64,000 nt of DNA from Spirosoma endbachense (GTDB taxonomy: Bacteria > Bacteroidota > Bacteroidia > Cytophagales > Spirosomataceae), in the NCBI RefSeq assembly GCF_010233585.1, contig NZ_CP045997.1, positions 9,820,808 to 9,884,807 of the forward strand, given 5' to 3'. Position 1 is the stretch's first letter; every line of letters starts with the position of its first letter. Positions 1 to 64,000 of this stretch are shown here, in pieces. Under the pieces are notes generated by a model. That model saw nothing but the letters and a program-made list of their open reading frames with translations. It did not search any database and was not told the DNA's origin. Position numbers and translations under genes: made by a program.

Positions 1-312
1 GATGCGAACTTCAACGAACTGATTAATTCCGATAAGCCGGTTTTAGTAGATTTTTGGGCCGAATGGTGCGGTCCATGTAAAATGATCGGACCAGTTGTTG
101 AGCAACTCGCTGGCGAATACGAAGGCAGAGCCGTTGTGGCTAAAATGGACGTTGATCAGAACGCCCAGATTCCAGCTAAGTTTGGCATTCGTAGCATTCC
201 GACGTTGATGGTGTTCAAAAACGGCCAATTAGTCGATAAAGTTATCGGTGCCGTTCCACGCAACGTCCTTGAGCAGAAATTACAGGCTGCTCTGGAACCA
301 ACAACGGTATAA
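1..312 (+). CDS. trxA: Thioredoxin, 5' end cut by the window
   Basis: Cytoplasmic dithiol-disulfide reductase that keeps protein thiols reduced, using electrons from thioredoxin reductase. The reading frame is open from base 1, and 103 residues are visible. The active site WCGPC is at visible residues 22-26, and the cis-proline in SIPT is at residue 67, both in standard thioredoxin spacing. The family is about 105-110 residues, so only a few N-terminal residues are missing. The internal ATG at 82 lies after the active site and cannot be the start. The gene is followed by a strong hairpin terminator and faces the convergent pdhC gene. Assignment as a TrxA-type protein is secure; whether it is the main housekeeping copy is not visible. 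Confidence 0.95.
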   Translation, partial: DANFNELINSDKPVLVDFWAEWCGPCKMIGPVVEQLAGEYEGRAVVAKMDVDQNAQIPAKFGIRSIPTLMVFKNGQLVDKVIGAVPRNVLEQKLQAALEPTTV

Positions 313-323
313 TTCCCCAATAA

Positions 324-374
324 TAGATATAAGAAAGCCCCGCCTGAAGCTCAGGCGGGGCTTTCTTATATCTA
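324..374. terminator. Bidirectional intrinsic terminator between trxA and pdhC
   Basis: A perfect inverted repeat with 24 bp arms and a 3-base loop (AGC). The GC-rich core GCCCCGCCTGA is flanked by A-run and T-run tracts on both sides. It lies 12 bp after the trxA stop, so it can end transcription from trxA and also from the opposite strand. Confidence 0.93.
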
Positions 375-390
375 TAGATCTTCGATACAA

Positions 391-443
391 TGCCGTGCCA
401 CGGTCATTCGAAGCGAAATAGAAACCGTGGCACGTAAGTCCTG
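391..443. repeat. Dispersed GTGCCACGGT inverted repeat, copy A
   Basis: Arms CGTGCCACGGT (394-404) and ACCGTGGCACG (424-434) are a perfect inverted pair around a 19 bp spacer. AAGTCCTG follows at 436-443. The same core and AAGTCCT edge recur in copies near 10.6, 11.6, 50.3 and 60.8 kb. The repeat lies between the convergent genes trxA and pdhC. Confidence 0.75.
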
Positions 444-472
444 ATCTAGTTGGTTTAAATCAAAACCCGTAT

Positions 473-2230
473 TTAGACCAGCATCCGCATCGGATCTTCG
501 AGCAATTGCTTAACCGTTTGCAGGAACGAAGAACCCGTAGCGCCGTCAACCACGCGGTGGTCGCAGGAGAGCGTTACTTTCATAACATTGGTCGGCTTGA
601 TCTCACCGTTTTCTACTTTCACGGTTTGCTTGATTGCGCCAACGGCCAGAATGCACGAATCGGGCGGGTTAATAATCGCCGTAAATTCTTCGATACCGAA
701 CATACCCAGGTTCGAAATTGAGAATGTACTTCCCTCCCAATCTTTCGGTTGTAGCTTTTTTTCTTTCGCTTTAGCTGCCATTTCTTTCACTTCGCCCGAA
801 ATCGTCGATAGTGTTTTCTGATCAGCATTACGAACAACCGGAACCAGTAAGCCTTCATCAACGGCTACTGCCACACCAATATTGACGTATTTGTATTTCC
901 GGATTTTGTCGCCCAACCACGATGAGTTCACATTCGGATGTTGTTTCAGCGCCAGTGCGGCCGCTTTAATCACAAAATCGTTGAACGACACCTTCACGGG
1001 GCTGACACCATTGACCGTTCCGCGCAACTCCATCGCCTTGTCCATGTTGATTTCCATGGTCAGGTAGAAATGCGGAGCCGTAAACAGGCTTTCGCTCAAC
1101 CGACGGGCAATCGTTTTGCGCATCTGGCTGACCGGTACATCTTCGTATTCACCTTGTGGCTGAGGAGCAGCAACAGGTGTTGGTGCAGCCTGGGCAACAG
1201 CAGGAGCTGGTGCGGGAGTTGCTGGTTGAGCAGGAGCTGGTTTAGCAGCTGGCGTACCAGGAACAAACGATTCAACATCGCTTTTCACGATGCGACCTTC
1301 AGGGCCTGATCCGTGAACCTGAGCCAGATTAATTCCTTTTTCTTCGGCAATCCGCTTCGCCAACGGCGACGCTTTCAGACGTCCGTTCGATTCAGAAACA
1401 TCACCTGCGCCACCACCATATGACAGATCGGTATCGGCATTAGCGGCTACGCTGGCCTGTGGATTCTGTTGAGCTGTCTGCGAACCACCTTCGCCTGTAG
1501 CGGCCTGTTGGCCAGTAGCTTGCGGAGCGGTACCGCCATCCAGCAATACGTTGAAGTTGGCACCTTTTTCACCGACAACGGCAATGATATCGTCTACAGC
1601 CACGGCTGAGCCTTCTTTCACGCCAATGTACAGCAGCGTACCTTCTTCGTAAGCTTCCAGATCCATCGTGGCTTTGTCGGTTTCGACTTCGGCCAGAATA
1701 TCACCTGACTTAACCGTATCACCTTCTTTTTTATGCCAGGCTACGATGGTCCCTTCCGTCATCGTATCGCTCATCTTCGGCATCCGAATGACCGATGCAT
1801 TAACACTCTCTGCCGGGGCAGCAGCAACAGCCTGTGGAGCGGGTAACTGAGTAGCGGTTTCGCCACTTGCTGCACCGCTCGGCGCTGGAGCAGCCCCATT
1901 TGGCGATGGAGCCGACTTAGGTTCTTCTTTGGGAGCTGCCGCTTCCTGGCTTCCTCCGCTAGACCCATTCAGCAATGCTTTGTAGTCTTCGCCATCGGCA
2001 CCAATGATCGCCAAAACACCGTCGACAGGTACTGATGCACCTTTTTCGACACCGATGTACAACAACGTACCTTCTTCGTAGGATTCGAGGTCCATCGTTG
2101 CTTTATCTGTTTCGACTTCAGCCAGCACGTCGCCGGATTTTACTTTATCGCCCACTTTTTTGTGCCATTCCGCAATGACGCCTTCGGTCATTGTGTCGCT
2201 CATCTTGGGCATTCGGATTAATTCAGCCAT
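473..2230 (-). CDS. pdhC: Pyruvate dehydrogenase E2, dihydrolipoamide acetyltransferase
   Basis: E2 core of the pyruvate dehydrogenase complex; it moves the acetyl group from the lipoyl arm to CoA. The 585 residues show two lipoyl domains (about 1-78 and 147-225), each with the ETDKATMDLE motif (first lipoyl lysine K43). They are joined by Ala/Pro/Gln-rich linkers to an E1/E3-binding domain (KASPLAKRIAEEKGI, about 283-320) and a C-terminal acyltransferase domain with the catalytic HRVVDG motif from H558. The duplicated lipoyl domain and flexible linkers are typical of Bacteroidota E2. A -7 box at 2294-2301 gives a leader of about 60 nt. The specificity (pyruvate rather than a branched-chain acid) is inferred from the overall sequence. 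Confidence 0.94.
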   Translation of the reverse strand: MAELIRMPKMSDTMTEGVIAEWHKKVGDKVKSGDVLAEVETDKATMDLESYEEGTLLYIGVEKGASVPVDGVLAIIGADGEDYKALLNGSSGGSQEAAAPKEEPKSAPSPNGAAPAPSGAASGETATQLPAPQAVAAAPAESVNASVIRMPKMSDTMTEGTIVAWHKKEGDTVKSGDILAEVETDKATMDLEAYEEGTLLYIGVKEGSAVAVDDIIAVVGEKGANFNVLLDGGTAPQATGQQAATGEGGSQTAQQNPQASVAANADTDLSYGGGAGDVSESNGRLKASPLAKRIAEEKGINLAQVHGSGPEGRIVKSDVESFVPGTPAAKPAPAQPATPAPAPAVAQAAPTPVAAPQPQGEYEDVPVSQMRKTIARRLSESLFTAPHFYLTMEINMDKAMELRGTVNGVSPVKVSFNDFVIKAAALALKQHPNVNSSWLGDKIRKYKYVNIGVAVAVDEGLLVPVVRNADQKTLSTISGEVKEMAAKAKEKKLQPKDWEGSTFSISNLGMFGIEEFTAIINPPDSCILAVGAIKQTVKVENGEIKPTNVMKVTLSCDHRVVDGATGSSFLQTVKQLLEDPMRMLV

Positions 2231-2293
2231 ATCCAGCTAGGGTATATATCGAGTTGTAAAAAGACCGGCCGGGCCGCCGGGGCGGTTGAGGGC

Positions 2294-2301
2294 CAAAATT
2301 A
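2294..2301 (-). promoter_or_regulatory. Promoter -7 box for pdhC
   Basis: On the minus strand this reads TAATTTTG, matching the Bacteroidota -7 consensus TAnnTTTG. It sits 63 bp before the pdhC start. A GC-rich inverted stretch (2265-2287, GGCCGGGCCGCCGGGGC) lies in the predicted leader. Confidence 0.6.
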
Positions 2302-2420
2302 ACGGAAAGGGTTCTATGTTGTATCGCCGAACTGAGTTTTCTCTATCAACAATTGATAAAGACATTTCGTTAAGCGCTGAATGCAGTCATTCTGATCTGT
2401 TGCATTCGTAAAAAGCAGCC

Positions 2421-3629
2421 CTATTCAACCCACAATACCAGCCCCTTCAGATACCCCCCCTCTGGATGGAATAAGCTGACAGGGTGGTCGGCAGGCTGGC
2501 TCAGATGATGTAAAACGCGTACTTGCCGACCAGCTTCAATGGCCGCTGCCACGATAGTATTATAGAACAGTTCCCGGTCCACAACCTGTGAACAGGAAAA
2601 TGTAAACAGGATACCACCTTTTGCCACCCGGCGTAGTCCTTCCGCATTCAGTCGTTTGTATCCCTGCACAGCGCGGTGCCGCGCTGACAAACTTTTCGCA
2701 AACGCTGGCGGATCGAGCACTACGACATCATACTGATGATCGTCCGGCGAAGTTTCACTGGCTTTCAAATAATGCATGACATCTTCGGCATAGGCTTCGT
2801 GTTTGTCTGTTTCGCCAAAATTAGCCCCTACATTTTGCTTCGTCAGGTCGATGGCCTTCTGTGAAACATCGACCGAATGAACCAGACTCGCCCCGGCTTT
2901 GAGCGCATATACCGAAAACCCACCCGAATAACAGAAAGCGTTTAAGACTTTCTTACCGGGAGCGTATTGGGCCAGCAGTTGACGATTGTCGCGCTGATCA
3001 AGAAAAAAACCGGTTTTTTGTCCCGTAATCCAGTCAATCAGAAATGTATTTCCATTTTCCTGTACCGGATGCGGAACGGGCGTTCGGCCATACAGGTAAC
3101 CGTTTGTGACACTGGCTCCGTATTCGTCGGGAAGTGTATCGGCGCTTTTGTCATATACGGCCTGCAATTCATTCCCAAATACATTTCTCAATGCTTCGGT
3201 AATCATCTGGCGTTCGCGGTGCATTCCGATCGAGTGCGCCTGCAAAACGACAACGCCATTATACACGTCCAGAATCAGGCCCGTGCAGCCATCACCCTCA
3301 CCATGAACGAGCCTATAACAGTTGGTGTCGCCTGTTACAATGGCCTGCCGAATGCTGCGAATGTGGGTTAATTTGTCAGTCCAGTAGGCCACATCGGGCG
3401 TTACTGGCCCACCAGTCGTAGCCCCGAACGAGAAAATACGGATAGCGATGCTACCGTCGTGGTAATGACCGCTGGCCAGATAATGTCCTTTTCGGTCGAA
3501 TACTTCAACCACATCGCCGTCTTCAGGATTTCCTTCGTAACGCCCAATGGCCCGTGAAAAGACCCAGGGATGAAATCGCCGGACGGCTTCATCACGCCCG
3601 GCCTGTAGATATATTTTAGTAAATGACAT
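2421..3629 (-). CDS. rlmI: RlmI-type class I rRNA methyltransferase (PUA + SAM domain)
   Basis: S-adenosylmethionine-dependent RNA methyltransferase of the RlmI family, which makes 5-methylcytosine in 23S rRNA. The 402 residues start with a PUA-like RNA-binding domain (about 1-75, with HPWVFSRAI). The Rossmann methyltransferase domain follows, with the SAM loop NAFCYSGGFSVYALKAGA, the DPPAF motif (VVLDPPAFAKS) and a catalytic-type cysteine in FTFSCSQVV. Length and motif order match the family. The ATG at 3629 has a TATCTTTG -7 box about 20 bp upstream. The exact target nucleotide is inferred from the family. Confidence 0.9.
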   Translation of the reverse strand: MSFTKIYLQAGRDEAVRRFHPWVFSRAIGRYEGNPEDGDVVEVFDRKGHYLASGHYHDGSIAIRIFSFGATTGGPVTPDVAYWTDKLTHIRSIRQAIVTGDTNCYRLVHGEGDGCTGLILDVYNGVVVLQAHSIGMHRERQMITEALRNVFGNELQAVYDKSADTLPDEYGASVTNGYLYGRTPVPHPVQENGNTFLIDWITGQKTGFFLDQRDNRQLLAQYAPGKKVLNAFCYSGGFSVYALKAGASLVHSVDVSQKAIDLTKQNVGANFGETDKHEAYAEDVMHYLKASETSPDDHQYDVVVLDPPAFAKSLSARHRAVQGYKRLNAEGLRRVAKGGILFTFSCSQVVDRELFYNTIVAAAIEAGRQVRVLHHLSQPADHPVSLFHPEGGYLKGLVLWVE

Positions 3630-3648
3630 TCGTGTTCAAAAAACACGA

Positions 3649-3665
3649 CAAAGATACACTAGTGT
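3649..3665 (-). promoter_or_regulatory. rlmI promoter with adjoining palindrome
   Basis: The minus strand reads TATCTTTG at 3656-3649, a full -7 box. The perfect 10 bp palindrome ACACTAGTGT (3656-3665) touches its upstream edge. A second inverted pair, CGTGTT/AACACG (3631-3647), lies in the short leader. Confidence 0.6.
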
Positions 3666-3714
3666 TCTTTGGTATGGTGCTTTATGAGCAGAACTTCGCT
3701 TACTTGGGTTATAG

Positions 3715-4014
3715 TTACTCAAATCGCACTGTCAGACGGCCAGGATCTTGCCGAACATCGAAAACGGTAAGTATTAAAACGTGCTGAGAGTCGATGATCC
3801 GATAGATTATTTTGTGGTATCCTTCCAACAAATAACGAGGTTTGCCCGGATGGTCGAAAAGTAGCGGCTCAATCTGGCCTATTTCCAGAAAGCCTTTTTT
3901 TAATAAATCAACCCGATCTATAATTCGACTAACGATTCGGTCAGCCAGCGAATTAGAATAAGCAGCATAGAAATCAAAGATGACTGCAAATCCTCCAGAG
4001 AGGGATTTGTCCAT
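3715..4014 (-). CDS. RelE/ParE-family toxin of a type II toxin-antitoxin pair
   Basis: Small toxin of the RelE/ParE fold, which either cleaves translated mRNA or poisons gyrase; the sequence does not decide which. I chose the ATG at 4014 (99 residues, beginning MDKSLSGGFAVIF), 7 bp after the antitoxin stop. A TTG at 4044 would add ten residues and overlap the antitoxin. Family-like features are an N-terminal helical hairpin with IVSRIIDRVDLLKKG and the C-terminal strands with RYLLEGYHKIIYRI and VFDVRQDPGRL. The arginine in DVRQDP sits at the usual conserved position. It is co-directional with, and downstream of, its antitoxin. Confidence 0.8.
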   Translation of the reverse strand: MDKSLSGGFAVIFDFYAAYSNSLADRIVSRIIDRVDLLKKGFLEIGQIEPLLFDHPGKPRYLLEGYHKIIYRIIDSQHVLILTVFDVRQDPGRLTVRFE

Positions 4015-4021
4015 GTAATGG

Positions 4022-4264
4022 TTACTTTTTGCTCCACGTAGCAATCAATTTTTTCACATCTTCATGATCGGTCACTTCTCCCTGGCGAGCGGCCTCCTCA
4101 GCACGTTCAATTTTACCCAAAAACGTCTCCTTACTCATTGGCTGAGCTGGATAGTCTGATAATGAAGGAATGTTCAGTAGGCTTGCGACTTCACGGAGCA
4201 GATAGGCATCATCTGTTTCGAGGACCTTCTCAATTACTTTAATTTTTTCTTCGGCTACTGTCAT
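4022..4264 (-). CDS. Antitoxin of the RelE/ParE pair
   Basis: Eighty-residue, Glu/Lys-rich, mostly helical protein directly upstream of the RelE/ParE toxin. The C-terminal pattern RAEEAARQGEVTDHEDVKKL is like the toxin-wrapping helices of short antitoxins that lack a standard ribbon-helix-helix domain. An N-terminal DNA-binding motif is not obvious. The function comes mainly from gene order and size. The product would neutralise the toxin by direct binding and probably autoregulate the pair. Confidence 0.75.
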   Translation of the reverse strand: MTVAEEKIKVIEKVLETDDAYLLREVASLLNIPSLSDYPAQPMSKETFLGKIERAEEAARQGEVTDHEDVKKLIATWSKK

Positions 4265-4295
4265 AGTATGTTTTATAAGAAGTTCACACCAACCA

Positions 4296-4323
4296 TAGGA
4301 CTTTCGCTCAGAACCACGGTCCG
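4296..4323. repeat. Half copy of the GTGCCACGGT repeat family
   Basis: TAGGACTTTCGCTCAGAACC followed by ACGGTCCG matches the left arm of the copies near 10.6 and 60.8 kb, but no right arm follows. It appears to be a truncated copy, here between co-directional genes. Confidence 0.5.
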
Positions 4324-4387
4324 CTCATCTGGCTTCAATCTGTATTTCGGCGAGGGCATGTATTTAAATAACCCCGTAGTTGTAAGC

Positions 4388-4419
4388 AAAAAAGCCTCCG
4401 CGTTTCCGCCGAGGCTTTA
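4388..4419 (-). terminator. Intrinsic terminator of sufB
   Basis: Read on the minus strand, the stem AAAGCCTC/GAGGCTTT is followed by TTTTTTG. It begins about 20 bp after the sufB stop. Confidence 0.85.
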
Positions 4420-4440
4420 ATCTATAAAGATTTCTTTAAA

Positions 4441-5919
4441 TTACCCAACGCTTCCTTCCAGACTGATTGCCAGCAGTTTTTGTGCTTCTACAGCAAACTC
4501 CATCGGCAGTTGGTTCAGCACTTCTTTAGCGTAACCGTTGATGATCAGCGCTACGGCCTGTTCGGTTGGAATACCGCGCTGGTTGCAGTAGAACAATTGG
4601 TCTTCGCCGATTTTAGAGGTAGTGGCCTCGTGCTCAACGGTGGCTGAGGGATTGTTTACTTCCAGATACGGGAAGGTGTGGGCCCCGCACTTATCGCCGA
4701 GCAGCAGCGAATCACACTGCGAGTAGTTACGGGCATTTTCGGCGCGTTTCATCACCTGAACCAGGCCACGGTACGAGTTCTGGCTCTTACCGGCCGATAT
4801 GCCTTTCGACACAATCCGGCTCTTGGTGTTCTTGCCGATATGGATCATTTTGGTGCCCGTATCAGCCTGCTGCATGTTGTTCGTGACAGCTACCGAATAA
4901 AACTCACCAATCGAATTATCGCCTTTCAGAATTACTGAAGGGTATTTCCAGGTGATGGCTGATCCCGTTTCAACCTGTGTCCAGGAGATCTTGGCATTCG
5001 GGCCATCGCAGATACCACGTTTGGTCACGAAGTTGTAAATTCCGCCTTTTCCTTCTTTATCACCCGGATACCAGTTCTGTACCGTCGAGTATTTAATTTC
5101 GGCATTGGCCATCGCAATTAACTCGACCACAGCTGCGTGAAGCTGATTCTCGTCCCGCATGGGAGCCGTACAGCCTTCGAGATAACTCACGTACGAACCT
5201 TCGTCGGCAATGATCAGTGTCCGCTCGAACTGGCCCGTACCAGCCGCATTAATACGGAAATAGGTCGATAATTCCATAGGGCAGCGAACGCCTTTTGGAA
5301 TGTAACAGAACGAACCGTCAGTAAATACTGCTGCATTGAGGGCAGCGAAGTAGTTGTCTTTCGCCGGAACAACCGAACCAAGGTATTTTTTTACCAGTTC
5401 AGGATGTTCATGAACAGCTTCGGTAATCGAGCAGAAAATGATGCCGCGTTCAGCAAGGTCTTTTTTGAACGTTGTGGCCACTGATACAGAGTCCATTACC
5501 GCATCGACGGCAACACGGGGCAGTTCAGTCTGGACGCCGTCAACTACACCAGCCAGTCGTTTCTGTTCGTTCAACGAAATACCAAGTCGTTTGAACGTAT
5601 CGAGTAATTCAGGGTCAATTTCGTCGAGGGAATTAACCGTTTTCTTCTGTTTGGGAGCCGAGTAGTACTTAATGGCCTGATAGTCAATCTTAGGGTATTT
5701 GACATTCGGCCAATGTGGTTCAATCATCTCCTGCCATAACCGAAACGCTTTCAGCCGGTTTTCGAGTAACCAGTCTGGTTCATTTTTCTTGGCGGAAATA
5801 AAACGAATCGTGCTTTCATCAAGGCCCATGGGGGCTTCGTCAGCTTCGATCAGTGTTTCGAATCCGTATTTATATTCGGCGTTGGTTATGCTTTCTAAAA
5901 TGTCAGCGTCCTTGCTCAT
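4441..5919 (-). CDS. sufB: Fe-S cluster assembly scaffold SufB
   Basis: SufB forms the SufBC2D complex that builds iron-sulfur clusters under stress or iron limitation. The 492 residues match SufB length. The family core is clear: [17 protein letters not shown], then [20 protein letters not shown], and the C-terminal [20 protein letters not shown] and [16 protein letters not shown] segments with conserved cysteine, histidine and glutamate residues. No sufC, sufD or sufS lies beside it: upstream is a divergent unrelated gene and downstream are its terminator and a toxin-antitoxin pair. The remaining suf genes must be elsewhere if this copy is functional. Confidence 0.96.
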
Positions 5920-6060
5920 AGTCTCGGTTAGCCGCGTGGTTTGTTGTACCGTTGCGTTATATTTTCAACAAAAGGCCGGGTGGGTATGTTCCGGGCAGGT
6001 TGGACAAATATCGGAAACTTTCCGTTATTTCGGGCATTTAGCTAATCTATTCCCTCCAGA

Positions 6061-6717
6061 ATGCGTTCCCCCAAACAATCGATCAACATCGAGCTGCTTC
6101 TTGGCATTTCAGCTACCTTTCTAAGTCTGGCCGCATTAATTGTCTCTATTTTTCAAACCAAGATCGCTCGGGAGCAACAGCAAAAGTCAGTATTGCCCTA
6201 TTTGCAGGTTCGGCATGAGATCGTAGACAATCAACTGAACGTTTTTCTTGAAAATGAAGGTGTTGGTCCCGCTTTTATCAAATCAATCTCTACTTCCTAT
6301 AATAAAAAGAGTCTGGCTGGCTATACTGAATTTCTTCTGGATGCGATGGGCGATCTTAGCGCCGATTTAACGGCAATACCCGATGAGCAATTAACTCAAC
6401 AAAAGTATGACTCTCTTCTTAAAGCCAATAAGAATATTCGCATTAGTCAGGATTATATACAGGCGGGGAAAGATGCGGATGTCATCTATGCCGGAAGCGC
6501 CGTTAAAGAAGGCGACAACCGAATGCTATTTTCCTTTAAAAAAGAGGGCCAAAATGGTGGTCCATTCATTAAATGGATGGAAAATTTACTTGCCGACAGT
6601 ACCTATCAAATTAAGGTCACCTACAGTGACGTATATGACAATTGCTGGCAAATGACCCATAAACTTAATCGGAATAAGGTCGTTCAACTGGCAAAATGCC
6701 CTCCTCAACAGCCATGA
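6061..6717 (+). CDS. Unknown membrane-anchored protein
   Basis: I do not recognise the family. The 218 residues begin with one hydrophobic helix (about 10-31, IELLLGISATFLSLAALIVS), followed by a basic/polar stretch and a soluble domain of about 180 residues. In the soluble part, FLENEGVGPAFIKSI resembles a beta-sandwich segment seen in small membrane-tethered proteins of unknown role. It is divergent from sufB. A decayed partial copy of its first 37 codons lies directly after its stop, so the locus was once a tandem pair. Confidence 0.7.
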   Translation: MRSPKQSINIELLLGISATFLSLAALIVSIFQTKIAREQQQKSVLPYLQVRHEIVDNQLNVFLENEGVGPAFIKSISTSYNKKSLAGYTEFLLDAMGDLSADLTAIPDEQLTQQKYDSLLKANKNIRISQDYIQAGKDADVIYAGSAVKEGDNRMLFSFKKEGQNGGPFIKWMENLLADSTYQIKVTYSDVYDNCWQMTHKLNRNKVVQLAKCPPQQP

Positions 6718-6721
6718 AAAG

Positions 6722-6832
6722 CGGGTCAGCATCGAACTGTTGCCTGGCAGATCGGCCACGTTTCTGAGTTTAGTGGCTCTTGTTTTCTCTACCTTTCAAA
6801 CAAAGATTGCCTGAGAGCAACAACCGCCATCG
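6722..6832 (+). pseudogene. Decayed partial duplicate of the preceding gene
   Basis: In the frame starting at 6722, the translation shares SIELL, SATFLSL, AL, FQTKIA and EQQ in order with residues 8-45 of the 6061-6717 protein. The CGA/CGG arginine codon of the parent is now TGA, and no start codon is in frame. Only the N-terminal membrane-helix region is left. It is direct evidence for a tandem duplication followed by decay. Confidence 0.8.
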
Positions 6833-6926
6833 GTTTGGGTAAATGCTCAGACTAAAACAACAAATGCCATCACACGGAGTAATGGCATTCGTTATGTTCA
6901 TTGAGTAAATCAGTTCAGGGTTTTTC

Positions 6927-6990
6927 CTGACCCAGCGCGTGCCACGGTTAGTAGGATTACGCCAAAGAACCGTATCACGCCTGGGGTCAG
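6927..6990. repeat. Dispersed GTGCCACGGT inverted repeat, copy C
   Basis: The left arm contains CTGACCC, then GCGTGCCACGGTT. The right arm, read inverted, contains CTGACCCC, then GGCGTGATACGGTT. The arms are about 23 bp with a few differences, around a spacer of roughly 18 bp. The copy lies between convergent genes. Confidence 0.7.
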
Positions 6991-7007
6991 AAATAGCTCC
7001 GAAGTTG

Positions 7008-7715
7008 TTATTTCACTGTTACTTTAATCTGACTGTAATATAAGGTTGTCAATCCTTCGAACCCGGAGTCTGTACCGACCAGTAGCCAGAGTTCACCGTT
7101 GGCGTTACTACGGGCCGTAAAGGGCTTATCGGCATTGGAACGCGTAATGAGTTTATATGCATCTGGCTCATCATCGCCAATGCCTACATTTCCCAGCAAT
7201 ATGGCATCCTTACCGTTATCATTCTGAGCCCCTTTATCGATATTGAGCGAATAGAAATCATCTTTCTTTTCTTTAACAGGCTCAACAGCCGACGCGCCAG
7301 CTTTCAGATAAACACTCCCACCCGGCGAGCCACCAATACCAATTGAATTGGTTGGATATTTTGAGGCCAATTCAATATCGAAAACCAGCGAGTAATCTTT
7401 ATTGGGCTGTAACCCTGTGACCTTCTTTTTCAGGAACATGAAGGCGTCATCACTACGATTCATGCTTTCCAGCATTAACGATTTGCGGGTTGTATCTAAC
7501 GGAGAAGGCAGGCTTTTCCAGCCAGACTTAAACCGCATGGTGGTATCCTGCGCTACGCCATAATCGACAATATCGGCTACCCAGCCATCCTGGTCACGCT
7601 GCAAATTAGATTGATAAGGAAGACCTGGTTGTGATGAAATGTCGTCTTTATTACAAGCGGAAAATGTAAATAAACTGCCCGTCAGAACGGAAACTAACAA
7701 CAACGTTGATTTCAT
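7008..7715 (-). CDS. Unknown lipoprotein
   Basis: I do not recognise the family. The 235 residues start with a lipoprotein signal peptide ending FTFSAC (Cys20), so the protein is likely anchored to a membrane outside the cytoplasm. The mature part is rich in Asp, Ser and Gly and looks beta-rich (IGIGGSPGGSVYLKAG, GELWLLVGTDSGFEG, YYSQIKVTVK at the end), as in a jelly-roll or carbohydrate-binding fold. That fold is a guess from the pattern. The next gene upstream, a DoxX protein, is co-directional with a 69 bp gap. Confidence 0.75.
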   Translation of the reverse strand: MKSTLLLVSVLTGSLFTFSACNKDDISSQPGLPYQSNLQRDQDGWVADIVDYGVAQDTTMRFKSGWKSLPSPLDTTRKSLMLESMNRSDDAFMFLKKKVTGLQPNKDYSLVFDIELASKYPTNSIGIGGSPGGSVYLKAGASAVEPVKEKKDDFYSLNIDKGAQNDNGKDAILLGNVGIGDDEPDAYKLITRSNADKPFTARSNANGELWLLVGTDSGFEGLTTLYYSQIKVTVK

Positions 7716-7784
7716 TATTAACTCGATTTGTTTCCTATACTGAGTCGACTATAGACGGAAGCGTTGGAACATCATCGAAAAAAA

Positions 7785-8174
7785 TCACCGATACCGATTG
7801 CGGCTATTGCCATCCAGACCGCGTAAGGCCAGGTAAAAAGCTATGACATAGATCATTTGGTTACCCGCACTAGCCCAATCTTCTTTAAGCGTAGTTCCGA
7901 ATAGTAATACACCGATGATTGCCCCACCAAGCACATAGCCCCATCGACCAAATTGCCCGCCAATCAGAATCAGGACCCCACTTGCGAATTCTAAAAACGG
8001 CAGAGTATACAGAAAAGCATTCGTAAGAATTTCGGGAAGAATCGTTTTGGAGAAACCGGCTCCGGTTTTAGCCACGAATGTTGTTAATTTGGGAATTCGC
8101 ACAAGGCCATGCATGAGCATGTTGATACCCAGCCCAATACGCATTACGAGCTGGGCTAATTGATTATTGGTCAT
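7785..8174 (-). CDS. DoxX-family membrane protein
   Basis: Small integral membrane protein of the DoxX family, whose members are linked to quinone, sulfur or oxidative-stress metabolism without one fixed function. There are four predicted helices, including LGINMLMHGLVRI and FLEFASGVLILIGG, in the usual DoxX order; the HG motif in the first helix is typical. I chose the ATG at 8174 (MTNNQLAQ, 129 residues). The TTG at 8195 would add seven residues. Confidence 0.82.
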   Translation of the reverse strand: MTNNQLAQLVMRIGLGINMLMHGLVRIPKLTTFVAKTGAGFSKTILPEILTNAFLYTLPFLEFASGVLILIGGQFGRWGYVLGGAIIGVLLFGTTLKEDWASAGNQMIYVIAFYLALRGLDGNSRNRYR

Positions 8175-8274
8175 AACGTCACTGTAAAGAATCAAGAATC
8201 GCCTGCACGATTCAGCATATGTTTATGCTATAAAAGCAGAGTCCCGATGATTCACTACCCATTTTCCGACTGGA

Positions 8275-8529
8275 TTATTCTTCTTCATACACATCGCCGT
8301 CTTCTACTTCTTCTTCGGCCAGCAAATCGTCATTGACTCCATTGGCATCGACATCTGAATCATTAACTTCCGCCTTTTCTGGCTCAGGGCCCTGGGCCCT
8401 GACCAGGTCCATATACCCGGCCTGCGGAACACCCGTATTTGCCTCTTCGCCCTGAGCCATTAACTGAGCAACACCCTGATTGTCATCATCGGCCGCGTTA
8501 TACTCATCTGGATCGTCGTTAGCATTCAT
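8275..8529 (-). CDS. Small acidic protein of unknown function
   Basis: Eighty-four residues, extremely rich in Asp, Glu and Asn, with no hydrophobic segment or signal peptide. The C terminus is a run of Glu and Asp (LLAEEEVEDGDVYEEE). The sequence looks disordered. A second acidic small gene lies 56 bp upstream on the same strand, so the two are probably co-transcribed. No family is recognised. Possible roles such as cation binding or a histone-like partner are guesses. Confidence 0.6.
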   Translation of the reverse strand: MNANDDPDEYNAADDDNQGVAQLMAQGEEANTGVPQAGYMDLVRAQGPEPEKAEVNDSDVDANGVNDDLLAEEEVEDGDVYEEE

Positions 8530-8585
8530 CCCGTTTTCATTAATAGGTTATGAAACTCCGTAAGATTCCTAATCTGCCTGTAGCG

Positions 8586-8834
8586 CTAACTACCTGAGCG
8601 CGAAACGTGACCACCTAATGCATAGTTATCGTCCTGATGGTGATCATGCTCACCCGTTGGATCACCGTCTTCATCAGTTGGTTCGTCATACAGTTCATCC
8701 TCATTGACTACCTCATCTTCGTCATCCGTGTCTTCGCTGCCGCTTTGGTTCCGAAAATTGTCGGGATCGATCCGGTCAAGCCGTGAACCGATTAGTTCTA
8801 CATCGCCGGACATTGGTTTTAAGAGCGTTGTCAT
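8586..8834 (-). CDS. Second small acidic protein of unknown function
   Basis: Eighty-two residues. A normal N-terminal third (MTTLLKPMSGDVELIGSRLD) is followed by a strongly acidic middle (SEDTDDEDEVVNEDELYDEP) and a short His/Asp patch (EHDHHQDDNY). No signal peptide or membrane helix. It pairs with the acidic gene downstream. The His/Asp patch could bind divalent metal, but this is inference only. Confidence 0.6.
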   Translation of the reverse strand: MTTLLKPMSGDVELIGSRLDRIDPDNFRNQSGSEDTDDEDEVVNEDELYDEPTDEDGDPTGEHDHHQDDNYALGGHVSRSGS

Positions 8835-8894
8835 GATCGTTGAGTATTTGTTTCTTAGGAGATAACCCGGTTAGATACGTAAAGTTTATCGCCC

Positions 8895-8928
8895 AAAAAA
8901 GGCCGATCCATCAGGGCCGGCCTTTTTT
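8895..8928 (-). terminator. Intrinsic terminator after the 416-residue protein gene
   Basis: Arms AAAAAAGGCCG (8895-8905) and CGGCCTTTTTT (8918-8928) form a perfect 11 bp stem around a 12-base loop. On the minus strand it ends in a T-run, 20 bp after the stop of the gene at 8949. Confidence 0.88.
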
Positions 8929-8948
8929 AATATTTTCAGAAAATAATC

Positions 8949-10199
8949 TCAAAATGGCACTTCTGTGCAATGATTAGCTTCAATCCAACTGCTAATGGCC
9001 CCCGCTGCCGTAACGGCAGCAGACGACGAGATACCTCCACTTGTTTTTGGCAGTTTCGTATTGGAGGGAAAAGCCAGGCTATTGGATGGATCCAATTGAT
9101 AGCCCAGCCCTACCAGGTAGGTCTCTACGATGGTGACATTTGCCTGCAGAGCACCACTCAGTGTCAGGTGACCTAAAGCAGCACTTAATTTTATGGCGGC
9201 AACCTGCGTGAAACAATTGGAGATGTTAGCATATCCTCCAGCGCGGGCATTGAAAATGGCAATACCTTGTATCCGTGAATAAGACTTCCCGCCAATGCTC
9301 AATGGCCAATAGCTCACCGACGCTGCAGTACCAACCGGAGACCGGAAGTAATACCCCTGACTGAACGAACACGCATTACAATGGGCAGGTATTGTAATCA
9401 GCAACTCATCTACCGACGCTGGCTGAATTGTTACATCCGTTGTTTGGTCAAGTACCGAAACGGTATAATTACCGGCGGGTATTCCACAGAAGCAATAGCT
9501 TCCATCGGCATCGGTTACGGCCGTGAAGCTACTCGTACCATTTGTGATCGTGACCGTAGCACCCACCACAACTGTTGGGGGAAGATCATCACATTGTGCC
9601 TGTTTGACGACACCGCACAGGTGATAACATCCTGGTGTTACCATAGGCTGAAGATCACAGCTGCCGACAGCTATACTGGATACATGGCCTGCGGTTTGAT
9701 CCACATCAACTTTTAAACCAATCTTCAAACTAACAACCGTTGGCGGATTACTGCCATTAAAAGCACTATTCAGGCCCGCAACTTTCAAGAAATTACCCTC
9801 ATTATCACTACAATCTTTACCATGCGTAAATCCTTCTTCACTGCTATTAAGGTTGTTGTCAGCAATGCTTACAAAATCGTAATCGTCTTTTGTTACGCAA
9901 CCCATGCTTAAATAGAGTGGGCCACCACCATTGCCAACTTTAGCTATCTCATACTCCCAAACATATGTACTCCCTTGCTGGGCGACAGACTTAAAGGTAA
10001 CCCTGTAATTACCAACCGTTGCGTTTATCGACGACAATCCAGATGAACAGGAAGATGGATCAATGCGGGCTGATGAGTTTGCGCTTCCTTTCGATTGAAC
10101 GGGAGCCAGATCCTTTGTCACAGGCTGACACTGGTTAAAAAGTAGTGTCATACTTACTAACAGTAAATAGGCGGAATTACGGAGCGTTTTCATGATCAT
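8949..10199 (-). CDS. Secreted protein with a carboxypeptidase-like/SdrD-B-type domain
   Basis: A 416-residue exported protein. The N terminus is a signal peptide with a Cys at its end (LLFNQC), possibly a non-canonical lipobox. The middle (about 205-275) holds a beta-sandwich like carboxypeptidase regulatory or SdrD-B domains: VVVGATVTITNG, then DADGSYCFCGIPAGNYTVSV. Cysteine is frequent (GCYHLCGVVKQAQC, HCNACSF), suggesting disulfides outside the cytoplasm. The C-terminal part is Ala/Ser-rich, and its role is unknown. ATGs occur at 10199 and 10193. It is transcribed alone, with its own terminator. Confidence 0.75.
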   Translation of the reverse strand: MIMKTLRNSAYLLLVSMTLLFNQCQPVTKDLAPVQSKGSANSSARIDPSSCSSGLSSINATVGNYRVTFKSVAQQGSTYVWEYEIAKVGNGGGPLYLSMGCVTKDDYDFVSIADNNLNSSEEGFTHGKDCSDNEGNFLKVAGLNSAFNGSNPPTVVSLKIGLKVDVDQTAGHVSSIAVGSCDLQPMVTPGCYHLCGVVKQAQCDDLPPTVVVGATVTITNGTSSFTAVTDADGSYCFCGIPAGNYTVSVLDQTTDVTIQPASVDELLITIPAHCNACSFSQGYYFRSPVGTAASVSYWPLSIGGKSYSRIQGIAIFNARAGGYANISNCFTQVAAIKLSAALGHLTLSGALQANVTIVETYLVGLGYQLDPSNSLAFPSNTKLPKTSGGISSSAAVTAAGAISSWIEANHCTEVPF

Positions 10200-10609
10200 A
10201 GTAAAGGATAGATGAATAATTTATTGAAGCCTAAAACCTCCTTTCAGGTATAGACGAATTGTCAAGCAACTGTAAACCTACCAATTCACTATAGTAATTT
10301 TACCAAAATATATTATAAGGTAATTTCAATATTTAATTGTATTTTTCACATAATATCACATGAATTATTACTAATTTTCAACTATTTACAACTACTCAGA
10401 AAAAATGATCGATGCACATTGTTTTAAGTATATTTACTTATTGTATTTTTGACAGCATTAAAAAAAACTACTACATGCTAATCGTGCGGAGTTAGGAATA
10501 AAGTGCTATCGAGACGTTAATTCTTTTACTATACGGTAGTTCTACCTGTTGGTATAAAGCTGGCAAACGCGGTAGAATAAATCCCGGTTAGCCTTATAGA
10601 TTTACTACT
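10200..10609. other. AT-rich divergent intergenic region
   Basis: About 410 bp of very AT-rich DNA between divergent genes. It must hold the promoter of the minus-strand secreted protein, but no full -7 box was found for it. On the plus strand a complete box TATTTTTG lies at 10444-10451, almost 300 bp before the next start codon, so it is either an orphan match or the start of an untranslated transcript. No ORF or RNA gene is recognised. Confidence 0.4.
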
Positions 10610-10719
10610 AGGACTTTCGCTTCGAACCGTGCCACCGCAGCCGCGGACGGTCGCAACGGCGGACCGTGGTTACTACTGATACACAAACAAACCGTGGCAC
10701 GGCTCGAAGCGAAAGTCCT
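10610..10719. repeat. Dispersed GTGCCACGGT inverted repeat, copy D (long)
   Basis: The left arm holds AGGACTTTCGCTTCGAACCG followed by TGCCAC. The right arm, read inverted, holds AGGACTTTCGCTTCGAGCCG followed by TGCCACGG. Between them are two more copies of the core as ACGGTC and GGACCGTGG. The interior matches that of copy G near 50.3 kb in opposite orientation, with extra bases in one segment. It ends 27 bp before the hydrolase start. Confidence 0.85.
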
Positions 10720-10746
10720 GACCACTTATCTCTTTTGGCTCCGTTG

Positions 10747-11550
10747 ATGCAGATGATTTATAAACTGTTCGTTACGCTCCTTCTCCTGAGCATTCGGGTA
10801 GATGCCCAAACAAGCCGGGAGCCCCTATTTACGTCTTTCGATGGAACGAAAATTCATTATGACATTTTGGGAGAAGGCAAACCAGTGGTGCTTCTGCACG
10901 GCTTCATCAGCACCAGTGAGAGCTGGAAACGAGCCCCTGTTCGGCAGGCGCTGGTCGATGCGGGTTTCAAAGTTGTTATGCTCGATTTGCGCGGGAATGG
11001 CCTGTCCGACAAACCGCACACTGCCGAAGCCTACCGCGACAATGCCGAACTCAAAGATGTCATGGCCTTGATGAACCACCTCGGCCTAAAAAACTATGAT
11101 GTGGTTGGTTATTCGCGGGGAGCTATTTTAACGGCAAAATTACTGACAATGGATAAGCAGGTGCACCGGGCCGTTATGGGGGGCATCAGTGTCGATTTCT
11201 CCGATCCAAACTGGTATCGGCGCAAAAATTTCCATGAAGCCCTGACCAAACCGGGCAGCCATCCCGAATTGCAGGGAGCTATTGATTACGCCAAAAAATC
11301 TGGAGCCGACACGGTGGTACTGGCTCGTTTACAGGAGTTTCAGCCCGTTACTACGCGGGCCGAGTTAGCGAAAATAAAAGTCCCCTTACTCGTTGTCAAC
11401 GGCGACAAGGATAAAGATAACGGTGATCCGCAAACGCTGGTCGATGCAGTGCCGGGTTCGCATCTGGTGGTCGTGCCGGGCGATCATGGTGGAGCCATGC
11501 GAACCCCCGAGTTCGCTACGGCCGTGGTAACATTTTTGAAAGAAAAATAA
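10747..11550 (+). CDS. Exported alpha/beta hydrolase
   Basis: Serine hydrolase of the alpha/beta-hydrolase fold, with substrate unknown. I chose the ATG at 10747 (or 10753), because it begins a clear signal peptide (MIYKLFVTLLLLSIRVDAQ). A longer frame from 10666 would start inside the repeat and has no support. Visible motifs are HGFISTSESW (oxyanion region), the nucleophile elbow GYSRG, the acid in VVNGDKD and the catalytic histidine in VPGDHGGAM. About 268 residues, a normal length. It is flanked by repeat copies on both sides, so it is probably monocistronic. Location is likely the periplasm. Confidence 0.88.
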   Translation: MQMIYKLFVTLLLLSIRVDAQTSREPLFTSFDGTKIHYDILGEGKPVVLLHGFISTSESWKRAPVRQALVDAGFKVVMLDLRGNGLSDKPHTAEAYRDNAELKDVMALMNHLGLKNYDVVGYSRGAILTAKLLTMDKQVHRAVMGGISVDFSDPNWYRRKNFHEALTKPGSHPELQGAIDYAKKSGADTVVLARLQEFQPVTTRAELAKIKVPLLVVNGDKDKDNGDPQTLVDAVPGSHLVVVPGDHGGAMRTPEFATAVVTFLKEK

Positions 11551-11628
11551 GCAGGACTTTGGCTCGAAATCGTGCTACAGTTTATCTGTGCTGATGAACC
11601 GTAGCACGGTTTCGAGCCAAAGTCCTGC
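11551..11628. repeat. Dispersed inverted repeat, copy E, with 28 bp arms
   Basis: The left arm (11551-11578) starts GCAGGACTTTGGCTCGAAAT; the right arm (11601-11628) is its inverse with one mismatch. The core here is GTGCTAC rather than GTGCCAC, and both arms carry the same change. It starts right after the hydrolase stop and lies between convergent genes, so it could act as a terminator hairpin. Confidence 0.85.
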
Positions 11629-11680
11629 TATTGATAAACCGCTGATGGGTGAACGTTTTTATCAAAGCGTTTTAGAGTCC

Positions 11681-12586
11681 TCAAACTTCGGCCAACTGTT
11701 TCTTGACAACCGATAGGCCCTGCTTTACTTCATTGTCAAAATCGGCCCAGACACATTCCAGGGACAATCCTCCCTGGTACTTTATTTGTTTCAAAGCACG
11801 GAAATAAGGCTTGAAATCATCCCCTTTTACACCGGGTGGTGTGCGGCTCTGTTTTTCGGCGATGTGGCAATGGACTATGTACTGGCCATATTTTATGATC
11901 TCCTCCGGCTTCTCGTCTTCTTTGAGCATGTGGTAGATATCACATTGCAACCGGAACCAGGGATTATTAACGGCCTGAATAATTTCTACTCCTTCCGCCA
12001 GGCTATTGATAAAATTAGTCTCTCCCCGGTTCAGTGGTTCAACCGCCAGAGTAACCCCGTATTTTTCGGCTATGGGAGCCATCTTCTGACACAGAGCGAT
12101 ATGTTGTGCTTTGGCAGTAGCCCGATCAAACCCATCAGGAATAGCCCGCGAACCACCACTGCCAAAGACAATATTCTTCGAGCCGCATTCTTTCGCCCGC
12201 TTGAGAGCCAGATCGGCCCGTTGTAAAATAGCCTCATGATGCAGTTCCGGTCCCACTGACTTTAGCGTGCCCGGAAAAAAGTAAATATAGGATCGAACCG
12301 GAACGTTCTCGGTTTTCAGCGCCTGCCGATTTTTTTCGTATTGACCATCACCCAAATCTGGAATTAGAAACCGGCCCACACTTTCCTCCACAAATGAATA
12401 CCCCAAACCCTTTACCAGACTGGCCTTGTCATAAGAGGTACAAACACCCAACGGCAGCGAAAAGCCAGCACTGGCCTGATCGGAACTCGTCTGTCGAGCC
12501 AGTATATCAATACCGGATAGTCCGGTTATAAGTCCAGTGGCAGATTTTATAAAATTTCTTCTGGATGTATGGTTTTCCGGTTGCAT
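11681..12586 (-). CDS. Tat-exported sugar phosphate isomerase/epimerase-like TIM barrel
   Basis: TIM-barrel protein of the xylose-isomerase-like superfamily, likely acting on a sugar in the periplasm. I chose the ATG at 12586, which begins a twin-arginine signal (TSRRNFIKSATGLITGLSG); the frame is open back to 12637 but adds no family-like sequence. Metal-site motifs of the fold are visible: VTLAVEPLNRGETNF with the conserved Glu, FRLQCDIYHM with Asp and His, HCHIAEKQS, and the last GGLSLECVW with Glu. The product is 301 residues. It is convergent with the hydrolase, and its true substrate is unknown. Confidence 0.85.
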   Translation of the reverse strand: MQPENHTSRRNFIKSATGLITGLSGIDILARQTSSDQASAGFSLPLGVCTSYDKASLVKGLGYSFVEESVGRFLIPDLGDGQYEKNRQALKTENVPVRSYIYFFPGTLKSVGPELHHEAILQRADLALKRAKECGSKNIVFGSGGSRAIPDGFDRATAKAQHIALCQKMAPIAEKYGVTLAVEPLNRGETNFINSLAEGVEIIQAVNNPWFRLQCDIYHMLKEDEKPEEIIKYGQYIVHCHIAEKQSRTPPGVKGDDFKPYFRALKQIKYQGGLSLECVWADFDNEVKQGLSVVKKQLAEV

Positions 12587-13175
12587 GCGAATCAATGACG
12601 AATGATTAGGTGAAGGAATGAGTTTATTCGGCAGCAAATCGTTGCCTGAATGAGTATTGGATCAATAGAATAAATACGTTTGGGGCAATAAACAAGCGAA
12701 AACGATCTGGTCCAAGTAGTCCATGGTTTAAGTCAGGAATTTAAGTTGAAGCCCCAAAGTAAGCAACTTATTGATCAGACTGAAACGAATACGTTTCCAA
12801 CTAAAAGTCGTCGTATATACTTACTACTGACTTCTCCCCAAACGAATACATTATTATCTCTTGCTAGTCCAATCCGCCCTGTATTTTGGCAATCGCCGAT
12901 TTTTCAGCAACTTGTTCATCCTTTTAACGGCTTTACGACGGAGAAATGATTGGGCCTGTGGTGTGTAGCAGACAGAGCCTACAGAATCTGTTAGATTCGC
13001 CATCAAAAAAGTTTAGAGTACTGATTACATCGGGACTCATGTCAATAGATAAATCTGGCAGTCAATGCGGATCGTACAATCAGGTATTACTTTTACCAGT
13101 AGTTCCATAGAAAATAAGTAGAGTTGGCAGGTAACGCCTTCTTATTGTCGACATTCCCTATTTATTAGAAAGTAT
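12587..13175. other. Divergent intergenic region without a recognised gene
   Basis: About 590 bp between divergent genes. A 67-codon frame at 12746-12949 has no signal peptide, family motif or upstream signal, and I treat it as chance. No full -7 box, strong hairpin or RNA gene was recognised. The promoters for both flanking genes must lie here. Confidence 0.4.
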
Positions 13176-16100
13176 ATGAGAAAAAGTACCATGAGTTTAT
13201 TGACAAACAGGAAACGGCTCTGGCTCCTCGCGCTGGCTCCCACGCTCTGCCTGGTGGGCTATCAGGTCGAGAAAGACCCAATAGATCGCCGGATCAAACG
13301 CATGGCTCCCGAAAAAGCCGCCCAATTGGCAAAAGCGATCGAGGCCACGGTCACCCCCGAATTAGCCGAGGGGCTGACGTTGCGTTTGTGGGGCGTAGAT
13401 TCGTTAGTTGCCGATCCGATTGCCATTGATATAGATGATACTGGTAGACTATATTACACCCGAACCAATCGGCAGAAAAATTCAGAATTTGATATTCGGA
13501 GCCATCAGGATTGGGAGATCGAATCGAACCGTCTGCAAAGCATTGAGGATAAACGTGCCTTCCTGCACCGGGTTCTATCGCCCGAAAACAGTGCAAAAAA
13601 TGACTGGTTAAAAGACCTCAACGGGGATGGCTCCCACGATTGGCGGGACATGACAGTCGAGAAGGAAAATATTTACCGAATCGAAGACACATCCGGTGAT
13701 GGCGTCGCTGATTTGTCACAATTGGTTGTCGATGACTTTCACGACGAAGTAACCGATGTGGCCGGTGGTGTTTTAAGCAACGGTGATGATCTGTTTGTGG
13801 CCGTAGCGCCCGATTTATGGCGCATGAAAGACAAAGATGGCGACGGTATTGCTGAAACAAAAACCTCTATTTCACATGGTTATGGGGTTCATGTAGGCTT
13901 TGGTGGTCATGGGATGTCGGGTATCGAGATGGGGCCAGATGGCAAGATCTACTGGCAAATCGGTGATATTGGCTTCAATGGTAAAGGGCCGGATGGGCAA
14001 CAATGGGCGTATCCCAATAGTGGCGTCATTGTGCGGTCGAATCCCGATGGTAGCGATTTTGAAGTATTTGCTCATGGTGTTCGCAATACCCACGAATTTG
14101 TATTTGATGAATACGGCAACCTGATCAGCGAAGACAATGACGGCGACCATCCGGGCGAGAAAGAGCGACTGGTTTATATTGTTAACGGCTCAGATACGGG
14201 CTGGCGCAGTAACTGGCAGTACGGTAAATACCGCGACCCAAATAACAATACCTATAAAGTCTGGATGGATGAGCAAATGTATAAGCCTCGCTTTGAGGGT
14301 CAGGCCGCTTACATTACGCCAACGATCGCCAATTTTGTGAGCGGCCCGGCCGGAATGCGCTACAATCCGGGTACGGCTTTAAGCCCAGCTTACAAAAACA
14401 CGTTTTTTATCGCTGAATTTGTGGGCAATCCTGCTCGCTCAGGCATTCATTCATTTAAGCTGAAACCGAAAGGAGCCTCCTTTGAGTTGGGCGAACAGAA
14501 AAAAATTCTAGGCAACGTACTGGCCACGGGTATTGATTTCGGCCCCGATGGTGCTCTCTATGTAGCCGACTGGATCAATGGCTGGGATGCCAAAGACTAT
14601 GGCCGCATCTGGAAACTGGATGATAAAGCAGGCGCTTCATCGGCTGATCGTCAGCGAACCAAAGCTTTGCTGGCCGAAAAGTTTGGTCAACGCTCAGAAA
14701 CTGATTTAGGTGAATTATTGAAGAATCCCGATATGCGCGTTCGGCAGAAAGCCCAGTTCGAATTAGCCAAACGGGGTACCAATGGCGCTGCAGTTTTTTC
14801 TACAGCGATCAAACAAACCGACAATCAACTGGCCCGAGTGCATGGTATCTGGGGTATTAGTCAACTGACCCGTCAGGATAAGCAATATGGCCAGTTACTG
14901 ATGCCTTTACTCGACGATAAAGATCCTGAGATTCGTGCCCAGGCGGCCAAATGGTTAGGCGATGTTCGCTACAAAGAAGCTGGCGCAGCCCTGATTCCGC
15001 TCTTGAAAGATGCCAACAGCCGGACTCGTTTCTTTGCTGCCGAGGCCCTGGGGCGCATTGCTTATGAGCCTGCCATTCAGCCTATTATTCAACTCCTGGA
15101 GGCCAACAACGACGAAGACGCGTACATCCGCCATGCGGGTAGCCTCGCGCTCGCCCGCATCGGGAAAGCAGCTCCAGTTGTGGCTTTAGCCAGTCATTCG
15201 TCGCGGGCGGTACGAATTGCTGCCGTGGTGGCACTTCGACGTATGAGCGATCCGGGTATTGCCAGTTTCCTGGACGATAAAGATGAATTTGTCGTGACCG
15301 AAGCCGCTCGGGGCATCAATGATGATCTGTCTATTCCAGATGCACTCCCGGCATTGGGCAAGGTGTTACAAAAGACGACCTTCACGAATGAAGCCCTGCT
15401 ACGGCGCGTCATCAATGCGAATTTGCGGGTAGGAACCCCTGAAGCGATGCAAACCCTAATTGACTATTCCCAGAAAGAAGGCAACCCACTGGCCATGCGG
15501 GCCGAAGCGCTGGAAGCGCTGAGTACGTGGGCAAAACCGTCCGTGCTGGATCGGGTTGATGGACGCTACCGGGGTGTCATTGAGCGAGATGGGGCTATGC
15601 TCAAAACGAAAACTGCCGATAGCTACATCAAGTTGCTGACGCATCCAGAATTGACTCTACGGCTGAGTGCGATCAAAGCCATCACCAAGCTAAACCTGAC
15701 CGAAGCGGCTGAGCCGTTGTTCAGCCGGTTAACGGGCGACAAAGAAGCGGCTGTCCGGATCGCTGCGTTGCGGGCGTTGGCTTCGATGAACGATAAACAA
15801 GTCAGTAAAGCTATTGAAACAGCCCTGGCCGACAGCGAGAAAAGTGTACGGGTAGCAGGGTTAGATTTATTAGCCAAATCGGACATGCCCAAAGACCGGA
15901 TGGTGAGTTTATTGACAGAGGTGATCAATACCCGGACAACCGAAGAAAAGCAGGCAGCCCTGCTCACGCTGGGGAAACTTCCTATTGCCAGTTCACAGAA
16001 GGCGTTCGACCAGTTCCTGGCTAAAATGACCGCAGGCACGATGCCCGCCGAACTTCAACTGGAATTAGAGGAAGCTATCGAAAGTAGTCACTCTCCACAA

Positions 16101-16604
16101 TTGGCTGCCCGCTATAAAGCAATCACGTCTAAACTGTCACCGGATGCGCTGGCCGCTTCCTACAAGGGAAGTTTACTCGGAGGTGAACCCGATTTGGGCC
16201 GACGCATCTTTTTCCGCCACCAAACAGCGCAGTGTATCCGCTGTCATGCCTACGATGACCTGGGGGGCAATGCTGGTCCTCGTCTGAACGGCGTAGCAAG
16301 CCGACTCACTCGTGAACAACTGCTGGAAGCCCTGATCAACCCAAGTGCCCGTTTAGCGCCTGGATTTGGCACGGTCAACCTGAAGCTTAAAAATGGCAAA
16401 ACCGTCAGTGGTATTTTGCAGGGTGAGACCAGCACAGAGATCAAAGTAAAAGTGGGGGATCAGCCAGATACCGCCATCCGTAAAGATCAGGTTGCGAAGC
16501 GAACAACCGCTCCATCGAGTATGCCCGAAATGAAATACCTGCTGACAAAACGGGAAATTCGGGATGTGGTTAGTTTCCTGTCGACATTGAAGGAAGATAA
16601 GTAA
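13176..16604 (+). CDS. Large exported propeller/HEAT-repeat/cytochrome c protein
   Basis: An 1142-residue protein built like the planctomycete-type membrane-bound dehydrogenases. Order: a signal anchor (about 15-32); a beta-propeller of the PVC-type dehydrogenase class (about 55-490) with GHGMSGIEMGPDGKIYW and VFDEYGNLISEDNDGDHPGE; a HEAT-repeat solenoid (about 515-930) with repeated PLLDDKDPEIRAQAA-type units; and a C-terminal class I cytochrome c domain with CIRCH (C1020, C1023, H1024). The redox partner and substrate are unknown; a sugar or alcohol dehydrogenase role is an inference. Several Asp-rich loops (DLNGDGSHDW, DKDGDGIAET) look like calcium sites. Its own terminator follows, so it is probably monocistronic. 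Confidence 0.85.
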   Translation: MRKSTMSLLTNRKRLWLLALAPTLCLVGYQVEKDPIDRRIKRMAPEKAAQLAKAIEATVTPELAEGLTLRLWGVDSLVADPIAIDIDDTGRLYYTRTNRQKNSEFDIRSHQDWEIESNRLQSIEDKRAFLHRVLSPENSAKNDWLKDLNGDGSHDWRDMTVEKENIYRIEDTSGDGVADLSQLVVDDFHDEVTDVAGGVLSNGDDLFVAVAPDLWRMKDKDGDGIAETKTSISHGYGVHVGFGGHGMSGIEMGPDGKIYWQIGDIGFNGKGPDGQQWAYPNSGVIVRSNPDGSDFEVFAHGVRNTHEFVFDEYGNLISEDNDGDHPGEKERLVYIVNGSDTGWRSNWQYGKYRDPNNNTYKVWMDEQMYKPRFEGQAAYITPTIANFVSGPAGMRYNPGTALSPAYKNTFFIAEFVGNPARSGIHSFKLKPKGASFELGEQKKILGNVLATGIDFGPDGALYVADWINGWDAKDYGRIWKLDDKAGASSADRQRTKALLAEKFGQRSETDLGELLKNPDMRVRQKAQFELAKRGTNGAAVFSTAIKQTDNQLARVHGIWGISQLTRQDKQYGQLLMPLLDDKDPEIRAQAAKWLGDVRYKEAGAALIPLLKDANSRTRFFAAEALGRIAYEPAIQPIIQLLEANNDEDAYIRHAGSLALARIGKAAPVVALASHSSRAVRIAAVVALRRMSDPGIASFLDDKDEFVVTEAARGINDDLSIPDALPALGKVLQKTTFTNEALLRRVINANLRVGTPEAMQTLIDYSQKEGNPLAMRAEALEALSTWAKPSVLDRVDGRYRGVIERDGAMLKTKTADSYIKLLTHPELTLRLSAIKAITKLNLTEAAEPLFSRLTGDKEAAVRIAALRALASMNDKQVSKAIETALADSEKSVRVAGLDLLAKSDMPKDRMVSLLTEVINTRTTEEKQAALLTLGKLPIASSQKAFDQFLAKMTAGTMPAELQLELEEAIESSHSPQLAARYKAITSKLSPDALAASYKGSLLGGEPDLGRRIFFRHQTAQCIRCHAYDDLGGNAGPRLNGVASRLTREQLLEALINPSARLAPGFGTVNLKLKNGKTVSGILQGETSTEIKVKVGDQPDTAIRKDQVAKRTTAPSSMPEMKYLLTKREIRDVVSFLSTLKEDK

Positions 16605-16628
16605 AACCCATTCGAGATTTCGAGCGGT

Positions 16629-16676
16629 AAAACCTGGTTTAATCAGCAGATTGATTGCTGGTTAAACCAGGTTTTT
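16629..16676 (+). terminator. Intrinsic terminator of the cytochrome c-HEAT protein
   Basis: Arms AAAACCTGGTTTAA and TTAAACCAGGTTTT with inner TCAGCA/TGCTGG pairing, followed by a T-run. It begins about 25 bp after the stop. Confidence 0.9.
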
Positions 16677-16784
16677 TATTGATCGATTCAAAGAAGCAAA
16701 CGGGTAATCTACACGTAAGATCAACTCCTCAAAATACGTACTGGCTGCTGCTATATCATCCCGTAAACAGCCGCATTTGCCGTT

Positions 16785-17330
16785 TCATGATTGATATACC
16801 ATACGATTTGTCAAGAAAAATCCACTTACTGAATTGGCCAGCAAAGCGATCGTCGGATACAGAATAAACAGCGCCGTATTGCCCTCTACGCTGTATTGAA
16901 CGCCCAACCAATTCGTTGCAAAGTCATACAGGATTATCCAAACAATACCTGCCACCAGGTTGCTCAGGATCCAGCTCAGCAAAAATTCTGGCTTTTCCTT
17001 TCTGATTATCAGCGGGATGAATAATGTATTGATAAGTTGGCCAATATAATAGGCAACTACGCCATTTTGGATAGTTTGCTGTTTTATGGTCGCTAAATAG
17101 GGGCCCCATTTCATCCAGATAAAAAATGTAACAGGAATCGTAACGAACCACAGACCGGGTCGGGCAACGGCAGGGTGGCTTCTGAAAACCAGATATTGGG
17201 CAACCGTTACCAGAATGGGGAAGAGAACTATACCCACTATTCCGGCCATAAAACTTAGCATATGCGCCAACACCGGTAATAAGACCCAGCGCTGATACAG
17301 TCGATCGTCAAAAATGCGTAGGATTGTCAT
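16785..17330 (-). CDS. Unknown integral membrane protein
   Basis: I do not recognise the family. The 181 residues have about five hydrophobic helices (around 15-50, 60-75, 90-110, 118-135 and 150-175). The start overlaps the end of the upstream DCC-family gene by 23 bp, a sign of coupled translation. The three-gene set regulator, DCC protein, membrane protein is probably one unit controlled by the GbsR-like regulator. Function unknown. Confidence 0.7.
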   Translation of the reverse strand: MTILRIFDDRLYQRWVLLPVLAHMLSFMAGIVGIVLFPILVTVAQYLVFRSHPAVARPGLWFVTIPVTFFIWMKWGPYLATIKQQTIQNGVVAYYIGQLINTLFIPLIIRKEKPEFLLSWILSNLVAGIVWIILYDFATNWLGVQYSVEGNTALFILYPTIALLANSVSGFFLTNRMVYQS

Positions 17331-18096
17331 GGCTACCCAGAAGTAAAAGACTTAACATCGTGAAGCAGACGCTTAACCAAGGACTTAGACCAAGTCGGTA
17401 GGTCCGGATAAAATGCTGGCCAATCAGGAGAGCAAAGCCAACCAGAGAAAGAATCGCCCAGCCTGTTATTGCTCCCAGTGCGGAAATGACTCCCCCAATC
17501 AGCAGGCTCATTCCTAAATGGCCCGTATAATCCAGCATTGTTTCGAGCAGGTTATAGCGTTGCGTAAGGATCAGGTATAGCCCGGCTAAAGTCAGTTGCC
17601 CGACTACCAACCCTAAAAATGCGGGTGGCCAGACATTGACATATCCTGTAGCGAAAAGACCGGAAATAAAGCCAAAGATGACCAGAATGAAGGCCAGCCG
17701 TTGCCCTATGTGAAACTCCGGCTGAAGATCCAGTAACTGCCACCGGCCGGGTGCCGCTGTAATAATAATCCGTCGGTTATAGGAAATGAAGGCGTAGAGT
17801 TTCTGCAAAATCACCTTGAACCATTTAAACGACAACAGCTTTTCGATCAGATCGCTCCGTCGGCCAAATGCGTATATCCAGGTATCAACACCATATAATG
17901 TCTCTCCGCTATCCAGGTCGACCATGGGTATTTCGTGACGGGCTCGTTGCCTATCTAACCGACTGATTATAGTATGTTGCACCAGTTGATCGTTGCTTAG
18001 TCGGGTTAATCTCCCGCTCTGATCGGCGGCTACCATGCCTTTCGTATAAAGTCGACACATCGGGCAGCTTCCATCATAGATAATTAGCTTATTCAT
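17308..18096 (-). CDS. DCC-family thiol-disulfide protein (DUF393) with membrane domain
   Basis: The first 110 residues are a DUF393/DCC domain: IIYDGSCPMCRLYTKGM carries the DxxCPxC signature (Cys15 and Cys18 region), like small thioredoxin-fold oxidoreductases. Unlike typical DCC proteins of 110-140 residues, this one continues to 262 residues with four or five membrane helices (about 125-260), so it is tethered. The substrate is unknown. An inverted repeat TTTCAA-N6-TTGAAA lies 19 bp upstream (18115-18132) and resembles the palindrome in front of the adjoining regulator gene. Confidence 0.8.
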   Translation of the reverse strand: MNKLIIYDGSCPMCRLYTKGMVAADQSGRLTRLSNDQLVQHTIISRLDRQRARHEIPMVDLDSGETLYGVDTWIYAFGRRSDLIEKLLSFKWFKVILQKLYAFISYNRRIIITAAPGRWQLLDLQPEFHIGQRLAFILVIFGFISGLFATGYVNVWPPAFLGLVVGQLTLAGLYLILTQRYNLLETMLDYTGHLGMSLLIGGVISALGAITGWAILSLVGFALLIGQHFIRTYRLGLSPWLSVCFTMLSLLLLGSHDNPTHF

Positions 18097-18114
18097 AACT
18101 TATTGTTTTTAAAT

Positions 18115-18132
18115 TTTCAAAAACAATTGAAA
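18115..18132. promoter_or_regulatory. Possible second GbsR operator
   Basis: TTTCAA (18115-18120) and TTGAAA (18127-18132) form an inverted pair with the same TTTCAA/TTGAAA edges as the 24 bp palindrome upstream of the regulator. It lies between the regulator stop and the DCC-protein start. Confidence 0.4.
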
Positions 18133-18148
18133 TATAGGTACAAAAAAA

Positions 18149-18649
18149 TCATCGGAATACTTTCAAAAACTGCCCCATCAGCCAGTTCTCCTCCGCTTTA
18201 ATGACCGCGTTGAGCGTGTTATCCGCAAATCCAACCACACTACTTAAACCTGTCATCACCCGCTGGAACTCCTGCGCTTCGGGCGTGTCGGCAGGTATGG
18301 ATTTCAGTTCATTCAATACGTCGACTACCGGTGTAATTTCCCGACGACGACGTTCTTTAGCTACCTGACGCGCTACTTTCCAGATGTCTTTTTCGGCAAT
18401 AAAGAACTCCCTACGCTCACCAGGTTTGAGGTGTTTGTAAATTAACCCCCAATCCATCAGATCACGCAGGTTCATGCTGGCATTACCCCGCGAAATCTGC
18501 AACTGTTCCATGACATCTTCCGTCGCCAGCGGGTCGGGCGAGATTAACAGCAAGGCGTGGAGCTGCGCCATCGAACGATTAATACCCCACTGGGTCGCCA
18601 ACGTTCCCCAGGTGTGTATAAATTTGTCTTTTGCTTCTTCGAATGTCAT
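18149..18649 (-). CDS. GbsR/MarR-family transcriptional regulator
   Basis: Winged-helix repressor of the GbsR branch of the MarR superfamily. Family hallmarks are WGINRSMAQLHALLLISPDPLATEDVMEQLQISRGNASMNLRDLMDWGLI (positions about 20-70), with the recognition helix in QISRGNASM. I chose the ATG at 18649 (166 residues) rather than a TTG two codons upstream. The -7 box TACCTTTG ends just 3 nt before this ATG, so the mRNA is likely leaderless. A perfect 24 bp palindrome covers the region upstream of that box, implying autoregulation. The signal it senses is unknown; known GbsR proteins respond to choline or related compounds. Confidence 0.9.
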   Translation of the reverse strand: MTFEEAKDKFIHTWGTLATQWGINRSMAQLHALLLISPDPLATEDVMEQLQISRGNASMNLRDLMDWGLIYKHLKPGERREFFIAEKDIWKVARQVAKERRRREITPVVDVLNELKSIPADTPEAQEFQRVMTGLSSVVGFADNTLNAVIKAEENWLMGQFLKVFR

Positions 18650-18652
18650 GTC

Positions 18653-18698
18653 CAAAGGTAGATGAAAGTTTTTTATCTTTCAAAATATTTTGAAAGAT
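18653..18698 (-). promoter_or_regulatory. GbsR promoter and 24 bp palindromic operator
   Basis: The minus strand reads TACCTTTG at 18660-18653 (-7 box). A perfect 24 bp palindrome (18675-18698), half-site ATCTTTCAAAAT, lies 14 bp upstream of it, at the place of the -33 element. A repressor bound there would block its own gene, and possibly the divergent gene too. Confidence 0.75.
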
Positions 18699-18778
18699 TT
18701 ATACGATCAAAAATAACGAGTAGTTGATCAACGATAGTTGCTTAACAAGACCGTAACATACCAGACTGGAATCAATCT

Positions 18779-18786
18779 TAACTTTG
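18779..18786 (+). promoter_or_regulatory. Promoter -7 box for the YncE-phosphoesterase gene
   Basis: TAACTTTG matches TAnnTTTG and lies 17 bp before the ATG at 18804. Its position supports this start over an ATG-like frame from 18738. Confidence 0.65.
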
Positions 18787-18803
18787 CCAAAAACATCCTT
18801 GTT

Positions 18804-21203
18804 ATGCGTATTCTACTTTCGGCATTTCTTCTCATTAGTACGCATGTATTCGTCCTTGCCCAAACGCCCAAAACGGCATCCCGCCTGACGCTGCCCAACG
18901 GGTGGGGCCTAACTCCCTTTGGTAGATCGATACCGCTCGGTGATTTGCCACTCAATCTGGCAGTCTCACCAAATAGCAAGCGACTGGCGGTCACAAACAA
19001 TGGACAGAGCACACAGAGTATTCAACTGATCGATATATCGGAAGAAAAGGTATTGAGTGAGGTGGAGATTGCGAAGTCGTGGGTTGGCCTGCGGTTCAGT
19101 CCGGATGGCAAAAAACTGCTTGCGTCGGGTGGTAACGATAACCGCGTGCTCATTTACGACGTAACGGGCGACAAGCTTACAAAAATAGATTCAGTTGTAC
19201 TGGGGAAACCCTGGCCAAACCGGATTTCGGTAGCCGGTATCGAAACGGACAAAACCGGATCAACGCTCTATGCCGTCACGAAAGACGACAGTATGCTGTA
19301 TGTCTGCGATCTGGCGACAAAGCAAGTTAAAAACCGGATAAAGCTGCCTGCTGAAGCCTATACCTGCCTGCGCTCACCGGTATCCGACGAGCTATTTATT
19401 ACAGTATGGGGTGGCGACAAAGTATTGATTTACGATCCCAAACAGCAGAAACTAACCGGAGAAATCAACACGGGAAGCCGCCCGAATGACCTGGTATTTA
19501 CCCGAAATGGCAAATTCCTGTTTGTGGCCAATGCCAATGAAAACTCGGTTTCGGTTATTGATGTCAAGACCCGGAAGGTTCTGGAAACCGTTACGACGGC
19601 TCTCTATCCAGACGCGCCAGCCGGTAGTACACCCAATGGCCTGGCCCTTTCAAGCGACCAGAAATCATTGTTAGTTGCCAACGCCGATAACAACTGCCTG
19701 GCTGTATTCGATGTGTCTAATCCCGGTCGCAGCCGGTCGCTCGGTTTCATTCCGACCGGCTGGTACCCGACGGCGGTAAAGGTCGTTGGTAAAAAGGTGC
19801 TGGTTGCCAATGGCAAGGGGTTTTCATCCAAGGCAAATCCGAATGGACCAAACCCCTACAAACGACGCGAAAGCGGAACGGAGTACATCGCTGGCCTTTT
19901 TAAAGGTACGTTGTCTTTGTTTGATTTACCCAAACCCGCCGAACTGACAAGCTTGTCGAAACTGGTTTATCAGAATACGCCCTACACGAAGGAGAAGGAA
20001 AAACTGGCGGCTGGCGAACAGAATAATCCGATTCCGAAACGGGTGGGCGAAAAATCAGCGCAAATCAAATACGTTTTTTACATTATCAAGGAGAATCGCA
20101 CCTACGACCAGGTTTTCGGTGATATGCCGGGGGGCAATGGCGACACCTCATTGTGTTTGTTTCCCGAGAAAGTTACTCCTAATCAACATGCGCTGGCCCG
20201 CGAGTTTATTTTGCTCGATAATTTCTACGTCGATGCCGAAGTGAGCGCCGATGGGCACAACTGGTCAACAGCCGCCTATGCCAATGACTACGTCGAAAAA
20301 AACTGGCCTACCAGCTATGGTGGCCGGGGTGGCACTTACGATTTTGAAGGAAGCCGTCCGATCGCGTATCCGAAGAAAGGATTCATCTGGGATTATTGCC
20401 AGCGGGCCGGTGTCCGCTACCGGAGCTACGGAGAGTTCGAAGCCTATTCGAAACGCAAAGGGTCAGCATTAGATGGCCGGTTTGCACCAGATTACCCCGA
20501 TTACGATCTGAAAATCAAAGACATTGACCGTGTAGAAGTCTGGAAGAAAGACATTGATTCGCTGATTGCAGCCAAGGCTGTTCCGCACTTCAGCAGCATC
20601 CGGCTTGGTAATAATCACACAAGCGGTGCCCGAATTGGCGCGCCAACGCCAGCCGCCCACGTAGCAGATAATGATCTGGCTTTAGGCCGTTTTGTCGAGT
20701 ATCTATCCAAGAGCCCAATCTGGAAAGAATCAGCCGTATTTGTACTCGAAGACGACGCCCAGAATGGGGCCGATCACGTTGATGCTCACCGATCGCCCGC
20801 GCTGGTAATCAGCCCTTATACCAAACGGAAACACGTGGAGCACACCATGTACTCAACCTCAGGAATGCTGCGCACCATGGAGCTGATTTTAGGTCTCCCG
20901 CCCATGAGTCAGTACGATGCAGCTGCAACGCCCATGTTTGCCTGTTTCACCAACACCCCTACCCTAACCCCCTATACCCATATTCCGGCCAATATTGATC
21001 TCGACGCCAAGAACACAGCCATGACTGAACCGGCCCGCCAGTCTGAAAAACTGGACCTGCGTTTTGCCGACAAAATCGACGACCGGTTATTCAACGAGAT
21101 CATCTGGAAAGCCATTAAAGGTGAACACTCTGTTATGCCAGCACCCAGACGGGGTGCCTTTTTGCAGGTGGCGGAAGCCGACGATGATGACGACGATAAG
21201 TGA
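18804..21203 (+). CDS. YncE-type beta-propeller fused to a phosphoesterase
   Basis: Exported bifunctional protein of about 799 residues. The signal peptide is MRILLSAFLLISTHVFVLAQ. Residues about 60-370 form a YVTN/YncE-like propeller with repeated blades (SPNSKRLAVTNNGQ, FVANANENSVSVIDVKTRKV, LLVANADNNCLAVFDVSNPG). Residues about 420-760 are a phosphoesterase of the alkaline-phosphatase superfamily, with IIKENRTYDQVFGDMPGGNG at its start and LEDDAQNGADHVDAHRSP near the metal site. The C terminus ends in a run of six Asp (EADDDDDDK), unusual and possibly metal-binding. The true substrate is unknown. The -7 box 17 bp upstream supports the chosen start. Confidence 0.88.
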   Translation: MRILLSAFLLISTHVFVLAQTPKTASRLTLPNGWGLTPFGRSIPLGDLPLNLAVSPNSKRLAVTNNGQSTQSIQLIDISEEKVLSEVEIAKSWVGLRFSPDGKKLLASGGNDNRVLIYDVTGDKLTKIDSVVLGKPWPNRISVAGIETDKTGSTLYAVTKDDSMLYVCDLATKQVKNRIKLPAEAYTCLRSPVSDELFITVWGGDKVLIYDPKQQKLTGEINTGSRPNDLVFTRNGKFLFVANANENSVSVIDVKTRKVLETVTTALYPDAPAGSTPNGLALSSDQKSLLVANADNNCLAVFDVSNPGRSRSLGFIPTGWYPTAVKVVGKKVLVANGKGFSSKANPNGPNPYKRRESGTEYIAGLFKGTLSLFDLPKPAELTSLSKLVYQNTPYTKEKEKLAAGEQNNPIPKRVGEKSAQIKYVFYIIKENRTYDQVFGDMPGGNGDTSLCLFPEKVTPNQHALAREFILLDNFYVDAEVSADGHNWSTAAYANDYVEKNWPTSYGGRGGTYDFEGSRPIAYPKKGFIWDYCQRAGVRYRSYGEFEAYSKRKGSALDGRFAPDYPDYDLKIKDIDRVEVWKKDIDSLIAAKAVPHFSSIRLGNNHTSGARIGAPTPAAHVADNDLALGRFVEYLSKSPIWKESAVFVLEDDAQNGADHVDAHRSPALVISPYTKRKHVEHTMYSTSGMLRTMELILGLPPMSQYDAAATPMFACFTNTPTLTPYTHIPANIDLDAKNTAMTEPARQSEKLDLRFADKIDDRLFNEIIWKAIKGEHSVMPAPRRGAFLQVAEADDDDDDK

Positions 21204-21233
21204 GTCTGCGTATTGGCGAGCGTCAATTGCCTG

Positions 21234-21280
21234 CTACTAAAAAGCCCTGCCGGAACAGTTCCGGCAGGGCTTTTTAGTAG
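21234..21280. terminator. Bidirectional terminator between convergent genes
   Basis: Perfect 23 bp arms starting CTACTAAAAAGCCCTGCCGG around a single central base. The stem ends in A-run/T-run on both strands. It lies between the convergent phosphoesterase and hydroxylase genes. Confidence 0.93.
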
Positions 21281-21293
21281 TCGATTCTTACAA

Positions 21294-21941
21294 TTACTTC
21301 TGAAACGACCTGAAAATATAATCCCACATAGGCGACGAAACGCCGTAATTGCTTTCGGGATTCTTGTAATGGTGAACACTGTGATTGATCCACAGTTGTT
21401 TAAAGAAATTCTTGGGCGGAGCGTAGGCATGAACGATAAAGTGCACTGCCAGATAGCCCGAGTAACCTACCAGAAAACCAGGGAAAAACGCATAAGCGGC
21501 TTCACCCATAATCAGGAAAAATAGCCCGAAGAAAGCACCAGCTACAAAAATAGCCAGAGCCGGAGGCATTGCCAGACGGGTTTTATCCTTCGGATATTCG
21601 TGGTGAATACCGTGAAAAGTGTACTGAATTTTAGCGCGTTTCGGAGTGGTAGGTGCCAGATGGTATAAGTAGCGGTGTAAAACGTATTCAAACAGGGTGA
21701 ATACCAGTAAACCCGTTATGAACAGCGTAGCAATCGTGCTCGTACTCATAGCTGTATACGTGAAGGCATACCAACCTAGAAAAACGGACAGAACCAACCA
21801 CATCGAGATGGGAACCATGATGTGGGTACGCGAAAGTGCTTCAAGAATTGGGTTATCAAACAGTTTTTTCGTGCCGCTGTTTTTTGGTCGGGTTTTACCA
21901 TGGCCGGCCATTGTTTGCAACTTCTCAGTAGTTGATTCCAT
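21294..21941 (-). CDS. Fatty acid hydroxylase/sterol desaturase superfamily membrane protein
   Basis: Di-iron membrane hydroxylase. The His clusters of the superfamily are present: HRYLYH, HGIHHEYP, HFIVHAY and HSVHHYKNPE, spaced among about four membrane helices in 215 residues. Members hydroxylate the 2-position of sphingolipid fatty acids or carotenoid rings. Bacteroidota commonly make sphingolipids, so an acyl 2-hydroxylase is a reasonable guess, but a carotenoid role is not excluded. A TAATTTTG -7 box lies at 21974-21981. Confidence 0.85.
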   Translation of the reverse strand: MESTTEKLQTMAGHGKTRPKNSGTKKLFDNPILEALSRTHIMVPISMWLVLSVFLGWYAFTYTAMSTSTIATLFITGLLVFTLFEYVLHRYLYHLAPTTPKRAKIQYTFHGIHHEYPKDKTRLAMPPALAIFVAGAFFGLFFLIMGEAAYAFFPGFLVGYSGYLAVHFIVHAYAPPKNFFKQLWINHSVHHYKNPESNYGVSSPMWDYIFRSFQK

Positions 21942-21973
21942 AGAGCAGATACGTTGACAATAAAGTAATAGTG

Positions 21974-21981
21974 CAAAATTA
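21974..21981 (-). promoter_or_regulatory. Promoter -7 box for the hydroxylase
   Basis: The minus strand reads TAATTTTG, 32 bp before the start codon. Confidence 0.6.
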
Positions 21982-22035
21982 CAACGAAAATTGGGTTCGT
22001 CATCCCAGATAGTAAATTTGGTTTACTATCTCATT

Positions 22036-23373
22036 TCATGTTTTACTAACCTCCAACTGGTCGGATAGTTTTTCCTGCATGGCCATCAGGTTTCCCTTAG
22101 GCAATTTAGGTTTGATTATTAAGCGTAGTGAATTACTGTATGTCAGATAGTTAAACATCCAGTTCAGGAATATAGCCAGACGGTTTTTCACACCAACTAT
22201 CGACATTAAGTGAACAAACAACCATGTTAGCCACGCAAAAAATCCCTGAAACTTAAAAAATGGCAAATCAACTACAGCCAGTCCACGACCGATGGTAGCC
22301 ATTGTGCCCAGATCACGATAGGTAAACTCCTCTAATGGTTCGTTTCGAATCAGATGAAAAAGATTTTTAGCCAGATGGCGTCCTTGCTGAATAGCCGGTT
22401 GTGCCACCTGCGGATGCCCGTTTGGCCATTTCTCTTCAGTCATCAGCGCCACGTCGCCAATAGCAAATATATCGGTAAAGCCCTGAACCTGGTTGTAGCG
22501 ATTGACCAGCACGCGCCCACCCCGCCCAATGACCTCCGCAGGAAGCCCCGCGAGGGGATTAGCCTTAACGCCAGCCGCCCAGATCAGGTTATTCGTTCGC
22601 AATGTCGACCCATCGTTCATGGTAACGATTTTCCCGTCGAAATCTTTTACCCGCGTGTTCAGCCGAACATTTACGCCAAGTTCTTTCAGATAGGCCAGCG
22701 AGTGCTCCTGTGATTCAACCGACATTGGCCCCAATAGCTCCCCACCCGACTCGATGAGATAGATATCCATCATCTTAAAGTCCAATTCAGGATAATCTTT
22801 GGGCAGGACGGTCCGACGCATTTCAGCCAGTGTCCCACAAAGCTCCACGCCCGTTGGCCCGCCCCCAACGACGACCACGTCCATAAGCCCCTCTTTTTCG
22901 TCTTCGGTTTCGACACTCAGCGCATCCTCAAAGTTTTGCAGCATCCGGTTGCGCAACGCGATCGCTTCCGATACCGACTTCATTGACAGCGCTTTTTCAA
23001 TAATGTTCTGCTGATTAAAAAAATTAGTGTCGGCACCGGTAGCCATGACTAAATAATCGTACGTGATCGGTCCCAGTTCGGTATCAACTGTTTTGTCGGC
23101 AGGACGAACACCCGTTACACTAGTCACACGGATGTGTACGTTCTTGCAGTTGCCAAATACCGTCCGTAGCGGAAACAGAATAGAATTGGCCTCCAGCCCG
23201 GCCGTAGCCACCTGGTAATACAGGGGCTGAAATTCATGGTAGTTCTGCTTATTGATCAGTACGACCTGAAATTCTTTCTTTCGGGATAACTTACGGGCTA
23301 GTTTCAAGCCGCCAAAGCCCGCGCCGACAATAACAACACGCTTCCGATCCGTTTGGGGTATGTTTGGGTTCAT
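22036..23373 (-). CDS. ndh: Type II NADH dehydrogenase (NDH-2-like)
   Basis: Single-subunit, non-proton-pumping NADH:quinone oxidoreductase on the cytoplasmic face of the inner membrane. The FAD-binding motif is VVIVGAGFGGLKLARKL, followed by the NDH-2 signature QNYHEFQPLYYQVATAGL, a second nucleotide motif VVVVGGGPTGVELCG (NADH) and FAIGDVALM near the C-terminal FAD contact. The last 60 residues contain hydrophobic segments (FFAWLTWLFVHLMSIVGVKNR) that fit membrane attachment. The 445 residues match the family. It may be co-transcribed with bshA upstream (96 bp gap). Confidence 0.92.
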   Translation of the reverse strand: MNPNIPQTDRKRVVIVGAGFGGLKLARKLSRKKEFQVVLINKQNYHEFQPLYYQVATAGLEANSILFPLRTVFGNCKNVHIRVTSVTGVRPADKTVDTELGPITYDYLVMATGADTNFFNQQNIIEKALSMKSVSEAIALRNRMLQNFEDALSVETEDEKEGLMDVVVVGGGPTGVELCGTLAEMRRTVLPKDYPELDFKMMDIYLIESGGELLGPMSVESQEHSLAYLKELGVNVRLNTRVKDFDGKIVTMNDGSTLRTNNLIWAAGVKANPLAGLPAEVIGRGGRVLVNRYNQVQGFTDIFAIGDVALMTEEKWPNGHPQVAQPAIQQGRHLAKNLFHLIRNEPLEEFTYRDLGTMATIGRGLAVVDLPFFKFQGFFAWLTWLFVHLMSIVGVKNRLAIFLNWMFNYLTYSNSLRLIIKPKLPKGNLMAMQEKLSDQLEVSKT

Positions 23374-23469
23374 GGATTGAGTTACGATTTATGAGAGGTC
23401 TCTGACGATTTAAAGGGATCTAAATTGCCTGCCGTCCCTCATAAATCGTTCTGCCGCTATGTTTGTTCA

Positions 23470-24606
23470 CTACACTGCCAGCCGGGACTCTTTCAACACC
23501 CGCTCATAGTGAGCTTCATAGAGCGGCAAGATACGGGATAACTCGAATTCCTTGGCTCTTGCCAGCGCATTTGCCTTGAAAGTAGGCAGATGTTCATCGT
23601 CTAAAACATAGAGTGCGTTTTTGACCATGTCATCGACATCGCCAACCGGACTCAGGAAACCCGTTACACCCTGTATGTTCAATTCAGGAAGCCCACCGGC
23701 GTTTGATGTGATCAGCGGCACTTCGCATGCCATCGCTTCGAGGGCTGCCAGTCCAAAACTTTCGTTTTCGGAAGGCATCACAAATAAATCGGCTACCGAT
23801 AACACTTCTTCAACCGCATCCAGCTTGCCCAGAAACCTCACCTGATCGTAGATGCCCAGGTCACGCACCAGGCGTTCTATTCGGGCACGTTCGGGACCAT
23901 CGCCGACCAGCAATAGTTTTGCCGGTATCTGTTTCTGAACATGAAAAAACATCATAACAGCATCGTCGATCCGCTTCACCCGACGGAAATTTGACGTGTG
24001 CACAATCAGTTTTTCACCGTTCGGGCAGATCGCTTTCTTGAAGTGTTCTTTCTGCTGGCGCCGGAATCGATCCAGATCAATGAAGTTCGGAATGACTTCG
24101 ATATCGCGGTGAACCTTAAAATGAGCGTACGTATCCTGTCGTAGATTTTCGGAAACCGACGTAACGCCATCAGACTCGTTGATACTGAACGTTACAACAG
24201 GCTCATACGATGCATCCTTACCTACGAGTGTGATGTCAGTACCATGAAGTGTTGTAACAACAGGCACGTTCCGCCCCTGCGAGCGCAGAATCATTTTAGC
24301 CATATAGGCCGCAGATGCGTGCGGAATAGCGTAGTGAACGTGTAGTAAATCAACGTTTTCGTTCGTTACTACATTAACCATTTCGCTGGCCAGAGCCGAC
24401 TCATAGGGAGCGTACTGAAAGAGCGGATATGATGGTATATTTACTTCGTGATAAAAAACGTTTTCGTTGAAAAAATCGAGCCGAGGTGGTTGCTGATAAG
24501 TGATGAAGTGAATCTGGTGGCCATTTTTAGCCAGTGCTTTACCAAGTTCGGTGGCGACAACGCCACTGCCCCCAAAAGTCGGGTAGCATACAATACCGAT
24601 TTTCAT
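23470..24606 (-). CDS. bshA: N-acetyl-alpha-D-glucosaminyl L-malate synthase BshA
   Basis: GT4 glycosyltransferase of the first step in bacillithiol synthesis: UDP-GlcNAc plus L-malate to GlcNAc-malate. The 378 residues begin with the family motif MKIGIVCYPTFGGSGVVATE. Further on are LLHVHYAIPHASAAY, TTLHGTDITLVG and VIPNFIDLDRF, then the GT4 donor-site EX7E region in ENESFGLAALEAMACEVPLI. The N-terminal signature is specific for BshA rather than generic GT4. No bshB or bshC is in the window. A TATGTTTG -7 box lies 44 bp upstream. Confidence 0.92.
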   Translation of the reverse strand: MKIGIVCYPTFGGSGVVATELGKALAKNGHQIHFITYQQPPRLDFFNENVFYHEVNIPSYPLFQYAPYESALASEMVNVVTNENVDLLHVHYAIPHASAAYMAKMILRSQGRNVPVVTTLHGTDITLVGKDASYEPVVTFSINESDGVTSVSENLRQDTYAHFKVHRDIEVIPNFIDLDRFRRQQKEHFKKAICPNGEKLIVHTSNFRRVKRIDDAVMMFFHVQKQIPAKLLLVGDGPERARIERLVRDLGIYDQVRFLGKLDAVEEVLSVADLFVMPSENESFGLAALEAMACEVPLITSNAGGLPELNIQGVTGFLSPVGDVDDMVKNALYVLDDEHLPTFKANALARAKEFELSRILPLYEAHYERVLKESRLAV

Positions 24607-24649
24607 GTATTAAGCCCTGTGGGCTGGGAACGATTTGTTCGAACAACAC

Positions 24650-24657
24650 CAAACATA
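24650..24657 (-). promoter_or_regulatory. Promoter -7 box for bshA
   Basis: The minus strand reads TATGTTTG, a full TAnnTTTG match 43 bp before the start codon. Confidence 0.6.
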
Positions 24658-24810
24658 TAGCAAAAGAATCCCGATAGGGTAGGATTTGGTGATTGGCCTA
24701 ATCCAGGTAAATACATAATTGGCCGATCGGTTCTCTGACTAATTGTGCAAACCAATTACCGAATTACCTCAATCACCAAATTCCGGTAGTTACCTAATCG
24801 CGAAAACCCT

Positions 24811-24818
24811 TATTTTTG
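24811..24818 (+). promoter_or_regulatory. Promoter -7 box for the prenyltransferase
   Basis: TATTTTTG lies 12 bp before the ATG at 24831. A frame from 24816 would start inside this box, which supports the later start and a very short leader. Confidence 0.7.
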
Positions 24819-24830
24819 CAAAAAAACGCC

Positions 24831-25706
24831 ATGTCTACGCGTCAGCCCATACCCTTTTCGGCCTTCGCATTCGGATTCCTGCGGCTGATCCGGGTGCAGA
24901 ATCTGCTGATTGTGGTATTGACGCAATTTCTGGCCCGGCTCGTTCTGGTTGGCCCCCGCGAAGCCTGGCCCCGGCTGCTGACCGACCCAACCATTTGGCT
25001 CCTTTCGTTATCCACCGTTTGTATTGCCGCAGCCGGTTATATCATCAACGACTATTTCGACATCAAGATTGATCTCGTCAATAAGCCCGACCGAGTGGTC
25101 ATAGGTCGTTATCTGAAGCGTCGAGTTGCCATTGGCACGCATCAACTCCTCAACATAATCGGCTGTCTCATTGGCTTATATTTGAGTAAGTGGGTATTTC
25201 TGACCGATGTTATTTCGGTATCACTTTTGTGGCTTTATTCGGCCCAGCTAAAGCGACAGCCTTTTATTGGGAACATTGTTGTTTCGCTGTTAACAGCCTT
25301 GTCGCTCATTGTTCTGGCGGTTTATTACCGTCAGAATGCCGAAATGCTGCTTATTTATGCCTTGTTTTCGTTCGGCATTTCGCTTGTCCGTGAAATCATC
25401 AAAGACATGCAGGATGTTCGGGGCGACGCCCGGTTCGGTTGCCGGACATTGCCGATCGTCTGGGGACTACGCCGAACCAAATACCTGCTCTACGTACTCA
25501 TCGGGTCGTTTATTTTCTGTATGTTTCTCATCGCCGATTCGCTTAGTAATCTGCGGCTTGGCCTGATCTTCCTGGTACTTCTGATTCCACTCATCTGGCT
25601 CACCTACCGGCTTGTTTTTGCCGACACCCGACGCGACTTCGGCTACCTGAGCAATCTTTGTAAGCTCATTATGCTTTTGGGTGTTGTGAGCATGGTATGG
25701 GCATGA
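24831..25706 (+). CDS. UbiA-family prenyltransferase
   Basis: Integral membrane prenyltransferase that joins an isoprenoid diphosphate to an acceptor. Both Asp-rich motifs of the family are present: NDYFDIKIDLVNKPDR and DMQDVRGDARFGCRTLPI. About eight or nine hydrophobic helices span 291 residues. The acceptor is uncertain. The second motif and overall form are like geranylgeranylglycerol-phosphate geranylgeranyltransferase-type members common in Bacteroidota, but a quinone (MenA-like) or heme-O role cannot be excluded from sequence alone. The start at 24831 is set by the -7 box. Confidence 0.86.
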   Translation: MSTRQPIPFSAFAFGFLRLIRVQNLLIVVLTQFLARLVLVGPREAWPRLLTDPTIWLLSLSTVCIAAAGYIINDYFDIKIDLVNKPDRVVIGRYLKRRVAIGTHQLLNIIGCLIGLYLSKWVFLTDVISVSLLWLYSAQLKRQPFIGNIVVSLLTALSLIVLAVYYRQNAEMLLIYALFSFGISLVREIIKDMQDVRGDARFGCRTLPIVWGLRRTKYLLYVLIGSFIFCMFLIADSLSNLRLGLIFLVLLIPLIWLTYRLVFADTRRDFGYLSNLCKLIMLLGVVSMVWA

Positions 25707-25810
25707 AGACGGGCTGTTCACTAAAGACTACCTGTTGAGAACTGCCTGCTACCGTTTACTCAAGGGCCTGGCTACTAATTGTTAGTTACAGATACATTTG
25801 TTTTCAGTAG

Positions 25811-25882
25811 GCTTTGGACAGAGATCCGTGGTATAATTAAGCCTGAGTATCAATAAACCGTGGCACGATCTCTGCCAGAGGC
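25811..25882. repeat. Dispersed GTGCCACGGT inverted repeat, copy F
   Basis: The right arm ACCGTGGCACGATCTCTGCC followed by AGAGGC pairs with the left arm GCTTTGGACAGAGATC then CGTGGTAT, with a few differences and one gap. It lies between co-directional genes, ending 26 bp before the next start. Confidence 0.65.
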
Positions 25883-25908
25883 TTATTCCAACTAAACTCG
25901 TCTTTTGT

Positions 25909-26607
25909 ATGAAAACGCTTGCCTTTGCACTGCTCACCATTTGCATGACCATAAGCCGTAGCCAGTCGCAGGACTGTATGGGCATCACGTTTAAAGCCGG
26001 AATGAACTTTGAAATGAGTACGTTCAGCGGTAAAGATAAACCTACCGGCAAAATCATCTATCAGGTAAAAGATGTCCACAAAGAAGGCAGTTCAACTATT
26101 ATGGACATAGTGGCTCAGTTTCAGGACGAAAAAGGCAATCAACGCCCCTCGTATCCGATTCATTATACCTGCACGGGCGATGAGCTTGTGGCCGACTTAT
26201 CGGGCATGGCGCAGGGCATGCAGAGCAGTATGAAAGATATGGAAATGAAACTGAAAACAAACAAGCTGGTGTATCCGGGCAAACTCAGCGTCGGCCAGAA
26301 ACTATCAGATGGACAAATGGACGCTGATATGCTGAGCAATGGGAATACGATGATGACAATGTCGATGACGATGAGCAACCGACAGGTCGAAGGTCAGCAA
26401 TCAGTTACCACACCCGCCGGTACGTTCGATACCTACAAAGTCACGTCCGATATGAATTTTGAGAACCGGATGATGGGCATTCCTATCCGGGGCACTATGC
26501 GTGTGGTAAGCTACCGGGCCAACAATCAGCTTCTGGACATTAAGTCAGAAACCTACAACAAGAACGGTAAACTGATGGGTTACACGCTGTTAAGCAAAGT
26601 GAACTAA
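25909..26607 (+). CDS. Secreted Met-rich protein, TapB/DUF3108-like
   Basis: Exported protein with a signal peptide (MKTLAFALLTICMTISRSQS) and 232 residues. The beta-rich pattern, GKIIYQVKDV, VTTPAGTFDTYKVTSDMNF and RGTMRVVSYRANNQLLDIKSETY, resembles TapB/DUF3108 proteins, a family without a firm function. Methionine is very frequent (SGMAQGMQSSMKDMEMKLK, TMMTMSMTMSN), as in exported proteins that bind Cu(I) or resist oxidation; this link is inference. It sits upstream of the MerC-like gene, but a separate operator-bearing promoter lies between them. Confidence 0.7.
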   Translation: MKTLAFALLTICMTISRSQSQDCMGITFKAGMNFEMSTFSGKDKPTGKIIYQVKDVHKEGSSTIMDIVAQFQDEKGNQRPSYPIHYTCTGDELVADLSGMAQGMQSSMKDMEMKLKTNKLVYPGKLSVGQKLSDGQMDADMLSNGNTMMTMSMTMSNRQVEGQQSVTTPAGTFDTYKVTSDMNFENRMMGIPIRGTMRVVSYRANNQLLDIKSETYNKNGKLMGYTLLSKVN

Positions 26608-26648
26608 TTTATTTCAGTACGGCCTCTGGTAGATGTAGAACAAAAAAT

Positions 26649-26672
26649 TATATTTGCGCAACTTTGTTGCAA
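26649..26672 (+). promoter_or_regulatory. GCAAC-N3-GTTGC operator with promoter, site 1
   Basis: A -7 box TATATTTG (26649-26656) is followed at once by GCGCAACTTTGTTGCAA (26656-26672), so the operator lies over the transcription start. The core GCAAC-TTT-GTTGC is shared with sites near 33.82, 36.59 and 44.79 kb. It is upstream of the MerC-like gene. Confidence 0.75.
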
Positions 26673-26711
26673 AAAAGCCGGTTAAGAGAAGTACGATTGA
26701 CCGAAGCATCG

Positions 26712-26719
26712 TACTTTTG
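26712..26719 (+). promoter_or_regulatory. Second -7 box for the MerC-like gene
   Basis: TACTTTTG lies 9 bp before the ATG at 26729, giving a possible near-leaderless transcript in addition to the upstream operator promoter. Confidence 0.55.
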
Positions 26720-26728
26720 CGTTTGCCC

Positions 26729-27109
26729 ATGAAAACTGATATTCTCTCTCGCAAAGCTGACTACATTGGCATTACCGGGTCGGTATTGTGTATTATTCAC
26801 TGCCTGATTACGCCTGTTTTATTGATGTCCACTGCTTTGATTCAGGATGAACACCTTCGCTTCGGTTACCTGAGCCTGGACTACCTCTTTATCGGCGTCA
26901 ACATTGTGGCCGTTTATTCGGCAACACGCCATTATGCGCTGCCAGCCGTCAAAAAATCACTCTGGGGATTTCTAAGTCTGTTCACCATCGCCATTCTGCT
27001 GGAAGACGTAAGCCCAATCTTTGAATACATAGGCTATGCAGCGTCGGCGGGTCTGGTGATTACCCATCTGATCAACATTCGCCAGCATCGTTTACAGCAC
27101 GTTCATTAA
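26729..27109 (+). CDS. MerC-domain membrane protein
   Basis: Small membrane protein of the MerC family, about 126 residues from the ATG at 26729 (a frame from 26654 would run through the operator and second promoter). Signature: GITGSVLCIIHCLITPVLL with the CxxHC pair, then about three more hydrophobic helices and a His-rich tail (RQHRLQHVH). MerC was named for mercury uptake, but many Bacteroidota copies occur near zinc and iron genes. Here the upstream operator is shared with a COG0523 GTPase and a His-rich lipoprotein, pointing to zinc or another transition metal rather than mercury. Confidence 0.85.
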   Translation: MKTDILSRKADYIGITGSVLCIIHCLITPVLLMSTALIQDEHLRFGYLSLDYLFIGVNIVAVYSATRHYALPAVKKSLWGFLSLFTIAILLEDVSPIFEYIGYAASAGLVITHLINIRQHRLQHVH

Positions 27110-27110
27110 T

Positions 27111-27213
27111 CAGAACCGGGATTACGCAGATTTGAGTATTAATCTGATTTTGTTAATCTAGTTGCTGAAAGCAAAATCCCGAAAATCCCCAAATCTGCGT
27201 AATCCCGGTTCTG
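27111..27213. repeat. Perfect 24 bp inverted repeat between convergent genes (second repeat family)
   Basis: Arms at 27111-27134 and 27190-27213, starting CAGAACCGGGATTACGCAGA, are perfect inverse copies around a 55 bp spacer. It starts 2 bp after the MerC-like stop and ends 7 bp before the convergent gene end. The sequence is unrelated to the GTGCCACGGT family. I recall similar AATCTGCGTAATCCC repeats in other Bacteroidota genomes, but cannot verify this here. Confidence 0.85.
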
Positions 27214-27219
27214 ACCTTA

Positions 27220-28329
27220 CTAATTCGGCCCGAATGCCCGATTGGTAATAAACGTGTTATCGGTCAGCGTTTTCAGGAAGCTGATCACCTGTTGCTGTTC
27301 GGTGGCAGTTAATGCAATGCCGAGTTGACCATTCGCTTTCAGAGCCGGATCGAGCGTAGGGCTATCTTTCACTCCCGTAGAATAGTGGTTGAGCACCTGC
27401 TCCAGCGTTGTGAAGCGCCCATCGTGCATGTAAGGAAATGTACGCTCAACATTGCGCAGGCTGGGCACTTTAAATTTTAGCCGATCGGCTTCATTGAGCG
27501 TAATCGTGTAACGCCCCTGGTCGTTGATGCTACTTACAGGAAGCCCGTTGTTGCGATAGCTATAATCCGTGAATAAATCGGTGGCATGACAGGTCGCACA
27601 CTTCTGCTTGAATAGCGTCAGTCCCGCCAGTTCATCACTTGTCAGGTCGCCCCCGGATTCTTTCCTGACGTATTTATCATAGCGCGAATCAGCGGAAACG
27701 AGCGTCAATACAAACTGCGAAATCGCTTTCAGGAACCGAGCCGTCGTAACGGTGTCTGAACCAAAGGCGGACTTAAACATTTGCGGATATTTGGGACTTT
27801 GCTGCACCCGCGCCAGGACATTGGCAAACTTCATGTCCATTTCAACCGGGTTGGTGAGCGGGGCAATAAACAGTGTGTTCAGATCCGTTATCCCACCATC
27901 CCAGAAAAACTCGCGCCCCCATGCCGCATTTTGCAGACTGGGCACATTACGCGTTCCAAACTTATTGTCTATTCCATGGCTCAGCGCATGGTCGGAGTGG
28001 GCAAAACCAGCAAACTGCTGGTGACAGAATCCACAACTAACCGTACTATCGCGGGACAGCTGGGTGTCATAAAACAACGACTTTCCTAAAGCTACACCCT
28101 GAACCGTTAATGGGTTCTGACTAAGTTCGTAAACAGGAGTGGGAAAATTGGCCGGTTGCCGAAACGGAACAGGGGTAGTATGAAATTGCACACCACCCGT
28201 ATCTGTCGTATCGGGAGCGGGGTCATCACTACCGCCCGATTTTGTTTGACAGGCCACAGCCAGCCCAAACAAAAAGAGACTGATGACCAGCCCTAACTTT
28301 TTAGCGCTATGGAAAGTACATTGGGTCAT
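27220..28329 (-). CDS. MbnH/MauG-type di-heme enzyme (cytochrome c peroxidase family)
   Basis: Periplasmic lipoprotein (lipobox Cys27, FGLAVAC) of 369 residues with two c-type heme motifs: CGFCH (C99, C102, H103) and CATCH (C244, C247, H248). The AGFAHSDHALSHGI and LRNVERTFPYMHDGRFTTLEQVL segments are typical of the di-heme peroxidase/MauG fold. Its start overlaps the stop of an MbnP-type gene by 4 bp. In characterised MbnP/MbnH pairs, MbnH oxidises a tryptophan in MbnP so that MbnP binds copper. A plain hydrogen-peroxide-detoxifying peroxidase is the alternative, but the MbnP neighbour favours MbnH. Confidence 0.88.
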   Translation of the reverse strand: MTQCTFHSAKKLGLVISLFLFGLAVACQTKSGGSDDPAPDTTDTGGVQFHTTPVPFRQPANFPTPVYELSQNPLTVQGVALGKSLFYDTQLSRDSTVSCGFCHQQFAGFAHSDHALSHGIDNKFGTRNVPSLQNAAWGREFFWDGGITDLNTLFIAPLTNPVEMDMKFANVLARVQQSPKYPQMFKSAFGSDTVTTARFLKAISQFVLTLVSADSRYDKYVRKESGGDLTSDELAGLTLFKQKCATCHATDLFTDYSYRNNGLPVSSINDQGRYTITLNEADRLKFKVPSLRNVERTFPYMHDGRFTTLEQVLNHYSTGVKDSPTLDPALKANGQLGIALTATEQQQVISFLKTLTDNTFITNRAFGPN

Positions 28330-29141
28330 TGGTTCGCCTGAGTTCGGTCGTAACTAAACATGGCTGCGTAATTAGTGGCAATATTTGTCGAATAGGGATC
28401 GAACATAACCGATGAATTCTGAGCAATACTCAGTTTTGTTGGGCCATTAAAGACTTTCAATACATCGGCCTTTAGTTGAACTTTAGGTTTGACGGAAGGG
28501 TCAACTTTTACTACATCGCCGTTAAACGATAATAAAATCGTACGTAGGTTATTAATCGTCTTTTTCCCGTTGAATCCTCCACCAAAACCACCGATATGGT
28601 AAAAGAAGGTATTATTCTGAGCGGCCGGTGCCAGTGGTGACGTCCCTTCCAGTTTCATAAAAATATACCCTGAGTTCCATTCCCAGTACATGCCATCGTT
28701 TAGAGCTGGATCGAGCACGCCTGTTCGCAGGCTAATGTCGGCCAGACTACGCAGGCTGTCTACACCCACCACAAACGTCATTCCCGTATAGTTTCCGGAT
28801 GGTATACTTGCCAGCGTCAGCGAGAGTGAAGCGGGCTTCTCTTCTTCAATCAGAAAATAGCTGGCCCCCTGCGGTAGCGTATATGTACTGCCATCGTCTT
28901 TTTTGAGCTGAATGTTGCTCACAAAATAATTGAATTTCGTCACGACAAACGACTCTCCGACTGAATTCTGGTAGGTGGTGGCGTTTAGCTTAAGATCCTG
29001 AGTGCCTGCAATGTTGTCGAATGTTAGCGATAATGAGCCAATCGGTTCAGGAGGAACGTAGGGATTGGTTGTGTCGCAGGAAACGACGGCAACTCCAATA
29101 GCTCCCATCAACACCAGCGATAAAAAGAAATAGTTTTTCAT
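28326..29141 (-). CDS. MbnP-family copper-associated lipoprotein
   Basis: Lipoprotein (lipobox ending VVSC, Cys22) of 271 residues. Family signature: FNYFVSNIQLKKDDGSTY near residue 70 and, above all, GMYWEWNSGYIFMKLEG (about 150-166) with Trp153 and Trp155, the region where MbnP carries the tryptophan modified by MbnH; YHIGGFGGG follows at about 181. These features and the 4 bp overlap with the di-heme gene are the basis for the call. Likely role: periplasmic copper binding, delivering to or receiving from the TonB receptor of the same cluster. Confidence 0.88.
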   Translation of the reverse strand: MKNYFFLSLVLMGAIGVAVVSCDTTNPYVPPEPIGSLSLTFDNIAGTQDLKLNATTYQNSVGESFVVTKFNYFVSNIQLKKDDGSTYTLPQGASYFLIEEEKPASLSLTLASIPSGNYTGMTFVVGVDSLRSLADISLRTGVLDPALNDGMYWEWNSGYIFMKLEGTSPLAPAAQNNTFFYHIGGFGGGFNGKKTINNLRTILLSFNGDVVKVDPSVKPKVQLKADVLKVFNGPTKLSIAQNSSVMFDPYSTNIATNYAAMFSYDRTQANQ

Positions 29142-29182
29142 GGCTCAAAGTTTCGAAGTTACTTTACGTTCAATACGTTGAT

Positions 29183-29387
29183 TTACCTTAACCCGTTGCG
29201 GCTATAAAGGATAATTAATGTCACGATACTACCGCTAACGATCATCAGGAACAGCCAGATAAGCGCATTCGCTGCACTAAATGGGTGTTGTGTACATTCG
29301 TTCAGAAAGCCTGCCAGGGTGCCCAGGCAGATGCCCAGTCATACAAACGAAAATAAACTGAATAATGGGCGGTAATCGACGAAGCAT
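29183..29387 (-). pseudogene. Possible frameshifted small membrane protein
   Basis: An ATG at 29387 opens MLRRLPPIIQFIFVCM and then changes frame. In the next frame, LGICLGTLAGFLNECTQHPF, then ANALIWLFLMIVSGSIVTLI, continues to a stop at 29183. Joined, this would be a protein of about 65 residues with two membrane helices, in the gap of an otherwise compact operon. It could also be a chance frame; no family is recognised. Confidence 0.35.
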
Positions 29388-29519
29388 AGCCGTTGGGACG
29401 TATGAATAACGAACTGGTTACTATTCTATTTTTAGAGTTCGCCAGTTCGTTCAGGAAGAAATTGTCCGGCATTTACTTCGACTATCGGATGCCTGTACGC
29501 CAACCTGCCTGAACCAATT

Positions 29520-30749
29520 TTATAGCGTATCCACTAACCGGCTAACTATCACCGTATTCTGCGAATTTGTTGTCTGTTCATAAGCAATGAGCAGGCCTTT
29601 TTTCGTGGCCAGCACAACCGGATACTTCGCATCGGCATTTTCGGTTGTCAGGTACGTTGTTGGACTCACGTCCTTTCCCAATACCGTTCGCATTCCGATC
29701 CGCTGAACAAATGAACTCATTTCGCCAGAGCCGTCTTTAGAAACCGATTCATCCCAGAGCCAAACAATTCGCCCATTCGCCGTTGCTACCTGCGGATGTT
29801 TCGCCCGGCTCGTCAATACGCTTGATACCAGTTTATCGGAACCTAACCGGGCCAATCGAAGCCCTGGCGCGTCTTCTTTTCCCGAAAACCACGTCATCAA
29901 TAGATCATTGCCCAATTCAGCTACTACCGGCCCCGCGTGTGGACAGGCATTCACCTGCCAATGATCGGCAAATACAAGCTGCGGTTTGCTGAACGTTTTG
30001 CCGCCGTCAGTCGAAACAGCCGTACTGATGTCGCGGGAAGCAACCTCACCCGATTTTGTGGCAGGGATCAGGTCGCGGTACGTCAGATGAATGTTTTTCT
30101 TGGCGTCGACAAATACGTTCGTCCGGCAACACTGGCAGGCATTATTCTCCACCAGCACAGCCGGGCCGAACCCTTTGCCTTTGGCAGTCTGAGCAAATAC
30201 GACCGGACGGCCTTCCAGACCGGGCAATTTCTCATCAAGCCATACCACGCCGATTTCACCGTTAGACAAACGGGTTATATCAGCAAACGAATGACTTTTC
30301 CCCGGCGTTGCATCCCGATGAACTGGCTTCGGTTCTGTCCAGGTTTTGCCCTGATCAGCTGACATGGTGAACAGTAAATCACCAGCAAAGCGAGAAGCTG
30401 ACGTAGGGCGCGGCACTTCAAAAATGGCGACGAGCGTACCATCTGCTTTGACCGCAATTTTAGGCATCCCTTCCGCATGAGCAGCGATGTTTGTCGGCGT
30501 TTTCACGCGAATTTTCGGCCCAAATACAGGGGCCATTCCGTCGGTACGATCATTCGCCGAAATAGCAAAGTAGAACGCGGCTCCTTTTTCCCCGTCTTTT
30601 TCAACCCAGCTCAGGAGTGGATTTCCGACCGCATCGGTCGTCAGACGAGGGGTTGCTCCAACGAATTGTGGATTAGAAACGGTTGTTTCGGTAGCGGGCG
30701 TAAAGGCCATCAACCAGCCAAAAAGAGCGATTAGAAATGAGTATGTCAT
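29520..30749 (-). CDS. Secreted BNR/sialidase-like propeller with CxCC motif
   Basis: A 409-residue exported protein (signal peptide MTYSFLIALFGWLMAFTPATE) with sialidase-type propeller repeats: SADQGKTWTEP and STDGGKTFSKP are Asp-box motifs. It lacks an evident sialidase arginine triad. An unusual Cys cluster CQCC (205-208) and a further CPH (269-271) lie on loops of neighbouring blades and could bind metal. The gene is 48 bp downstream of the TonB receptor and upstream of MbnP/MbnH, so a copper-handling role is more likely than glycan cleavage. This is inference from position. Confidence 0.8.
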   Translation of the reverse strand: MTYSFLIALFGWLMAFTPATETTVSNPQFVGATPRLTTDAVGNPLLSWVEKDGEKGAAFYFAISANDRTDGMAPVFGPKIRVKTPTNIAAHAEGMPKIAVKADGTLVAIFEVPRPTSASRFAGDLLFTMSADQGKTWTEPKPVHRDATPGKSHSFADITRLSNGEIGVVWLDEKLPGLEGRPVVFAQTAKGKGFGPAVLVENNACQCCRTNVFVDAKKNIHLTYRDLIPATKSGEVASRDISTAVSTDGGKTFSKPQLVFADHWQVNACPHAGPVVAELGNDLLMTWFSGKEDAPGLRLARLGSDKLVSSVLTSRAKHPQVATANGRIVWLWDESVSKDGSGEMSSFVQRIGMRTVLGKDVSPTTYLTTENADAKYPVVLATKKGLLIAYEQTTNSQNTVIVSRLVDTL

Positions 30750-30797
30750 GTTGTTTATGATTTATGTAGAGCCAGCACGAGCGAACCGGCCGGATTG

Positions 30798-33155
30798 TCA
30801 TTTACCGGAAAAACTATATTGAATGCCGAACACAAATGTGCGCGGAGCTGCCGGGGTATAGGTCGTTCGATCCGTGGCATTATTGCCCCGTGTTGCATTC
30901 GTGGCGAATAGCGCATCGGTTACGTTGAGTATGTTCGAATACAGCTCAATACCCTTCCATTGATACCCGATTCGTACATTGGCAAAGTCATAGCCACCAT
31001 AGCTAACCGTATTGGTCTGATTTTGAAACCAGCTCGACACATGCTGCCATTCTACCGACGTCCGGAAATTTTTCAGCCAGGCCGGATAGTAACTGATCTC
31101 CGTATTCCAGAGCGTGCGTGGAGCCGAGGGCATATCTTTACCATCGACGTTCTGCACCGCATCGGATGCCCGCTGACTAAGTGTAAATTCCACAAACCGA
31201 TGCACAACGTGCGTCCCTCCGAAACGGAAGAATGCCTGTTTTGAAGGCCGGTACGTGACGCCCAGTTCAATACCCCGATGTACTGTCCGGCCCGCTGACT
31301 GGTAATCGGTTGAGTTGTCGGGCTGGCGAATGTTGAGCAGTTCGTTCCTGCCATTCATCTGGTAGAGCGCTCCATCTACGTACACCTTATTGTTGAACAA
31401 TGAAGCCCAGCCACCGATTTCCGTATTGTCGAATGTGGCTGGCTGAAGATTGTAGTAGAACAAATCGCCGGAAGCCGTTGGTAGAGTTCGCTTTATGAAA
31501 ATCGACGTAAGGGCCGGGGGCGAAAAACCCTTCGAATAATTCGCATACACACCCATACTGGATGGCCCCTTACCATTCCCCAGATCATACGTGACCCCGA
31601 TTTTTGGCGTAGCCTGACTAAATGATTTATCGCCTGAACTCTTATCCAGCGCATTGGTATAGTCGAAGGCCATCCGGTCGTAGCGAAGCCCCGCCGATAC
31701 CCGCAGTTTAGGTAATGGCTCGAAATCATATTGCAGATAAGCCGCTATGTTGTGAATATCGGCCTGATAATTAGCCAGCTGGATATCAGGCCTTTCTTTT
31801 AACAGCGTGTATTTCGCAACTGATTTTTTATCGGATCGTAATTCAGCCGCCATATCGGTTTGATAGGCATAATACGCATTGGGCGACAGATCGAGTGTGG
31901 CCCCGACCAGTAGCTTGCTGTTCAGGAAATTTAGCTTTTGCGTATGCTGGGCAATGATCCCAAAACTCTTGAAATCGTTGCTGTTAATCTGCCCCATAGC
32001 GGTTGAAGAACCCGTTGTCCATCGAATCGAATAGGCCGGATTTTGCCCCACGCTATTATTCCGTACAAATGCCGTTATGAATGATTGTGATCCATCTTTC
32101 CAGTCCTGTTCGAGTGTCAGGCGACTACGCAGCGAGAACGTTTTCCGATAGGTAAAATCAGTTGTGCTAACGTACTGACGGGCAAAAAACGCGGTACTAT
32201 CGACGCTGCCACTAGTCTGCGAATTGTAGTTATTGTAGGAGAGCGTCCCCGTCAGGCGCGTACGGGGTGTAAACGCATAGTCGAGCCGGGCAAAATACGA
32301 GGACTTGTCGTAGTCAGAGCTGGCCAGCCACGAATCACGCTGCCGGGACACAAACCCTCCCAGATAAATACCCAATTTGCCCCGTTGGACTCCCGTGCCA
32401 AATTGAAGCCGCTGATATCCCCACTGGTCGAACTGGATGCCCACGCGGGCCGTTGGCACGGCAGTTGGGCGTTGGGTGATGAAGTTTACGGCTCCCCCCA
32501 CGGCCTCTGGCCCATAAATTGAGGATACCGGTCCCTTAACTACCTCAATGGAGCTAACCGTAAATTGATTCAATTCGAGCAAGGCGTTGTGATTGAACAC
32601 GCCCATTGGCCGAATCGGAACGCCATCTTCCAGGTACAGGAAATACGCATTGGTGGTCATCGGCTGCCGAATCGCCATCATATGCTGCTCATTGTTCAGG
32701 TTAACCATCAGTACGCCCGGTGTCTTGTTGATCACCTCATAAATACTGGTTGGCTTTGTCTCTTCGATTAGTCTGGGCGACAGCTTCGAAATAGCAATCG
32801 GTGTTTCGGTACGCAACGCGGCTTCCCGATTGCCCGTTACCACGACCGTCTGCAAGTCTTCAACGGCTGGTTCAAGAGCAAGGTGTACTGACTGATTGGG
32901 CGTTAATGTCACTCGTTGTCGGCGATACCCTACAGCCGACACAATGACCTCGTTAACAGTGGGAGTCAGTGAGAACCGTCCGTTCGCATCGGTAACGACG
33001 CCAGATTTCCCATCGGGAGCAATCAGGGTTACACCGGGTATGGGTTCTTTGGTTTGAGCGTCAAAAATCAACCCCTGACAGGTGGATTGAGCAGTTGCCA
33101 TGCAGGCAGCTGCAACCCATAAGCCAATGGCCATGAGCAATTTATAGGTTATCAC
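30798..33155 (-). CDS. TonB-dependent receptor of the MbnP/MbnH cluster
   Basis: Outer-membrane receptor, 785 residues: signal peptide to about 22; carboxypeptidase-like beta-sandwich about 25-95 (GLIFDAQTKEPIPGVTLIAP); plug about 110-225 (VVVTGNREAALRTETPIAI, then IEVVKGPVSSIYGPEAVGGA); and a 22-strand-type barrel ending in aromatic FVFGIQYSFSGK. The plug has a Met/His-bearing stretch (NEQHMMAIRQPM) that could contact metal. With MbnP, MbnH and the CxCC propeller downstream, the most likely cargo is copper or a copper complex. Iron siderophores are the alternative. Confidence 0.88.
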   Translation of the reverse strand: MITYKLLMAIGLWVAAACMATAQSTCQGLIFDAQTKEPIPGVTLIAPDGKSGVVTDANGRFSLTPTVNEVIVSAVGYRRQRVTLTPNQSVHLALEPAVEDLQTVVVTGNREAALRTETPIAISKLSPRLIEETKPTSIYEVINKTPGVLMVNLNNEQHMMAIRQPMTTNAYFLYLEDGVPIRPMGVFNHNALLELNQFTVSSIEVVKGPVSSIYGPEAVGGAVNFITQRPTAVPTARVGIQFDQWGYQRLQFGTGVQRGKLGIYLGGFVSRQRDSWLASSDYDKSSYFARLDYAFTPRTRLTGTLSYNNYNSQTSGSVDSTAFFARQYVSTTDFTYRKTFSLRSRLTLEQDWKDGSQSFITAFVRNNSVGQNPAYSIRWTTGSSTAMGQINSNDFKSFGIIAQHTQKLNFLNSKLLVGATLDLSPNAYYAYQTDMAAELRSDKKSVAKYTLLKERPDIQLANYQADIHNIAAYLQYDFEPLPKLRVSAGLRYDRMAFDYTNALDKSSGDKSFSQATPKIGVTYDLGNGKGPSSMGVYANYSKGFSPPALTSIFIKRTLPTASGDLFYYNLQPATFDNTEIGGWASLFNNKVYVDGALYQMNGRNELLNIRQPDNSTDYQSAGRTVHRGIELGVTYRPSKQAFFRFGGTHVVHRFVEFTLSQRASDAVQNVDGKDMPSAPRTLWNTEISYYPAWLKNFRTSVEWQHVSSWFQNQTNTVSYGGYDFANVRIGYQWKGIELYSNILNVTDALFATNATRGNNATDRTTYTPAAPRTFVFGIQYSFSGK

Positions 33156-33165
33156 GAGAAGTTAG

Positions 33166-33328
33166 TTTAAGTCAAGCAAATAAGTAAGGCTACGGGCATG
33201 AAGCCCTGAAATGCCGCTTAGTAAGGTTCGCCTTAGAAACGGCCAGAGTCCACGGACGAGGATAGCTCCTGCGCCTGGACGATAGCAATTACTCCAGATA
33301 CGTAGATAGATAAACGGCTTGACTTAAA
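33166..33328. repeat. Widely spaced 12 bp inverted repeat around an operon gap
   Basis: TTTAAGTCAAGC (33166-33177) and GCTTGACTTAAA (33317-33328) are perfect inverse copies 139 bp apart. The right copy includes the stop codon of the small gene at 33324. A second small inverted pair (AAGGCTACGGGC / GTAAGGTTCGCCTTAG region) lies inside. Function unknown. Confidence 0.5.
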
Positions 33329-33701
33329 ACCGCGGAGGACGAAAGAACCCCATCAACGGGGCCAGTGCGATTGAAAAAGTATACTCGAAGAAATTCATTG
33401 GCAGGGACTGCGTCCAGAACGGGCTAAACGCAAACGGTTGACTAGCCTCAAAGAACAACTGCAAAACGGGGGTAGTTTGAACCCGTTCGGTGGTTTCCTT
33501 ATCCTGTTTGTCCTGTTGGGCTTTCAATTGCTTAGCCAGATAGCATTGGCCATCGCAGTGAAGTTGAGGCTTATCCCGGTTTTCGCACAAAACACGGGCG
33601 ATGTAGTCCCTGTTGGCATGATAATACGCAATGGTTCCCCACTGGCTGACCGTTGGCAGCAGCGTTGCAATGAGGAGAACAAAGACCAGCACGTTTTTCA
33701 T
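33324..33701 (-). CDS. Small membrane protein upstream of the TonB receptor, ends in Pro-Pro motif
   Basis: About 125 residues from the ATG at 33701 (a TTG at 33710 lies inside the -7 box). One N-terminal helix (MKNVLVFVLLIATLLPTVSQ) is followed by a Cys motif, VLCENRDKPQLHCDGQCYLAKQL. I recall this as a conserved pattern in small Bacteroidota proteins placed near metal receptors. The C terminus is FFRPPRF. It is the first gene of the receptor-MbnP/MbnH unit. Two other small proteins in the window, at 41063 and 57845, share the position and the C-terminal Pro-Pro. Function unknown; a metal-binding accessory of the envelope is likely. Confidence 0.75.
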   Translation of the reverse strand: MKNVLVFVLLIATLLPTVSQWGTIAYYHANRDYIARVLCENRDKPQLHCDGQCYLAKQLKAQQDKQDKETTERVQTTPVLQLFFEASQPFAFSPFWTQSLPMNFFEYTFSIALAPLMGFFRPPRF

Positions 33702-33707
33702 GGCGAA

Positions 33708-33715
33708 CAAAGATA
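33708..33715 (-). promoter_or_regulatory. Promoter -7 box of the MbnP/MbnH operon
   Basis: The minus strand reads TATCTTTG. It ends 6 bp before the ATG at 33701, so transcription should start at or within a base or two of the start codon (leaderless). Confidence 0.7.
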
Positions 33716-33817
33716 GAGTGTGATCGCTTTGGTCCGGTTATTTTAACCGGAGAAAGTTTATACTCTCCGCTCAACACCCAACCATTTATATAGGGAATAC
33801 TGAACAATTCGACATAA

Positions 33818-33849
33818 ACGCAACATTGTTGCATAAATTTATATCTTTG
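33818..33849 (+). promoter_or_regulatory. GCAAC-N3-GTTGC operator and promoter, site 2
   Basis: Operator ACGCAACATTGTTGCAT (33818-33834) is followed by -7 box TATCTTTG (33842-33849) and the ATG of the His-rich lipoprotein at 33869. A bound repressor would cover the space between the -33 and -7 elements. Confidence 0.8.
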
Positions 33850-33868
33850 CCTAAAAAACTACCCACTT

Positions 33869-34321
33869 ATGCGCAACTTTATTCTTTTCTGCCTGGCATT
33901 ATCTTTAGCTGCCTGCTCCGGGAAAACTGACGCCGACCAGTCCATACTGAATGAAGCTGCAACATTTCATAATGAAGCGATCAACGTACAGGAACAGGTA
34001 GAACCTCTGATTGATGAGATTGACTCGGTACGTACTGTGCTTATTAAAAAAATGACCCCTGAGGCAAAAATCACGGCCCAATCGCTCGATAGTTTGAAAA
34101 CGGCATTTGAGCAGTGGGAGGAAAATCTGGTAGAAGTGCCCGGCATGAAGCATGAGCATCATCACGAGCATGATAAAGGCCACCACCATCATCATAACAG
34201 CGACACCAAAGATCTTCCTGCCGACCAGATGCGCGATCTACAACAGGCATTTCTGACGAACATCAAACAAATTCAGCAACAAACCCAACAGGCTATGGAA
34301 CAAGCCAAAAGCATACAGTAA
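33869..34321 (+). CDS. His-rich lipoprotein, probably metal-binding
   Basis: A 150-residue lipoprotein (lipobox ALSLAAC, Cys16). The mature chain is a helical coiled-coil-like region (30-90), then the His cluster KHEHHHEHDKGHHHHH (94-109), then a Gln-rich amphipathic helix (120-150). The His cluster is typical of periplasmic zinc or nickel binders. It lies under the site 2 operator and converges with a ZIP transporter gene, stop to stop with a 3 bp gap. A zinc-buffer or delivery role is likely. The family is not recognised, so the call rests on the motif and context. Confidence 0.82.
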   Translation: MRNFILFCLALSLAACSGKTDADQSILNEAATFHNEAINVQEQVEPLIDEIDSVRTVLIKKMTPEAKITAQSLDSLKTAFEQWEENLVEVPGMKHEHHHEHDKGHHHHHNSDTKDLPADQMRDLQQAFLTNIKQIQQQTQQAMEQAKSIQ

Positions 34322-34324
34322 CCG

Positions 34325-35080
34325 TCATTCGAGTGAGGCTAGCCACAGCATCAGCCCAATGCCCATCAGCACGAACAGGCTCTGAAACCACGACATACCG
34401 GATTGATTGGAACGATGTAATTCAGGTATTAAATCGCTGGAAGCCACATAGATGAATCCACCTGCTGCTACCGGCATTAGATAAATCAGATACGCTTCGA
34501 ACCATAGTCCGGCAAGAAGTACGGTACTGATTCCCAAGAGGCATGTTAGAGCCGATAGCAAATTATAAACTACTGCCCGACGGATGCTAAAACCACCATA
34601 GAGCAACGTACCGACATCGCCCACTTCCTGCGGCAATTCGTGCAATAGCAACCCCGCGGTTGTGGCCCAGCCAGCCGTTGGGCTAACTAAAAAACTACCT
34701 GCAATGAGCGTTCCATCAAGGAAGTTATGCAGGGAATCCCCCAGCAAATTCATGGAAATTAACGGCTTTACTACAGCGCCTGTTGTCAGACGTTGGTCAT
34801 GACGCCACCGGATCAGCTTTTCAAGATTAAAAAAGAGAAAGATGCCTGCCAGCACTTCCAGCAAAACAAGCTGAACGTTACCAATTCGCTCGAGTGATTC
34901 GGGTAGCAGGTGCAGAAACGCGTCCCCCAACAACACCCCCGTCGATAAACTGATGAACAGGGGCAACCATTGACGCAACACAACGGACGGAATCAGGTAA
35001 GCGAATCCCCCAACCAGGGCAACACCACAAACCGCCAAACCTGCCAGACTGCTTTGCCCCCAGATTTCCCATCGAATCAA
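34325..35080 (-). CDS. ZIP-family metal transporter
   Basis: Inner-membrane importer of zinc or related divalent ions, 251 residues with about eight helices. The two ZIP metal-site motifs are present: HNFLDG in helix IV (H118, N119, D122) and HELPQEVGD in helix V (H147, E148, E152). There is no ATG in a suitable place. The TTG at 35080 gives a complete first helix, so this is the likely start but is not certain. Convergent with the His-rich lipoprotein and 200 bp from the COG0523 GTPase, the local cluster is about zinc. Confidence 0.88.
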   Translation of the reverse strand: MIRWEIWGQSSLAGLAVCGVALVGGFAYLIPSVVLRQWLPLFISLSTGVLLGDAFLHLLPESLERIGNVQLVLLEVLAGIFLFFNLEKLIRWRHDQRLTTGAVVKPLISMNLLGDSLHNFLDGTLIAGSFLVSPTAGWATTAGLLLHELPQEVGDVGTLLYGGFSIRRAVVYNLLSALTCLLGISTVLLAGLWFEAYLIYLMPVAAGGFIYVASSDLIPELHRSNQSGMSWFQSLFVLMGIGLMLWLASLE

Positions 35081-35280
35081 GTGGGCTGTCAGTATTATAA
35101 TCCGTACGATTTATTTTGGCCGGAGGGGAGTGCTTGGCAATCACGAAAGTACCCAATCGCACGAATGCCCAACCATCAAGTGAAGCCGTTAGACACTCAC
35201 CCTCCCGCAACAAAAGATTTATTGATAAAGAATGTATCCGTATTGCCACCTGCTATCCATTTTCCAGCAGCCATCTTTCA

Positions 35281-36552
35281 TTATTCACTACCCCTTGGAA
35301 AGGGATCGCCAAAAACGCCACCGATTTCCATATGCCTCATTTCCAATTCAGTACATAGACAATCCTGCAACTCTTTTGTGATTTTTTCCGGGTGCAAATC
35401 CTGCCCAATGATGACCAGTTCGTTCTGCCGATCGCCGAAGCGTTTGTGCCAGCCAGATTCTATAGATTGCCGATTTTCCAGAAATGACCCGTACTGGATA
35501 CGTTGAGAAAAAGGCATCGACACCCACCACACACCGGCCGATTCGGCTCGCAGGCTGCCACCAGCCTGACTAAAATTCAGCGCATCATCCGGTCGGGAAG
35601 CCAACCAGAACAATCCTTTACTTCGGAGAATACCTGCCGGGAAATCCGCACTCAGATAGTGCCAGAAGCGCATCGGATGAAATGGTCGCCGGTCGCGGAA
35701 AACAAACGATGAGATCCCGTATTCGTCGGTTTCAGGGGTATGACCTTTGCCGCTTTTCTGATTCTGTATCTCCTGAATCCAGCCTGCTGATTGTGATACT
35801 TCGTCGAAATCAAATCGGCCCGTGTTCAGAATTTCGGTCGGATCGACCTTGCTGAACTGGCTTTCAATAAGTCTGGCTTTAGGGTTCAGTTTTTGCAGAA
35901 TAGCGTTCAGCTCACCTACCTGATAGCGGCTCAACAGATCTGTTTTGTTCAGGATAACGACATCGGCAAACTCGATCTGGTCGGTCAGCAGATTGACAAT
36001 CGTTCGGGTATCTGCCGTGTCTTCATTCAGTTTACGATCATATACAGTATCGATACTGCCGAAATCGCGGGAAAAATTGAACGCATCGACCACCGTTACC
36101 AGAGTGTCAAGGCGGGCAAAGCGCGACAGATCGACCCTATTGTCTTCGTCTATCGAACTATCAGATTGAAAGGTGAAGGTCTGTGCTACAGGCAATGGCT
36201 CCGAAATGCCCGACGACTCAATCAGCAGATAATCGAATCGGCCCTCCGTCGCCAATTTTTCGACCTCAATCATTAAATCCTCGCGCAGCGTGCAGCAGAT
36301 ACAGCCATTCGACATTTCGACCAGTTTTTCTTCTGTGCGCGAGAGCATACCTTCTTGCCTGACGAGCGCTGCATCGACGTTAACTTCGCTCATGTCATTG
36401 ACAATCACGGCTACTTTTAAACCCTGCCGGTTATGAAGTACATGATTGAGGAGTGTTGTTTTTCCGGCTCCCAGAAAACCACTCAATACCGTAACCGGTA
36501 AACGATTATCGACGGGCTTGCCCGCCGTTGCAACAGTAGTTTGACTTGCCAT
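35281..36552 (-). CDS. COG0523 (CobW/ZigA-type) metal-chaperone GTPase
   Basis: G3E GTPase that delivers metal, usually zinc under starvation, to client enzymes. Features: Walker [10 protein letters not shown] (25-33), the metal-binding CxCC motif CICC (84-87) in [18 protein letters not shown] at about 204 and a C-terminal CobW domain (about 305-410, [17 protein letters not shown]). Its 423 residues fit the long Bacteroidota members. The promoter carries a 33 bp palindrome with the GCAAC-N3-GTTGC core. In other bacteria many COG0523 genes are under Zur, which supports a zinc reading; cobalamin or nitrile-hydratase roles are less likely here. Confidence 0.92.
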
Positions 36553-36556
36553 GTGG

Positions 36557-36605
36557 CAAATCTAAAGACTATTTTTCTTTTTGCAACAATGTTGCAAAAA
36601 GAAAA
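36557..36605 (-). promoter_or_regulatory. GCAAC-N3-GTTGC operator and promoter, site 3
   Basis: A perfect palindrome of 16 bp arms around one base (36573-36605), with core TTGCAACAATGTTGCAA. On the minus strand it precedes the -7 box TAGATTTG (36564-36557), which ends 4 bp before the GTPase ATG, again suggesting a leaderless mRNA. Confidence 0.85.
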
Positions 36606-36688
36606 TAACCAAGCCTTCTCCCCAACGATAAATGATTGCTTATCGAGTCTGGTCAATGGCTACGAAATCATAAGGGAAGCTATCCTGT

Positions 36689-37000
36689 CTATTGTTTCTC
36701 AACTTCATCGATAAGTTGTCGAATAACGAATTGCTGTTCAGGTAACAACGAATTCAGGCTACCAGTCAACGATTCTTTAAGCTGCTCCCACTGGTGCGGT
36801 TGCAGAAAAATTAGCTCCGTGGTAAAATCGACCGTGCCCTCCACTTGAGTTTGCCGGTTGCTATTAATCGGCAAATGGGGTGTCAGGGCTTTGATTAACT
36901 GTTGAGAAAGTTCACTACGAATGTATTGATCCAGTGTGTGCTGGGGCACTCGCCCCTCCGTATCCGCTTTCTTGAGGGTTGTAATGGCTTTATAATTCAT
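36689..37000 (-). CDS. Small unknown protein, last gene of the metE operon
   Basis: I do not recognise the family. The 103 residues have no signal peptide or helix long enough for a membrane. The charge pattern is helical (LDQYIRSELSQQLIKALTPH, LPEQQFVIRQLIDEVEKQ) with a central beta-like stretch (VEGTVDFTTELIFL). It starts 27 bp after the hotdog thioesterase stop and is co-directional, so it is likely co-transcribed with it. Confidence 0.6.
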   Translation of the reverse strand: MNYKAITTLKKADTEGRVPQHTLDQYIRSELSQQLIKALTPHLPINSNRQTQVEGTVDFTTELIFLQPHQWEQLKESLTGSLNSLLPEQQFVIRQLIDEVEKQ

Positions 37001-37027
37001 AAGCTCCGTTTGCCGGTATCGCCTGTT

Positions 37028-37429
37028 TTACAAAATGCGGATTGGTTTTTTATCTTCATCCAGCGCAACGAACGTAAACGTACCGTGAATGGCCTGGTGA
37101 CGTTCCATCGAGTACATCTCTTCGACATAAATCTCGACGGCGATTCGGATGCTGGTATTGCCAACATAATCAACCCGGCCGACGAGTTCAATAATGGTAC
37201 CCGCCGGAATGGACTTCGTAAAATTGATTTTATCGGACGATACGGTAACCATGCGCTTACGAGCAAACCGGGTAGCCGCGATAAAGGCAACTTCATCCAT
37301 TAATTGCATGGCAGTACCGCCAAAGAGCGTGTCGTAATGGTTCGTCGTACTGGGAAATACAGCTTTAAATATGCGCGTTTCGGCCGCTGAAATTCGATCC
37401 GCAATGGCGGTTGTTTTGTCAATGCCCAT
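37028..37429 (-). CDS. Acyl-CoA thioesterase, hotdog fold
   Basis: YciA/BACH-type acyl-CoA thioesterase of 133 residues. The catalytic hotdog pattern is clear: TNHYDTLFGGTAMQLMDEVAFIAATRFARKRMVTVS (about 29-64), with the conserved Asn/His and Asp; later VDYVGNTSIRIAVEIYVEE and a final GTFTFVALDEDKKP. It hydrolyses acyl-CoA to the free acid. The acyl length is unknown. The start overlaps the stop of the upstream Cys-rich gene by 11 bp. Confidence 0.9.
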   Translation of the reverse strand: MGIDKTTAIADRISAAETRIFKAVFPSTTNHYDTLFGGTAMQLMDEVAFIAATRFARKRMVTVSSDKINFTKSIPAGTIIELVGRVDYVGNTSIRIAVEIYVEEMYSMERHQAIHGTFTFVALDEDKKPIRIL

Positions 37430-37667
37430 GCAGCAGCTGATTTACTTTCTTCTGGTGGTTAAGTTGATTATATTCCGATCGAAGTACATGCAAACAAGCT
37501 GCGCACAGGCATCCCTGATACAGCGAATTGATATACTGTCGCTGGTCGTCGGTTAGCGTCAGTGTCTGACACTGGCACAGGTTGATACTACCCACGCGGC
37601 ACTCGAAAGAGCGTTGACAGCGAGGGCAAGTCGTATGCTCATGTTTATTGATGGCTATAGCGGTCAT
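37419..37667 (-). CDS. Cysteine-rich CWC-type protein
   Basis: About 82 residues from the ATG at 37667. A TTG at 37697 would add ten residues. The Cys pattern CPRCQRSFECRVGSINLCQC, then GCLCAACL, matches the small cysteine-rich CWC family and likely binds zinc or forms disulfides. It overlaps both neighbours (PAS gene by 23 bp, thioesterase by 11 bp), so it is part of one tightly packed operon. No biochemical role is known for the family. Confidence 0.8.
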   Translation of the reverse strand: MTAIAINKHEHTTCPRCQRSFECRVGSINLCQCQTLTLTDDQRQYINSLYQGCLCAACLHVLRSEYNQLNHQKKVNQLLHGH

Positions 37668-38217
37668 TTGATTCAATTTCCTGTTCAAAGGCAACAAAAT
37701 TAACTACTTGTTTCTGTCGATTAACGATGGGGCGAATAATGATATGACACCAGTATGCTGTCTGATCTTTGCGATAATTCAGTATTCGTTCGTCAACGAT
37801 TTTCTGCTGGTCAATCGCCTTCCTGATCCGCTGCCTCGATGAAGGATCGGTCTTGACTCCCTGCAAAAAATCAGGTCGACGGCCCGTTGCTTCGTGGTTT
37901 TTGTAACCCGTCATTCGCTCGAATTGGTTATTTACATAGCGAATAATCTGCGACGTATCCGTTATAACAATGGCCCAGTCACCACTTATCAAATCACGAC
38001 GGACTGGCGCTGACAGCTCCCAATCATACGTTTTCGCCAACGCCAGCCAACCCGCTGTACCAGTTGATAATGCCGGATTCTGTCTGAACTCCCAACCACC
38101 CCACAACGGTGTGATCTGGGTTACTCGATAGGTGTTCGCTACTTGTTTGTCGTATGGTCCGCAAAAATCCATAATATGGGCGATTAAGGCCTTCTGCCCG
38201 TTTGGACAGAAGGCCAT
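37645..38217 (-). CDS. PAS (LOV-like) domain protein lacking the photoactive cysteine
   Basis: One PAS domain fills about residues 75-180 of 190: WAIVITDTSQIIRYVNNQFE, MTGYKNHEATGRRPDFLQG, then YWCHIIIRPIVNRQKQVVNF. This is the LOV subgroup pattern, in which photoactive LOV domains read GRNCRFLQG. Here the Cys position is Pro (GRRPDFLQG), so the flavin-cysteinyl photocycle is not possible. There is no output domain. The ATG at 38217 lies 6 bp after metE; 38172 is an alternative. A hairpin overlaps the first codons. It is in the B12-riboswitch operon with metE, and the ligand is unknown. Confidence 0.82.
   Translation of the reverse strand: MAFCPNGQKALIAHIMDFCGPYDKQVANTYRVTQITPLWGGWEFRQNPALSTGTAGWLALAKTYDWELSAPVRRDLISGDWAIVITDTSQIIRYVNNQFERMTGYKNHEATGRRPDFLQGVKTDPSSRQRIRKAIDQQKIVDERILNYRKDQTAYWCHIIIRPIVNRQKQVVNFVAFEQEIESNDRYSHQ
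38188..38215. other. Hairpin at the metE-PAS gene junction
   Basis: GGCCTTCTG (38188-38196) and CAGAAGGCC (38207-38215) form a perfect 9 bp stem. On the minus strand it follows the metE stop and includes the first codons of the PAS gene, without a T-run. It may cause partial termination or mask the PAS start. Confidence 0.45.
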
Positions 38218-38223
38218 GACTAG

Positions 38224-40551
38224 TTACACTGTCTCTGTAACTAAATCGCGGGCTGTTTGGGCAGCCTGAACCATATTTTTCAGCGCATCGGCTGTTTCTG
38301 ACCACCGGCGCGTTTTCAATCCACAGTCTGGATTCACCCACAAATTACGGGCGGGCAAAACAGTTGCTGCCTTTTGTAAGAGCTCAACCATTTCGTCAAC
38401 CGTTGGCACACGAGGGCTATGAATGTCATAAACACCGGGGCCTATTTCGTTGGGATAAGCAAATTTTCCGAACGCGTCCAGCAGTTCCATCTGTGATCGG
38501 GACGTTTCAATGGTGATCACATCGGCGTCCAGTTCGGCAATCGCACCAATAATATCGTTGAACTCGGCATAGCACATATGCGTATGGATCTGCGTATGAT
38601 CCTGAACCCCCGAAGCCGCCACCCGAAAAGCCATAACCGCCCAGGCCAGATAAGCGGCCCAGTTCTCCCGGCGCAGCGGAAGTCCTTCCCGCAGAGCAGG
38701 TTCGTCAATCTGAATAACGCCAATACCAGCCGCTTCCAGATCGACAACCTCATCGTGAATAGCCAGCGCAATTTGCAGACAGGTATCCCGACGCGGCTGA
38801 TCGTCGCGCACGAACGACCATTGCAGAATGGTAACTGGCCCAGTGAGCATTCCTTTAAGCGGCTTACTGGTCAACGACTGGGCATATTGCGACCAGCGTA
38901 CGGTCATTGGCGCGGGCCGATGCACATCGCCGTAAATGATTGGTGGTTTCACGCAGCGTGAGCCATAGCTCTGTACCCATCCGTTTTCACTGAACGCGAA
39001 TCCATCGAGTAGCTCGCCGAAATATTCGACCATATCGTTCCGCTCAAACTCACCATGAACCAGTACATCCAGTCCGATTTCTTCCTGCCAGCGAATCGCC
39101 TGCTCAGTTTCGGTTCGAATAAAGTCTTCGTACTGCTCCAGTGTCCTGTCACCTTTCTTGAATTTAGCGCGGTTGGCCCGAACCGCTTCAGTCTGCGGAA
39201 ACGACCCAATCGTCGTTGTTGGGTATAATGGCAATTTGAGCCGATCATGTTGCAGAGCCTGACGCTGGGCAAACGTTCCATGACGACGGGCATCCTGATC
39301 CGTCAGTAATGCCAGACGAGCCTGCACGGTTGGGCGGTTGATAAGCGGTGACTGTCGGCGGGCGACCAACGCGGCCTGATTGGCGACCAGGGCTTCTGTT
39401 GCCTGCCCGTTATTCGGTTCCCGGAACAGCGTAACCAATGTCGAAACCTCATCCAGCTTTTGCCGGGCGAAAGCCAGCCACTGCTTTATTTCGGGCGTCA
39501 GGCTCTTTCCATTGGTTTCTGAATTCAGATCACAGGGAACATGCAGTAATGAACAGGATGGCGCAAGTAACAGGCGCTCGGCTCCTATCGCATCGGCTGC
39601 TCGCTGAATCATAGTCAGCGAATTTTCCAGATCATTGATCCAGATCGTACGCCCATCTACCATACCCAATGACAAACGGGTCTGTTGATTGACGAAATCG
39701 GTTTTTAATAAGTCTTCCAGCTGGCTTGGACACCGGACCAGATCAAGATGCAGGGCATCGACGGGCAGTTGAACCACCAGATTCAGATTAGCCCCATAGC
39801 ATTCGAAGTAGGAGGCCAGCAGGAATTTAAGTTGGGGAAACTGCCCTTTGAGTCGATTATACGTTACAGCAAAAGCTTCCCGCTGCCGATCGGTCAGATC
39901 GAGTGACAGACAGGGCTCATCGATTTGAATCCAATCAGCTCCCAGCGCCTGAAGGCTGGTCAACACCTGTTCATAAACGGGCAACAACCGATCCAGTAAA
40001 TCCAGCCGATCGAAACCAGATTCCTTTTCTTTACCTAAAAGCAGATACGATACGGGGCCGATCAATACGGGTTTTGGCGTTGTGCCGAGCGTTTGTCGGG
40101 CTTCGTCAAATTCGGCAAAAATCGCATCGGAGAAGAGCTCAAACGATTGATCGACCGTAAATTCCGGAACGATGTAATGATAATTGGTATCGAACCACTT
40201 GGTCATTTCCATCGCTTTCAGGTCCAGACCATCCTGCTGATACCCGCGCGCCATGGCAAAGTAAAGCGTCAGCCGGTCAACGTCGGGCCGGTCGAGCAGC
40301 GGCTGAAACCGCTTCGGAATAGCTCCAACGGTCAGGGACATATCCAGTACCTGATCGTAGAACGAGAAGTCGTTGCAGGGAACCAGCGTAATGCCAGCCT
40401 GCTGTTGGGTCAGCCAGTTGTCCTGTCGGATGCGCCGACCGATTTCCTGCAATTGCTGACGTGTGATTTTGTCGGCCCAGAACTGTTCACAGGCCCTTTT
40501 GAGTTCGCGGTGGCTACCGATTCGTGGATAGCCGAGGTTGTGTGCGATCAT
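38224..40551 (-). CDS. metE: Cobalamin-independent methionine synthase
   Basis: MetE transfers a methyl group from methyltetrahydropteroyl-triglutamate to homocysteine, with a zinc ion. I chose the ATG at 40551, giving MIAHNLGYPRIGSHRELK, the family N terminus (775 residues). A frame from 40599 adds 16 unmatched residues. The C-terminal catalytic barrel shows VLVHGEFERNDMVEYFGE, THMCYAEFNDIIGAI (His and Cys zinc ligands), VITIETSRSQME and VNPDCGLKTRRW (last Cys ligand). A cobalamin riboswitch lies upstream, so it is expected to be shut off when B12 is available for MetH. It uses zinc, which fits with the neighbouring zinc genes. Confidence 0.97.
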   Translation of the reverse strand: MIAHNLGYPRIGSHRELKRACEQFWADKITRQQLQEIGRRIRQDNWLTQQQAGITLVPCNDFSFYDQVLDMSLTVGAIPKRFQPLLDRPDVDRLTLYFAMARGYQQDGLDLKAMEMTKWFDTNYHYIVPEFTVDQSFELFSDAIFAEFDEARQTLGTTPKPVLIGPVSYLLLGKEKESGFDRLDLLDRLLPVYEQVLTSLQALGADWIQIDEPCLSLDLTDRQREAFAVTYNRLKGQFPQLKFLLASYFECYGANLNLVVQLPVDALHLDLVRCPSQLEDLLKTDFVNQQTRLSLGMVDGRTIWINDLENSLTMIQRAADAIGAERLLLAPSCSLLHVPCDLNSETNGKSLTPEIKQWLAFARQKLDEVSTLVTLFREPNNGQATEALVANQAALVARRQSPLINRPTVQARLALLTDQDARRHGTFAQRQALQHDRLKLPLYPTTTIGSFPQTEAVRANRAKFKKGDRTLEQYEDFIRTETEQAIRWQEEIGLDVLVHGEFERNDMVEYFGELLDGFAFSENGWVQSYGSRCVKPPIIYGDVHRPAPMTVRWSQYAQSLTSKPLKGMLTGPVTILQWSFVRDDQPRRDTCLQIALAIHDEVVDLEAAGIGVIQIDEPALREGLPLRRENWAAYLAWAVMAFRVAASGVQDHTQIHTHMCYAEFNDIIGAIAELDADVITIETSRSQMELLDAFGKFAYPNEIGPGVYDIHSPRVPTVDEMVELLQKAATVLPARNLWVNPDCGLKTRRWSETADALKNMVQAAQTARDLVTETV

Positions 40552-40718
40552 GTTGTTAATTGATAAAAATGATTGATCGCGTTCGTTGCCGAACTCCATA
40601 CGTCTATCACATTACCAGGACTTTATCAACACGACACACCACACCCATCCCCACCGAAAGAAGAGAAAAGAAGAAGCGGTCAATCTTGATGAAGCCTAAT
40701 AGCGTGTAGGCGCAATCA

Positions 40719-40920
40719 GCAGGGCTAAGGCAAGTCTCCTGGCTTGTGACGGTATTTGCCGTCCTTCTCATCCCTTCACAACGGCGAACCGCTGTTGGAA
40801 CAATGGACATCGAGGGCAAACCCTTTTCTAACGGTCACTGACAGTAGCAACGTCTGCTCGTGATTCTCACACGATTCCTTTTTAATTTCCTGAAGCTCTC
40901 AGGAAAACCATAGCCTGTTT
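40719..40920 (-). promoter_or_regulatory. Cobalamin riboswitch upstream of metE
   Basis: On the minus strand the 3' B12 box AAGCCAGGAGACTTGCC lies at 40745-40729. Further 5' are AAAAAGGAATCGTGTGAGAA, then TCACGAGCAGACGTTGCTAC and TGT, matching the riboswitch core (GGGAA, GGTGNNANTCC, GCNACTGT) at 40884-40840. GGCT and AGCC at the two ends can pair as P1. A 40607-40819 ORF inside it is not a gene. Position is between metE and a divergent operon. Confidence 0.9.
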
Positions 40921-41062
40921 GACGGAAAACAAAGAACGTTGGGGCAAACTAACTGGATTAGCCCGGTAAAAACAAGGAATAAATCAACAAAATGCCCCCT
41001 ATCTGCTTCTATTAACGTTTTTGACTACCTGTTGCATTAACTCATGCTTTACATTTATGCTT

Positions 41063-41389
41063 ATGAAGTTGGTCGTATACCTTTTTTCGTTTTGGCTGTT
41101 GTTGCTGGCGGGTCTCCCCTGTCCGGATGCCGACTGCCATGCGCACGAACGTATAGCCTCTAACACCGCAACTCCTCATTCGACCGACGATCCTGATCAT
41201 GGGCACAAAGCGCCATGTAGCCCATTCTGCCACTGCGCAACCTGTGCTGGCTTTTCCATTCCCCGGATTTTCAGCTACAGCCTGTCCGTTAAGCTGACGA
41301 CCATTTTCCCCATCCGTCAGTTTTTTGCCTATCAGTCTCCCAATCATGCGGATGTGATTCAGTCCGTCTGGCAGCCGCCCAAATTGTAA
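41063..41389 (+). CDS. Small Cys/His-rich exported protein upstream of the TonB receptor, ends in Pro-Pro motif
   Basis: About 108 residues from the ATG at 41063. A hydrophobic N terminus (MKLVVYLFSFWLLLLAGLPC) precedes CPDADCHAHERI, a His/Asp stretch (HSTDDPDHGHKAPC) and CHCATCAGF, then a second hydrophobic segment and the end VWQPPKL. It resembles the DUF6660-like small proteins I associate with metal receptors in Bacteroidota (from memory). It is the first gene of the receptor-CDF operon. Many Cys and His suggest envelope metal binding. A TACATTTA near-match to a -7 box lies just upstream. Confidence 0.72.
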   Translation: MKLVVYLFSFWLLLLAGLPCPDADCHAHERIASNTATPHSTDDPDHGHKAPCSPFCHCATCAGFSIPRIFSYSLSVKLTTIFPIRQFFAYQSPNHADVIQSVWQPPKL

Positions 41390-41460
41390 CCGTTTTTCAT
41401 GGATTTCTTCACGGCCAATCATCCATTGGCTGAATTGTTCCATTGTATTCATCCTACAGA

Positions 41461-43662
41461 ATGAAAAACGTTTTTCTATTCCTATTGCTTTTGGCAGCCG
41501 TTTTCCGAAACACGGCTTCTCAGGGGCAGGATACCTTACACATTACGGTGCGCCATGCGACCACAAACCAACCGATACCCGGTGCTACTGTCCTGATCAT
41601 CGGCACCACAAACGGCGCGGTTACCGATACTGCCGGAAACGCCCAGCTCCGGCTACCAACTGCTGGCCCTTATAAAATCAGGGCATCGGCGGTGAGTTTC
41701 CTGTCTGTTACGCAAACAATTAATTTACCCATTAGCGATACAATTCGTTTTGCGCTCGAAACCTCCGAAGAAGCACTGGAAGAGGTTACCGTTTCATCCA
41801 CCCGAAGCGGTCGAACGGTAGCCGATGAACCGACTCGCGTTGAGGTTATTGATGCCGAAGAACTCGATGAAAAAGCCAACATGCAACCCGCCAATATCGC
41901 CGTGATTTTGCGTGAAAGTCCGGGCATTCAGGTACAACAGACATCGGTTATGTCGGCCAATGCAACCTTCCGGATTCAGGGACTCGATGGTCGCTACACG
42001 CAACTGTTGCAGGATGGTTTACCACTTTACAGCGGTTTTTCGAGTGGATTGAGTCTGATGCAGGTGCCGCCCCTCAACCTGAAACAGGTGGAAGTGGTAA
42101 AAGGCTGTCAGTCTACGTTATATGGCAGTGGAGCTATTGCGGGGCTGGTCAATCTGGTTACGAAAGAACCGACTCGTCAACGCGACCTGTCATTCCTGAT
42201 CAACGGCACGTCGGCGCTGGGCCTGGATCTGAATGGGTATTATGCCCAGCGAAACGATAAAATTGGGATTACGCTCTATGCTACCCGCAATCTGCAACGT
42301 GCTTTCGACCCGAACCACGACCAGTTTTCTGATCTGCCCCAAACGGCCCGAACTACCCTGCAACCCAAACTATTCTGGTATCCAAACGCCACCATGACTG
42401 TATCGGCGGGGCTAATCTGGTCAAATGAACAGCGTACGGGCGGTTATCTGCCAATCATCCGGAATGAATCGGCAACGGGCTATACGGAGGCCAATGATTC
42501 ACGACGGTTAGCGACGCAATTCCGGCTGGAAAAGCGATTTACCAGTGACGCGGTGCTGACCGTAAAAAACAGTTACAGCCGCTTTAACCGGGCCATTGTC
42601 CTGCCCGATTACCGGTTCGATGGTCAGCAACATTCATCGTTCACTGAACTCAGTTACTTTAAACATCAGCCAAAATCAGACTGGATTGTGGGTTTAAATG
42701 TCTGGACCGATAGTTTTCGCGACAACAGCCCTCAATCGACCTTCACCGACCCCTCCGTCTATCGACAGAGCATTGCCGGTGTGTTCGTGCAGAATACGCT
42801 TACGCTCTCGGAACACTTGAGCCTGGAAACGGGTCTACGCGGAGACGTCGTTACCACACGTGTTGGCGGAACGACCGATTCAGATTCACCAAAGGCATTT
42901 TTATTGCCCCGCTTTTCATTGCTCTACCGCGCTACAGAACACTGGTCGAGCCGGTTGGGTGGCGGATTAGGCTACAAAGCCCCGACCCTATTTACGGAAG
43001 ATGCCGAACGGTTATCGTTCCGGGGAGTCAACTTGCGCTCTATCCAGAGCAACCAGACCGAATCATCCATCGGTCTGAACTGGGATATTAATTACCGCAC
43101 AGAGCTAGGAAACGAAACCACACTATCGATCAATCAGTTGTTCTTCTATACGCAATTGAATCGCCTGACGGTGTTGAGCCCCCAGACTGATGGTTATGCC
43201 TTTCGCACGGCCGCAGGTCACCTCAACACGCGAGGTTTCGAAACGAATGTTCGATTGGTCTATCATGACATTCATGCGTTTTTAGGCTATTCATTTATTG
43301 ACACCCAGCGCCGATACGATAACCTGACGGGTATGATTCCATTAACGGCCAAACACCGGCTTTACTTTACAACGCTCTACGAGACAGACAAGCTAAAAAC
43401 CGGATTTGAAGCGTTTTATTCTGGTCAACAACAACGAACGGATGGCACCATTACGCGCTCATACTGGACGATGGGCTATATGATCGAACGGAAATGGTCC
43501 TTTGGGAGCATTTTTATTAATTTCGAGAACTTCCTGGATGTCCGGCAATCGCGTTTTGAACCGTTGGTTCATGGTACGCCAACGCAGCCAACATTTGTTA
43601 CGGATATTTATGCCCCAACCGATGGCCGAATCATCAACGGAGGTATTAAACTGAAATTATAA
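41461..43662 (+). CDS. TonB-dependent receptor of the CDF operon
   Basis: Outer-membrane receptor, about 733 residues from the ATG at 41461 (a frame from 41443 lacks a signal sequence of its own). Signal peptide MKNVFLFLLLLAAVFRNTAS; carboxypeptidase-like domain about 24-100 (NQPIPGATVLIIGTTNGAVT); plug about 110-230 with VTVSSTRSGRTVADEPTRVE and VEVVKGCQSTLYGSGAIAGL; then the barrel ending GGIKLKL. The plug resembles receptors for small metal complexes more than sugar SusC proteins. It stops 2 bp before the CDF transporter start, so both are translated from one mRNA. Confidence 0.87.
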   Translation: MKNVFLFLLLLAAVFRNTASQGQDTLHITVRHATTNQPIPGATVLIIGTTNGAVTDTAGNAQLRLPTAGPYKIRASAVSFLSVTQTINLPISDTIRFALETSEEALEEVTVSSTRSGRTVADEPTRVEVIDAEELDEKANMQPANIAVILRESPGIQVQQTSVMSANATFRIQGLDGRYTQLLQDGLPLYSGFSSGLSLMQVPPLNLKQVEVVKGCQSTLYGSGAIAGLVNLVTKEPTRQRDLSFLINGTSALGLDLNGYYAQRNDKIGITLYATRNLQRAFDPNHDQFSDLPQTARTTLQPKLFWYPNATMTVSAGLIWSNEQRTGGYLPIIRNESATGYTEANDSRRLATQFRLEKRFTSDAVLTVKNSYSRFNRAIVLPDYRFDGQQHSSFTELSYFKHQPKSDWIVGLNVWTDSFRDNSPQSTFTDPSVYRQSIAGVFVQNTLTLSEHLSLETGLRGDVVTTRVGGTTDSDSPKAFLLPRFSLLYRATEHWSSRLGGGLGYKAPTLFTEDAERLSFRGVNLRSIQSNQTESSIGLNWDINYRTELGNETTLSINQLFFYTQLNRLTVLSPQTDGYAFRTAAGHLNTRGFETNVRLVYHDIHAFLGYSFIDTQRRYDNLTGMIPLTAKHRLYFTTLYETDKLKTGFEAFYSGQQQRTDGTITRSYWTMGYMIERKWSFGSIFINFENFLDVRQSRFEPLVHGTPTQPTFVTDIYAPTDGRIINGGIKLKL

Positions 43663-43664
43663 GC

Positions 43665-44600
43665 ATGGCTCACGATCTCCACGACTCTGCCCATAGTCAC
43701 GCAGGCCATAACCACGGCCCCACGGTTCTGACATCCGTCAACCGGGCGTTGATTATCGGGGCGGTGCTGAATTCGGTTTATGTAGTGGTTGAATTCGCTA
43801 TGGGATTCTACTACAATTCACTGGCACTGATTGCTGATGCAGGACATAATCTGAGTGATGTGGCCAGTTTGCTCCTTTCGCTGTTGGCCTTTCGGCTCGC
43901 ACGTGTTCGGCAAACACCGAGTTTCACCTATGGCTATCGGAAAAGCACAGTATTGGCTTCATTGACCAACGCTGTCATCCTGCTGGTTACGATCGGGGCT
44001 ATTTTGTGGGAAAGTATCCAGCGTTTCAAGCACCCGGAGCCGGTAGCCGGTGGTCCTGTTGCCTGGGTCGCCGGATTTGGTATCCTCATCAATGCATCCT
44101 CGGCGCTGTTGTTCTTCCGCGATAAAGACCACGACCTGAACGTAAAAGGCGCTTATCTGCACCTGGCGGCCGACGCGTTGGTGTCGCTTGGCGTAGTCAT
44201 AGCTGGTGTTATCATCAGTTATACCGGCTGGGTCTGGCTCGATCCGGCTATCGGGCTGGCCGTCGCTGCCGTCATTCTGGGTTCGACCTGGGGGCTGCTC
44301 AATGATAGTTTGCGGCTCTCGCTCGATGGCGTTCCGGCCGATATCGACCTACCCGCTGTGCTGGCCGATCTGCGGACGGTTGCCGGTGTGCGCGATGTAC
44401 ATCACGTCCATGTATGGGCTATGAGTACGACCGAAAATGCGCTTACAGCTCACCTTGTCTTACAACCCGGCCTGTCCGACAGTGCCGAAACGGCTCTCAA
44501 AGCTGATGTTCGTCATCGGTTATTACACCGTAATATTGGCCATGCCACGCTCGAAACAGAGGTAACCACAGAGGCTGACTGTGGAGCCGAAGATTGCTGA
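43665..44600 (+). CDS. CDF-family cation diffusion facilitator (CzcD/ZitB-like)
   Basis: Proton-coupled transporter of the cation diffusion family, 311 residues with six helices and a C-terminal cytosolic domain. The metal site is HNLSD in helix II and HLAAD in helix V (two Asp-His pairs). The N terminus is a His-rich tail (DLHDSAHSHAGHNHG). The C-terminal domain reads VRDVHHVHVWAMSTTENALTAH, a CDF hallmark. The family exports Zn, Co or Cd. It is encoded directly after a TonB receptor, an unusual pairing of an outer-membrane importer with a cytoplasmic exporter. Confidence 0.92.
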   Translation: MAHDLHDSAHSHAGHNHGPTVLTSVNRALIIGAVLNSVYVVVEFAMGFYYNSLALIADAGHNLSDVASLLLSLLAFRLARVRQTPSFTYGYRKSTVLASLTNAVILLVTIGAILWESIQRFKHPEPVAGGPVAWVAGFGILINASSALLFFRDKDHDLNVKGAYLHLAADALVSLGVVIAGVIISYTGWVWLDPAIGLAVAAVILGSTWGLLNDSLRLSLDGVPADIDLPAVLADLRTVAGVRDVHHVHVWAMSTTENALTAHLVLQPGLSDSAETALKADVRHRLLHRNIGHATLETEVTTEADCGAEDC

Positions 44601-44764
44601 GATAAATGACTTGATGTACTGGAAAATTCATCCCCTTTTCTGGTGCTGACAAGCCATTTTAGCGACCCGAACACTTCTGGCGATTACCACTAATCAGCCA
44701 TAAAGCTGAAAATAAGCTCGTTAAGTCGCTTTAGAGATTATAGCAATCCCATGATCATCGATTT

Positions 44765-44820
44765 CAGCGGATTCACTAATGCAACATTGTTGCATTAGTG
44801 AATCCGCTGCTGTATTTTTG
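44765..44820 (+). promoter_or_regulatory. 45 bp palindromic operator and promoter, site 4
   Basis: A perfect palindrome with 22 bp arms around one central base (44765-44809). The core is ATGCAACATTGTTGCAT; outer arm parts are CAGCGGATTCACTA and its inverse. The -7 box TATTTTTG (44813-44820) follows, and the ATG at 44840 is 19 bp on. A frame from 44798 (GTG) would start inside the operator, so I reject that start. Confidence 0.88.
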
Positions 44821-44839
44821 TCAAAACAATACAGGAATC

Positions 44840-45778
44840 ATGGGTACAACAGATACATTCGACGTTGTCGTTGTTGGTGGGAGTTATGCTGGTTTGAGCG
44901 CGGCTTTACTCCTCGGACGATCGTTAAGGAAAGTGCTTGTCATCGATAGCGGCCAGCCCTGCAATCGGCAGACGCCCCACTCCCATAGCTATCTGACCCG
45001 CGACGGTGAGACGCCCGCCCAGATTGCAGCCATCGCCAAAGAGCAACTGCTGCAATATCCAACAGTTTCATTCGTAAATGATCTGGCGACAGTAGCGCGC
45101 CCTGAGTCGAGTGGATTTATAGTGGAAACCGCAGCCGGGCATCAGTTCCGATCGCGCAAATTGCTATTGGCAACCGGTATTCACGATATCATGCCAGCAA
45201 TCGACGGGTTTGCCGAATGTTGGGGACGATCCATTTTGCACTGCCCCTACTGTCACGGCTATGAAGTTCATGGTCAACGACTCGGTATCATCGCCAACGG
45301 TGATATTGCCAACAAAATGGTGCGACTCATTCAACACTGGAGTCCTGATTTAACCTTGTTTACAAACGGCCCGGCTACCCTAACGGCTGAGCAATGGCAA
45401 ACGACACAACAGCTTGGCATACCGGTTATTGAAACCGAAATTGTAGCCGTCGAGCATCAACAAGGTCAGCTAAAAAACCTTCGCTTTCCAGACGGATCGA
45501 TCCACGAACTGGACGCCATTTTCAGCCCCGTTCCGTTTCGGCAACATAGTGAACTGGCTGCCCAGCTGGGGTGTGATTTCGACGAATCTGGCCTGATTAA
45601 GATCGGTGAATTCGGCCAAACCAACATACCAGGTTTGTATGCGGCTGGAGACAACAGCACTCCCTTTCGGCAGGTGTCGATCGCTGCCACGAACGGAGGT
45701 AAAGCAGGAGTCTGGATGAACCATGAGTTGATCGATGAAGATCTAGCGCACCGGCTGCATACCAGCGTTTTAAATTAG
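44840..45778 (+). CDS. Thioredoxin-reductase-like FAD/NAD(P) oxidoreductase
   Basis: A 312-residue flavoprotein of the thioredoxin-reductase superfamily. FAD motif GGSYAG (13-18), a dithiol motif CPYC (135-138) followed by HGYE, and a second FAD contact GLYAAGDNSTPFRQVSIAA near the C terminus. The NADPH-binding domain between them is shorter and less clear than in standard TrxB. It most resembles Bacteroidota NAD(P)/FAD-dependent oxidoreductases of unknown substrate. Its promoter carries the strongest copy of the GCAAC-N3-GTTGC operator, linking it to the MerC, GTPase and lipoprotein genes. It could reduce a dithiol partner under metal stress. Confidence 0.85.
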   Translation: MGTTDTFDVVVVGGSYAGLSAALLLGRSLRKVLVIDSGQPCNRQTPHSHSYLTRDGETPAQIAAIAKEQLLQYPTVSFVNDLATVARPESSGFIVETAAGHQFRSRKLLLATGIHDIMPAIDGFAECWGRSILHCPYCHGYEVHGQRLGIIANGDIANKMVRLIQHWSPDLTLFTNGPATLTAEQWQTTQQLGIPVIETEIVAVEHQQGQLKNLRFPDGSIHELDAIFSPVPFRQHSELAAQLGCDFDESGLIKIGEFGQTNIPGLYAAGDNSTPFRQVSIAATNGGKAGVWMNHELIDEDLAHRLHTSVLN

Positions 45779-45937
45779 CCATTCATAGACGTCATCTGAT
45801 GAATTTTCGTAGCCAGATAGCTGCAATTATCAGTCAAAAGCGATAAGTACATAATCAGCTGTGGTGAGCATCCAGAACGAGACACGGTTCGCTGCTATTT
45901 CAAGGTCAAGTGTAATTATACTTTCACAATAACAAAT

Positions 45938-45945
45938 TATCTTTA
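45938..45945 (+). promoter_or_regulatory. Near-consensus -7 box for the GH43 gene
   Basis: TATCTTTA differs from TAnnTTTG at the last base. It lies 24 bp before the ATG. Confidence 0.4.
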
Positions 45946-45969
45946 ACCCTGAAATAACAACTGATTTTT

Positions 45970-47775
45970 ATGCGTTTATCGCTTTATCTGGTTCTCCTGT
46001 TCATTTTTGCCTATCCGTCCGTCGCTCAGCAAAGAACTTACTGCAACCCGATGGACATCAGTTATCGGTACAATTTCGAGCAGCTCAACGAGAAAATTTC
46101 GTATCGATCCGGAGCCGATCCTGTCATTGTTAACCACAAGAAGGAATATTATCTCTTCGTCACCATTCAGGGTGGCTGGTGGCATTCCAAAGACCTGGTT
46201 AACTGGAACTATATCGTACCCGACAAATGGCCAATGGAGGACATGTGCGCTCCGGCGGCCATGTCGGTCCGCGATACACTGTATCTGTTTCAATCTACCT
46301 TCGAGCAACGGCCCATTTTTATTTCGACGGAACCCGAAAAAGGAAAACTCAAATTTTATAATCGCTGGCTACCCCGTCTGCCCAAAGACATTGGTCCCTG
46401 GGACCCGGCTCTGTTTCACGACGATGATACCGACAAATGGTATATGTACTGGGGTTCATCGAATGTATACCCGATTTTCGGAGCTGAGCTGGACAAGAGC
46501 CGAAACCTGACCTACGCAGGCAACAATCCCGCCCAGGCATATAAAGCCATGCTCTGGCTCGACCCCTATAAACACGGCTGGGAACGCTTCGGCCCGAATC
46601 ATTCCGACCCGTTCAAACCCTTTACGGAGGGGGCCTGGATGACCAAATACAAGGGCAAGTATTACCTGCAATATGGTGCGCCCGGCACCGAGTACAACGT
46701 ATACGGCAATGGCACTTATGTTAGCAATGATCCACTGGGGCCGTTTGAGTACGCGCCTTATAATCCGATTGCCTACAAACCGGGCGGTTTCGCTACGGGT
46801 TGTGGACATGGCAATACGTTCCAGGACAATTTTGGTAACTATTGGAATACGGGCACTACCTGGATTGGCTACAATTGGGGCATGGAACGCCGGATTGTGA
46901 TGAATCCGGCAGGTTTCGACAAAGACGACCATATGTTTGCCAACACGCGGTTTGGTGATTTTCCACATTACCTGCCTACGCAAAAAGTACCCAGCCAGAA
47001 CGGAACGGAAAGCGATGCGCTGTTTACCGGCTGGATGCTTCTCAACTACAAAAAACCAGTCGTAGCCTCATCGACCCTATCGACACCTACTGATACCGTT
47101 CGAGTCGCGGCAAATGTAGCCGACGAAAATCCGCGCACATTCTGGGTCGCGGCTCAGAACAAACCGGGCGAAACCCTAACCGCTGACTTAGGAACGGAAC
47201 GTGAAATCCGGGCCGTTCAGGTCGATTATATCGACTATAAACAAACTGTTTATGACTCCGATTCGACCGTGTATACGCAGTTCAAAATCCTGACCTCAAC
47301 CGACAATAAAAAGTGGGATGTTGTTGCCGATCTGACGAAAGAACCCAAACGCGACCGGGCCTGCGCCTATGTGCAACTGGACAAACCCGTTCGGGCGCGG
47401 TATGTGCGATATGAGCACGTTTACGTTGCGGGTTCGCATCTGGCCATCAATGCATTCCGCCTATTTGGCAATGGATTCGGGAAAGCCCCGGCAACACCCG
47501 CTACGCTGACCGCCAAACGTCAGAAAGACCAGCGCAATGCCGACCTGTCCTGGAGCAAGGTTCCCGGCGCTGTCGGCTACAACATCCGCTGGGGCATTGC
47601 GCCTGACAAACTCTATCAGAATTATCAGTTCTGGAACGACGAAGCCAATACCTTCGAACTTAGGGCGCTCAACGTTGACGTACCGTATTATTTTGCGATC
47701 GAAGCCTTCGACGAAAATGGCGTATCCGTGTTGAGTAAAGTCATAGATGATGGATCGGGTCTGGGGAAAAAGTGA
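45970..47775 (+). CDS. Exported GH43-type glycosidase with discoidin and Fn3 domains
   Basis: A 601-residue secreted enzyme (signal peptide MRLSLYLVLLFIFAYPSVAQ). The five-bladed GH43/GH32 propeller (about 25-345) carries the likely catalytic triad: D50 in SGADPVI, D145 in GPWDPALFHDDD and E220 in FTEGAWM. Residues about 365-495 form an F5/8 (discoidin) domain (ENPRTFWVAAQNKPGETLTA, RARYVRYEHV). Residues about 505-600 are an Fn3 domain (PATPATLTAKRQKDQRNADL). GH43 enzymes cleave arabinose- or xylose-containing plant polysaccharides. The exact substrate is not visible. The GNAT gene follows 12 bp later. Confidence 0.88.
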   Translation: MRLSLYLVLLFIFAYPSVAQQRTYCNPMDISYRYNFEQLNEKISYRSGADPVIVNHKKEYYLFVTIQGGWWHSKDLVNWNYIVPDKWPMEDMCAPAAMSVRDTLYLFQSTFEQRPIFISTEPEKGKLKFYNRWLPRLPKDIGPWDPALFHDDDTDKWYMYWGSSNVYPIFGAELDKSRNLTYAGNNPAQAYKAMLWLDPYKHGWERFGPNHSDPFKPFTEGAWMTKYKGKYYLQYGAPGTEYNVYGNGTYVSNDPLGPFEYAPYNPIAYKPGGFATGCGHGNTFQDNFGNYWNTGTTWIGYNWGMERRIVMNPAGFDKDDHMFANTRFGDFPHYLPTQKVPSQNGTESDALFTGWMLLNYKKPVVASSTLSTPTDTVRVAANVADENPRTFWVAAQNKPGETLTADLGTEREIRAVQVDYIDYKQTVYDSDSTVYTQFKILTSTDNKKWDVVADLTKEPKRDRACAYVQLDKPVRARYVRYEHVYVAGSHLAINAFRLFGNGFGKAPATPATLTAKRQKDQRNADLSWSKVPGAVGYNIRWGIAPDKLYQNYQFWNDEANTFELRALNVDVPYYFAIEAFDENGVSVLSKVIDDGSGLGKK

Positions 47776-47787
47776 TAGATTCAACCC

Positions 47788-48297
47788 ATGCAATTCTTCT
47801 TCCGAAACGACCAGCCCGAAGTGGCCGTTGATCTATTACGCGAAGTCGGTCAATGGCTTGTTGACAATGATCGCGAACTCTGGACAGTTGACGCCCTGAC
47901 ACTCGACAACCTCATCGACGATTTTACCCGCGATAAGCTCTATGTGATGTATGCCGACCACGGCAACGGAACAGCGCCAGAACCAGCGGCAGCCTTCATA
48001 CTTCAGTGGGAAGACCCCCATTACTGGCCCGATGTTCCGGCCAACACGTCGGGCTTTATCCATAAATTAGCCATCAGGCGTCCTTTTAATGGACAGAATC
48101 TGTTCGCGTCGATTCTGAAGTTTAGCCGGGAGGAATGCCTCAAACGAGGTATTTACACCCTTCAGCTCGAAACCGACGCCGGGCGACCTAAACTCATGCA
48201 GTTTTACGAACGATACGGATTCCAGCCTACCTATCAGCGCGATATGAGCGAATTCGGCAAGTCGTTTACCTGTCAGTTTTACATAATGACGTTTTAA
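47788..48297 (+). CDS. GNAT-family N-acetyltransferase
   Basis: Acetyl-CoA-dependent acetyltransferase of the GNAT fold, 169 residues. The acetyl-CoA-binding region is around FIHKLAIRRPFNGQNLFASI (about 90-110), with the typical beta4-alpha3 and the following LQLETDAGRPKLMQFYERYG. The substrate (amine, antibiotic, protein N terminus) cannot be told. It starts 12 bp after the GH43 stop and is probably co-transcribed. Confidence 0.85.
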   Translation: MQFFFRNDQPEVAVDLLREVGQWLVDNDRELWTVDALTLDNLIDDFTRDKLYVMYADHGNGTAPEPAAAFILQWEDPHYWPDVPANTSGFIHKLAIRRPFNGQNLFASILKFSREECLKRGIYTLQLETDAGRPKLMQFYERYGFQPTYQRDMSEFGKSFTCQFYIMTF

Positions 48298-48384
48298 GCA
48301 GACAGCGCGGCCTGGAAAGTCCACGCAAAACTAGCTTTGGTCAAATAAAACAGGACTTTTGCGTTCCAATTAATCAGTTCATCC

Positions 48385-49617
48385 ATGACGCAACCGCGCC
48401 AGCGGAAAGTCCGTGACTTTCGACTGCCTCAGATTTATGCCATTATCCTGATTGACGTCATTGTTGGTTCAGCTGTTGGGCCAATTTTACCCGAATTTGT
48501 AAAGGGCCTGCAACGCCCCCAATTATGGCTTTCGGCTGGTACGGCTTTGTTTTTAGGTATGCAATTGTTCTCCGCTCCTTTGCTGGGGAAACTCTCGGAT
48601 GGCTACGGCCGCCGACCCATTTTTATTCTCTCATCGGTCGGTACGTTTCTGGCCGATTGCTTTTTGTTGCCTGTTCGGGTAGGCTTTTATTTTGCGAACC
48701 GCATCAGCGACGGCACAACCAACGGCATGTATGCAACGGTGCGATCGGCGATAACAGACATTTCCCCCAAAGATCAGCTATTCAAAAACCTCGGCATCGA
48801 AGGGGCTATTATTTCGCTTGGTTTTGTCCTCGGACCAGCCGTTTCGGGTCTGCTTCTGACCACGTTCGATGTCGTTCAGGGCAATCAGGCGAAGGTTGTG
48901 GCGATTATGGCGGTCACACTCTCAAGCGTGAATATGCTCCTGAGCTGGACACTTCGGGAAACTCACCCAAACCCGCCCGGCGTTGACACATCGGCGCTCA
49001 AAAACGAACTGATTCAATCCCTGAATGTACAGTTGCTCTGGAGTCGACTAGCAGAAAAAGACAGCAAATATCAGGGATTGAAACAATTGGTACTCATGCA
49101 ATTAGCACTAACCTTCAGCATTGGTTATTACAATTACTTCGTAACCTTCGCGAGTTTTGGCGAACTGCACATGGATGCAAAGGCTATTTCTTACTTTTTC
49201 ATGTATTTCGGCGCTTTGAGCGTGGTCATCAGTTATGTCTTTTACGCTTACATGGCCGACCGGATCAACCAGCAACGGGCTATTTTCTGGCTGGCACTCA
49301 TCGGAGTACCCGTGCTGGGCAGTTACGGACTGGTTGGGTCATCACTGGTTGGGCTATATATCCTGATTACAATAGACTGCCTGACCCTGTCGCTAATCCA
49401 GGGATTGATCGAGGGGTTAATGGCTCAGCTAACAACCGACGACGACCGGGGCGAAGTTTTCGGCATTAATCAGGCGTTGCAGGGGCTGGGTAGCTTTGCA
49501 ACCACATTAGTCTTTGGGGCTTTGTCACTACTTGATCTGCGGCTACCGTTTGCCTGGTTTGCCGGTTGTCTGGCCATTGTAGCCTGGCTGGCGAATCAAA
49601 AACTCAAAAAACTATAA
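48385..49617 (+). CDS. MFS transporter (TCR/Tet-type)
   Basis: Major-facilitator transporter with 12 predicted helices in 410 residues. The MFS loop motif is visible as GKLSDGYGRRPIFILSSVGT between helices 2 and 3, and the second half begins after a loop of about residues 200-230. FVLGPAVSGLLL and GLMAQLTTDDDRGEVFGINQ are typical of drug/H+ antiporters of the tetracycline-resistance class. The substrate is unknown. Confidence 0.86.
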   Translation: MTQPRQRKVRDFRLPQIYAIILIDVIVGSAVGPILPEFVKGLQRPQLWLSAGTALFLGMQLFSAPLLGKLSDGYGRRPIFILSSVGTFLADCFLLPVRVGFYFANRISDGTTNGMYATVRSAITDISPKDQLFKNLGIEGAIISLGFVLGPAVSGLLLTTFDVVQGNQAKVVAIMAVTLSSVNMLLSWTLRETHPNPPGVDTSALKNELIQSLNVQLLWSRLAEKDSKYQGLKQLVLMQLALTFSIGYYNYFVTFASFGELHMDAKAISYFFMYFGALSVVISYVFYAYMADRINQQRAIFWLALIGVPVLGSYGLVGSSLVGLYILITIDCLTLSLIQGLIEGLMAQLTTDDDRGEVFGINQALQGLGSFATTLVFGALSLLDLRLPFAWFAGCLAIVAWLANQKLKKL

Positions 49618-49749
49618 ATCATACCCATACAGCCCATTTTCATTTTCTGAGTTATAGCCGTTCACTCAAAAGCAGTATACTCCGAGTAAGTGATTCATTA
49701 TTTTTATAAAAAATCAATAATTATTAATATAGTCCCTATTCTCAACGAC

Positions 49750-50202
49750 ATGATTAACTGGCGAACACACCGGCACAAGCTAGTTTACAGTGTGATGATT
49801 GCCCTACTAGGCGGTCTATTTATGTCCGGGTGTTCAAAATGGAATCTGGAGCCTAAAGAAATAACACCCACTTCGTCGTCGACCCTTCCCACCGTAACCA
49901 TTACGAACGTGGATAATTTTTCGATAACCGGACGTGGTACTGTGGTGACCTTTACCTTCAACGTGACCTCGGTACCCCGCGTAACGGTCAAAGAGCTGGG
50001 TGTTTGTTATTCAACTACCAATAAAACTCCGTCGCTGGCCGACGCATCAGGAACAACAGCCCTCGCAAAAGCTAAAGATCTGACTTTACCCAGCTCAATA
50101 GGCATTACCCTTACAGCAAAAGGAACGTACTATTACCGAGCCTATGCTCTTCTCGACGATGGGCGGGTCAGTTATAGCAAACTCGATTCGTTTGTGAATT
50201 GA
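49750..50202 (+). CDS. Unknown lipoprotein with Fn3-like domain
   Basis: A 150-residue lipoprotein from the ATG at 49750 (lipobox LGGLFMSGC). A frame from 49690 would add residues with no signal. The C-terminal two thirds, VTITNVDNFSITGRGTVVTF, ELGVCYSTTNKTPSLADA and GTYYYRAYALLDDGRVSYSK, look like the Fn3-type repeats common in exported Bacteroidota proteins, where G-x-C-(Y/W)-(S/G)-T is a frequent signature. Function unknown. Confidence 0.72.
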   Translation: MINWRTHRHKLVYSVMIALLGGLFMSGCSKWNLEPKEITPTSSSTLPTVTITNVDNFSITGRGTVVTFTFNVTSVPRVTVKELGVCYSTTNKTPSLADASGTTALAKAKDLTLPSSIGITLTAKGTYYYRAYALLDDGRVSYSKLDSFVN

Positions 50203-50283
50203 CCATCAAAAGACATAGTCGTGTTTGGTGATAATCCGTGGAAAAGCCCGCGATGTTAGCGTACATCAATAAACGTTTCGTAT

Positions 50284-50364
50284 GGAGCTTCGAGCCGTGC
50301 CACGGTTTGTTTTCTTATCATTGGTAACCACGGTCCGCCGTGCGGTGGCACGGCTCGAAGCTCC
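50284..50364. repeat. Dispersed GTGCCACGGT inverted repeat, copy G
   Basis: Perfect 20 bp arms GGAGCTTCGAGCCGTGCCAC (50284-50303) and its inverse (50345-50364), with an inner ACCACGG/CCGTG part. The interior from GTGCCACGGTTTGTTT to GTAACCACGGTCCGCCGT matches copy D near 10.6 kb in inverse orientation. Between convergent genes. Confidence 0.88.
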
Positions 50365-50386
50365 AGAGGAAAGGCCTGAGGAGTAA

Positions 50387-53300
50387 TTATTGAACCCGGA
50401 TCAGCGCTGAACCAACCACCGGCCGACCTTCGGCGGTGATGCCCTGCACCGTTACGCGCAACGTTCTGACCACATCCGACAGCGGAAACTGCAACTGACT
50501 ATGTCCCTGCCCATCCGTTTGAATCAGTGGTTTCCAGTACAATACATCCCGGCGATCAATCCGCGACGAAACTTCGGGAGGTGTCGTTTCGTCAGGTTTA
50601 CTGTCATAGCGTGGCACGTAGAACTCCCGCAGCACCGATGGATACCCAATCAATTGCATGGGCTTTGTTCCTGTTTTTTTACTGGTCGATGGCTTATCGG
50701 GCCGAAACACTTTCGAGTAAAAAGCGATGACGCCATTTCCACCCCGAACGCCATAAATGCCAGCGGTTCCAGCATTTTTCAACAACTCGACGCGCTCAAT
50801 ATCACTGGGATTGAAATTTAACAAACCCGTTCCATCCATATCCTGAACGGGCATTCCGTCCATGAGAAACAAGGGCTGTGAGCCGCTCATAATACTCCCC
50901 ACTCCTCGCACAACCACCTGATAACCACCAGTCAACGTTTGTGTGACCCCTACTCCGGCAAACCGCCCACGAATCATCTCATACAGATTCGGAAATCGGG
51001 GAGATTTTTCGTCGAACACAAGTGTAGCGTCAGCATTATTATGCAAACTCCTTCGTTTAATGTCATCCGGACGTTCTTCAATTTTTCGGGCACGGACAAT
51101 AACTTCTTTCAGGAGTTTAACGGTTTTGTCACGGTAGAAAGCGGCATCGTCTTCCTGACGGATTTTCGCTGCGGTTATCTGCATGTGTAAAGCCTGCCAA
51201 TTTGAGGGGATACGGGCGGTGTCTACATCCCACGTCCGACCAGGTCCACTCAGCACAAAATGGGCTTCATCATTCAGGAACGGCTTCAATTCCCGGTTAG
51301 TCAGTTGAGCTAACAGCTGCGTCGTATCGGCAATATCTAAACCTGCTAATCGAAACCACCCTTTTTCATCAGCCCCGGCTGATTTCAGGAATGACTTTTC
51401 TGTCGCCATTGAGGCAATCATGACCTGCGCCCCAGGAATAGGCTCGTTTTTCTGGTTCAGCACTCGCCCAATCAATGACACGCCCCCCAGCAGTTCGTTT
51501 TCGGGTGTACCGCTTACGCGACGCCAGCCCTGCGTCAACAGCAGATCGTCTAAAGCCCGGCGTGTTTCGGGCGAGTTGTCTTTAAGGTATAGATTGGGTT
51601 GCTCAACTCGCCCCCGTAATTCACCGGTCAGCAGCAGATGCGTCTGGATGGTAGCCGCAGCGGTATCGTCGGGAACCTGCCCGGCATCGGTTACCGAGGC
51701 AGACAATACGGCAACTGCAGGAAGTCCGTCATCATTGAGCGTAACGCTTAAAATAGCCTGTTCACGAGGCTGATAACGCGCTTTATTGAGGGACATCAGC
51801 ACCCGAACCGCGGCCAATCGTTCCGGCAAAAACACCAGTCGCTCGGCCTTTGGTCGGGCAGAAGCATCATAAAGGGTGAGTTGATTCAGACCGGGGGGCA
51901 AACCGGCACTGGGTAAACTGACCCGTGCCACGCCATTCTGCAATTGAATTTTTCGCTGATCGACCACGCGGCCCTGTTGCTGTATCAACACATAAGCCGA
52001 ATCGACGGCCGGACGATTTGTTCCCGTAATCGTGATAATCAGCCGGCTGCTATCACTAACAACATCGGCTGATAGCAGCAATCCATCGGCTTCGGCAGGA
52101 GGTAATTGAACCGACCCGGTCAACCGGTGATTCGATTCCAGTTGTAAAGCCGTTACCTGTGCCTGGTAGGTATGGCCTTGAACCGGTGCCAGCACCACAC
52201 TGCCAAGCCCCAACGGATTCGTTGTAAACCGAGCCACTTCCACACCTGCATCATCGATAATCCGGCCTGCCACCTGCCGACCAAGGCCATCAGGCGCCAC
52301 CACTTTTATACCAAATCGAGACCGGACCCCAACCACCCAATGACCGCCTTCGGGCAATAGCTGTACGTCCAGCGGTTTTTGTGCTGTGTCGGCTATTGCC
52401 TGACTTTGTGACTGAATCAGATTATACACGGCAATGGATCGTTCAAAAGCAGGTCGATGTTGCCCATCGTCTTCATCGGTATAAGCCCTCAAATGATACG
52501 TTCCTGAAGCCAGCGAATCCGACAGTCGGAAATCACCAGCCGCCCGACCTTCCGATATTTTCAGCCACTGATGCTGAACGAGCCGCCCTGAAGCCGTCAT
52601 GAGGGCTACATGAATTGCCGTTTCGCCAACGGGTCGGCGATTGGTAACCGCATCGAGCAGGTAAGCGCTTAGCCAGATTCGATCACCCGTTGCGTAGAAT
52701 GGCTTATCGGTATGCACAAACAGAACCGGTGCCAGCGCATGAAAACGCTCCTTAAACGCCGTAGAAATTCGCTCCATCCGGGCATCGGGGGGCAATAGTT
52801 TTCCCTGTGCAATAATTGGGGCATTTGTTGAGGGAACAGCCTTCTCCTGGTCAGGCTTCCAGTCGGCAGGAAGCATCGTCGATAGGCGATCGTCGGCCAG
52901 TGAGCCTTGTATTTCTGATCCATAGGGTAGCGTTATGACACCATCGGTGGTCATCTGCATTTGTCCCGCTGGAAGTTTGATTTGCGAATAAGCGTACCGG
53001 GCATCGCTATAGGGCGAATAAGGCGACATCGCATTGGTGTAAAATACAATCAGTTGACGGTCAGAAACCAGCCTGCGCTCAAACGGTAACCGCCCCGGCT
53101 GAATCAGTTTTTTTATGCTCAGCGGCTTCAGGTGCCCTCTTAGTGAACCATACAATGTTGCCCGATTATCTTTGCCTCTGGCTATCGGTACGGTTATGTC
53201 TTCCTGATAGACCAGAAAGCCTTCATCCTCATAGGTACTGTCGATCAGCGTGACCATCAGATGCCGGACCGATCCCAGATAGGCACGCATCCGATTTCGG

Positions 53301-53950
53301 CGGTATCGATTAGCCTGTCGTTCATCGGGTGCTTTTAGCTCTTCGAAGCGAGTCGAACCGGCATAAAAGACCTTTTGGAAGGTTCCATCAAAATAGGCCA
53401 GTTCATACCATAGTTTATAACCCAACGCATGATTTTCAATAACAAGCGGCTCAGTCGCAACGGCTTTCAGATGTCCGTTTTCTTCGGTAAAACTGAGTAC
53501 ATCGGTGTTCATGATTTCGCACTGCCCGCCAAACGGTTCGCCAAGCAGCTGCTTTTTAAACTGACGAAGATGCCGCTCCCACTTCTTGAGATTGCCCCGA
53601 ACGGTTACAGTAGCCAGTAATTGTCCGCCGGGTTTCAGGCGAAAATTGATTGTCTTCGCCTGGTCGTCGTTGAGTCGTAATGTCTGGTGCGCTGGCTGAT
53701 AGCCGACAAAAGAAGCCACAACCTCTACTGTCCCCAACGGAACACCCGCTAATGAAAAGTGTCCCTGCTCATTTGTAATGGAACCCCGCGTAGAGCCGTT
53801 GAGGTATACATTGGCAAAGGGCATTGGCTTACCGGTCGTAGCGTCGGTCACATAGCCAGATAGCGTAGTGGTCAATTGTGCATACGCCCCCGAAACCAGC
53901 CCGAACGTCAGACAGGCAATCAACCCAACGACAGTTAGCCAACGATACAT
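50387..53950 (-). CDS. Large macroglobulin-like protein with TonB plug but no barrel
   Basis: An 1187-residue exported protein. Order: signal peptide to about 25; carboxypeptidase-like domain about 28-105 (LSGYVTDATTGKPMPFANVY); a domain of unknown type (about 110-350); macroglobulin-like beta domains (about 410-730, including VLFVHTDKPFYATGDRIWLS); a second carboxypeptidase-like domain (about 825-890); a TonB plug-like segment (about 985-1085, MIRGRFAGVGVTQTLTGGYQ and DIERVELLKNAGTAGIYGVR); and a short tail. There are too few residues after the plug for a barrel. Such proteins are known in Bacteroidota, and their role (perhaps protein display or macroglobulin-type trapping) is unclear. Confidence 0.8.
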   Translation of the reverse strand: MYRWLTVVGLIACLTFGLVSGAYAQLTTTLSGYVTDATTGKPMPFANVYLNGSTRGSITNEQGHFSLAGVPLGTVEVVASFVGYQPAHQTLRLNDDQAKTINFRLKPGGQLLATVTVRGNLKKWERHLRQFKKQLLGEPFGGQCEIMNTDVLSFTEENGHLKAVATEPLVIENHALGYKLWYELAYFDGTFQKVFYAGSTRFEELKAPDERQANRYRRNRMRAYLGSVRHLMVTLIDSTYEDEGFLVYQEDITVPIARGKDNRATLYGSLRGHLKPLSIKKLIQPGRLPFERRLVSDRQLIVFYTNAMSPYSPYSDARYAYSQIKLPAGQMQMTTDGVITLPYGSEIQGSLADDRLSTMLPADWKPDQEKAVPSTNAPIIAQGKLLPPDARMERISTAFKERFHALAPVLFVHTDKPFYATGDRIWLSAYLLDAVTNRRPVGETAIHVALMTASGRLVQHQWLKISEGRAAGDFRLSDSLASGTYHLRAYTDEDDGQHRPAFERSIAVYNLIQSQSQAIADTAQKPLDVQLLPEGGHWVVGVRSRFGIKVVAPDGLGRQVAGRIIDDAGVEVARFTTNPLGLGSVVLAPVQGHTYQAQVTALQLESNHRLTGSVQLPPAEADGLLLSADVVSDSSRLIITITGTNRPAVDSAYVLIQQQGRVVDQRKIQLQNGVARVSLPSAGLPPGLNQLTLYDASARPKAERLVFLPERLAAVRVLMSLNKARYQPREQAILSVTLNDDGLPAVAVLSASVTDAGQVPDDTAAATIQTHLLLTGELRGRVEQPNLYLKDNSPETRRALDDLLLTQGWRRVSGTPENELLGGVSLIGRVLNQKNEPIPGAQVMIASMATEKSFLKSAGADEKGWFRLAGLDIADTTQLLAQLTNRELKPFLNDEAHFVLSGPGRTWDVDTARIPSNWQALHMQITAAKIRQEDDAAFYRDKTVKLLKEVIVRARKIEERPDDIKRRSLHNNADATLVFDEKSPRFPNLYEMIRGRFAGVGVTQTLTGGYQVVVRGVGSIMSGSQPLFLMDGMPVQDMDGTGLLNFNPSDIERVELLKNAGTAGIYGVRGGNGVIAFYSKVFRPDKPSTSKKTGTKPMQLIGYPSVLREFYVPRYDSKPDETTPPEVSSRIDRRDVLYWKPLIQTDGQGHSQLQFPLSDVVRTLRVTVQGITAEGRPVVGSALIRVQ

Positions 53951-54022
53951 GGCAGTTCAGGGTTTTTATGGTGAGCGAAGACTCTAAACCAAAAGACCCA
54001 AAAGGTCTTGATTTACTTGCGC

Positions 54023-54334
54023 TTAAGCCATATCGATTCGTGTTACCGTTTCCAGATTTTCGCCCGAGAAGGCAATAGCCCGTTCTGCAAACAATACTTT
54101 TGTAGCAGCCCATGTTGAGCGAAACAGCTCGCTCTGCCGATATTCTTCAAGTGCATTGGCTGAGTCCCAGAGGCTGTAGGTCATTCGTACGTCGGGCCGG
54201 TCGGGATCACTTAAAAGCTGAAGATGCCGGTTTCCCGGAAATGCCCGAATGAGGTATTTGGAGCTATCAAAAATGGCATGAAAATCGGCAAGTTTATCTT
54301 CCTGAAATGTCATGCGAACAATGCGAACAAGCAT
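54023..54334 (-). CDS. Antibiotic-biosynthesis-monooxygenase-like (ABM) protein
   Basis: A 103-residue dimeric alpha+beta barrel protein of the ABM/quinol-monooxygenase superfamily. Pattern: MLVRIVRMTFQEDKLADFHA, then FPGNRHLQLLSDPDRPDVRM, then LWDSANALEEYRQSELF. Many members are heme-degrading or quinol monooxygenases, but here no catalytic signature can be seen. It lies downstream of nothing obvious and is probably monocistronic. Confidence 0.8.
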   Translation of the reverse strand: MLVRIVRMTFQEDKLADFHAIFDSSKYLIRAFPGNRHLQLLSDPDRPDVRMTYSLWDSANALEEYRQSELFRSTWAATKVLFAERAIAFSGENLETVTRIDMA

Positions 54335-54379
54335 ATTCTTTTAGTATTTTTTGTGTACGTACAAAAGACCATTCTCTTG

Positions 54380-54623
54380 AATGACGCTGATGCAGAAATC
54401 GCAAAACCGCAGCATCGATAATGCCTGACCAGAAGCACCTACCGGGCTTTCTGGAAAGTATTTATGAGGAATGCCTTACTCACGAATTACTTAGTGGCGA
54501 TCAATGGAACGTCAGGCTGGAATTCGGGTTGTCTACAAAGGTCAGGAAATTAGTAGACCATTTGTCGTGGATTCGCTGCTTAAAAATGCCATTGATGAGA
54601 AGTCAAAGCAATTGATAACGTAG
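54380..54623 (+). pseudogene. Frameshifted GxxExxY-family protein
   Basis: Pieces of one gene lie in different frames. NDADAEIAKPQHR at 54380 is followed by a frame break, then PGFLESIYEECLTHELL in the 54421 frame (the G-x-x-E-S-x-Y-E-E-C core of the family). After another break come GIRVVYKGQEISRPFVVDSL, then KNAIDEKSKQLIT to a stop at 54623. Intact members have about 125 residues. The remaining segment is decayed and has no known function. Confidence 0.75.
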
Positions 54624-54824
54624 TGTTTATCCCCATTAAGCAGTCAGGAAAGTAAGATTGCGAATCAATTTCGTCCTGGTCCCGGTTCAGCAAAACAGTC
54701 AACGGACGATCAATCGAAACCTCAAGGATTAACGGCTTGTTTTCTAATCCCGACCGTAACCCATCTTGGGTTAATCAAAAAACTCTGTGTTCTTTGTGTC
54801 TCTGTGTCTTATAACCCCTAACAA

Positions 54825-55796
54825 ATGAATTACCGTACATTCGGCCGCATGGGCTGGGAAATCTCCGAAATTGGCTATGGCATGTGGGGCCTCGCCGACT
54901 GGACTGGCTCTGAACGGCCACAAATCGAAAAAGCACTCGATCTGGCGGTTGAACGGGGCTGCAATTTTTTCGATACGGCCTGGGGCTATGGCTCCGGTCT
55001 GAGCGAACAGATTCTGGGCGACCTGCTCAAGCGAAATCCCGACAAGATTCTGTATACCGCAACCAAAATTCCACCCAAAAATCGCACCTGGCCTTCCAGA
55101 CCTGACTTTCAGTTAGACGATGTATTCCCGGCCGACTACATTGTTGAATATACCGAAAAAAGCCTGCAAAACCTTGGTGTTGAAACCATCGACCTGATGC
55201 AGTTTCATGTCTGGGAAGATGCCTGGGCCGACCGTGACGACTGGCAGGAAGCGATCACAAAATTGACACAGCAAGGCAAAGTGCGGGCCTGGGGTCTATC
55301 TGTAAATCGCTGGGAGCCAGACAATAGCCTGAACACCCTTCGAACCGGACTGATCGACGCCGTACAGGTGATCTACAACATCTTCGACCAAAACCCGGAA
55401 GATCATTTGTTTCCTCTGTGTAAACAATTGAACCTCGGCCTTATTGCCCGCGTACCCTTTGATGAAGGCACGCTCACCGGCACATTTACGAAAGAAACTA
55501 CCTTTCCGGCCAACGACTGGCGTTCGACCTATTTCGTTCCTGAAAACCTTAACAGCAGCGTCGATCGTGCCGATGCGTTACGCCCCCTGATCCCGGCGGA
55601 TATGACAATGCCCGAAATGGCGTTGCGGTTCATTTTAAGTAATCCCGATGTTCATACGACGATTCCGGGCATGCGTCAGCTCCGAAACGTAGAAGCCAAC
55701 ACCGCCGTTAGCGACGGACGCGGCCTGTCGCCGGAGTTACTGCACGAACTCAAAGGCCATCGCTGGGATCGGACACCGACGGACTGGAGTCAGTAG
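54825..55796 (+). CDS. Aldo/keto reductase
   Basis: NAD(P)H-dependent TIM-barrel oxidoreductase, 323 residues. Catalytic tetrad parts: NFFDTAWGYGSGLSEQ (Asp and Tyr), ATKIPPK (Lys) and LMQFHVWED (His). The C-terminal NADPH contact is RFILSNPDVHTTIPGMRQ. The carbonyl substrate cannot be predicted. No -7 box close to the start was found. Confidence 0.93.
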   Translation: MNYRTFGRMGWEISEIGYGMWGLADWTGSERPQIEKALDLAVERGCNFFDTAWGYGSGLSEQILGDLLKRNPDKILYTATKIPPKNRTWPSRPDFQLDDVFPADYIVEYTEKSLQNLGVETIDLMQFHVWEDAWADRDDWQEAITKLTQQGKVRAWGLSVNRWEPDNSLNTLRTGLIDAVQVIYNIFDQNPEDHLFPLCKQLNLGLIARVPFDEGTLTGTFTKETTFPANDWRSTYFVPENLNSSVDRADALRPLIPADMTMPEMALRFILSNPDVHTTIPGMRQLRNVEANTAVSDGRGLSPELLHELKGHRWDRTPTDWSQ

Positions 55797-55881
55797 AGCG
55801 TTGAGCGGTTGTAGCAGGTTATCTGGAGAACCCCTCGAAGGCCGGATTGTGAATTTGGCGTTGACATATACCTTGTTAATA

Positions 55882-55915
55882 GTGTAAGCTATAGGATACA
55901 ACTTATAGCTTACAC
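55882..55915. terminator. Hairpin between convergent genes
   Basis: GTGTAAGCTATA (55882-55893) and TATAGCTTACAC (55904-55915) are perfect 12 bp arms with a 10-base loop. It lies between the convergent aldo/keto reductase and SDR genes, without a T-run. Terminator role is likely but not typical. Confidence 0.6.
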
Positions 55916-55923
55916 GACATCCC

Positions 55924-56652
55924 TTAATACTCCTGCTCCAGCGGATGTACCATAAACTCATCAATCACAACGTGAGCCGGGCGGCTGACAATGAACAGCA
56001 TCGATTCGGCCATGTCTTCATTTTTGAGCCAGTTTTGTGACGTTTCGTGACCGTGACCTTTTTCGTGGAAGTGCGAATCGACCAGTCCTGAATAAACGCC
56101 TGTCACTTTAATACCAAACGGCCGGACTTCCTTACGCAACGCCCCCATAAACGCTTCCTGCGCGTACTTGCTGGCCGTATAGAGCGATCCACCCGCGAAG
56201 GTCCGCTTGGCTACATCCGATGCCACGACAACAATATGCCCTGAGCCATGTGCTTTCATCGACGGAAGCGCAGCCTTTGTCAGAATAAACGTCCCTTTCA
56301 CGTTGGTAGCCATCAGGTCGTCCCACTCACTGACCGTAATTTCATCGACGTTTTTGAAAACCCCATAGCCTGCATTGTTGATCACAACATCAATGCGCCT
56401 GAACTGATCGAGCGCGGCCTTAACGACTGCGGCCATATCGGCCTCATTGGCGACGTCGCCCGGCACCGTTACGATCTTTCCCCGAACAGATCCTTCGGTC
56501 GCCGTCACTTCGAGTTGCTTAAGATCGTCGGCATTACGGGCGGTAGCAACAACATTGGCACCGTGCTGGGCCAGCAATAAAGCCGTTGCCCGGCCAATAC
56601 CCCGCGATGCCCCTGAAATAATAATGGTTTTGTTTTCGACGTTCATACTCAT
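55924..56652 (-). CDS. Short-chain dehydrogenase/reductase
   Basis: SDR-fold NAD(P)-dependent oxidoreductase, 242 residues (ATG at 56652, or 56646 with MNVENK). Cofactor motif IISGASRGIGRATA, NNAGYG for the N-A-G motif, the catalytic Ser in VVVASDVAKRT and YTASK (Tyr/Lys). It resembles the 3-ketoacyl-reductase-like subgroup, with substrate unknown. It is divergent from the tryptophan dioxygenase. Confidence 0.93.
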   Translation of the reverse strand: MSMNVENKTIIISGASRGIGRATALLLAQHGANVVATARNADDLKQLEVTATEGSVRGKIVTVPGDVANEADMAAVVKAALDQFRRIDVVINNAGYGVFKNVDEITVSEWDDLMATNVKGTFILTKAALPSMKAHGSGHIVVVASDVAKRTFAGGSLYTASKYAQEAFMGALRKEVRPFGIKVTGVYSGLVDSHFHEKGHGHETSQNWLKNEDMAESMLFIVSRPAHVVIDEFMVHPLEQEY

Positions 56653-56762
56653 TCAGTTGAGCCGTATTAGCGGCCAGCGCAAAGGTCGTAAAGAGATCGC
56701 ACAAAATTCGTAAAGAAGCTATTGGCTTACGACCTTTACGCCATTGCCAAAACTCACTTGCC

Positions 56763-57695
56763 ATGCACGAATCACTAACCGACAAACTTAATCAGCTCGA
56801 GCAGAAATTCGCGGCTATGGGGCAGGATATGGCTTCTTATCTCGAAGGGTTGCTCCAGGCCGATTACCTAACCTATTGGGACTACATCCATCTCGAAACG
56901 CTGCTGTCTCTGCAAAACCCTAAAACAGCCTATCCCGACGAACTGATCTTCGTTACCTATCATCAGATTACCGAATTATACTTCAAGCTTATTCTGCACG
57001 AAATTGACCAGATCGCTCATGCCGAGCCGTTGACCGCTGCTTTTTTCGTTGCCCGATTGGGGCGACTGAACCGCTATTTTGCCCTACTTGAAGAATCGTT
57101 CAGCGTTATGATCACCGGCATGGAACGCGACCAGTTTCTGAAATTCAGGATGGCGCTTCTGCCATCGAGCGGGTTTCAGTCGGTTCAGTTCCGGCAGATC
57201 GAGATCGTATCGACTGACTTCCGGAACCTGTTGATCGCTGCTCCCGAAGAGCCAGCGTATATTTCTGATCTGTATGAGTTCATGTACTGGAAACAGGGCG
57301 CTACAGAACTGGCAACCCAGCAAAAAACCCTTACGCTCCGCCAGTTCGATCAACACAATAGCTCGCATCTGATTCGACAGGCCGAAGACTATCAATTCAA
57401 AAACCTACACCATCGTTATCTAAAACTGGAACACGATGGACAAAGTACACCCGAATTAGTAACGGCTCTGCGTGAATACGACTGGCGGGTAAATGTGCGC
57501 TGGAAATTAGCCCATTTGCGATCGGCGGTGCAATATCTGCACAAACAACCGGAAGACATCCGTGCTACGGGCGGAACGAACTGGCAAACGTACCTGCCAC
57601 CCAGACAACAGCAAATCGTTTTCTTTCCAGAACTCTGGACCGAAGACGAATTAAGTAGCTGGGGTCAGTCGGCAAGCCCGCCAGAACCACTATAA
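56763..57695 (+). CDS. kynA: Tryptophan 2,3-dioxygenase
   Basis: Heme enzyme of tryptophan breakdown: L-tryptophan plus O2 to N-formylkynurenine. 310 residues. The family signature YLTYWDYIHLETLLSLQNPK and FVTYHQITELYFKLILHEID are present near residues 37-80, and ALLPSSGFQSVQFRQIE around 130. No kynurenine formamidase, kynureninase or 3-hydroxylase is nearby. It starts 110 bp after the divergent SDR. Confidence 0.95.
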   Translation: MHESLTDKLNQLEQKFAAMGQDMASYLEGLLQADYLTYWDYIHLETLLSLQNPKTAYPDELIFVTYHQITELYFKLILHEIDQIAHAEPLTAAFFVARLGRLNRYFALLEESFSVMITGMERDQFLKFRMALLPSSGFQSVQFRQIEIVSTDFRNLLIAAPEEPAYISDLYEFMYWKQGATELATQQKTLTLRQFDQHNSSHLIRQAEDYQFKNLHHRYLKLEHDGQSTPELVTALREYDWRVNVRWKLAHLRSAVQYLHKQPEDIRATGGTNWQTYLPPRQQQIVFFPELWTEDELSSWGQSASPPEPL

Positions 57696-57737
57696 ATACA
57701 AAAAACTATACGCATTATTCAACTAAAGCCAACATTT

Positions 57738-57757
57738 TTTTTAGACGAGCCTAAAAA
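57738..57757. promoter_or_regulatory. Possible DtxR/MntR-like operator
   Basis: TTTTTAGACGAGCCTAAAAA is a near-perfect palindrome (mismatches at the centre and one flanking pair). A second copy of the half site as TCGTCTA lies at 57769-57775, inverted. The TTTAG-C-N2-G-CTAAA pattern looks like DtxR/MntR-type metalloregulator boxes. It precedes the promoter of the third small-protein/receptor operon. Confidence 0.45.
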
Positions 57758-57790
57758 TAAATAAAACGTCGTCTACTAACGTATGTTTCT

Positions 57791-57798
57791 TATATTTG
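57791..57798 (+). promoter_or_regulatory. Promoter -7 box of the third receptor operon
   Basis: TATATTTG matches TAnnTTTG, 46 bp before the ATG at 57845. Confidence 0.65.
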
Positions 57799-57844
57799 GT
57801 AGAAAATTGACGCACAGAAGCATAGCTACTAGCGTACAAGGAAG

Positions 57845-58213
57845 ATGCTCGATTGGCTTCATATACATCGATTCCGGGTAGCCCGTATACTACTTGGCCT
57901 ATTTTTGGCCATGTGGCTCAACGGGGTGGTATTCCGCCACGCGCACCGGTTAACGGATGGGCGGCTGATCGTTCATGCTCACCCTTACTGGCCTTTCGGT
58001 AAAGGCCCGATTCTACCAAATTCCCATACGGCCCAGGAGATTCTATTGCTTGATTTGGCAGGCCATCTCCCCATTATCGTCAGTGCTTTTTTTGCTTTTC
58101 TTTTTCTACTACGAAGTTATCACCAGGCTGTTTTTCGGTTTGCTGATCGTACGTATCACACAGTCTCCTCCTTTTACTGTTTCTCACATCGGGGTCCACC
58201 GGTCGTTTGGTAA
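57845..58213 (+). CDS. Small His-rich membrane protein upstream of the TonB receptor, ends in Pro-Pro motif
   Basis: A 122-residue membrane protein with two or more helices (about 10-28 and 70-90). His is frequent in the loop between them (VVFRHAHRLTDGRLIVHAHP, NSHTAQE). The C terminus ends SHRGPPVVW. It is directly upstream of a TonB receptor and matches the position of the small proteins at 33324 and 41063. Function unknown; it may help the receptor or bind metal in the envelope. A second overlapping frame (57975-58298) is a shadow. Confidence 0.72.
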   Translation: MLDWLHIHRFRVARILLGLFLAMWLNGVVFRHAHRLTDGRLIVHAHPYWPFGKGPILPNSHTAQEILLLDLAGHLPIIVSAFFAFLFLLRSYHQAVFRFADRTYHTVSSFYCFSHRGPPVVW

Positions 58214-58298
58214 TTTCCTGATTGGCGCTCACCGGCTTCTCAACCGGTGCCTGTTGCTGCATTCCATCAGAGCACTCAACCAAACGAAGACATCCTGA

Positions 58299-60773
58299 AT
58301 GAAATTATTTTTCCTGTTCATTAGCATAGGGCTAATGGGAAGGCTTGTATATGCACAGCCAACTCCCAATCGAATTATTCGCGGATCGGTGATTGACGCC
58401 GATAACCGGAAGCCAATTCCTTTTGGCACAATAACCCTCATCGGAAGTACAAAAGGAGCATTGACCGATGCCAGAGGCCAATTTTCGTTATCGATAAAAG
58501 CTGATTCGGTAACTCATAAACTGGTTATTTCCTGCGTCGGTTTTAAATCCGATACGTTACTGATCCAACCCGGCACCGATACGTATTCGGTCGACATGCT
58601 ACCCAATACAAACACACTCAATGAGGTAGTCGTTACGGGTGTTACGCGGGGCACACTGCTGCGCCAAAATCCGGTGGCCGTTCTCGCGATTTCGCGCCGG
58701 GCCATCGAAGGCACAGCCAGTAGTAATATTATCGATGTACTTGTAAAAAATGCCCCTGGTTTGAACGCGGTTAAAACTGGGCCCAATATCTCTAAACCCT
58801 TTATTCGGGGACTGGGCTACAACCGGGTCCTGACGCTCTACGACGGAGTTCGACAGGAGGGTCAGCAATGGGGTGATGAACACGGTATTGAGGTCGATAA
58901 TTATAATATAGACCGCGCTGAGGTCATTAAAGGGCCAGCCAGCCTGATGTATGGCTCCGATGCGCTGGCGGGTGTGGTCAGTATGATGCCGAACTACCCG
59001 AAAGACACAGAAGGGAAAATCAAAGTAGGGATTGTAACAGAATACCAGTCGAATAACCGATTGCTGGGTGAGTCGGTGAGTTTAGCATCCGGTGGAGCTC
59101 GCTGGGCCTGGAATCTGCGCGGTTCGCTACGGGCCGCCACGAATTACCAGAATAAAATCGACGGGCGCGTCTATAACACAGGGTTTTCGGAAAAAACGCT
59201 GACGGCAATGCTGGGTTATTCGGGACAACGCGGTTACTCGCGCTTCGGGGCCTCGCTCTACGACAATTTGCAGGGCATTCCAGATGGAAGCCGGGATTCG
59301 CTGACACGTCAATTTACGAAGCAGGTCGACGAATCGGGCCTGGACGATATTCAAAACCGGCCCATTGTGCCCGCCAGCGATCTGTTACCGTATAAGCTTG
59401 GCCCGCTGCATCAGCGTATTCAACACTATCGTCTCCACACCAACAATCACTACCAGATCGGTAACGGTGAAATCGATGTATTGCTCGCATTCCAGCAAAA
59501 CGTACGCCGGGAATACAACCACCCTACGCAACCTGATCAGCCAGGGCTATACGTACGTCTGAACACGCTCAACTATGGTGTTCGCTACAACCTCCCTACC
59601 CTGTCGAATATTTCGACTACAGTGGGGGTAAACGGTATGTATCAGAGCAACAAAAATAAGAATGGTACAAACTTCCCGATTCCAGACTACACGCTCTTCG
59701 ATGTCGGCACGTTCGTTTTTCTGAAGTGGCAGGTCGACAAACTGACATTAAGCGGGGGAGCCCGTTACGACCAGCGCCAGCTGCGTGGCGATGATTTTTA
59801 CGTTCGTGCCAATGTTCGGGATGGCTTCGATGAGCATGTTACCCTCCCCGATACAGCCGGAGCAACCTTACAATTCCCTCGTCTGCATCAGTCCTTTACC
59901 GGCATTTCAATGAGCGTGGGCCTTACCTATGAGTTCTCCGACAAACTGGCTCTAAAAGCCAATATTGCACGGGGTTATCGCGCACCCAGCATTACCGAAA
60001 TTGCGTCGAACGGGCTCGATCCCGGTGCCCACATCGTGTATATGGGAAACCGAAATTTCAAACCCGAATTCAGCTTACAGGAAGATATCGGCCTGACACT
60101 CACACTTCCCGACATGAATCTGGGGGTCAGCGTGTTCAATAACTACATTCAGAACTACATATCGCTGGCGCAGTTAGTTGATGCACAAGGCAATCCGGTG
60201 GTCATTGTGCCGGGAAACAAAACGTTTCAATATCAGCAGGCATCGGCACAGCTTTATGGTTTCGAAACCCAGTTCAGTATTCACCCAACCGGCTGGCGGG
60301 GCTTCAGTTTCGACAATAGTATAGCTGTTGTCTATGGTTTCAATCGCGGGAGCCGCTTCGCAGAAACGGGCGTACATGGTGAATATTTACCTTTTATTCC
60401 TCCCCTGCGCATCTCGACGGGTGTTAGTAAGCTCATTCCGACGAAAAGCCAGTGGCTCACGGAACTGACCGTTAAAGCCGATGTCGATCACAATGCCCGC
60501 CAGGATCGGTATCTGGGCCTGAACAATACCGAAACAGCCACAGCAGCCTATACGCTCGTCAATGCCGGAATCGATGGCGCGATTCATATTGGCCAGAACC
60601 GACCTGCGCTACGCCTTTTGTTCCAGGTCAATAATTTGTTCGATGTAGCTTATCAGTCCAATCTGAGCCGATTGAAGTATTTCGAATACTTTACGCATTC
60701 GCCCAATGGGCATCTGGGCATATACGGCATGGGCCGAAACATGTGCGTGAAACTAACGATTCCGTTTAATTGA
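58299..60773 (+). CDS. TonB-dependent receptor (third)
   Basis: Outer-membrane receptor of 824 residues. Signal peptide to about 20 (MKLFFLFISIGLMGRLVYAQ), carboxypeptidase-like domain 25-105 (GSVIDADNRKPIPFGTITLI), plug about 110-235 (NEVVVTGVTRGTLLRQNPV, then KPFIRGLGYNRVLTLYDGVR and AEVIKGPASLMYGSDALAGV), and a barrel ending VKLTIPFN. DGVRQEGQQWGDEHG in the plug is like receptors for zinc or heme-type ligands (ZnuD relatives). The cargo is a guess. It is preceded by the small His-rich protein gene. Confidence 0.87.
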   Translation: MKLFFLFISIGLMGRLVYAQPTPNRIIRGSVIDADNRKPIPFGTITLIGSTKGALTDARGQFSLSIKADSVTHKLVISCVGFKSDTLLIQPGTDTYSVDMLPNTNTLNEVVVTGVTRGTLLRQNPVAVLAISRRAIEGTASSNIIDVLVKNAPGLNAVKTGPNISKPFIRGLGYNRVLTLYDGVRQEGQQWGDEHGIEVDNYNIDRAEVIKGPASLMYGSDALAGVVSMMPNYPKDTEGKIKVGIVTEYQSNNRLLGESVSLASGGARWAWNLRGSLRAATNYQNKIDGRVYNTGFSEKTLTAMLGYSGQRGYSRFGASLYDNLQGIPDGSRDSLTRQFTKQVDESGLDDIQNRPIVPASDLLPYKLGPLHQRIQHYRLHTNNHYQIGNGEIDVLLAFQQNVRREYNHPTQPDQPGLYVRLNTLNYGVRYNLPTLSNISTTVGVNGMYQSNKNKNGTNFPIPDYTLFDVGTFVFLKWQVDKLTLSGGARYDQRQLRGDDFYVRANVRDGFDEHVTLPDTAGATLQFPRLHQSFTGISMSVGLTYEFSDKLALKANIARGYRAPSITEIASNGLDPGAHIVYMGNRNFKPEFSLQEDIGLTLTLPDMNLGVSVFNNYIQNYISLAQLVDAQGNPVVIVPGNKTFQYQQASAQLYGFETQFSIHPTGWRGFSFDNSIAVVYGFNRGSRFAETGVHGEYLPFIPPLRISTGVSKLIPTKSQWLTELTVKADVDHNARQDRYLGLNNTETATAAYTLVNAGIDGAIHIGQNRPALRLLFQVNNLFDVAYQSNLSRLKYFEYFTHSPNGHLGIYGMGRNMCVKLTIPFN

Positions 60774-60809
60774 ATGAGCCAGGTAACTTAGCTGTCCTGC
60801 TGCTGAAAG

Positions 60810-60889
60810 TAGGGTTTTCGCTCAGAGGTGTGCAACGGTTTCTAATCGCACTCTTGCTAACCGTGGCACACCTTTGAGCGAAAATCCTA
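60810..60889. repeat. Dispersed GTGCCACGGT inverted repeat, copy H
   Basis: Left arm TAGGGTTTTCGCTCAGAGGT then GTGCAACGGTT; right arm, read inverted, TAGGATTTTCGCTCAAAGGT then GTGCCACGGTT (about 31 bp with three differences). An outer inverted pair, TTAGCTGTCCTGCTG (60788-60802) and CAGCAGGACAACTAA (60918-60932), flanks it. Between convergent genes. Confidence 0.85.
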
Positions 60890-60932
60890 GAAAGAAAATA
60901 GACACTGTTTTCATCGTCAGCAGGACAACTAA

Positions 60933-61454
60933 TTACTGCTGATTTTTAAAGTATCGGATCATCTCGCCGTATCCCATTCCCATCGACAATCCCCGTAAGG
61001 CTTTGGTAATGCGATTGGCTTTGGTTTCGGTGGTTTTGGCGTCTTCGATCCATTTGCTGAAGTAGTTCTGGTGACCTTTGGGCAACGTTTCAAAAAATTT
61101 CAGCGCATCAGGATCATCCTGCAAACACTCCAGGAAGTCGGCAGATAAGGGTAACGGCGAATCATCCACATCGATCGTGACCCGCACCGATGCACCTTCT
61201 TCTTTCCGAATACTACGGCGCATGGTTGCGTTAACAGGCATAATAAACGCCCCTTCCGAACCGCCCGATCGTCCCATCGGGATCAGGGCTACCTGTTTAA
61301 TTTCCAGATTATCCAGCGTTCCTTTAACCCGAAAAGATGTTTTCTGTCCGGGTTTCAGCACATCCGTCACATCAATCGGTAGTTCGATGTATGTCCAGCC
61401 GGTCTTTTCGCCTTTTTTGTCAAACTTCTGAAGAATGGTAGTAAACGTGGGCAT
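60933..61454 (-). CDS. YdeI/OmpD-associated family protein with DUF1905 domain
   Basis: A 173-residue protein. The N-terminal half (about 10-95) is a DUF1905 beta-barrel (TGWTYIELPIDVTDVLKPGQ, FIMPVNATMRRSIRKEEGAS). The C-terminal half (about 115-165) is the YdeI/OmpD-associated helical region (FFETLPKGHQNYFSKWIEDAKTTETKANRI, positions about 119-148). The family has no clear role (one member protects against bacteriocins). It is probably co-transcribed with the WYL regulator, 17 bp upstream. Confidence 0.85.
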   Translation of the reverse strand: MPTFTTILQKFDKKGEKTGWTYIELPIDVTDVLKPGQKTSFRVKGTLDNLEIKQVALIPMGRSGGSEGAFIMPVNATMRRSIRKEEGASVRVTIDVDDSPLPLSADFLECLQDDPDALKFFETLPKGHQNYFSKWIEDAKTTETKANRITKALRGLSMGMGYGEMIRYFKNQQ

Positions 61455-61471
61455 AGTGAGTTATTGATAAG

Positions 61472-62494
61472 TCAATACCGCGCCAGTGTAGCCATTAGCG
61501 ACTCTTTTATATCCTGAGCTAAACTGGCAGGCTGTATTACGGTCAGGTGTTCGCCATAACTGCGCAGATGCATCAGCAAATCGCGGTTGGGCGCAAGTCG
61601 CAGCCGGACAACACATTCTTCGTCCGTGTCGCGGATAACCTCCTGCGTCTGATGAATCGGCTTCGCCGTTACATAGCGACCAAACAGGGGAGAAAACGAC
61701 AATAAAATCTCTTCGACCGGCCCGCTGCTATCCGTAATGCCATAAATATGCTCAAACAATTCACTGACATTCGTTAACACATCGGGTGGAACGGCGCAGG
61801 GATCATCCGTAATTTCCAGATCACTCATTCGGTCAAGTGCGAAGGTTCGCTCTTTGCCCGAAGGTTCGTCATAGCCAATCACGTACCAGCTATCGGCCAC
61901 TTCGCGCAGTAAGATAGGATGCAACGTTCGTAGTTTTGGTACCTCAGCCAACGGATCGGACATAGTGACTGCCGTTTCGTGTTTCAGATAGCGAAAGGTA
62001 ATCTGCCGGTTCTGGTTAATGGCCCGAATCAGAACCGGTACGTAATGGCGATTCCCGCCCAGCACACGCTCTTCTACATACACGACGCGTCGCGTCAGAC
62101 CTTCGGTTTTTACCTCCCGAATAATATCCAGACTTTGCCGCACTTTCTGCAGGGCGTTGGCCAACTCACCCGCTACCGACGCCCCTTGTGTGGCTGTCAG
62201 CACTTCACGGGCGTAATCGAGGGCTTCCATGTCGTCGGGTGAGAGCATCAGCCGGAGCAATCGAAACTGCGGATCGGTGTAGTAATAGCCGTTGCGCCGT
62301 TTGTCGTAGGCAATGGGCGCGTCATGGTCTTCGCGCAATCGCTGAATGTCTTTTTCCAGGGATGAAATGGAGCGAATCCCGCACTTGTCGCGGCAGAGGT
62401 CAAACAGTTTCTGTTTGGAAAACTGGCGGGGATATCGGCTAATGATTTCGTCGATGAGTCGGTAACGTTGAAAGGCTGATCGGGTAATAGGCAT
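61472..62494 (-). CDS. WYL-domain transcriptional regulator (YafY-type)
   Basis: A 340-residue regulator: an N-terminal winged helix-turn-helix (about 1-65, SISSLEKDIQRLREDHDAPI, then YDKRRNGYYY) and a WYL domain (about 150-235, LHPILLREVADSWYVIGYDE), which often senses nucleotides or nucleic acids, plus the C-terminal extension. WYL regulators are often found next to defence or DNA-repair genes. It is divergent from an unknown gene followed by a WGR protein; whether it controls them is not known. Confidence 0.9.
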   Translation of the reverse strand: MPITRSAFQRYRLIDEIISRYPRQFSKQKLFDLCRDKCGIRSISSLEKDIQRLREDHDAPIAYDKRRNGYYYTDPQFRLLRLMLSPDDMEALDYAREVLTATQGASVAGELANALQKVRQSLDIIREVKTEGLTRRVVYVEERVLGGNRHYVPVLIRAINQNRQITFRYLKHETAVTMSDPLAEVPKLRTLHPILLREVADSWYVIGYDEPSGKERTFALDRMSDLEITDDPCAVPPDVLTNVSELFEHIYGITDSSGPVEEILLSFSPLFGRYVTAKPIHQTQEVIRDTDEECVVRLRLAPNRDLLMHLRSYGEHLTVIQPASLAQDIKESLMATLARY

Positions 62495-62685
62495 ACGAAT
62501 GACGAATGAGTTAAATCATCTGGAAAAATCTGCTCCGTTTGTCAGGACTAAATCCAGACAGACTGTCGGGGTACAAAGCCCGGCACAAAAAAGAGAAAAA
62601 TATTTTCACAAAAAAAGAAGGGCGTAAAAAGATTACGTTTTACCCGATAGAACTTTGTTCTGTGAATTTTTAAACAACCATACTA

Positions 62686-63162
62686 ATGAACACTTTCTTT
62701 CGCTCCAATCAGAATCGCGCTGCCAGCTCAGCACCATCTCTTTTTCCACCATTCAACACCGCTGCTCAATGGACAGCGGCAGCCGTTACGCCCCGCCCAT
62801 CGAAACGGGCTACGTTGTCGGCAGGGCAGTTACTCGACATCGAACTGGGCCTGTTTCTGTTATCGCAACTCCTGCCCACGGCCCCTCCCGACGCTCTGCC
62901 GGGTTTACTGACCGACACCGATTCGTCGTTTCTGGAGCGGCCAACCTGGACTCCCAAGCAACTCAAATTACTGAACCGGGGCCGGGTTGTGCTGAGCCAT
63001 ATTCAGCAACGCAATGTATGGACAGCTTTGCTGGATGCCTACACCACCATCCCCGACCGGTTACAAGCCTATGACATCAGTACCGATCGCAGCCGATTCT
63101 GCGAAAAGACGGTTGGCTTTTTCCGTAATCGCATTATTACGCTGAAGCAGATTGTGAGCTAA
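62686..63162 (+). CDS. Unknown protein upstream of a WGR-domain gene
   Basis: I do not recognise the family. The 158 residues have no signal peptide. The first 35 are low-complexity (Ser/Ala/Pro), followed by a helical domain (about 45-155, LLDIELGLFLLSQLLPTAPP, LKLLNRGRVVLSHIQQRNVW, CEKTVGFFRNRIITLKQIVS). It is divergent from the WYL regulator and 100 bp upstream of the WGR gene, which may be co-transcribed. Confidence 0.6.
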   Translation: MNTFFRSNQNRAASSAPSLFPPFNTAAQWTAAAVTPRPSKRATLSAGQLLDIELGLFLLSQLLPTAPPDALPGLLTDTDSSFLERPTWTPKQLKLLNRGRVVLSHIQQRNVWTALLDAYTTIPDRLQAYDISTDRSRFCEKTVGFFRNRIITLKQIVS

Positions 63163-63262
63163 CCACTAACCGACGGTTCTCTTTTTTACCACTTGCATTG
63201 CCGTTTTTACGCGATGACAGGCCTGTTATTGCCCAATTCCCTGCCTTCAATTCCCTTTCTCT

Positions 63263-64000
63263 ATGCTCACGAACCTGCTCCAGCGTGTCCAGAATTACTT
63301 CGATCCATCACTATCTCTAAAAAAATTACAACCTACAACCGCTTGTCCAACACCCCAACCCACACCCACACAGCTGCCTCTACCGACTAAACCATTACGC
63401 ACGCTGAAATTGATTATGGTAACGGCAGAAAACAACAACAAATACTATGAAATGCACGAGCAGGAAAATGATACGTTTACCGTTCACTATGGGCGGGTAG
63501 GCGGCACAAAAAGTGTCGCAACCTATCCTATAGCGCAATGGAATAAAAAGTTTCGCGAGAAAGTAGCGAAAGGCTACGTCGATCAGACTCATCTCTATGC
63601 CGATACGACGGTAACCTCAGATGCCAGTTCCATTGCAGACCCTTCGGTACGTGGCCTGATGAGTCGGCTGATGGACTTCGCAAATCAGTCAATTTACCAG
63701 AACTACGTCGTTACAGCCCAACAGGTAACGCGTAAACAAGTCGAAACGGCCCAGCAACTGCTCGATGAGCTAGCCAAACTGGTATCGCTGGGCGTAGACA
63801 TATCGGCCTACAACAGCAAACTGCTCGATCTCTTTAAAGTCATTCCCCGAAAAATGGGGAAAGTCGGTCAGCATCTGGTTGCTCAGGTCCCTCAAACGGC
63901 AGATGAGTTACAGACATTGCATACCCAGTTAGCCAGCGAGCAGGATACCCTCGACGTTATGCGTGGACAGGTCGAACTGGCCCAGTCGAAAACGGATAGT
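63263..64000 (+). CDS. WGR-domain (PARP-like) protein, 3' end cut by the window
   Basis: The frame from the ATG at 63263 is open to the last base (246 codons). After a Pro/Thr-rich start (about 30-50), a WGR domain follows (about 55-115: NNKYYEMHEQENDTFTVHYG, then RVGGTKSVATY and WNKKFREKVAKGYVDQT). A helical region (about 130-230) then resembles the regulatory domain of PARP (RGLMSRLMDFANQSIYQNYV, QLLDELAKLVSLGVDISAYN). The ADP-ribosyltransferase domain, if present, would lie beyond the window. WGR domains bind nucleic acid ends. It could be a bacterial PARP-type DNA damage responder. Confidence 0.8.
   Translation, partial: MLTNLLQRVQNYFDPSLSLKKLQPTTACPTPQPTPTQLPLPTKPLRTLKLIMVTAENNNKYYEMHEQENDTFTVHYGRVGGTKSVATYPIAQWNKKFREKVAKGYVDQTHLYADTTVTSDASSIADPSVRGLMSRLMDFANQSIYQNYVVTAQQVTRKQVETAQQLLDELAKLVSLGVDISAYNSKLLDLFKVIPRKMGKVGQHLVAQVPQTADELQTLHTQLASEQDTLDVMRGQVELAQSKTDS

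Follow-up and report, generated by a model that had tools for sequence, protein, structure and literature searches.

A conserved 7-1-7 palindrome as the probable operator of a Zur-type zinc sensor in Spirosoma endbachense, with a predicted dithiol oxidase among the genes behind it

Four promoters in a 64-kb stretch of the genome of the soil bacterium Spirosoma endbachense (the window, meaning all 64,000 nucleotides analysed) share a GCAAC-N3-GTTGC core, which raises the question of which regulator reads this site and what its target genes do. The first-pass annotation had proposed a candidate zinc regulon comprising a MerC-like gene, a His-rich lipoprotein, a COG0523 GTPase and a flavoprotein. 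The shared core was confirmed by exact matches to GCAACNNNGTTGC at 26658, 33820, 36583 and 44781, all four at promoters, and sequence and family models supported the naming of the four genes. In 100 shuffles of the window, GCAACNNNGTTGC occurred 0.11 times on average (largest count 2) compared with the four real matches. The whole genome contains 11 such places, four in the window and seven in the remaining 10.26 Mb; with those seven as background, 0.044 are expected per 64 kb (Poisson P about 1.5e-7), a value calculated after the fact, as the window had been selected on account of these sites. Across the genome the bare pattern shows no enrichment (11 places versus 19 for the reversed control) and a longer box was therefore used. 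The full box is a 7-1-7 palindrome, TGCAACA-N-TGTTGCA, and TGCAACANTGTTGCA is enriched across the genome, with five sites versus none for the reversed pattern at up to one mismatch and 27 versus 13 at up to two. The window sites have the form of a Zur box, a 7-1-7 inverted repeat over promoters, and the window has no further site at up to three mismatches.

The MerC and lipoprotein boxes lie in the following region:

26649-26656, + strand: -7 element TATATTTG, directly before the MerC box
26657-26671, + strand: Zur-like box CGCAACTTTGTTGCA, two mismatches, MerC promoter
26712-26719, + strand: second MerC -7 element TACTTTTG
26729-27109, + strand: MerC-domain membrane protein, candidate metal importer (PF03203)
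27220-28329, - strand: MbnH/MauG-like di-haem enzyme, on the strand of the 128-aa ORF (PF03150)
28326-29141, - strand: MbnP-family protein, on the strand of the 128-aa ORF (PF20243, 182.7 bits)
30798-33155, - strand: TonB-dependent receptor behind the 128-aa ORF, same strand (PF00593, PF07715)
33324-33710, - strand: 128-aa membrane ORF that opens the divergent unit
33819-33833, + strand: Zur-like box CGCAACATTGTTGCA, one mismatch, between two divergent transcription units
33842-33849, + strand: -7 element TATCTTTG of the lipoprotein gene
33869-34321, + strand: His-rich lipoprotein (HEHHHEHDKGHHHHH), candidate periplasmic metal binder judged by sequence

The MerC domain scored 61.3 bits (PF03203, cut-off 27.6) when the longer frame 26654-27109 was searched, and the start of the gene was placed at the ATG rather than the upstream TTG. 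The same box precedes MerC in L184, and similar lipoprotein genes follow a box in L119, L184, L186 and L188. The 128-aa ORF matched no family among the Pfam and NCBIfam models; its -7 element is 111 bp from the 33820 box, which makes its control by that box less certain. The MbnH/MauG-like enzyme scored 224.9 bits with TIGR04039, under the cut-off of 362.85.

The GTPase promoter follows on the opposite strand:

34325-35080, - strand: ZIP-family transporter behind ZigA, same strand, 200-bp gap (PF02535, 136 bits)
35281-36552, - strand: predicted COG0523/ZigA-like zinc-chaperone GTPase (PF02492, PF07683)
36557-36564, - strand: -7 element TAGATTTG of ZigA, with TTG -33 elements inside the box
36582-36596, - strand: Zur-like box TGCAACATTGTTGCA, ZigA promoter, within the perfect palindrome 36573-36605

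The ZIP gene previously noted beside the GTPase is indeed its neighbour. The best NCBIfam model for the GTPase is ZigA (NF038288), at 543.6 bits against a cut-off of 600, and the protein is therefore named ZigA-like. A perfect box also lies 43-44 bp ahead of the ZigA match start in L016-L019, and at up to two mismatches a box precedes ZigA in 19 of 24 loci, this one among them, whereas the reversed pattern had at least four mismatches in all 24.

The fourth box precedes the flavoprotein:

43665-44600, + strand: CDF-family (ZitB-like) exporter upstream of the flavoprotein (TIGR01297, 254 bits)
44780-44794, + strand: Zur-like box TGCAACATTGTTGCA, perfect, within the perfect palindrome 44765-44809
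44813-44820, + strand: -7 element TATTTTTG of the flavoprotein gene, with TTG -33 elements inside the box
44840-45778, + strand: FAD flavoprotein with a CPYC motif, DepH/HlmI/GliT-like dithiol oxidase by homology

The exporter has no box of its own at up to three mismatches in the window scan.

Each site had been described as lying next to or over a TAnnTTTG -7 box. This holds, with a correction. For ZigA and the flavoprotein the box centre lies 25-26 bp upstream of the start of the element, and the box therefore covers the -33 element. MerC has one element, TATATTTG, at -15, which would put the start site under the box, and another, TACTTTTG, at +48. The lipoprotein element is at +16. Among 38 promoters hand-picked from 71 box-facing genes, 26 have TAnnTTTG, at -13 (seven) and at +24 to +27 (13), compared with 13 of 38 for the same element in the opposite direction. 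Two such favoured registers are what would be expected if the bound protein represses transcription.

The intervals 36573-36605 and 44765-44809, as first annotated, coincide exactly with extended perfect palindromes, of 16+1+16 around the ZigA box and 22+1+22 around the flavoprotein box. Many boxes extend in this way, up to 61 bp. Because two window sites sit inside long perfect palindromes, other long perfect inverted repeats occur in the same genomes and the stretch 44755-44840 has an RNA fold z of -9.6, the sites might be chance palindromes or parts of terminators that no regulator reads. However, in 53 of 111 sites the perfect symmetry stops at the core, the core is conserved at orthologous sites while the arms differ, and neither the favoured -7 register nor the gene families behind the boxes fit such an origin, which is already hard to hold and to which we give next to no credence. 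Two roles for the arms were also discarded: RNA hairpins of the regulated mRNA, since the ZigA and flavoprotein boxes lie upstream of the -7 element and outside the transcript, and a feature specific to Zur, since other perfect palindromes occur in these genomes.

Returning to the box as a regulator's site, we examined the genome for further copies. Five sites have at most one mismatch: those of the ZigA-like GTPase, the flavoprotein and the lipoprotein, and those at 504175 and 6057757. The 504175 site precedes a TonB receptor that scored 124.6 bits with the ZnuD zinc receptor model (cut-off 950) and higher with two heme-type receptor models; the 6057757 site lies over the start codon called for an S49-peptidase gene. 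The expectation that a genome scan would lead to metal genes was thus borne out for the GTPase, flavoprotein, lipoprotein and TonB receptor and failed for the peptidase, which is no metal gene. The MerC site, with two mismatches, falls outside this set. At up to two mismatches, the 5224200 site lies inside a reading frame, and apart from it, 504175 and the window four there are 21 sites, 17 in reading frames and four between genes. Three of the 17 are at called starts, namely 6057757, 3968100 (NlpC/P60 lipoprotein) and 7367319 (FtsX/MacB permease), and only 7367319 among the 17 is likely to be regulatory. The intergenic four, which may be regulatory, are L221, L227, L228 and L234, with L227 before a TonB receptor. 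A ZnuABC importer was rejected, since a family search of the Spirosoma genome (control positive in 13 of 14 genomes) found no ABC-3 (ZnuB-type) permease.

Across 241 genomes of the order there are 608 boxes versus 58 matches to the reversed pattern, often before genes for TonB receptors, the flavoprotein, ZigA-like COG0523 GTPases, MerC and Fur-family proteins. Box sites lie between genes in 45 of 56 cases, compared with nine of 30 control sites. The 71 box-facing genes include 12 Plug, 10 Pyr_redox_2, seven cobW, six MerC, four FUR and one ZIP; none of the 10 control genes belongs to these families, one being an HlyD/heavy-metal-binding protein. A box adjoins a Fur/Zur-like gene in Chitinophaga L110 and in G051, G052, G023, G114 and G180, and in Chitinophaga dinghuensis a single perfect box has MerC-ZigA-TonB receptor on one side and SCO1-Zur on the other. 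In G051 the order is box, Zur, then ZigA, PRA-CH, FolE and COG0523 on the same strand; 944 bp and an opposite-strand ORF separate Zur from ZigA, and the genes are not one continuous unit. The genes behind boxes include the classes typical of Zur control, namely those for zinc uptake, COG0523 proteins and enzyme paralogues (PRA-CH, FolE) that are candidate zinc-independent forms. The MbnP and MbnH families are known for copper, and MbnP and the MbnH-like enzyme stand behind the divergent side of the 33820 box, as SCO1 stands directly before Zur in Chitinophaga; the box could thus belong to a copper- or general metal-responsive repressor, with the zinc genes as bystanders. We consider this improbable, since the box-adjacent sensors are Fur/Zur-like and the ZigA-like GTPase, ZIP, and PRA-CH and FolE of G051 fit the zinc-starvation set outlined in earlier accounts (PMC6103462, PMC2770081). 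The proposal of a zinc regulon is upheld by these relatives, which place the box with Zur-like, ZIP, MerC and COG0523 genes; zinc we infer from this comparison.

The regulator had been reported as absent from the window. Our candidate, L014, is a 138-aa Fur-family protein encoded 2.4 Mb away (G000:C1:7401604-7402017), for which zinc is the predicted ligand. Its FUR domain scored 41.4 bits (PF01475, cut-off 23.1). The best NCBIfam model is Zur (PRK11639), at 33.2 bits against a cut-off of 167 (next model 23.8), and L014 is therefore called Zur-like. PDB matches were FurB/Zur 2o03 (33.3 bits), 3mwm (30.8; a putative metal uptake regulator that we take to be Streptomyces Zur), PerR 2fe3 (30.4) and E. 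coli Zur (24.7), with Fur entries at about 22 bits or less. L014 carries YALC, HHHHDHVHFKCEAC and CLDC, aligned with 2o03, as putative ligand motifs (a sensing-site cysteine and CxxC...CxxC). It is the only non-Fur member of the Fur family found in this genome. Genomes with an L014-type match have on average 3.30 boxes (171 genomes) versus 0.63 in those without (70); leaving out 37 small genomes the values are 3.30 (170) and 0.97 (34), with a Mann-Whitney P of 2e-8 uncorrected for relatedness. Fifteen of the 171 have no box, and 11 of the 70 have at least two. Autoregulation was rejected, as none of 52 Zur loci has a box within 500 bp upstream at up to three mismatches (best 4-6), and 20 kb around L014 contains none at up to two. 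Because L014 lacks its own box, the link to it rests on co-occurrence, its status as sole non-Fur member and the relatives.

The 7-1-7 form has also been described for Fur, which, with the missing box at L014, would suit binding by either Fur paralogue, L012 or L013. This seems very unlikely, as box numbers track L014-type proteins and the box-adjacent Fur-family genes group with L014, apart from both Fur proteins, at 100/100, in a tree where three rows, all box-adjacent sensors, have long branches. TGCAACA-N-TGTTGCA is, in our judgement, very probably the operator of a Zur-type zinc sensor, here probably L014; we would hold this more firmly had PerR scored less near to Zur among the solved structures and were the G051 cluster continuous.

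The first-pass annotation was right about the flavoprotein as such and missed its kinship to dithiol oxidases. In a PDB search it scored 181.9 bits with DepH (best), 174 with 4ntd and 135 with GliT, whereas entries titled thioredoxin reductase gave at most 94, except 4ntd and the 'putative' 4fk1 (169). We take 4ntd, despite its title, to be HlmI. By these scores, rather than by a tree, the protein appears nearest to DepH/HlmI/GliT and not to thioredoxin reductase. The CXXC motif is CPYC at residues 135-138, in the context HCPYCHG, and is present in all 30 best matches (own included). Of the order's 30 best matches, again counting the Spirosoma gene itself, 28 have a box ahead of the flavoprotein gene or of the MerC/ZigA gene next to it. 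The enzyme probably disarms dithiol zinc chelators.

These results suggest a model in which Zur, when zinc is replete, would occupy the box over the -33 element or start site and keep the promoters shut. On depletion Zur would leave, opening the promoters of a TonB-linked uptake route, the MerC and ZIP membrane proteins and the His-rich lipoprotein; the ZigA-like GTPase would allocate scarce zinc, and the DepH/DnoP-like dithiol oxidase would probably disarm dithiol zinc chelators. More tentatively, it is quite possible, though we would not yet count on it, that across the order, and probably in more Bacteroidota, Zur directly controls both this oxidase and MerC- and ZIP-type proteins, in the present case in a genome where no ZnuB-type permease was found. 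Defence against zinc-stripping dithiol toxins (gliotoxin, holomycin) would thus be hard-wired into the response to zinc starvation, and MerC would serve zinc uptake, not mercury. The analysis offers a usable Zur box for Bacteroidota, none having been found in the literature searched, and proposes a zinc regulon in an organism that yielded no ZnuB-type permease. It also suggests a role for proteins annotated merely as 'NAD(P)/FAD-dependent oxidoreductase' or 'MerC'.

As in the Zur regulons of Proteobacteria, Firmicutes, Actinobacteria and Cyanobacteria, a Fur-family sensor is combined with a palindromic box, for which 7-1-7 is one published form, a COG0523 GTPase, TonB receptors and, putatively here, zinc-independent enzyme paralogues (PMC6103462, PMC2770081); the word Bacteroidetes is absent from the main text of PMC2770081. 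PMC3087516 describes the sites bound by Zur in Actinobacteria, Bacilli and Proteobacteria as AT-rich palindromes, whereas the half site TGCAACA contains G and C. MerC and the dithiol-oxidase relative are frequent members here, unlike in known Zur regulons. The GTPase resembles the COG0523 zinc chaperones ZigA and YciC in its best model and in the Zur-type box before its gene, but scores below the ZigA cut-off. In Pseudomonas aeruginosa, DnoP (PA4170) is a DepH-group dithiol oxidase made in zinc starvation, by a cascade described there as not yet elucidated (PMC11317636). Both proteins are DepH-like flavoproteins with CXXC; dithiol oxidation is predicted for the Spirosoma enzyme, and a Zur-type box lies directly at its gene or neighbour. 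The link from zinc starvation to a dithiol oxidase, a question open for Pseudomonas in 2024, looks direct here, which offers an answer from another phylum.

The first-pass annotation had proposed that a common palindrome marks four promoters in the window. Exact copies of GCAACNNNGTTGC were found at all four sites, which are its only occurrences there, compared with a mean of 0.11 in shuffled windows:

26658, at the MerC gene
33820, at the His-rich lipoprotein gene, divergent from a membrane ORF of 128 aa (33324..33710, minus strand)
36583, at the ZigA-like COG0523 GTPase gene (35281..36552)
44781, at the flavoprotein gene (44840-45778)

Pfam/NCBIfam profiles placed MerC, MbnP, MbnH-like enzyme, TonB receptor, ZIP, COG0523 GTPase and Pyr_redox_2 flavoprotein families in the window, bearing out the identities previously assigned to the MerC, GTPase, ZIP and flavoprotein genes; the top model for the GTPase was ZigA (543.6 bits; cut-off 600). 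The whole 10.33-Mb genome has 11 GCAACNNNGTTGC places, four of them inside the window (Poisson P ~1.5e-7 from the rate outside the window, a post hoc figure). The whole-genome scan suggested by the first-pass annotation separated the two pattern lengths: the short GCAACNNNGTTGC was not enriched genome-wide (11 versus 19 for the reversed pattern), whereas the 15-bp form TGCAACANTGTTGCA, a 7-1-7 palindrome proposed as the Zur operator (the box), was, with 5 sites versus 0 reversed at one mismatch and 27 versus 13 at two. A symmetric two-mismatch box, GATTTGCAATAACGTTGCAAATC, lies upstream of an FtsX/MacB-like permease (L225 ~3020; G000:C1:7367319), and genome G004 has boxes upstream of an ABC ATPase and a permease with a similar N-terminus. 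Two further perfect inverted repeats in the window, at 323-375 (25+3+25) and 21234-21280 (23+1+23), are terminator-like.

The regulator had been noted as absent from the window, and a Zur-like candidate, L014, is encoded 2.4 Mb away (G000:C1:7401604-7402017). The genome encodes three FUR-domain proteins, two of which score best on Fur models. L014, which is His-rich and 138 aa long, scores highest on the Zur model, yet below that model's cut-off. Its nearest PDB match is mycobacterial FurB/Zur (33.3 bits), with a second chain that we take to be Streptomyces Zur at 30.8 bits and PerR close at 30.4. No box was present at ≤2 mismatches within 20 kb of the L014 gene, or at ≤3 mismatches upstream of the Zur gene at any of 52 loci. 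Among named genomes, the nearest Zur loci are those of Spirosoma, and we accordingly assign the window to Spirosoma or a very close neighbour.

Across 241 genomes of the order there were 608 boxes versus 58 reversed patterns (≤1 mismatch). Mean box number was 3.30 where an L014-type match was present (171 genomes) versus 0.63 where it was absent (70), and 3.30 (170 genomes) versus 0.97 (34 genomes) once 37 genomes under ~2.5 Mb were removed, both comparisons ignoring kinship. The exceptions were 15 of the 171 positive genomes, which had no box, and 11 of the 70 negatives, which had two or more. In a class-level draw, 195 of 295 genomes had at least one box, counted by presence alone.

Boxes also stand beside Zur-like genes in relatives. 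In Chitinophaga dinghuensis (L110), a single perfect box separates MerC-ZigA-TonB receptor on one strand from SCO1-Zur on the other. Genome G051 has a one-mismatch box upstream of Zur, which is followed on the same strand by ZigA, phosphoribosyl-AMP cyclohydrolase, GTP cyclohydrolase I and COG0523; the Zur-ZigA gap is 944 bp and includes an opposite-strand ORF. Other boxes lie between a Zur-like gene (C363:4498-4887) and ZIP in G052, between MerC and a FUR gene in G114 and G180, and between a Pyr_redox_2 flavoprotein and a FUR gene in G023. In a tree with three long-branched rows and an unsure internal order, the box-adjacent sensors of Chitinophaga, G051, G114, G180 and G023 grouped with L014, apart from both Fur paralogues (L012 and L013) at 100/100. 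In Spirosoma-type genomes, a second palindrome core, AGTATGCNNGCATACT, lies a few kilobases from the zur gene (L199 6589-6604, L099 12433, L100 15319, L101 13388, L105 13393, L106 12411 and L108 8894), with symmetric arms at at least four of these loci; it is absent from the window.

We compared 56 box loci (30 + 26, search-chosen, one per genome and search) with 30 reversed-pattern loci. With any site no more than 150 bp from a called start treated as extragenic, 45/56 box sites lay between genes versus 9/30 reversed-pattern sites. The 71 box-facing genes, all scanned, included Plug (12), Pyr_redox_2 (10), cobW (7), MerC (6), FUR (4) and ZIP (1), the rest having other or no families (tallies from the 25 of 49 families listed). 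None of these families appeared among 10 control genes, one of which was an HlyD/heavy-metal-binding protein. At ZigA loci, the own one included, a box (≤2 mismatches, within ~500 bp) was present in 19 of 24. Among those lacking it, L033 is the G051 gene downstream of Zur, and in the L026 and L027 genomes ZigA sits behind a MerC gene with its own box; L036 has no box and its genome yielded neither an L014-type match nor a box, and L037 has none within these limits. In G010 (L190 11501) and G007 (L191 9675), a divergent CDF-exporter-like gene lies on the other side of the ZigA box, and Zur may therefore affect export too. In G001 (L200 400-1692), which has a 99% identical Zur-like protein, the 128-aa ORF lacks ZigA, ZIP and lipoprotein genes as neighbours; no ZigA was found in that genome, and the flavoprotein box is nevertheless kept.

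Among 38 of the 71 promoters, chosen by hand as those facing likely targets, 26 had the -7 element TAnnTTTG, at -13 from the box centre in 7 and at +24 to +27 in 13. In the opposite direction it occurred in 13/38, two at -13 and the remainder mostly scattered. The box would cover the start site in the first register and the -33 element in the second; either position fits repression. Paired boxes were 37-40 bp apart in 10/21 pairs and 61-62 bp in 8/21; the controls gave no pairs. Since 37-40 bp is the sum of both -7 registers, such pairs may bracket a single promoter. The 61-62-bp pairs precede ZigA or occupy the region separating MerC from the 128-aa ORF (L117, L189, L192-L197).

Perfect arms of at least 14 bases per side were found at 25 of 111 distinct sites, versus 1.2 expected with re-dealt arms (maximum 5 over 300 shuffles) and 0/30 control sites; the longest were 30+1+30 (61 bp). 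Extended palindromes, which vary in their arms from one orthologous site to another but remain symmetric, include:

window 44765-44809
window 36573-36605
L188 12131
L202 9283
L185 12742
L119 3101
L200 9025

The flavoprotein boxes of G000 (the own genome), G001 and G022 differ in their arms, yet each is perfectly symmetric. We do not ascribe this symmetry to Zur, because other palindromes of the genomes concerned behave likewise; possible causes are replication-time correction of imperfect palindromes or reuse as terminators.

The best PDB matches of the flavoprotein, which contains CPYC, were DepH and 3fbs (an uncharacterised oxidoreductase; 182 bits each), 4ntd (presumably HlmI; 174), 4fk1 (titled putative; 169) and GliT (135), the remaining entries titled thioredoxin reductase scoring ≤94 bits. 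Matches at 1e-60 occurred in 74/241 genomes of the order. Among the 30 best, own included, 22 had a box (≤2 mismatches, within 450 bp) and none the reversed pattern. Three others lie downstream of MerC and three downstream of ZigA (judged from C-terminal sequence), and in 6/6 stretches a box lies close to where that upstream gene begins; L314 and L327 had no box. The next 40 by score comprised 22 with a box and 18 without, again with no reversed pattern (own upstream only, neighbours outside the count); the last 22 matches fall outside these counts. Passages of PMC11317636 describe P. aeruginosa DnoP, of the DepH group, as induced by zinc starvation and protective against gliotoxin and related toxins, and state that its signalling cascade is not yet elucidated; reduced gliotoxin is a zinc chelator, according to a passage of PMC10500201. 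On the simplest reading, the regulon makes a putative defence enzyme exactly while zinc is withheld or stripped.

A search for ABC-3 (ZnuB-type) permeases, positive in 13/14 control genomes, found none in the own genome, which leaves MerC, ZIP and TonB receptors as candidate routes for zinc into the cell. At 27220-33155, a TonB receptor, a BNR-repeat protein, MbnP and the MbnH-like enzyme share a strand next to a Zur-like box, and this MbnP/MbnH-like copper-type pair is possibly under zinc control. Titles, abstract openings and consulted passages of openly accessible papers (a scope excluding RegPrecise and subscription papers) yielded no published Bacteroidota Zur box. PMC6103462 describes 7-1-7 symmetry among the known Zur box forms, and the palindrome here shares it.
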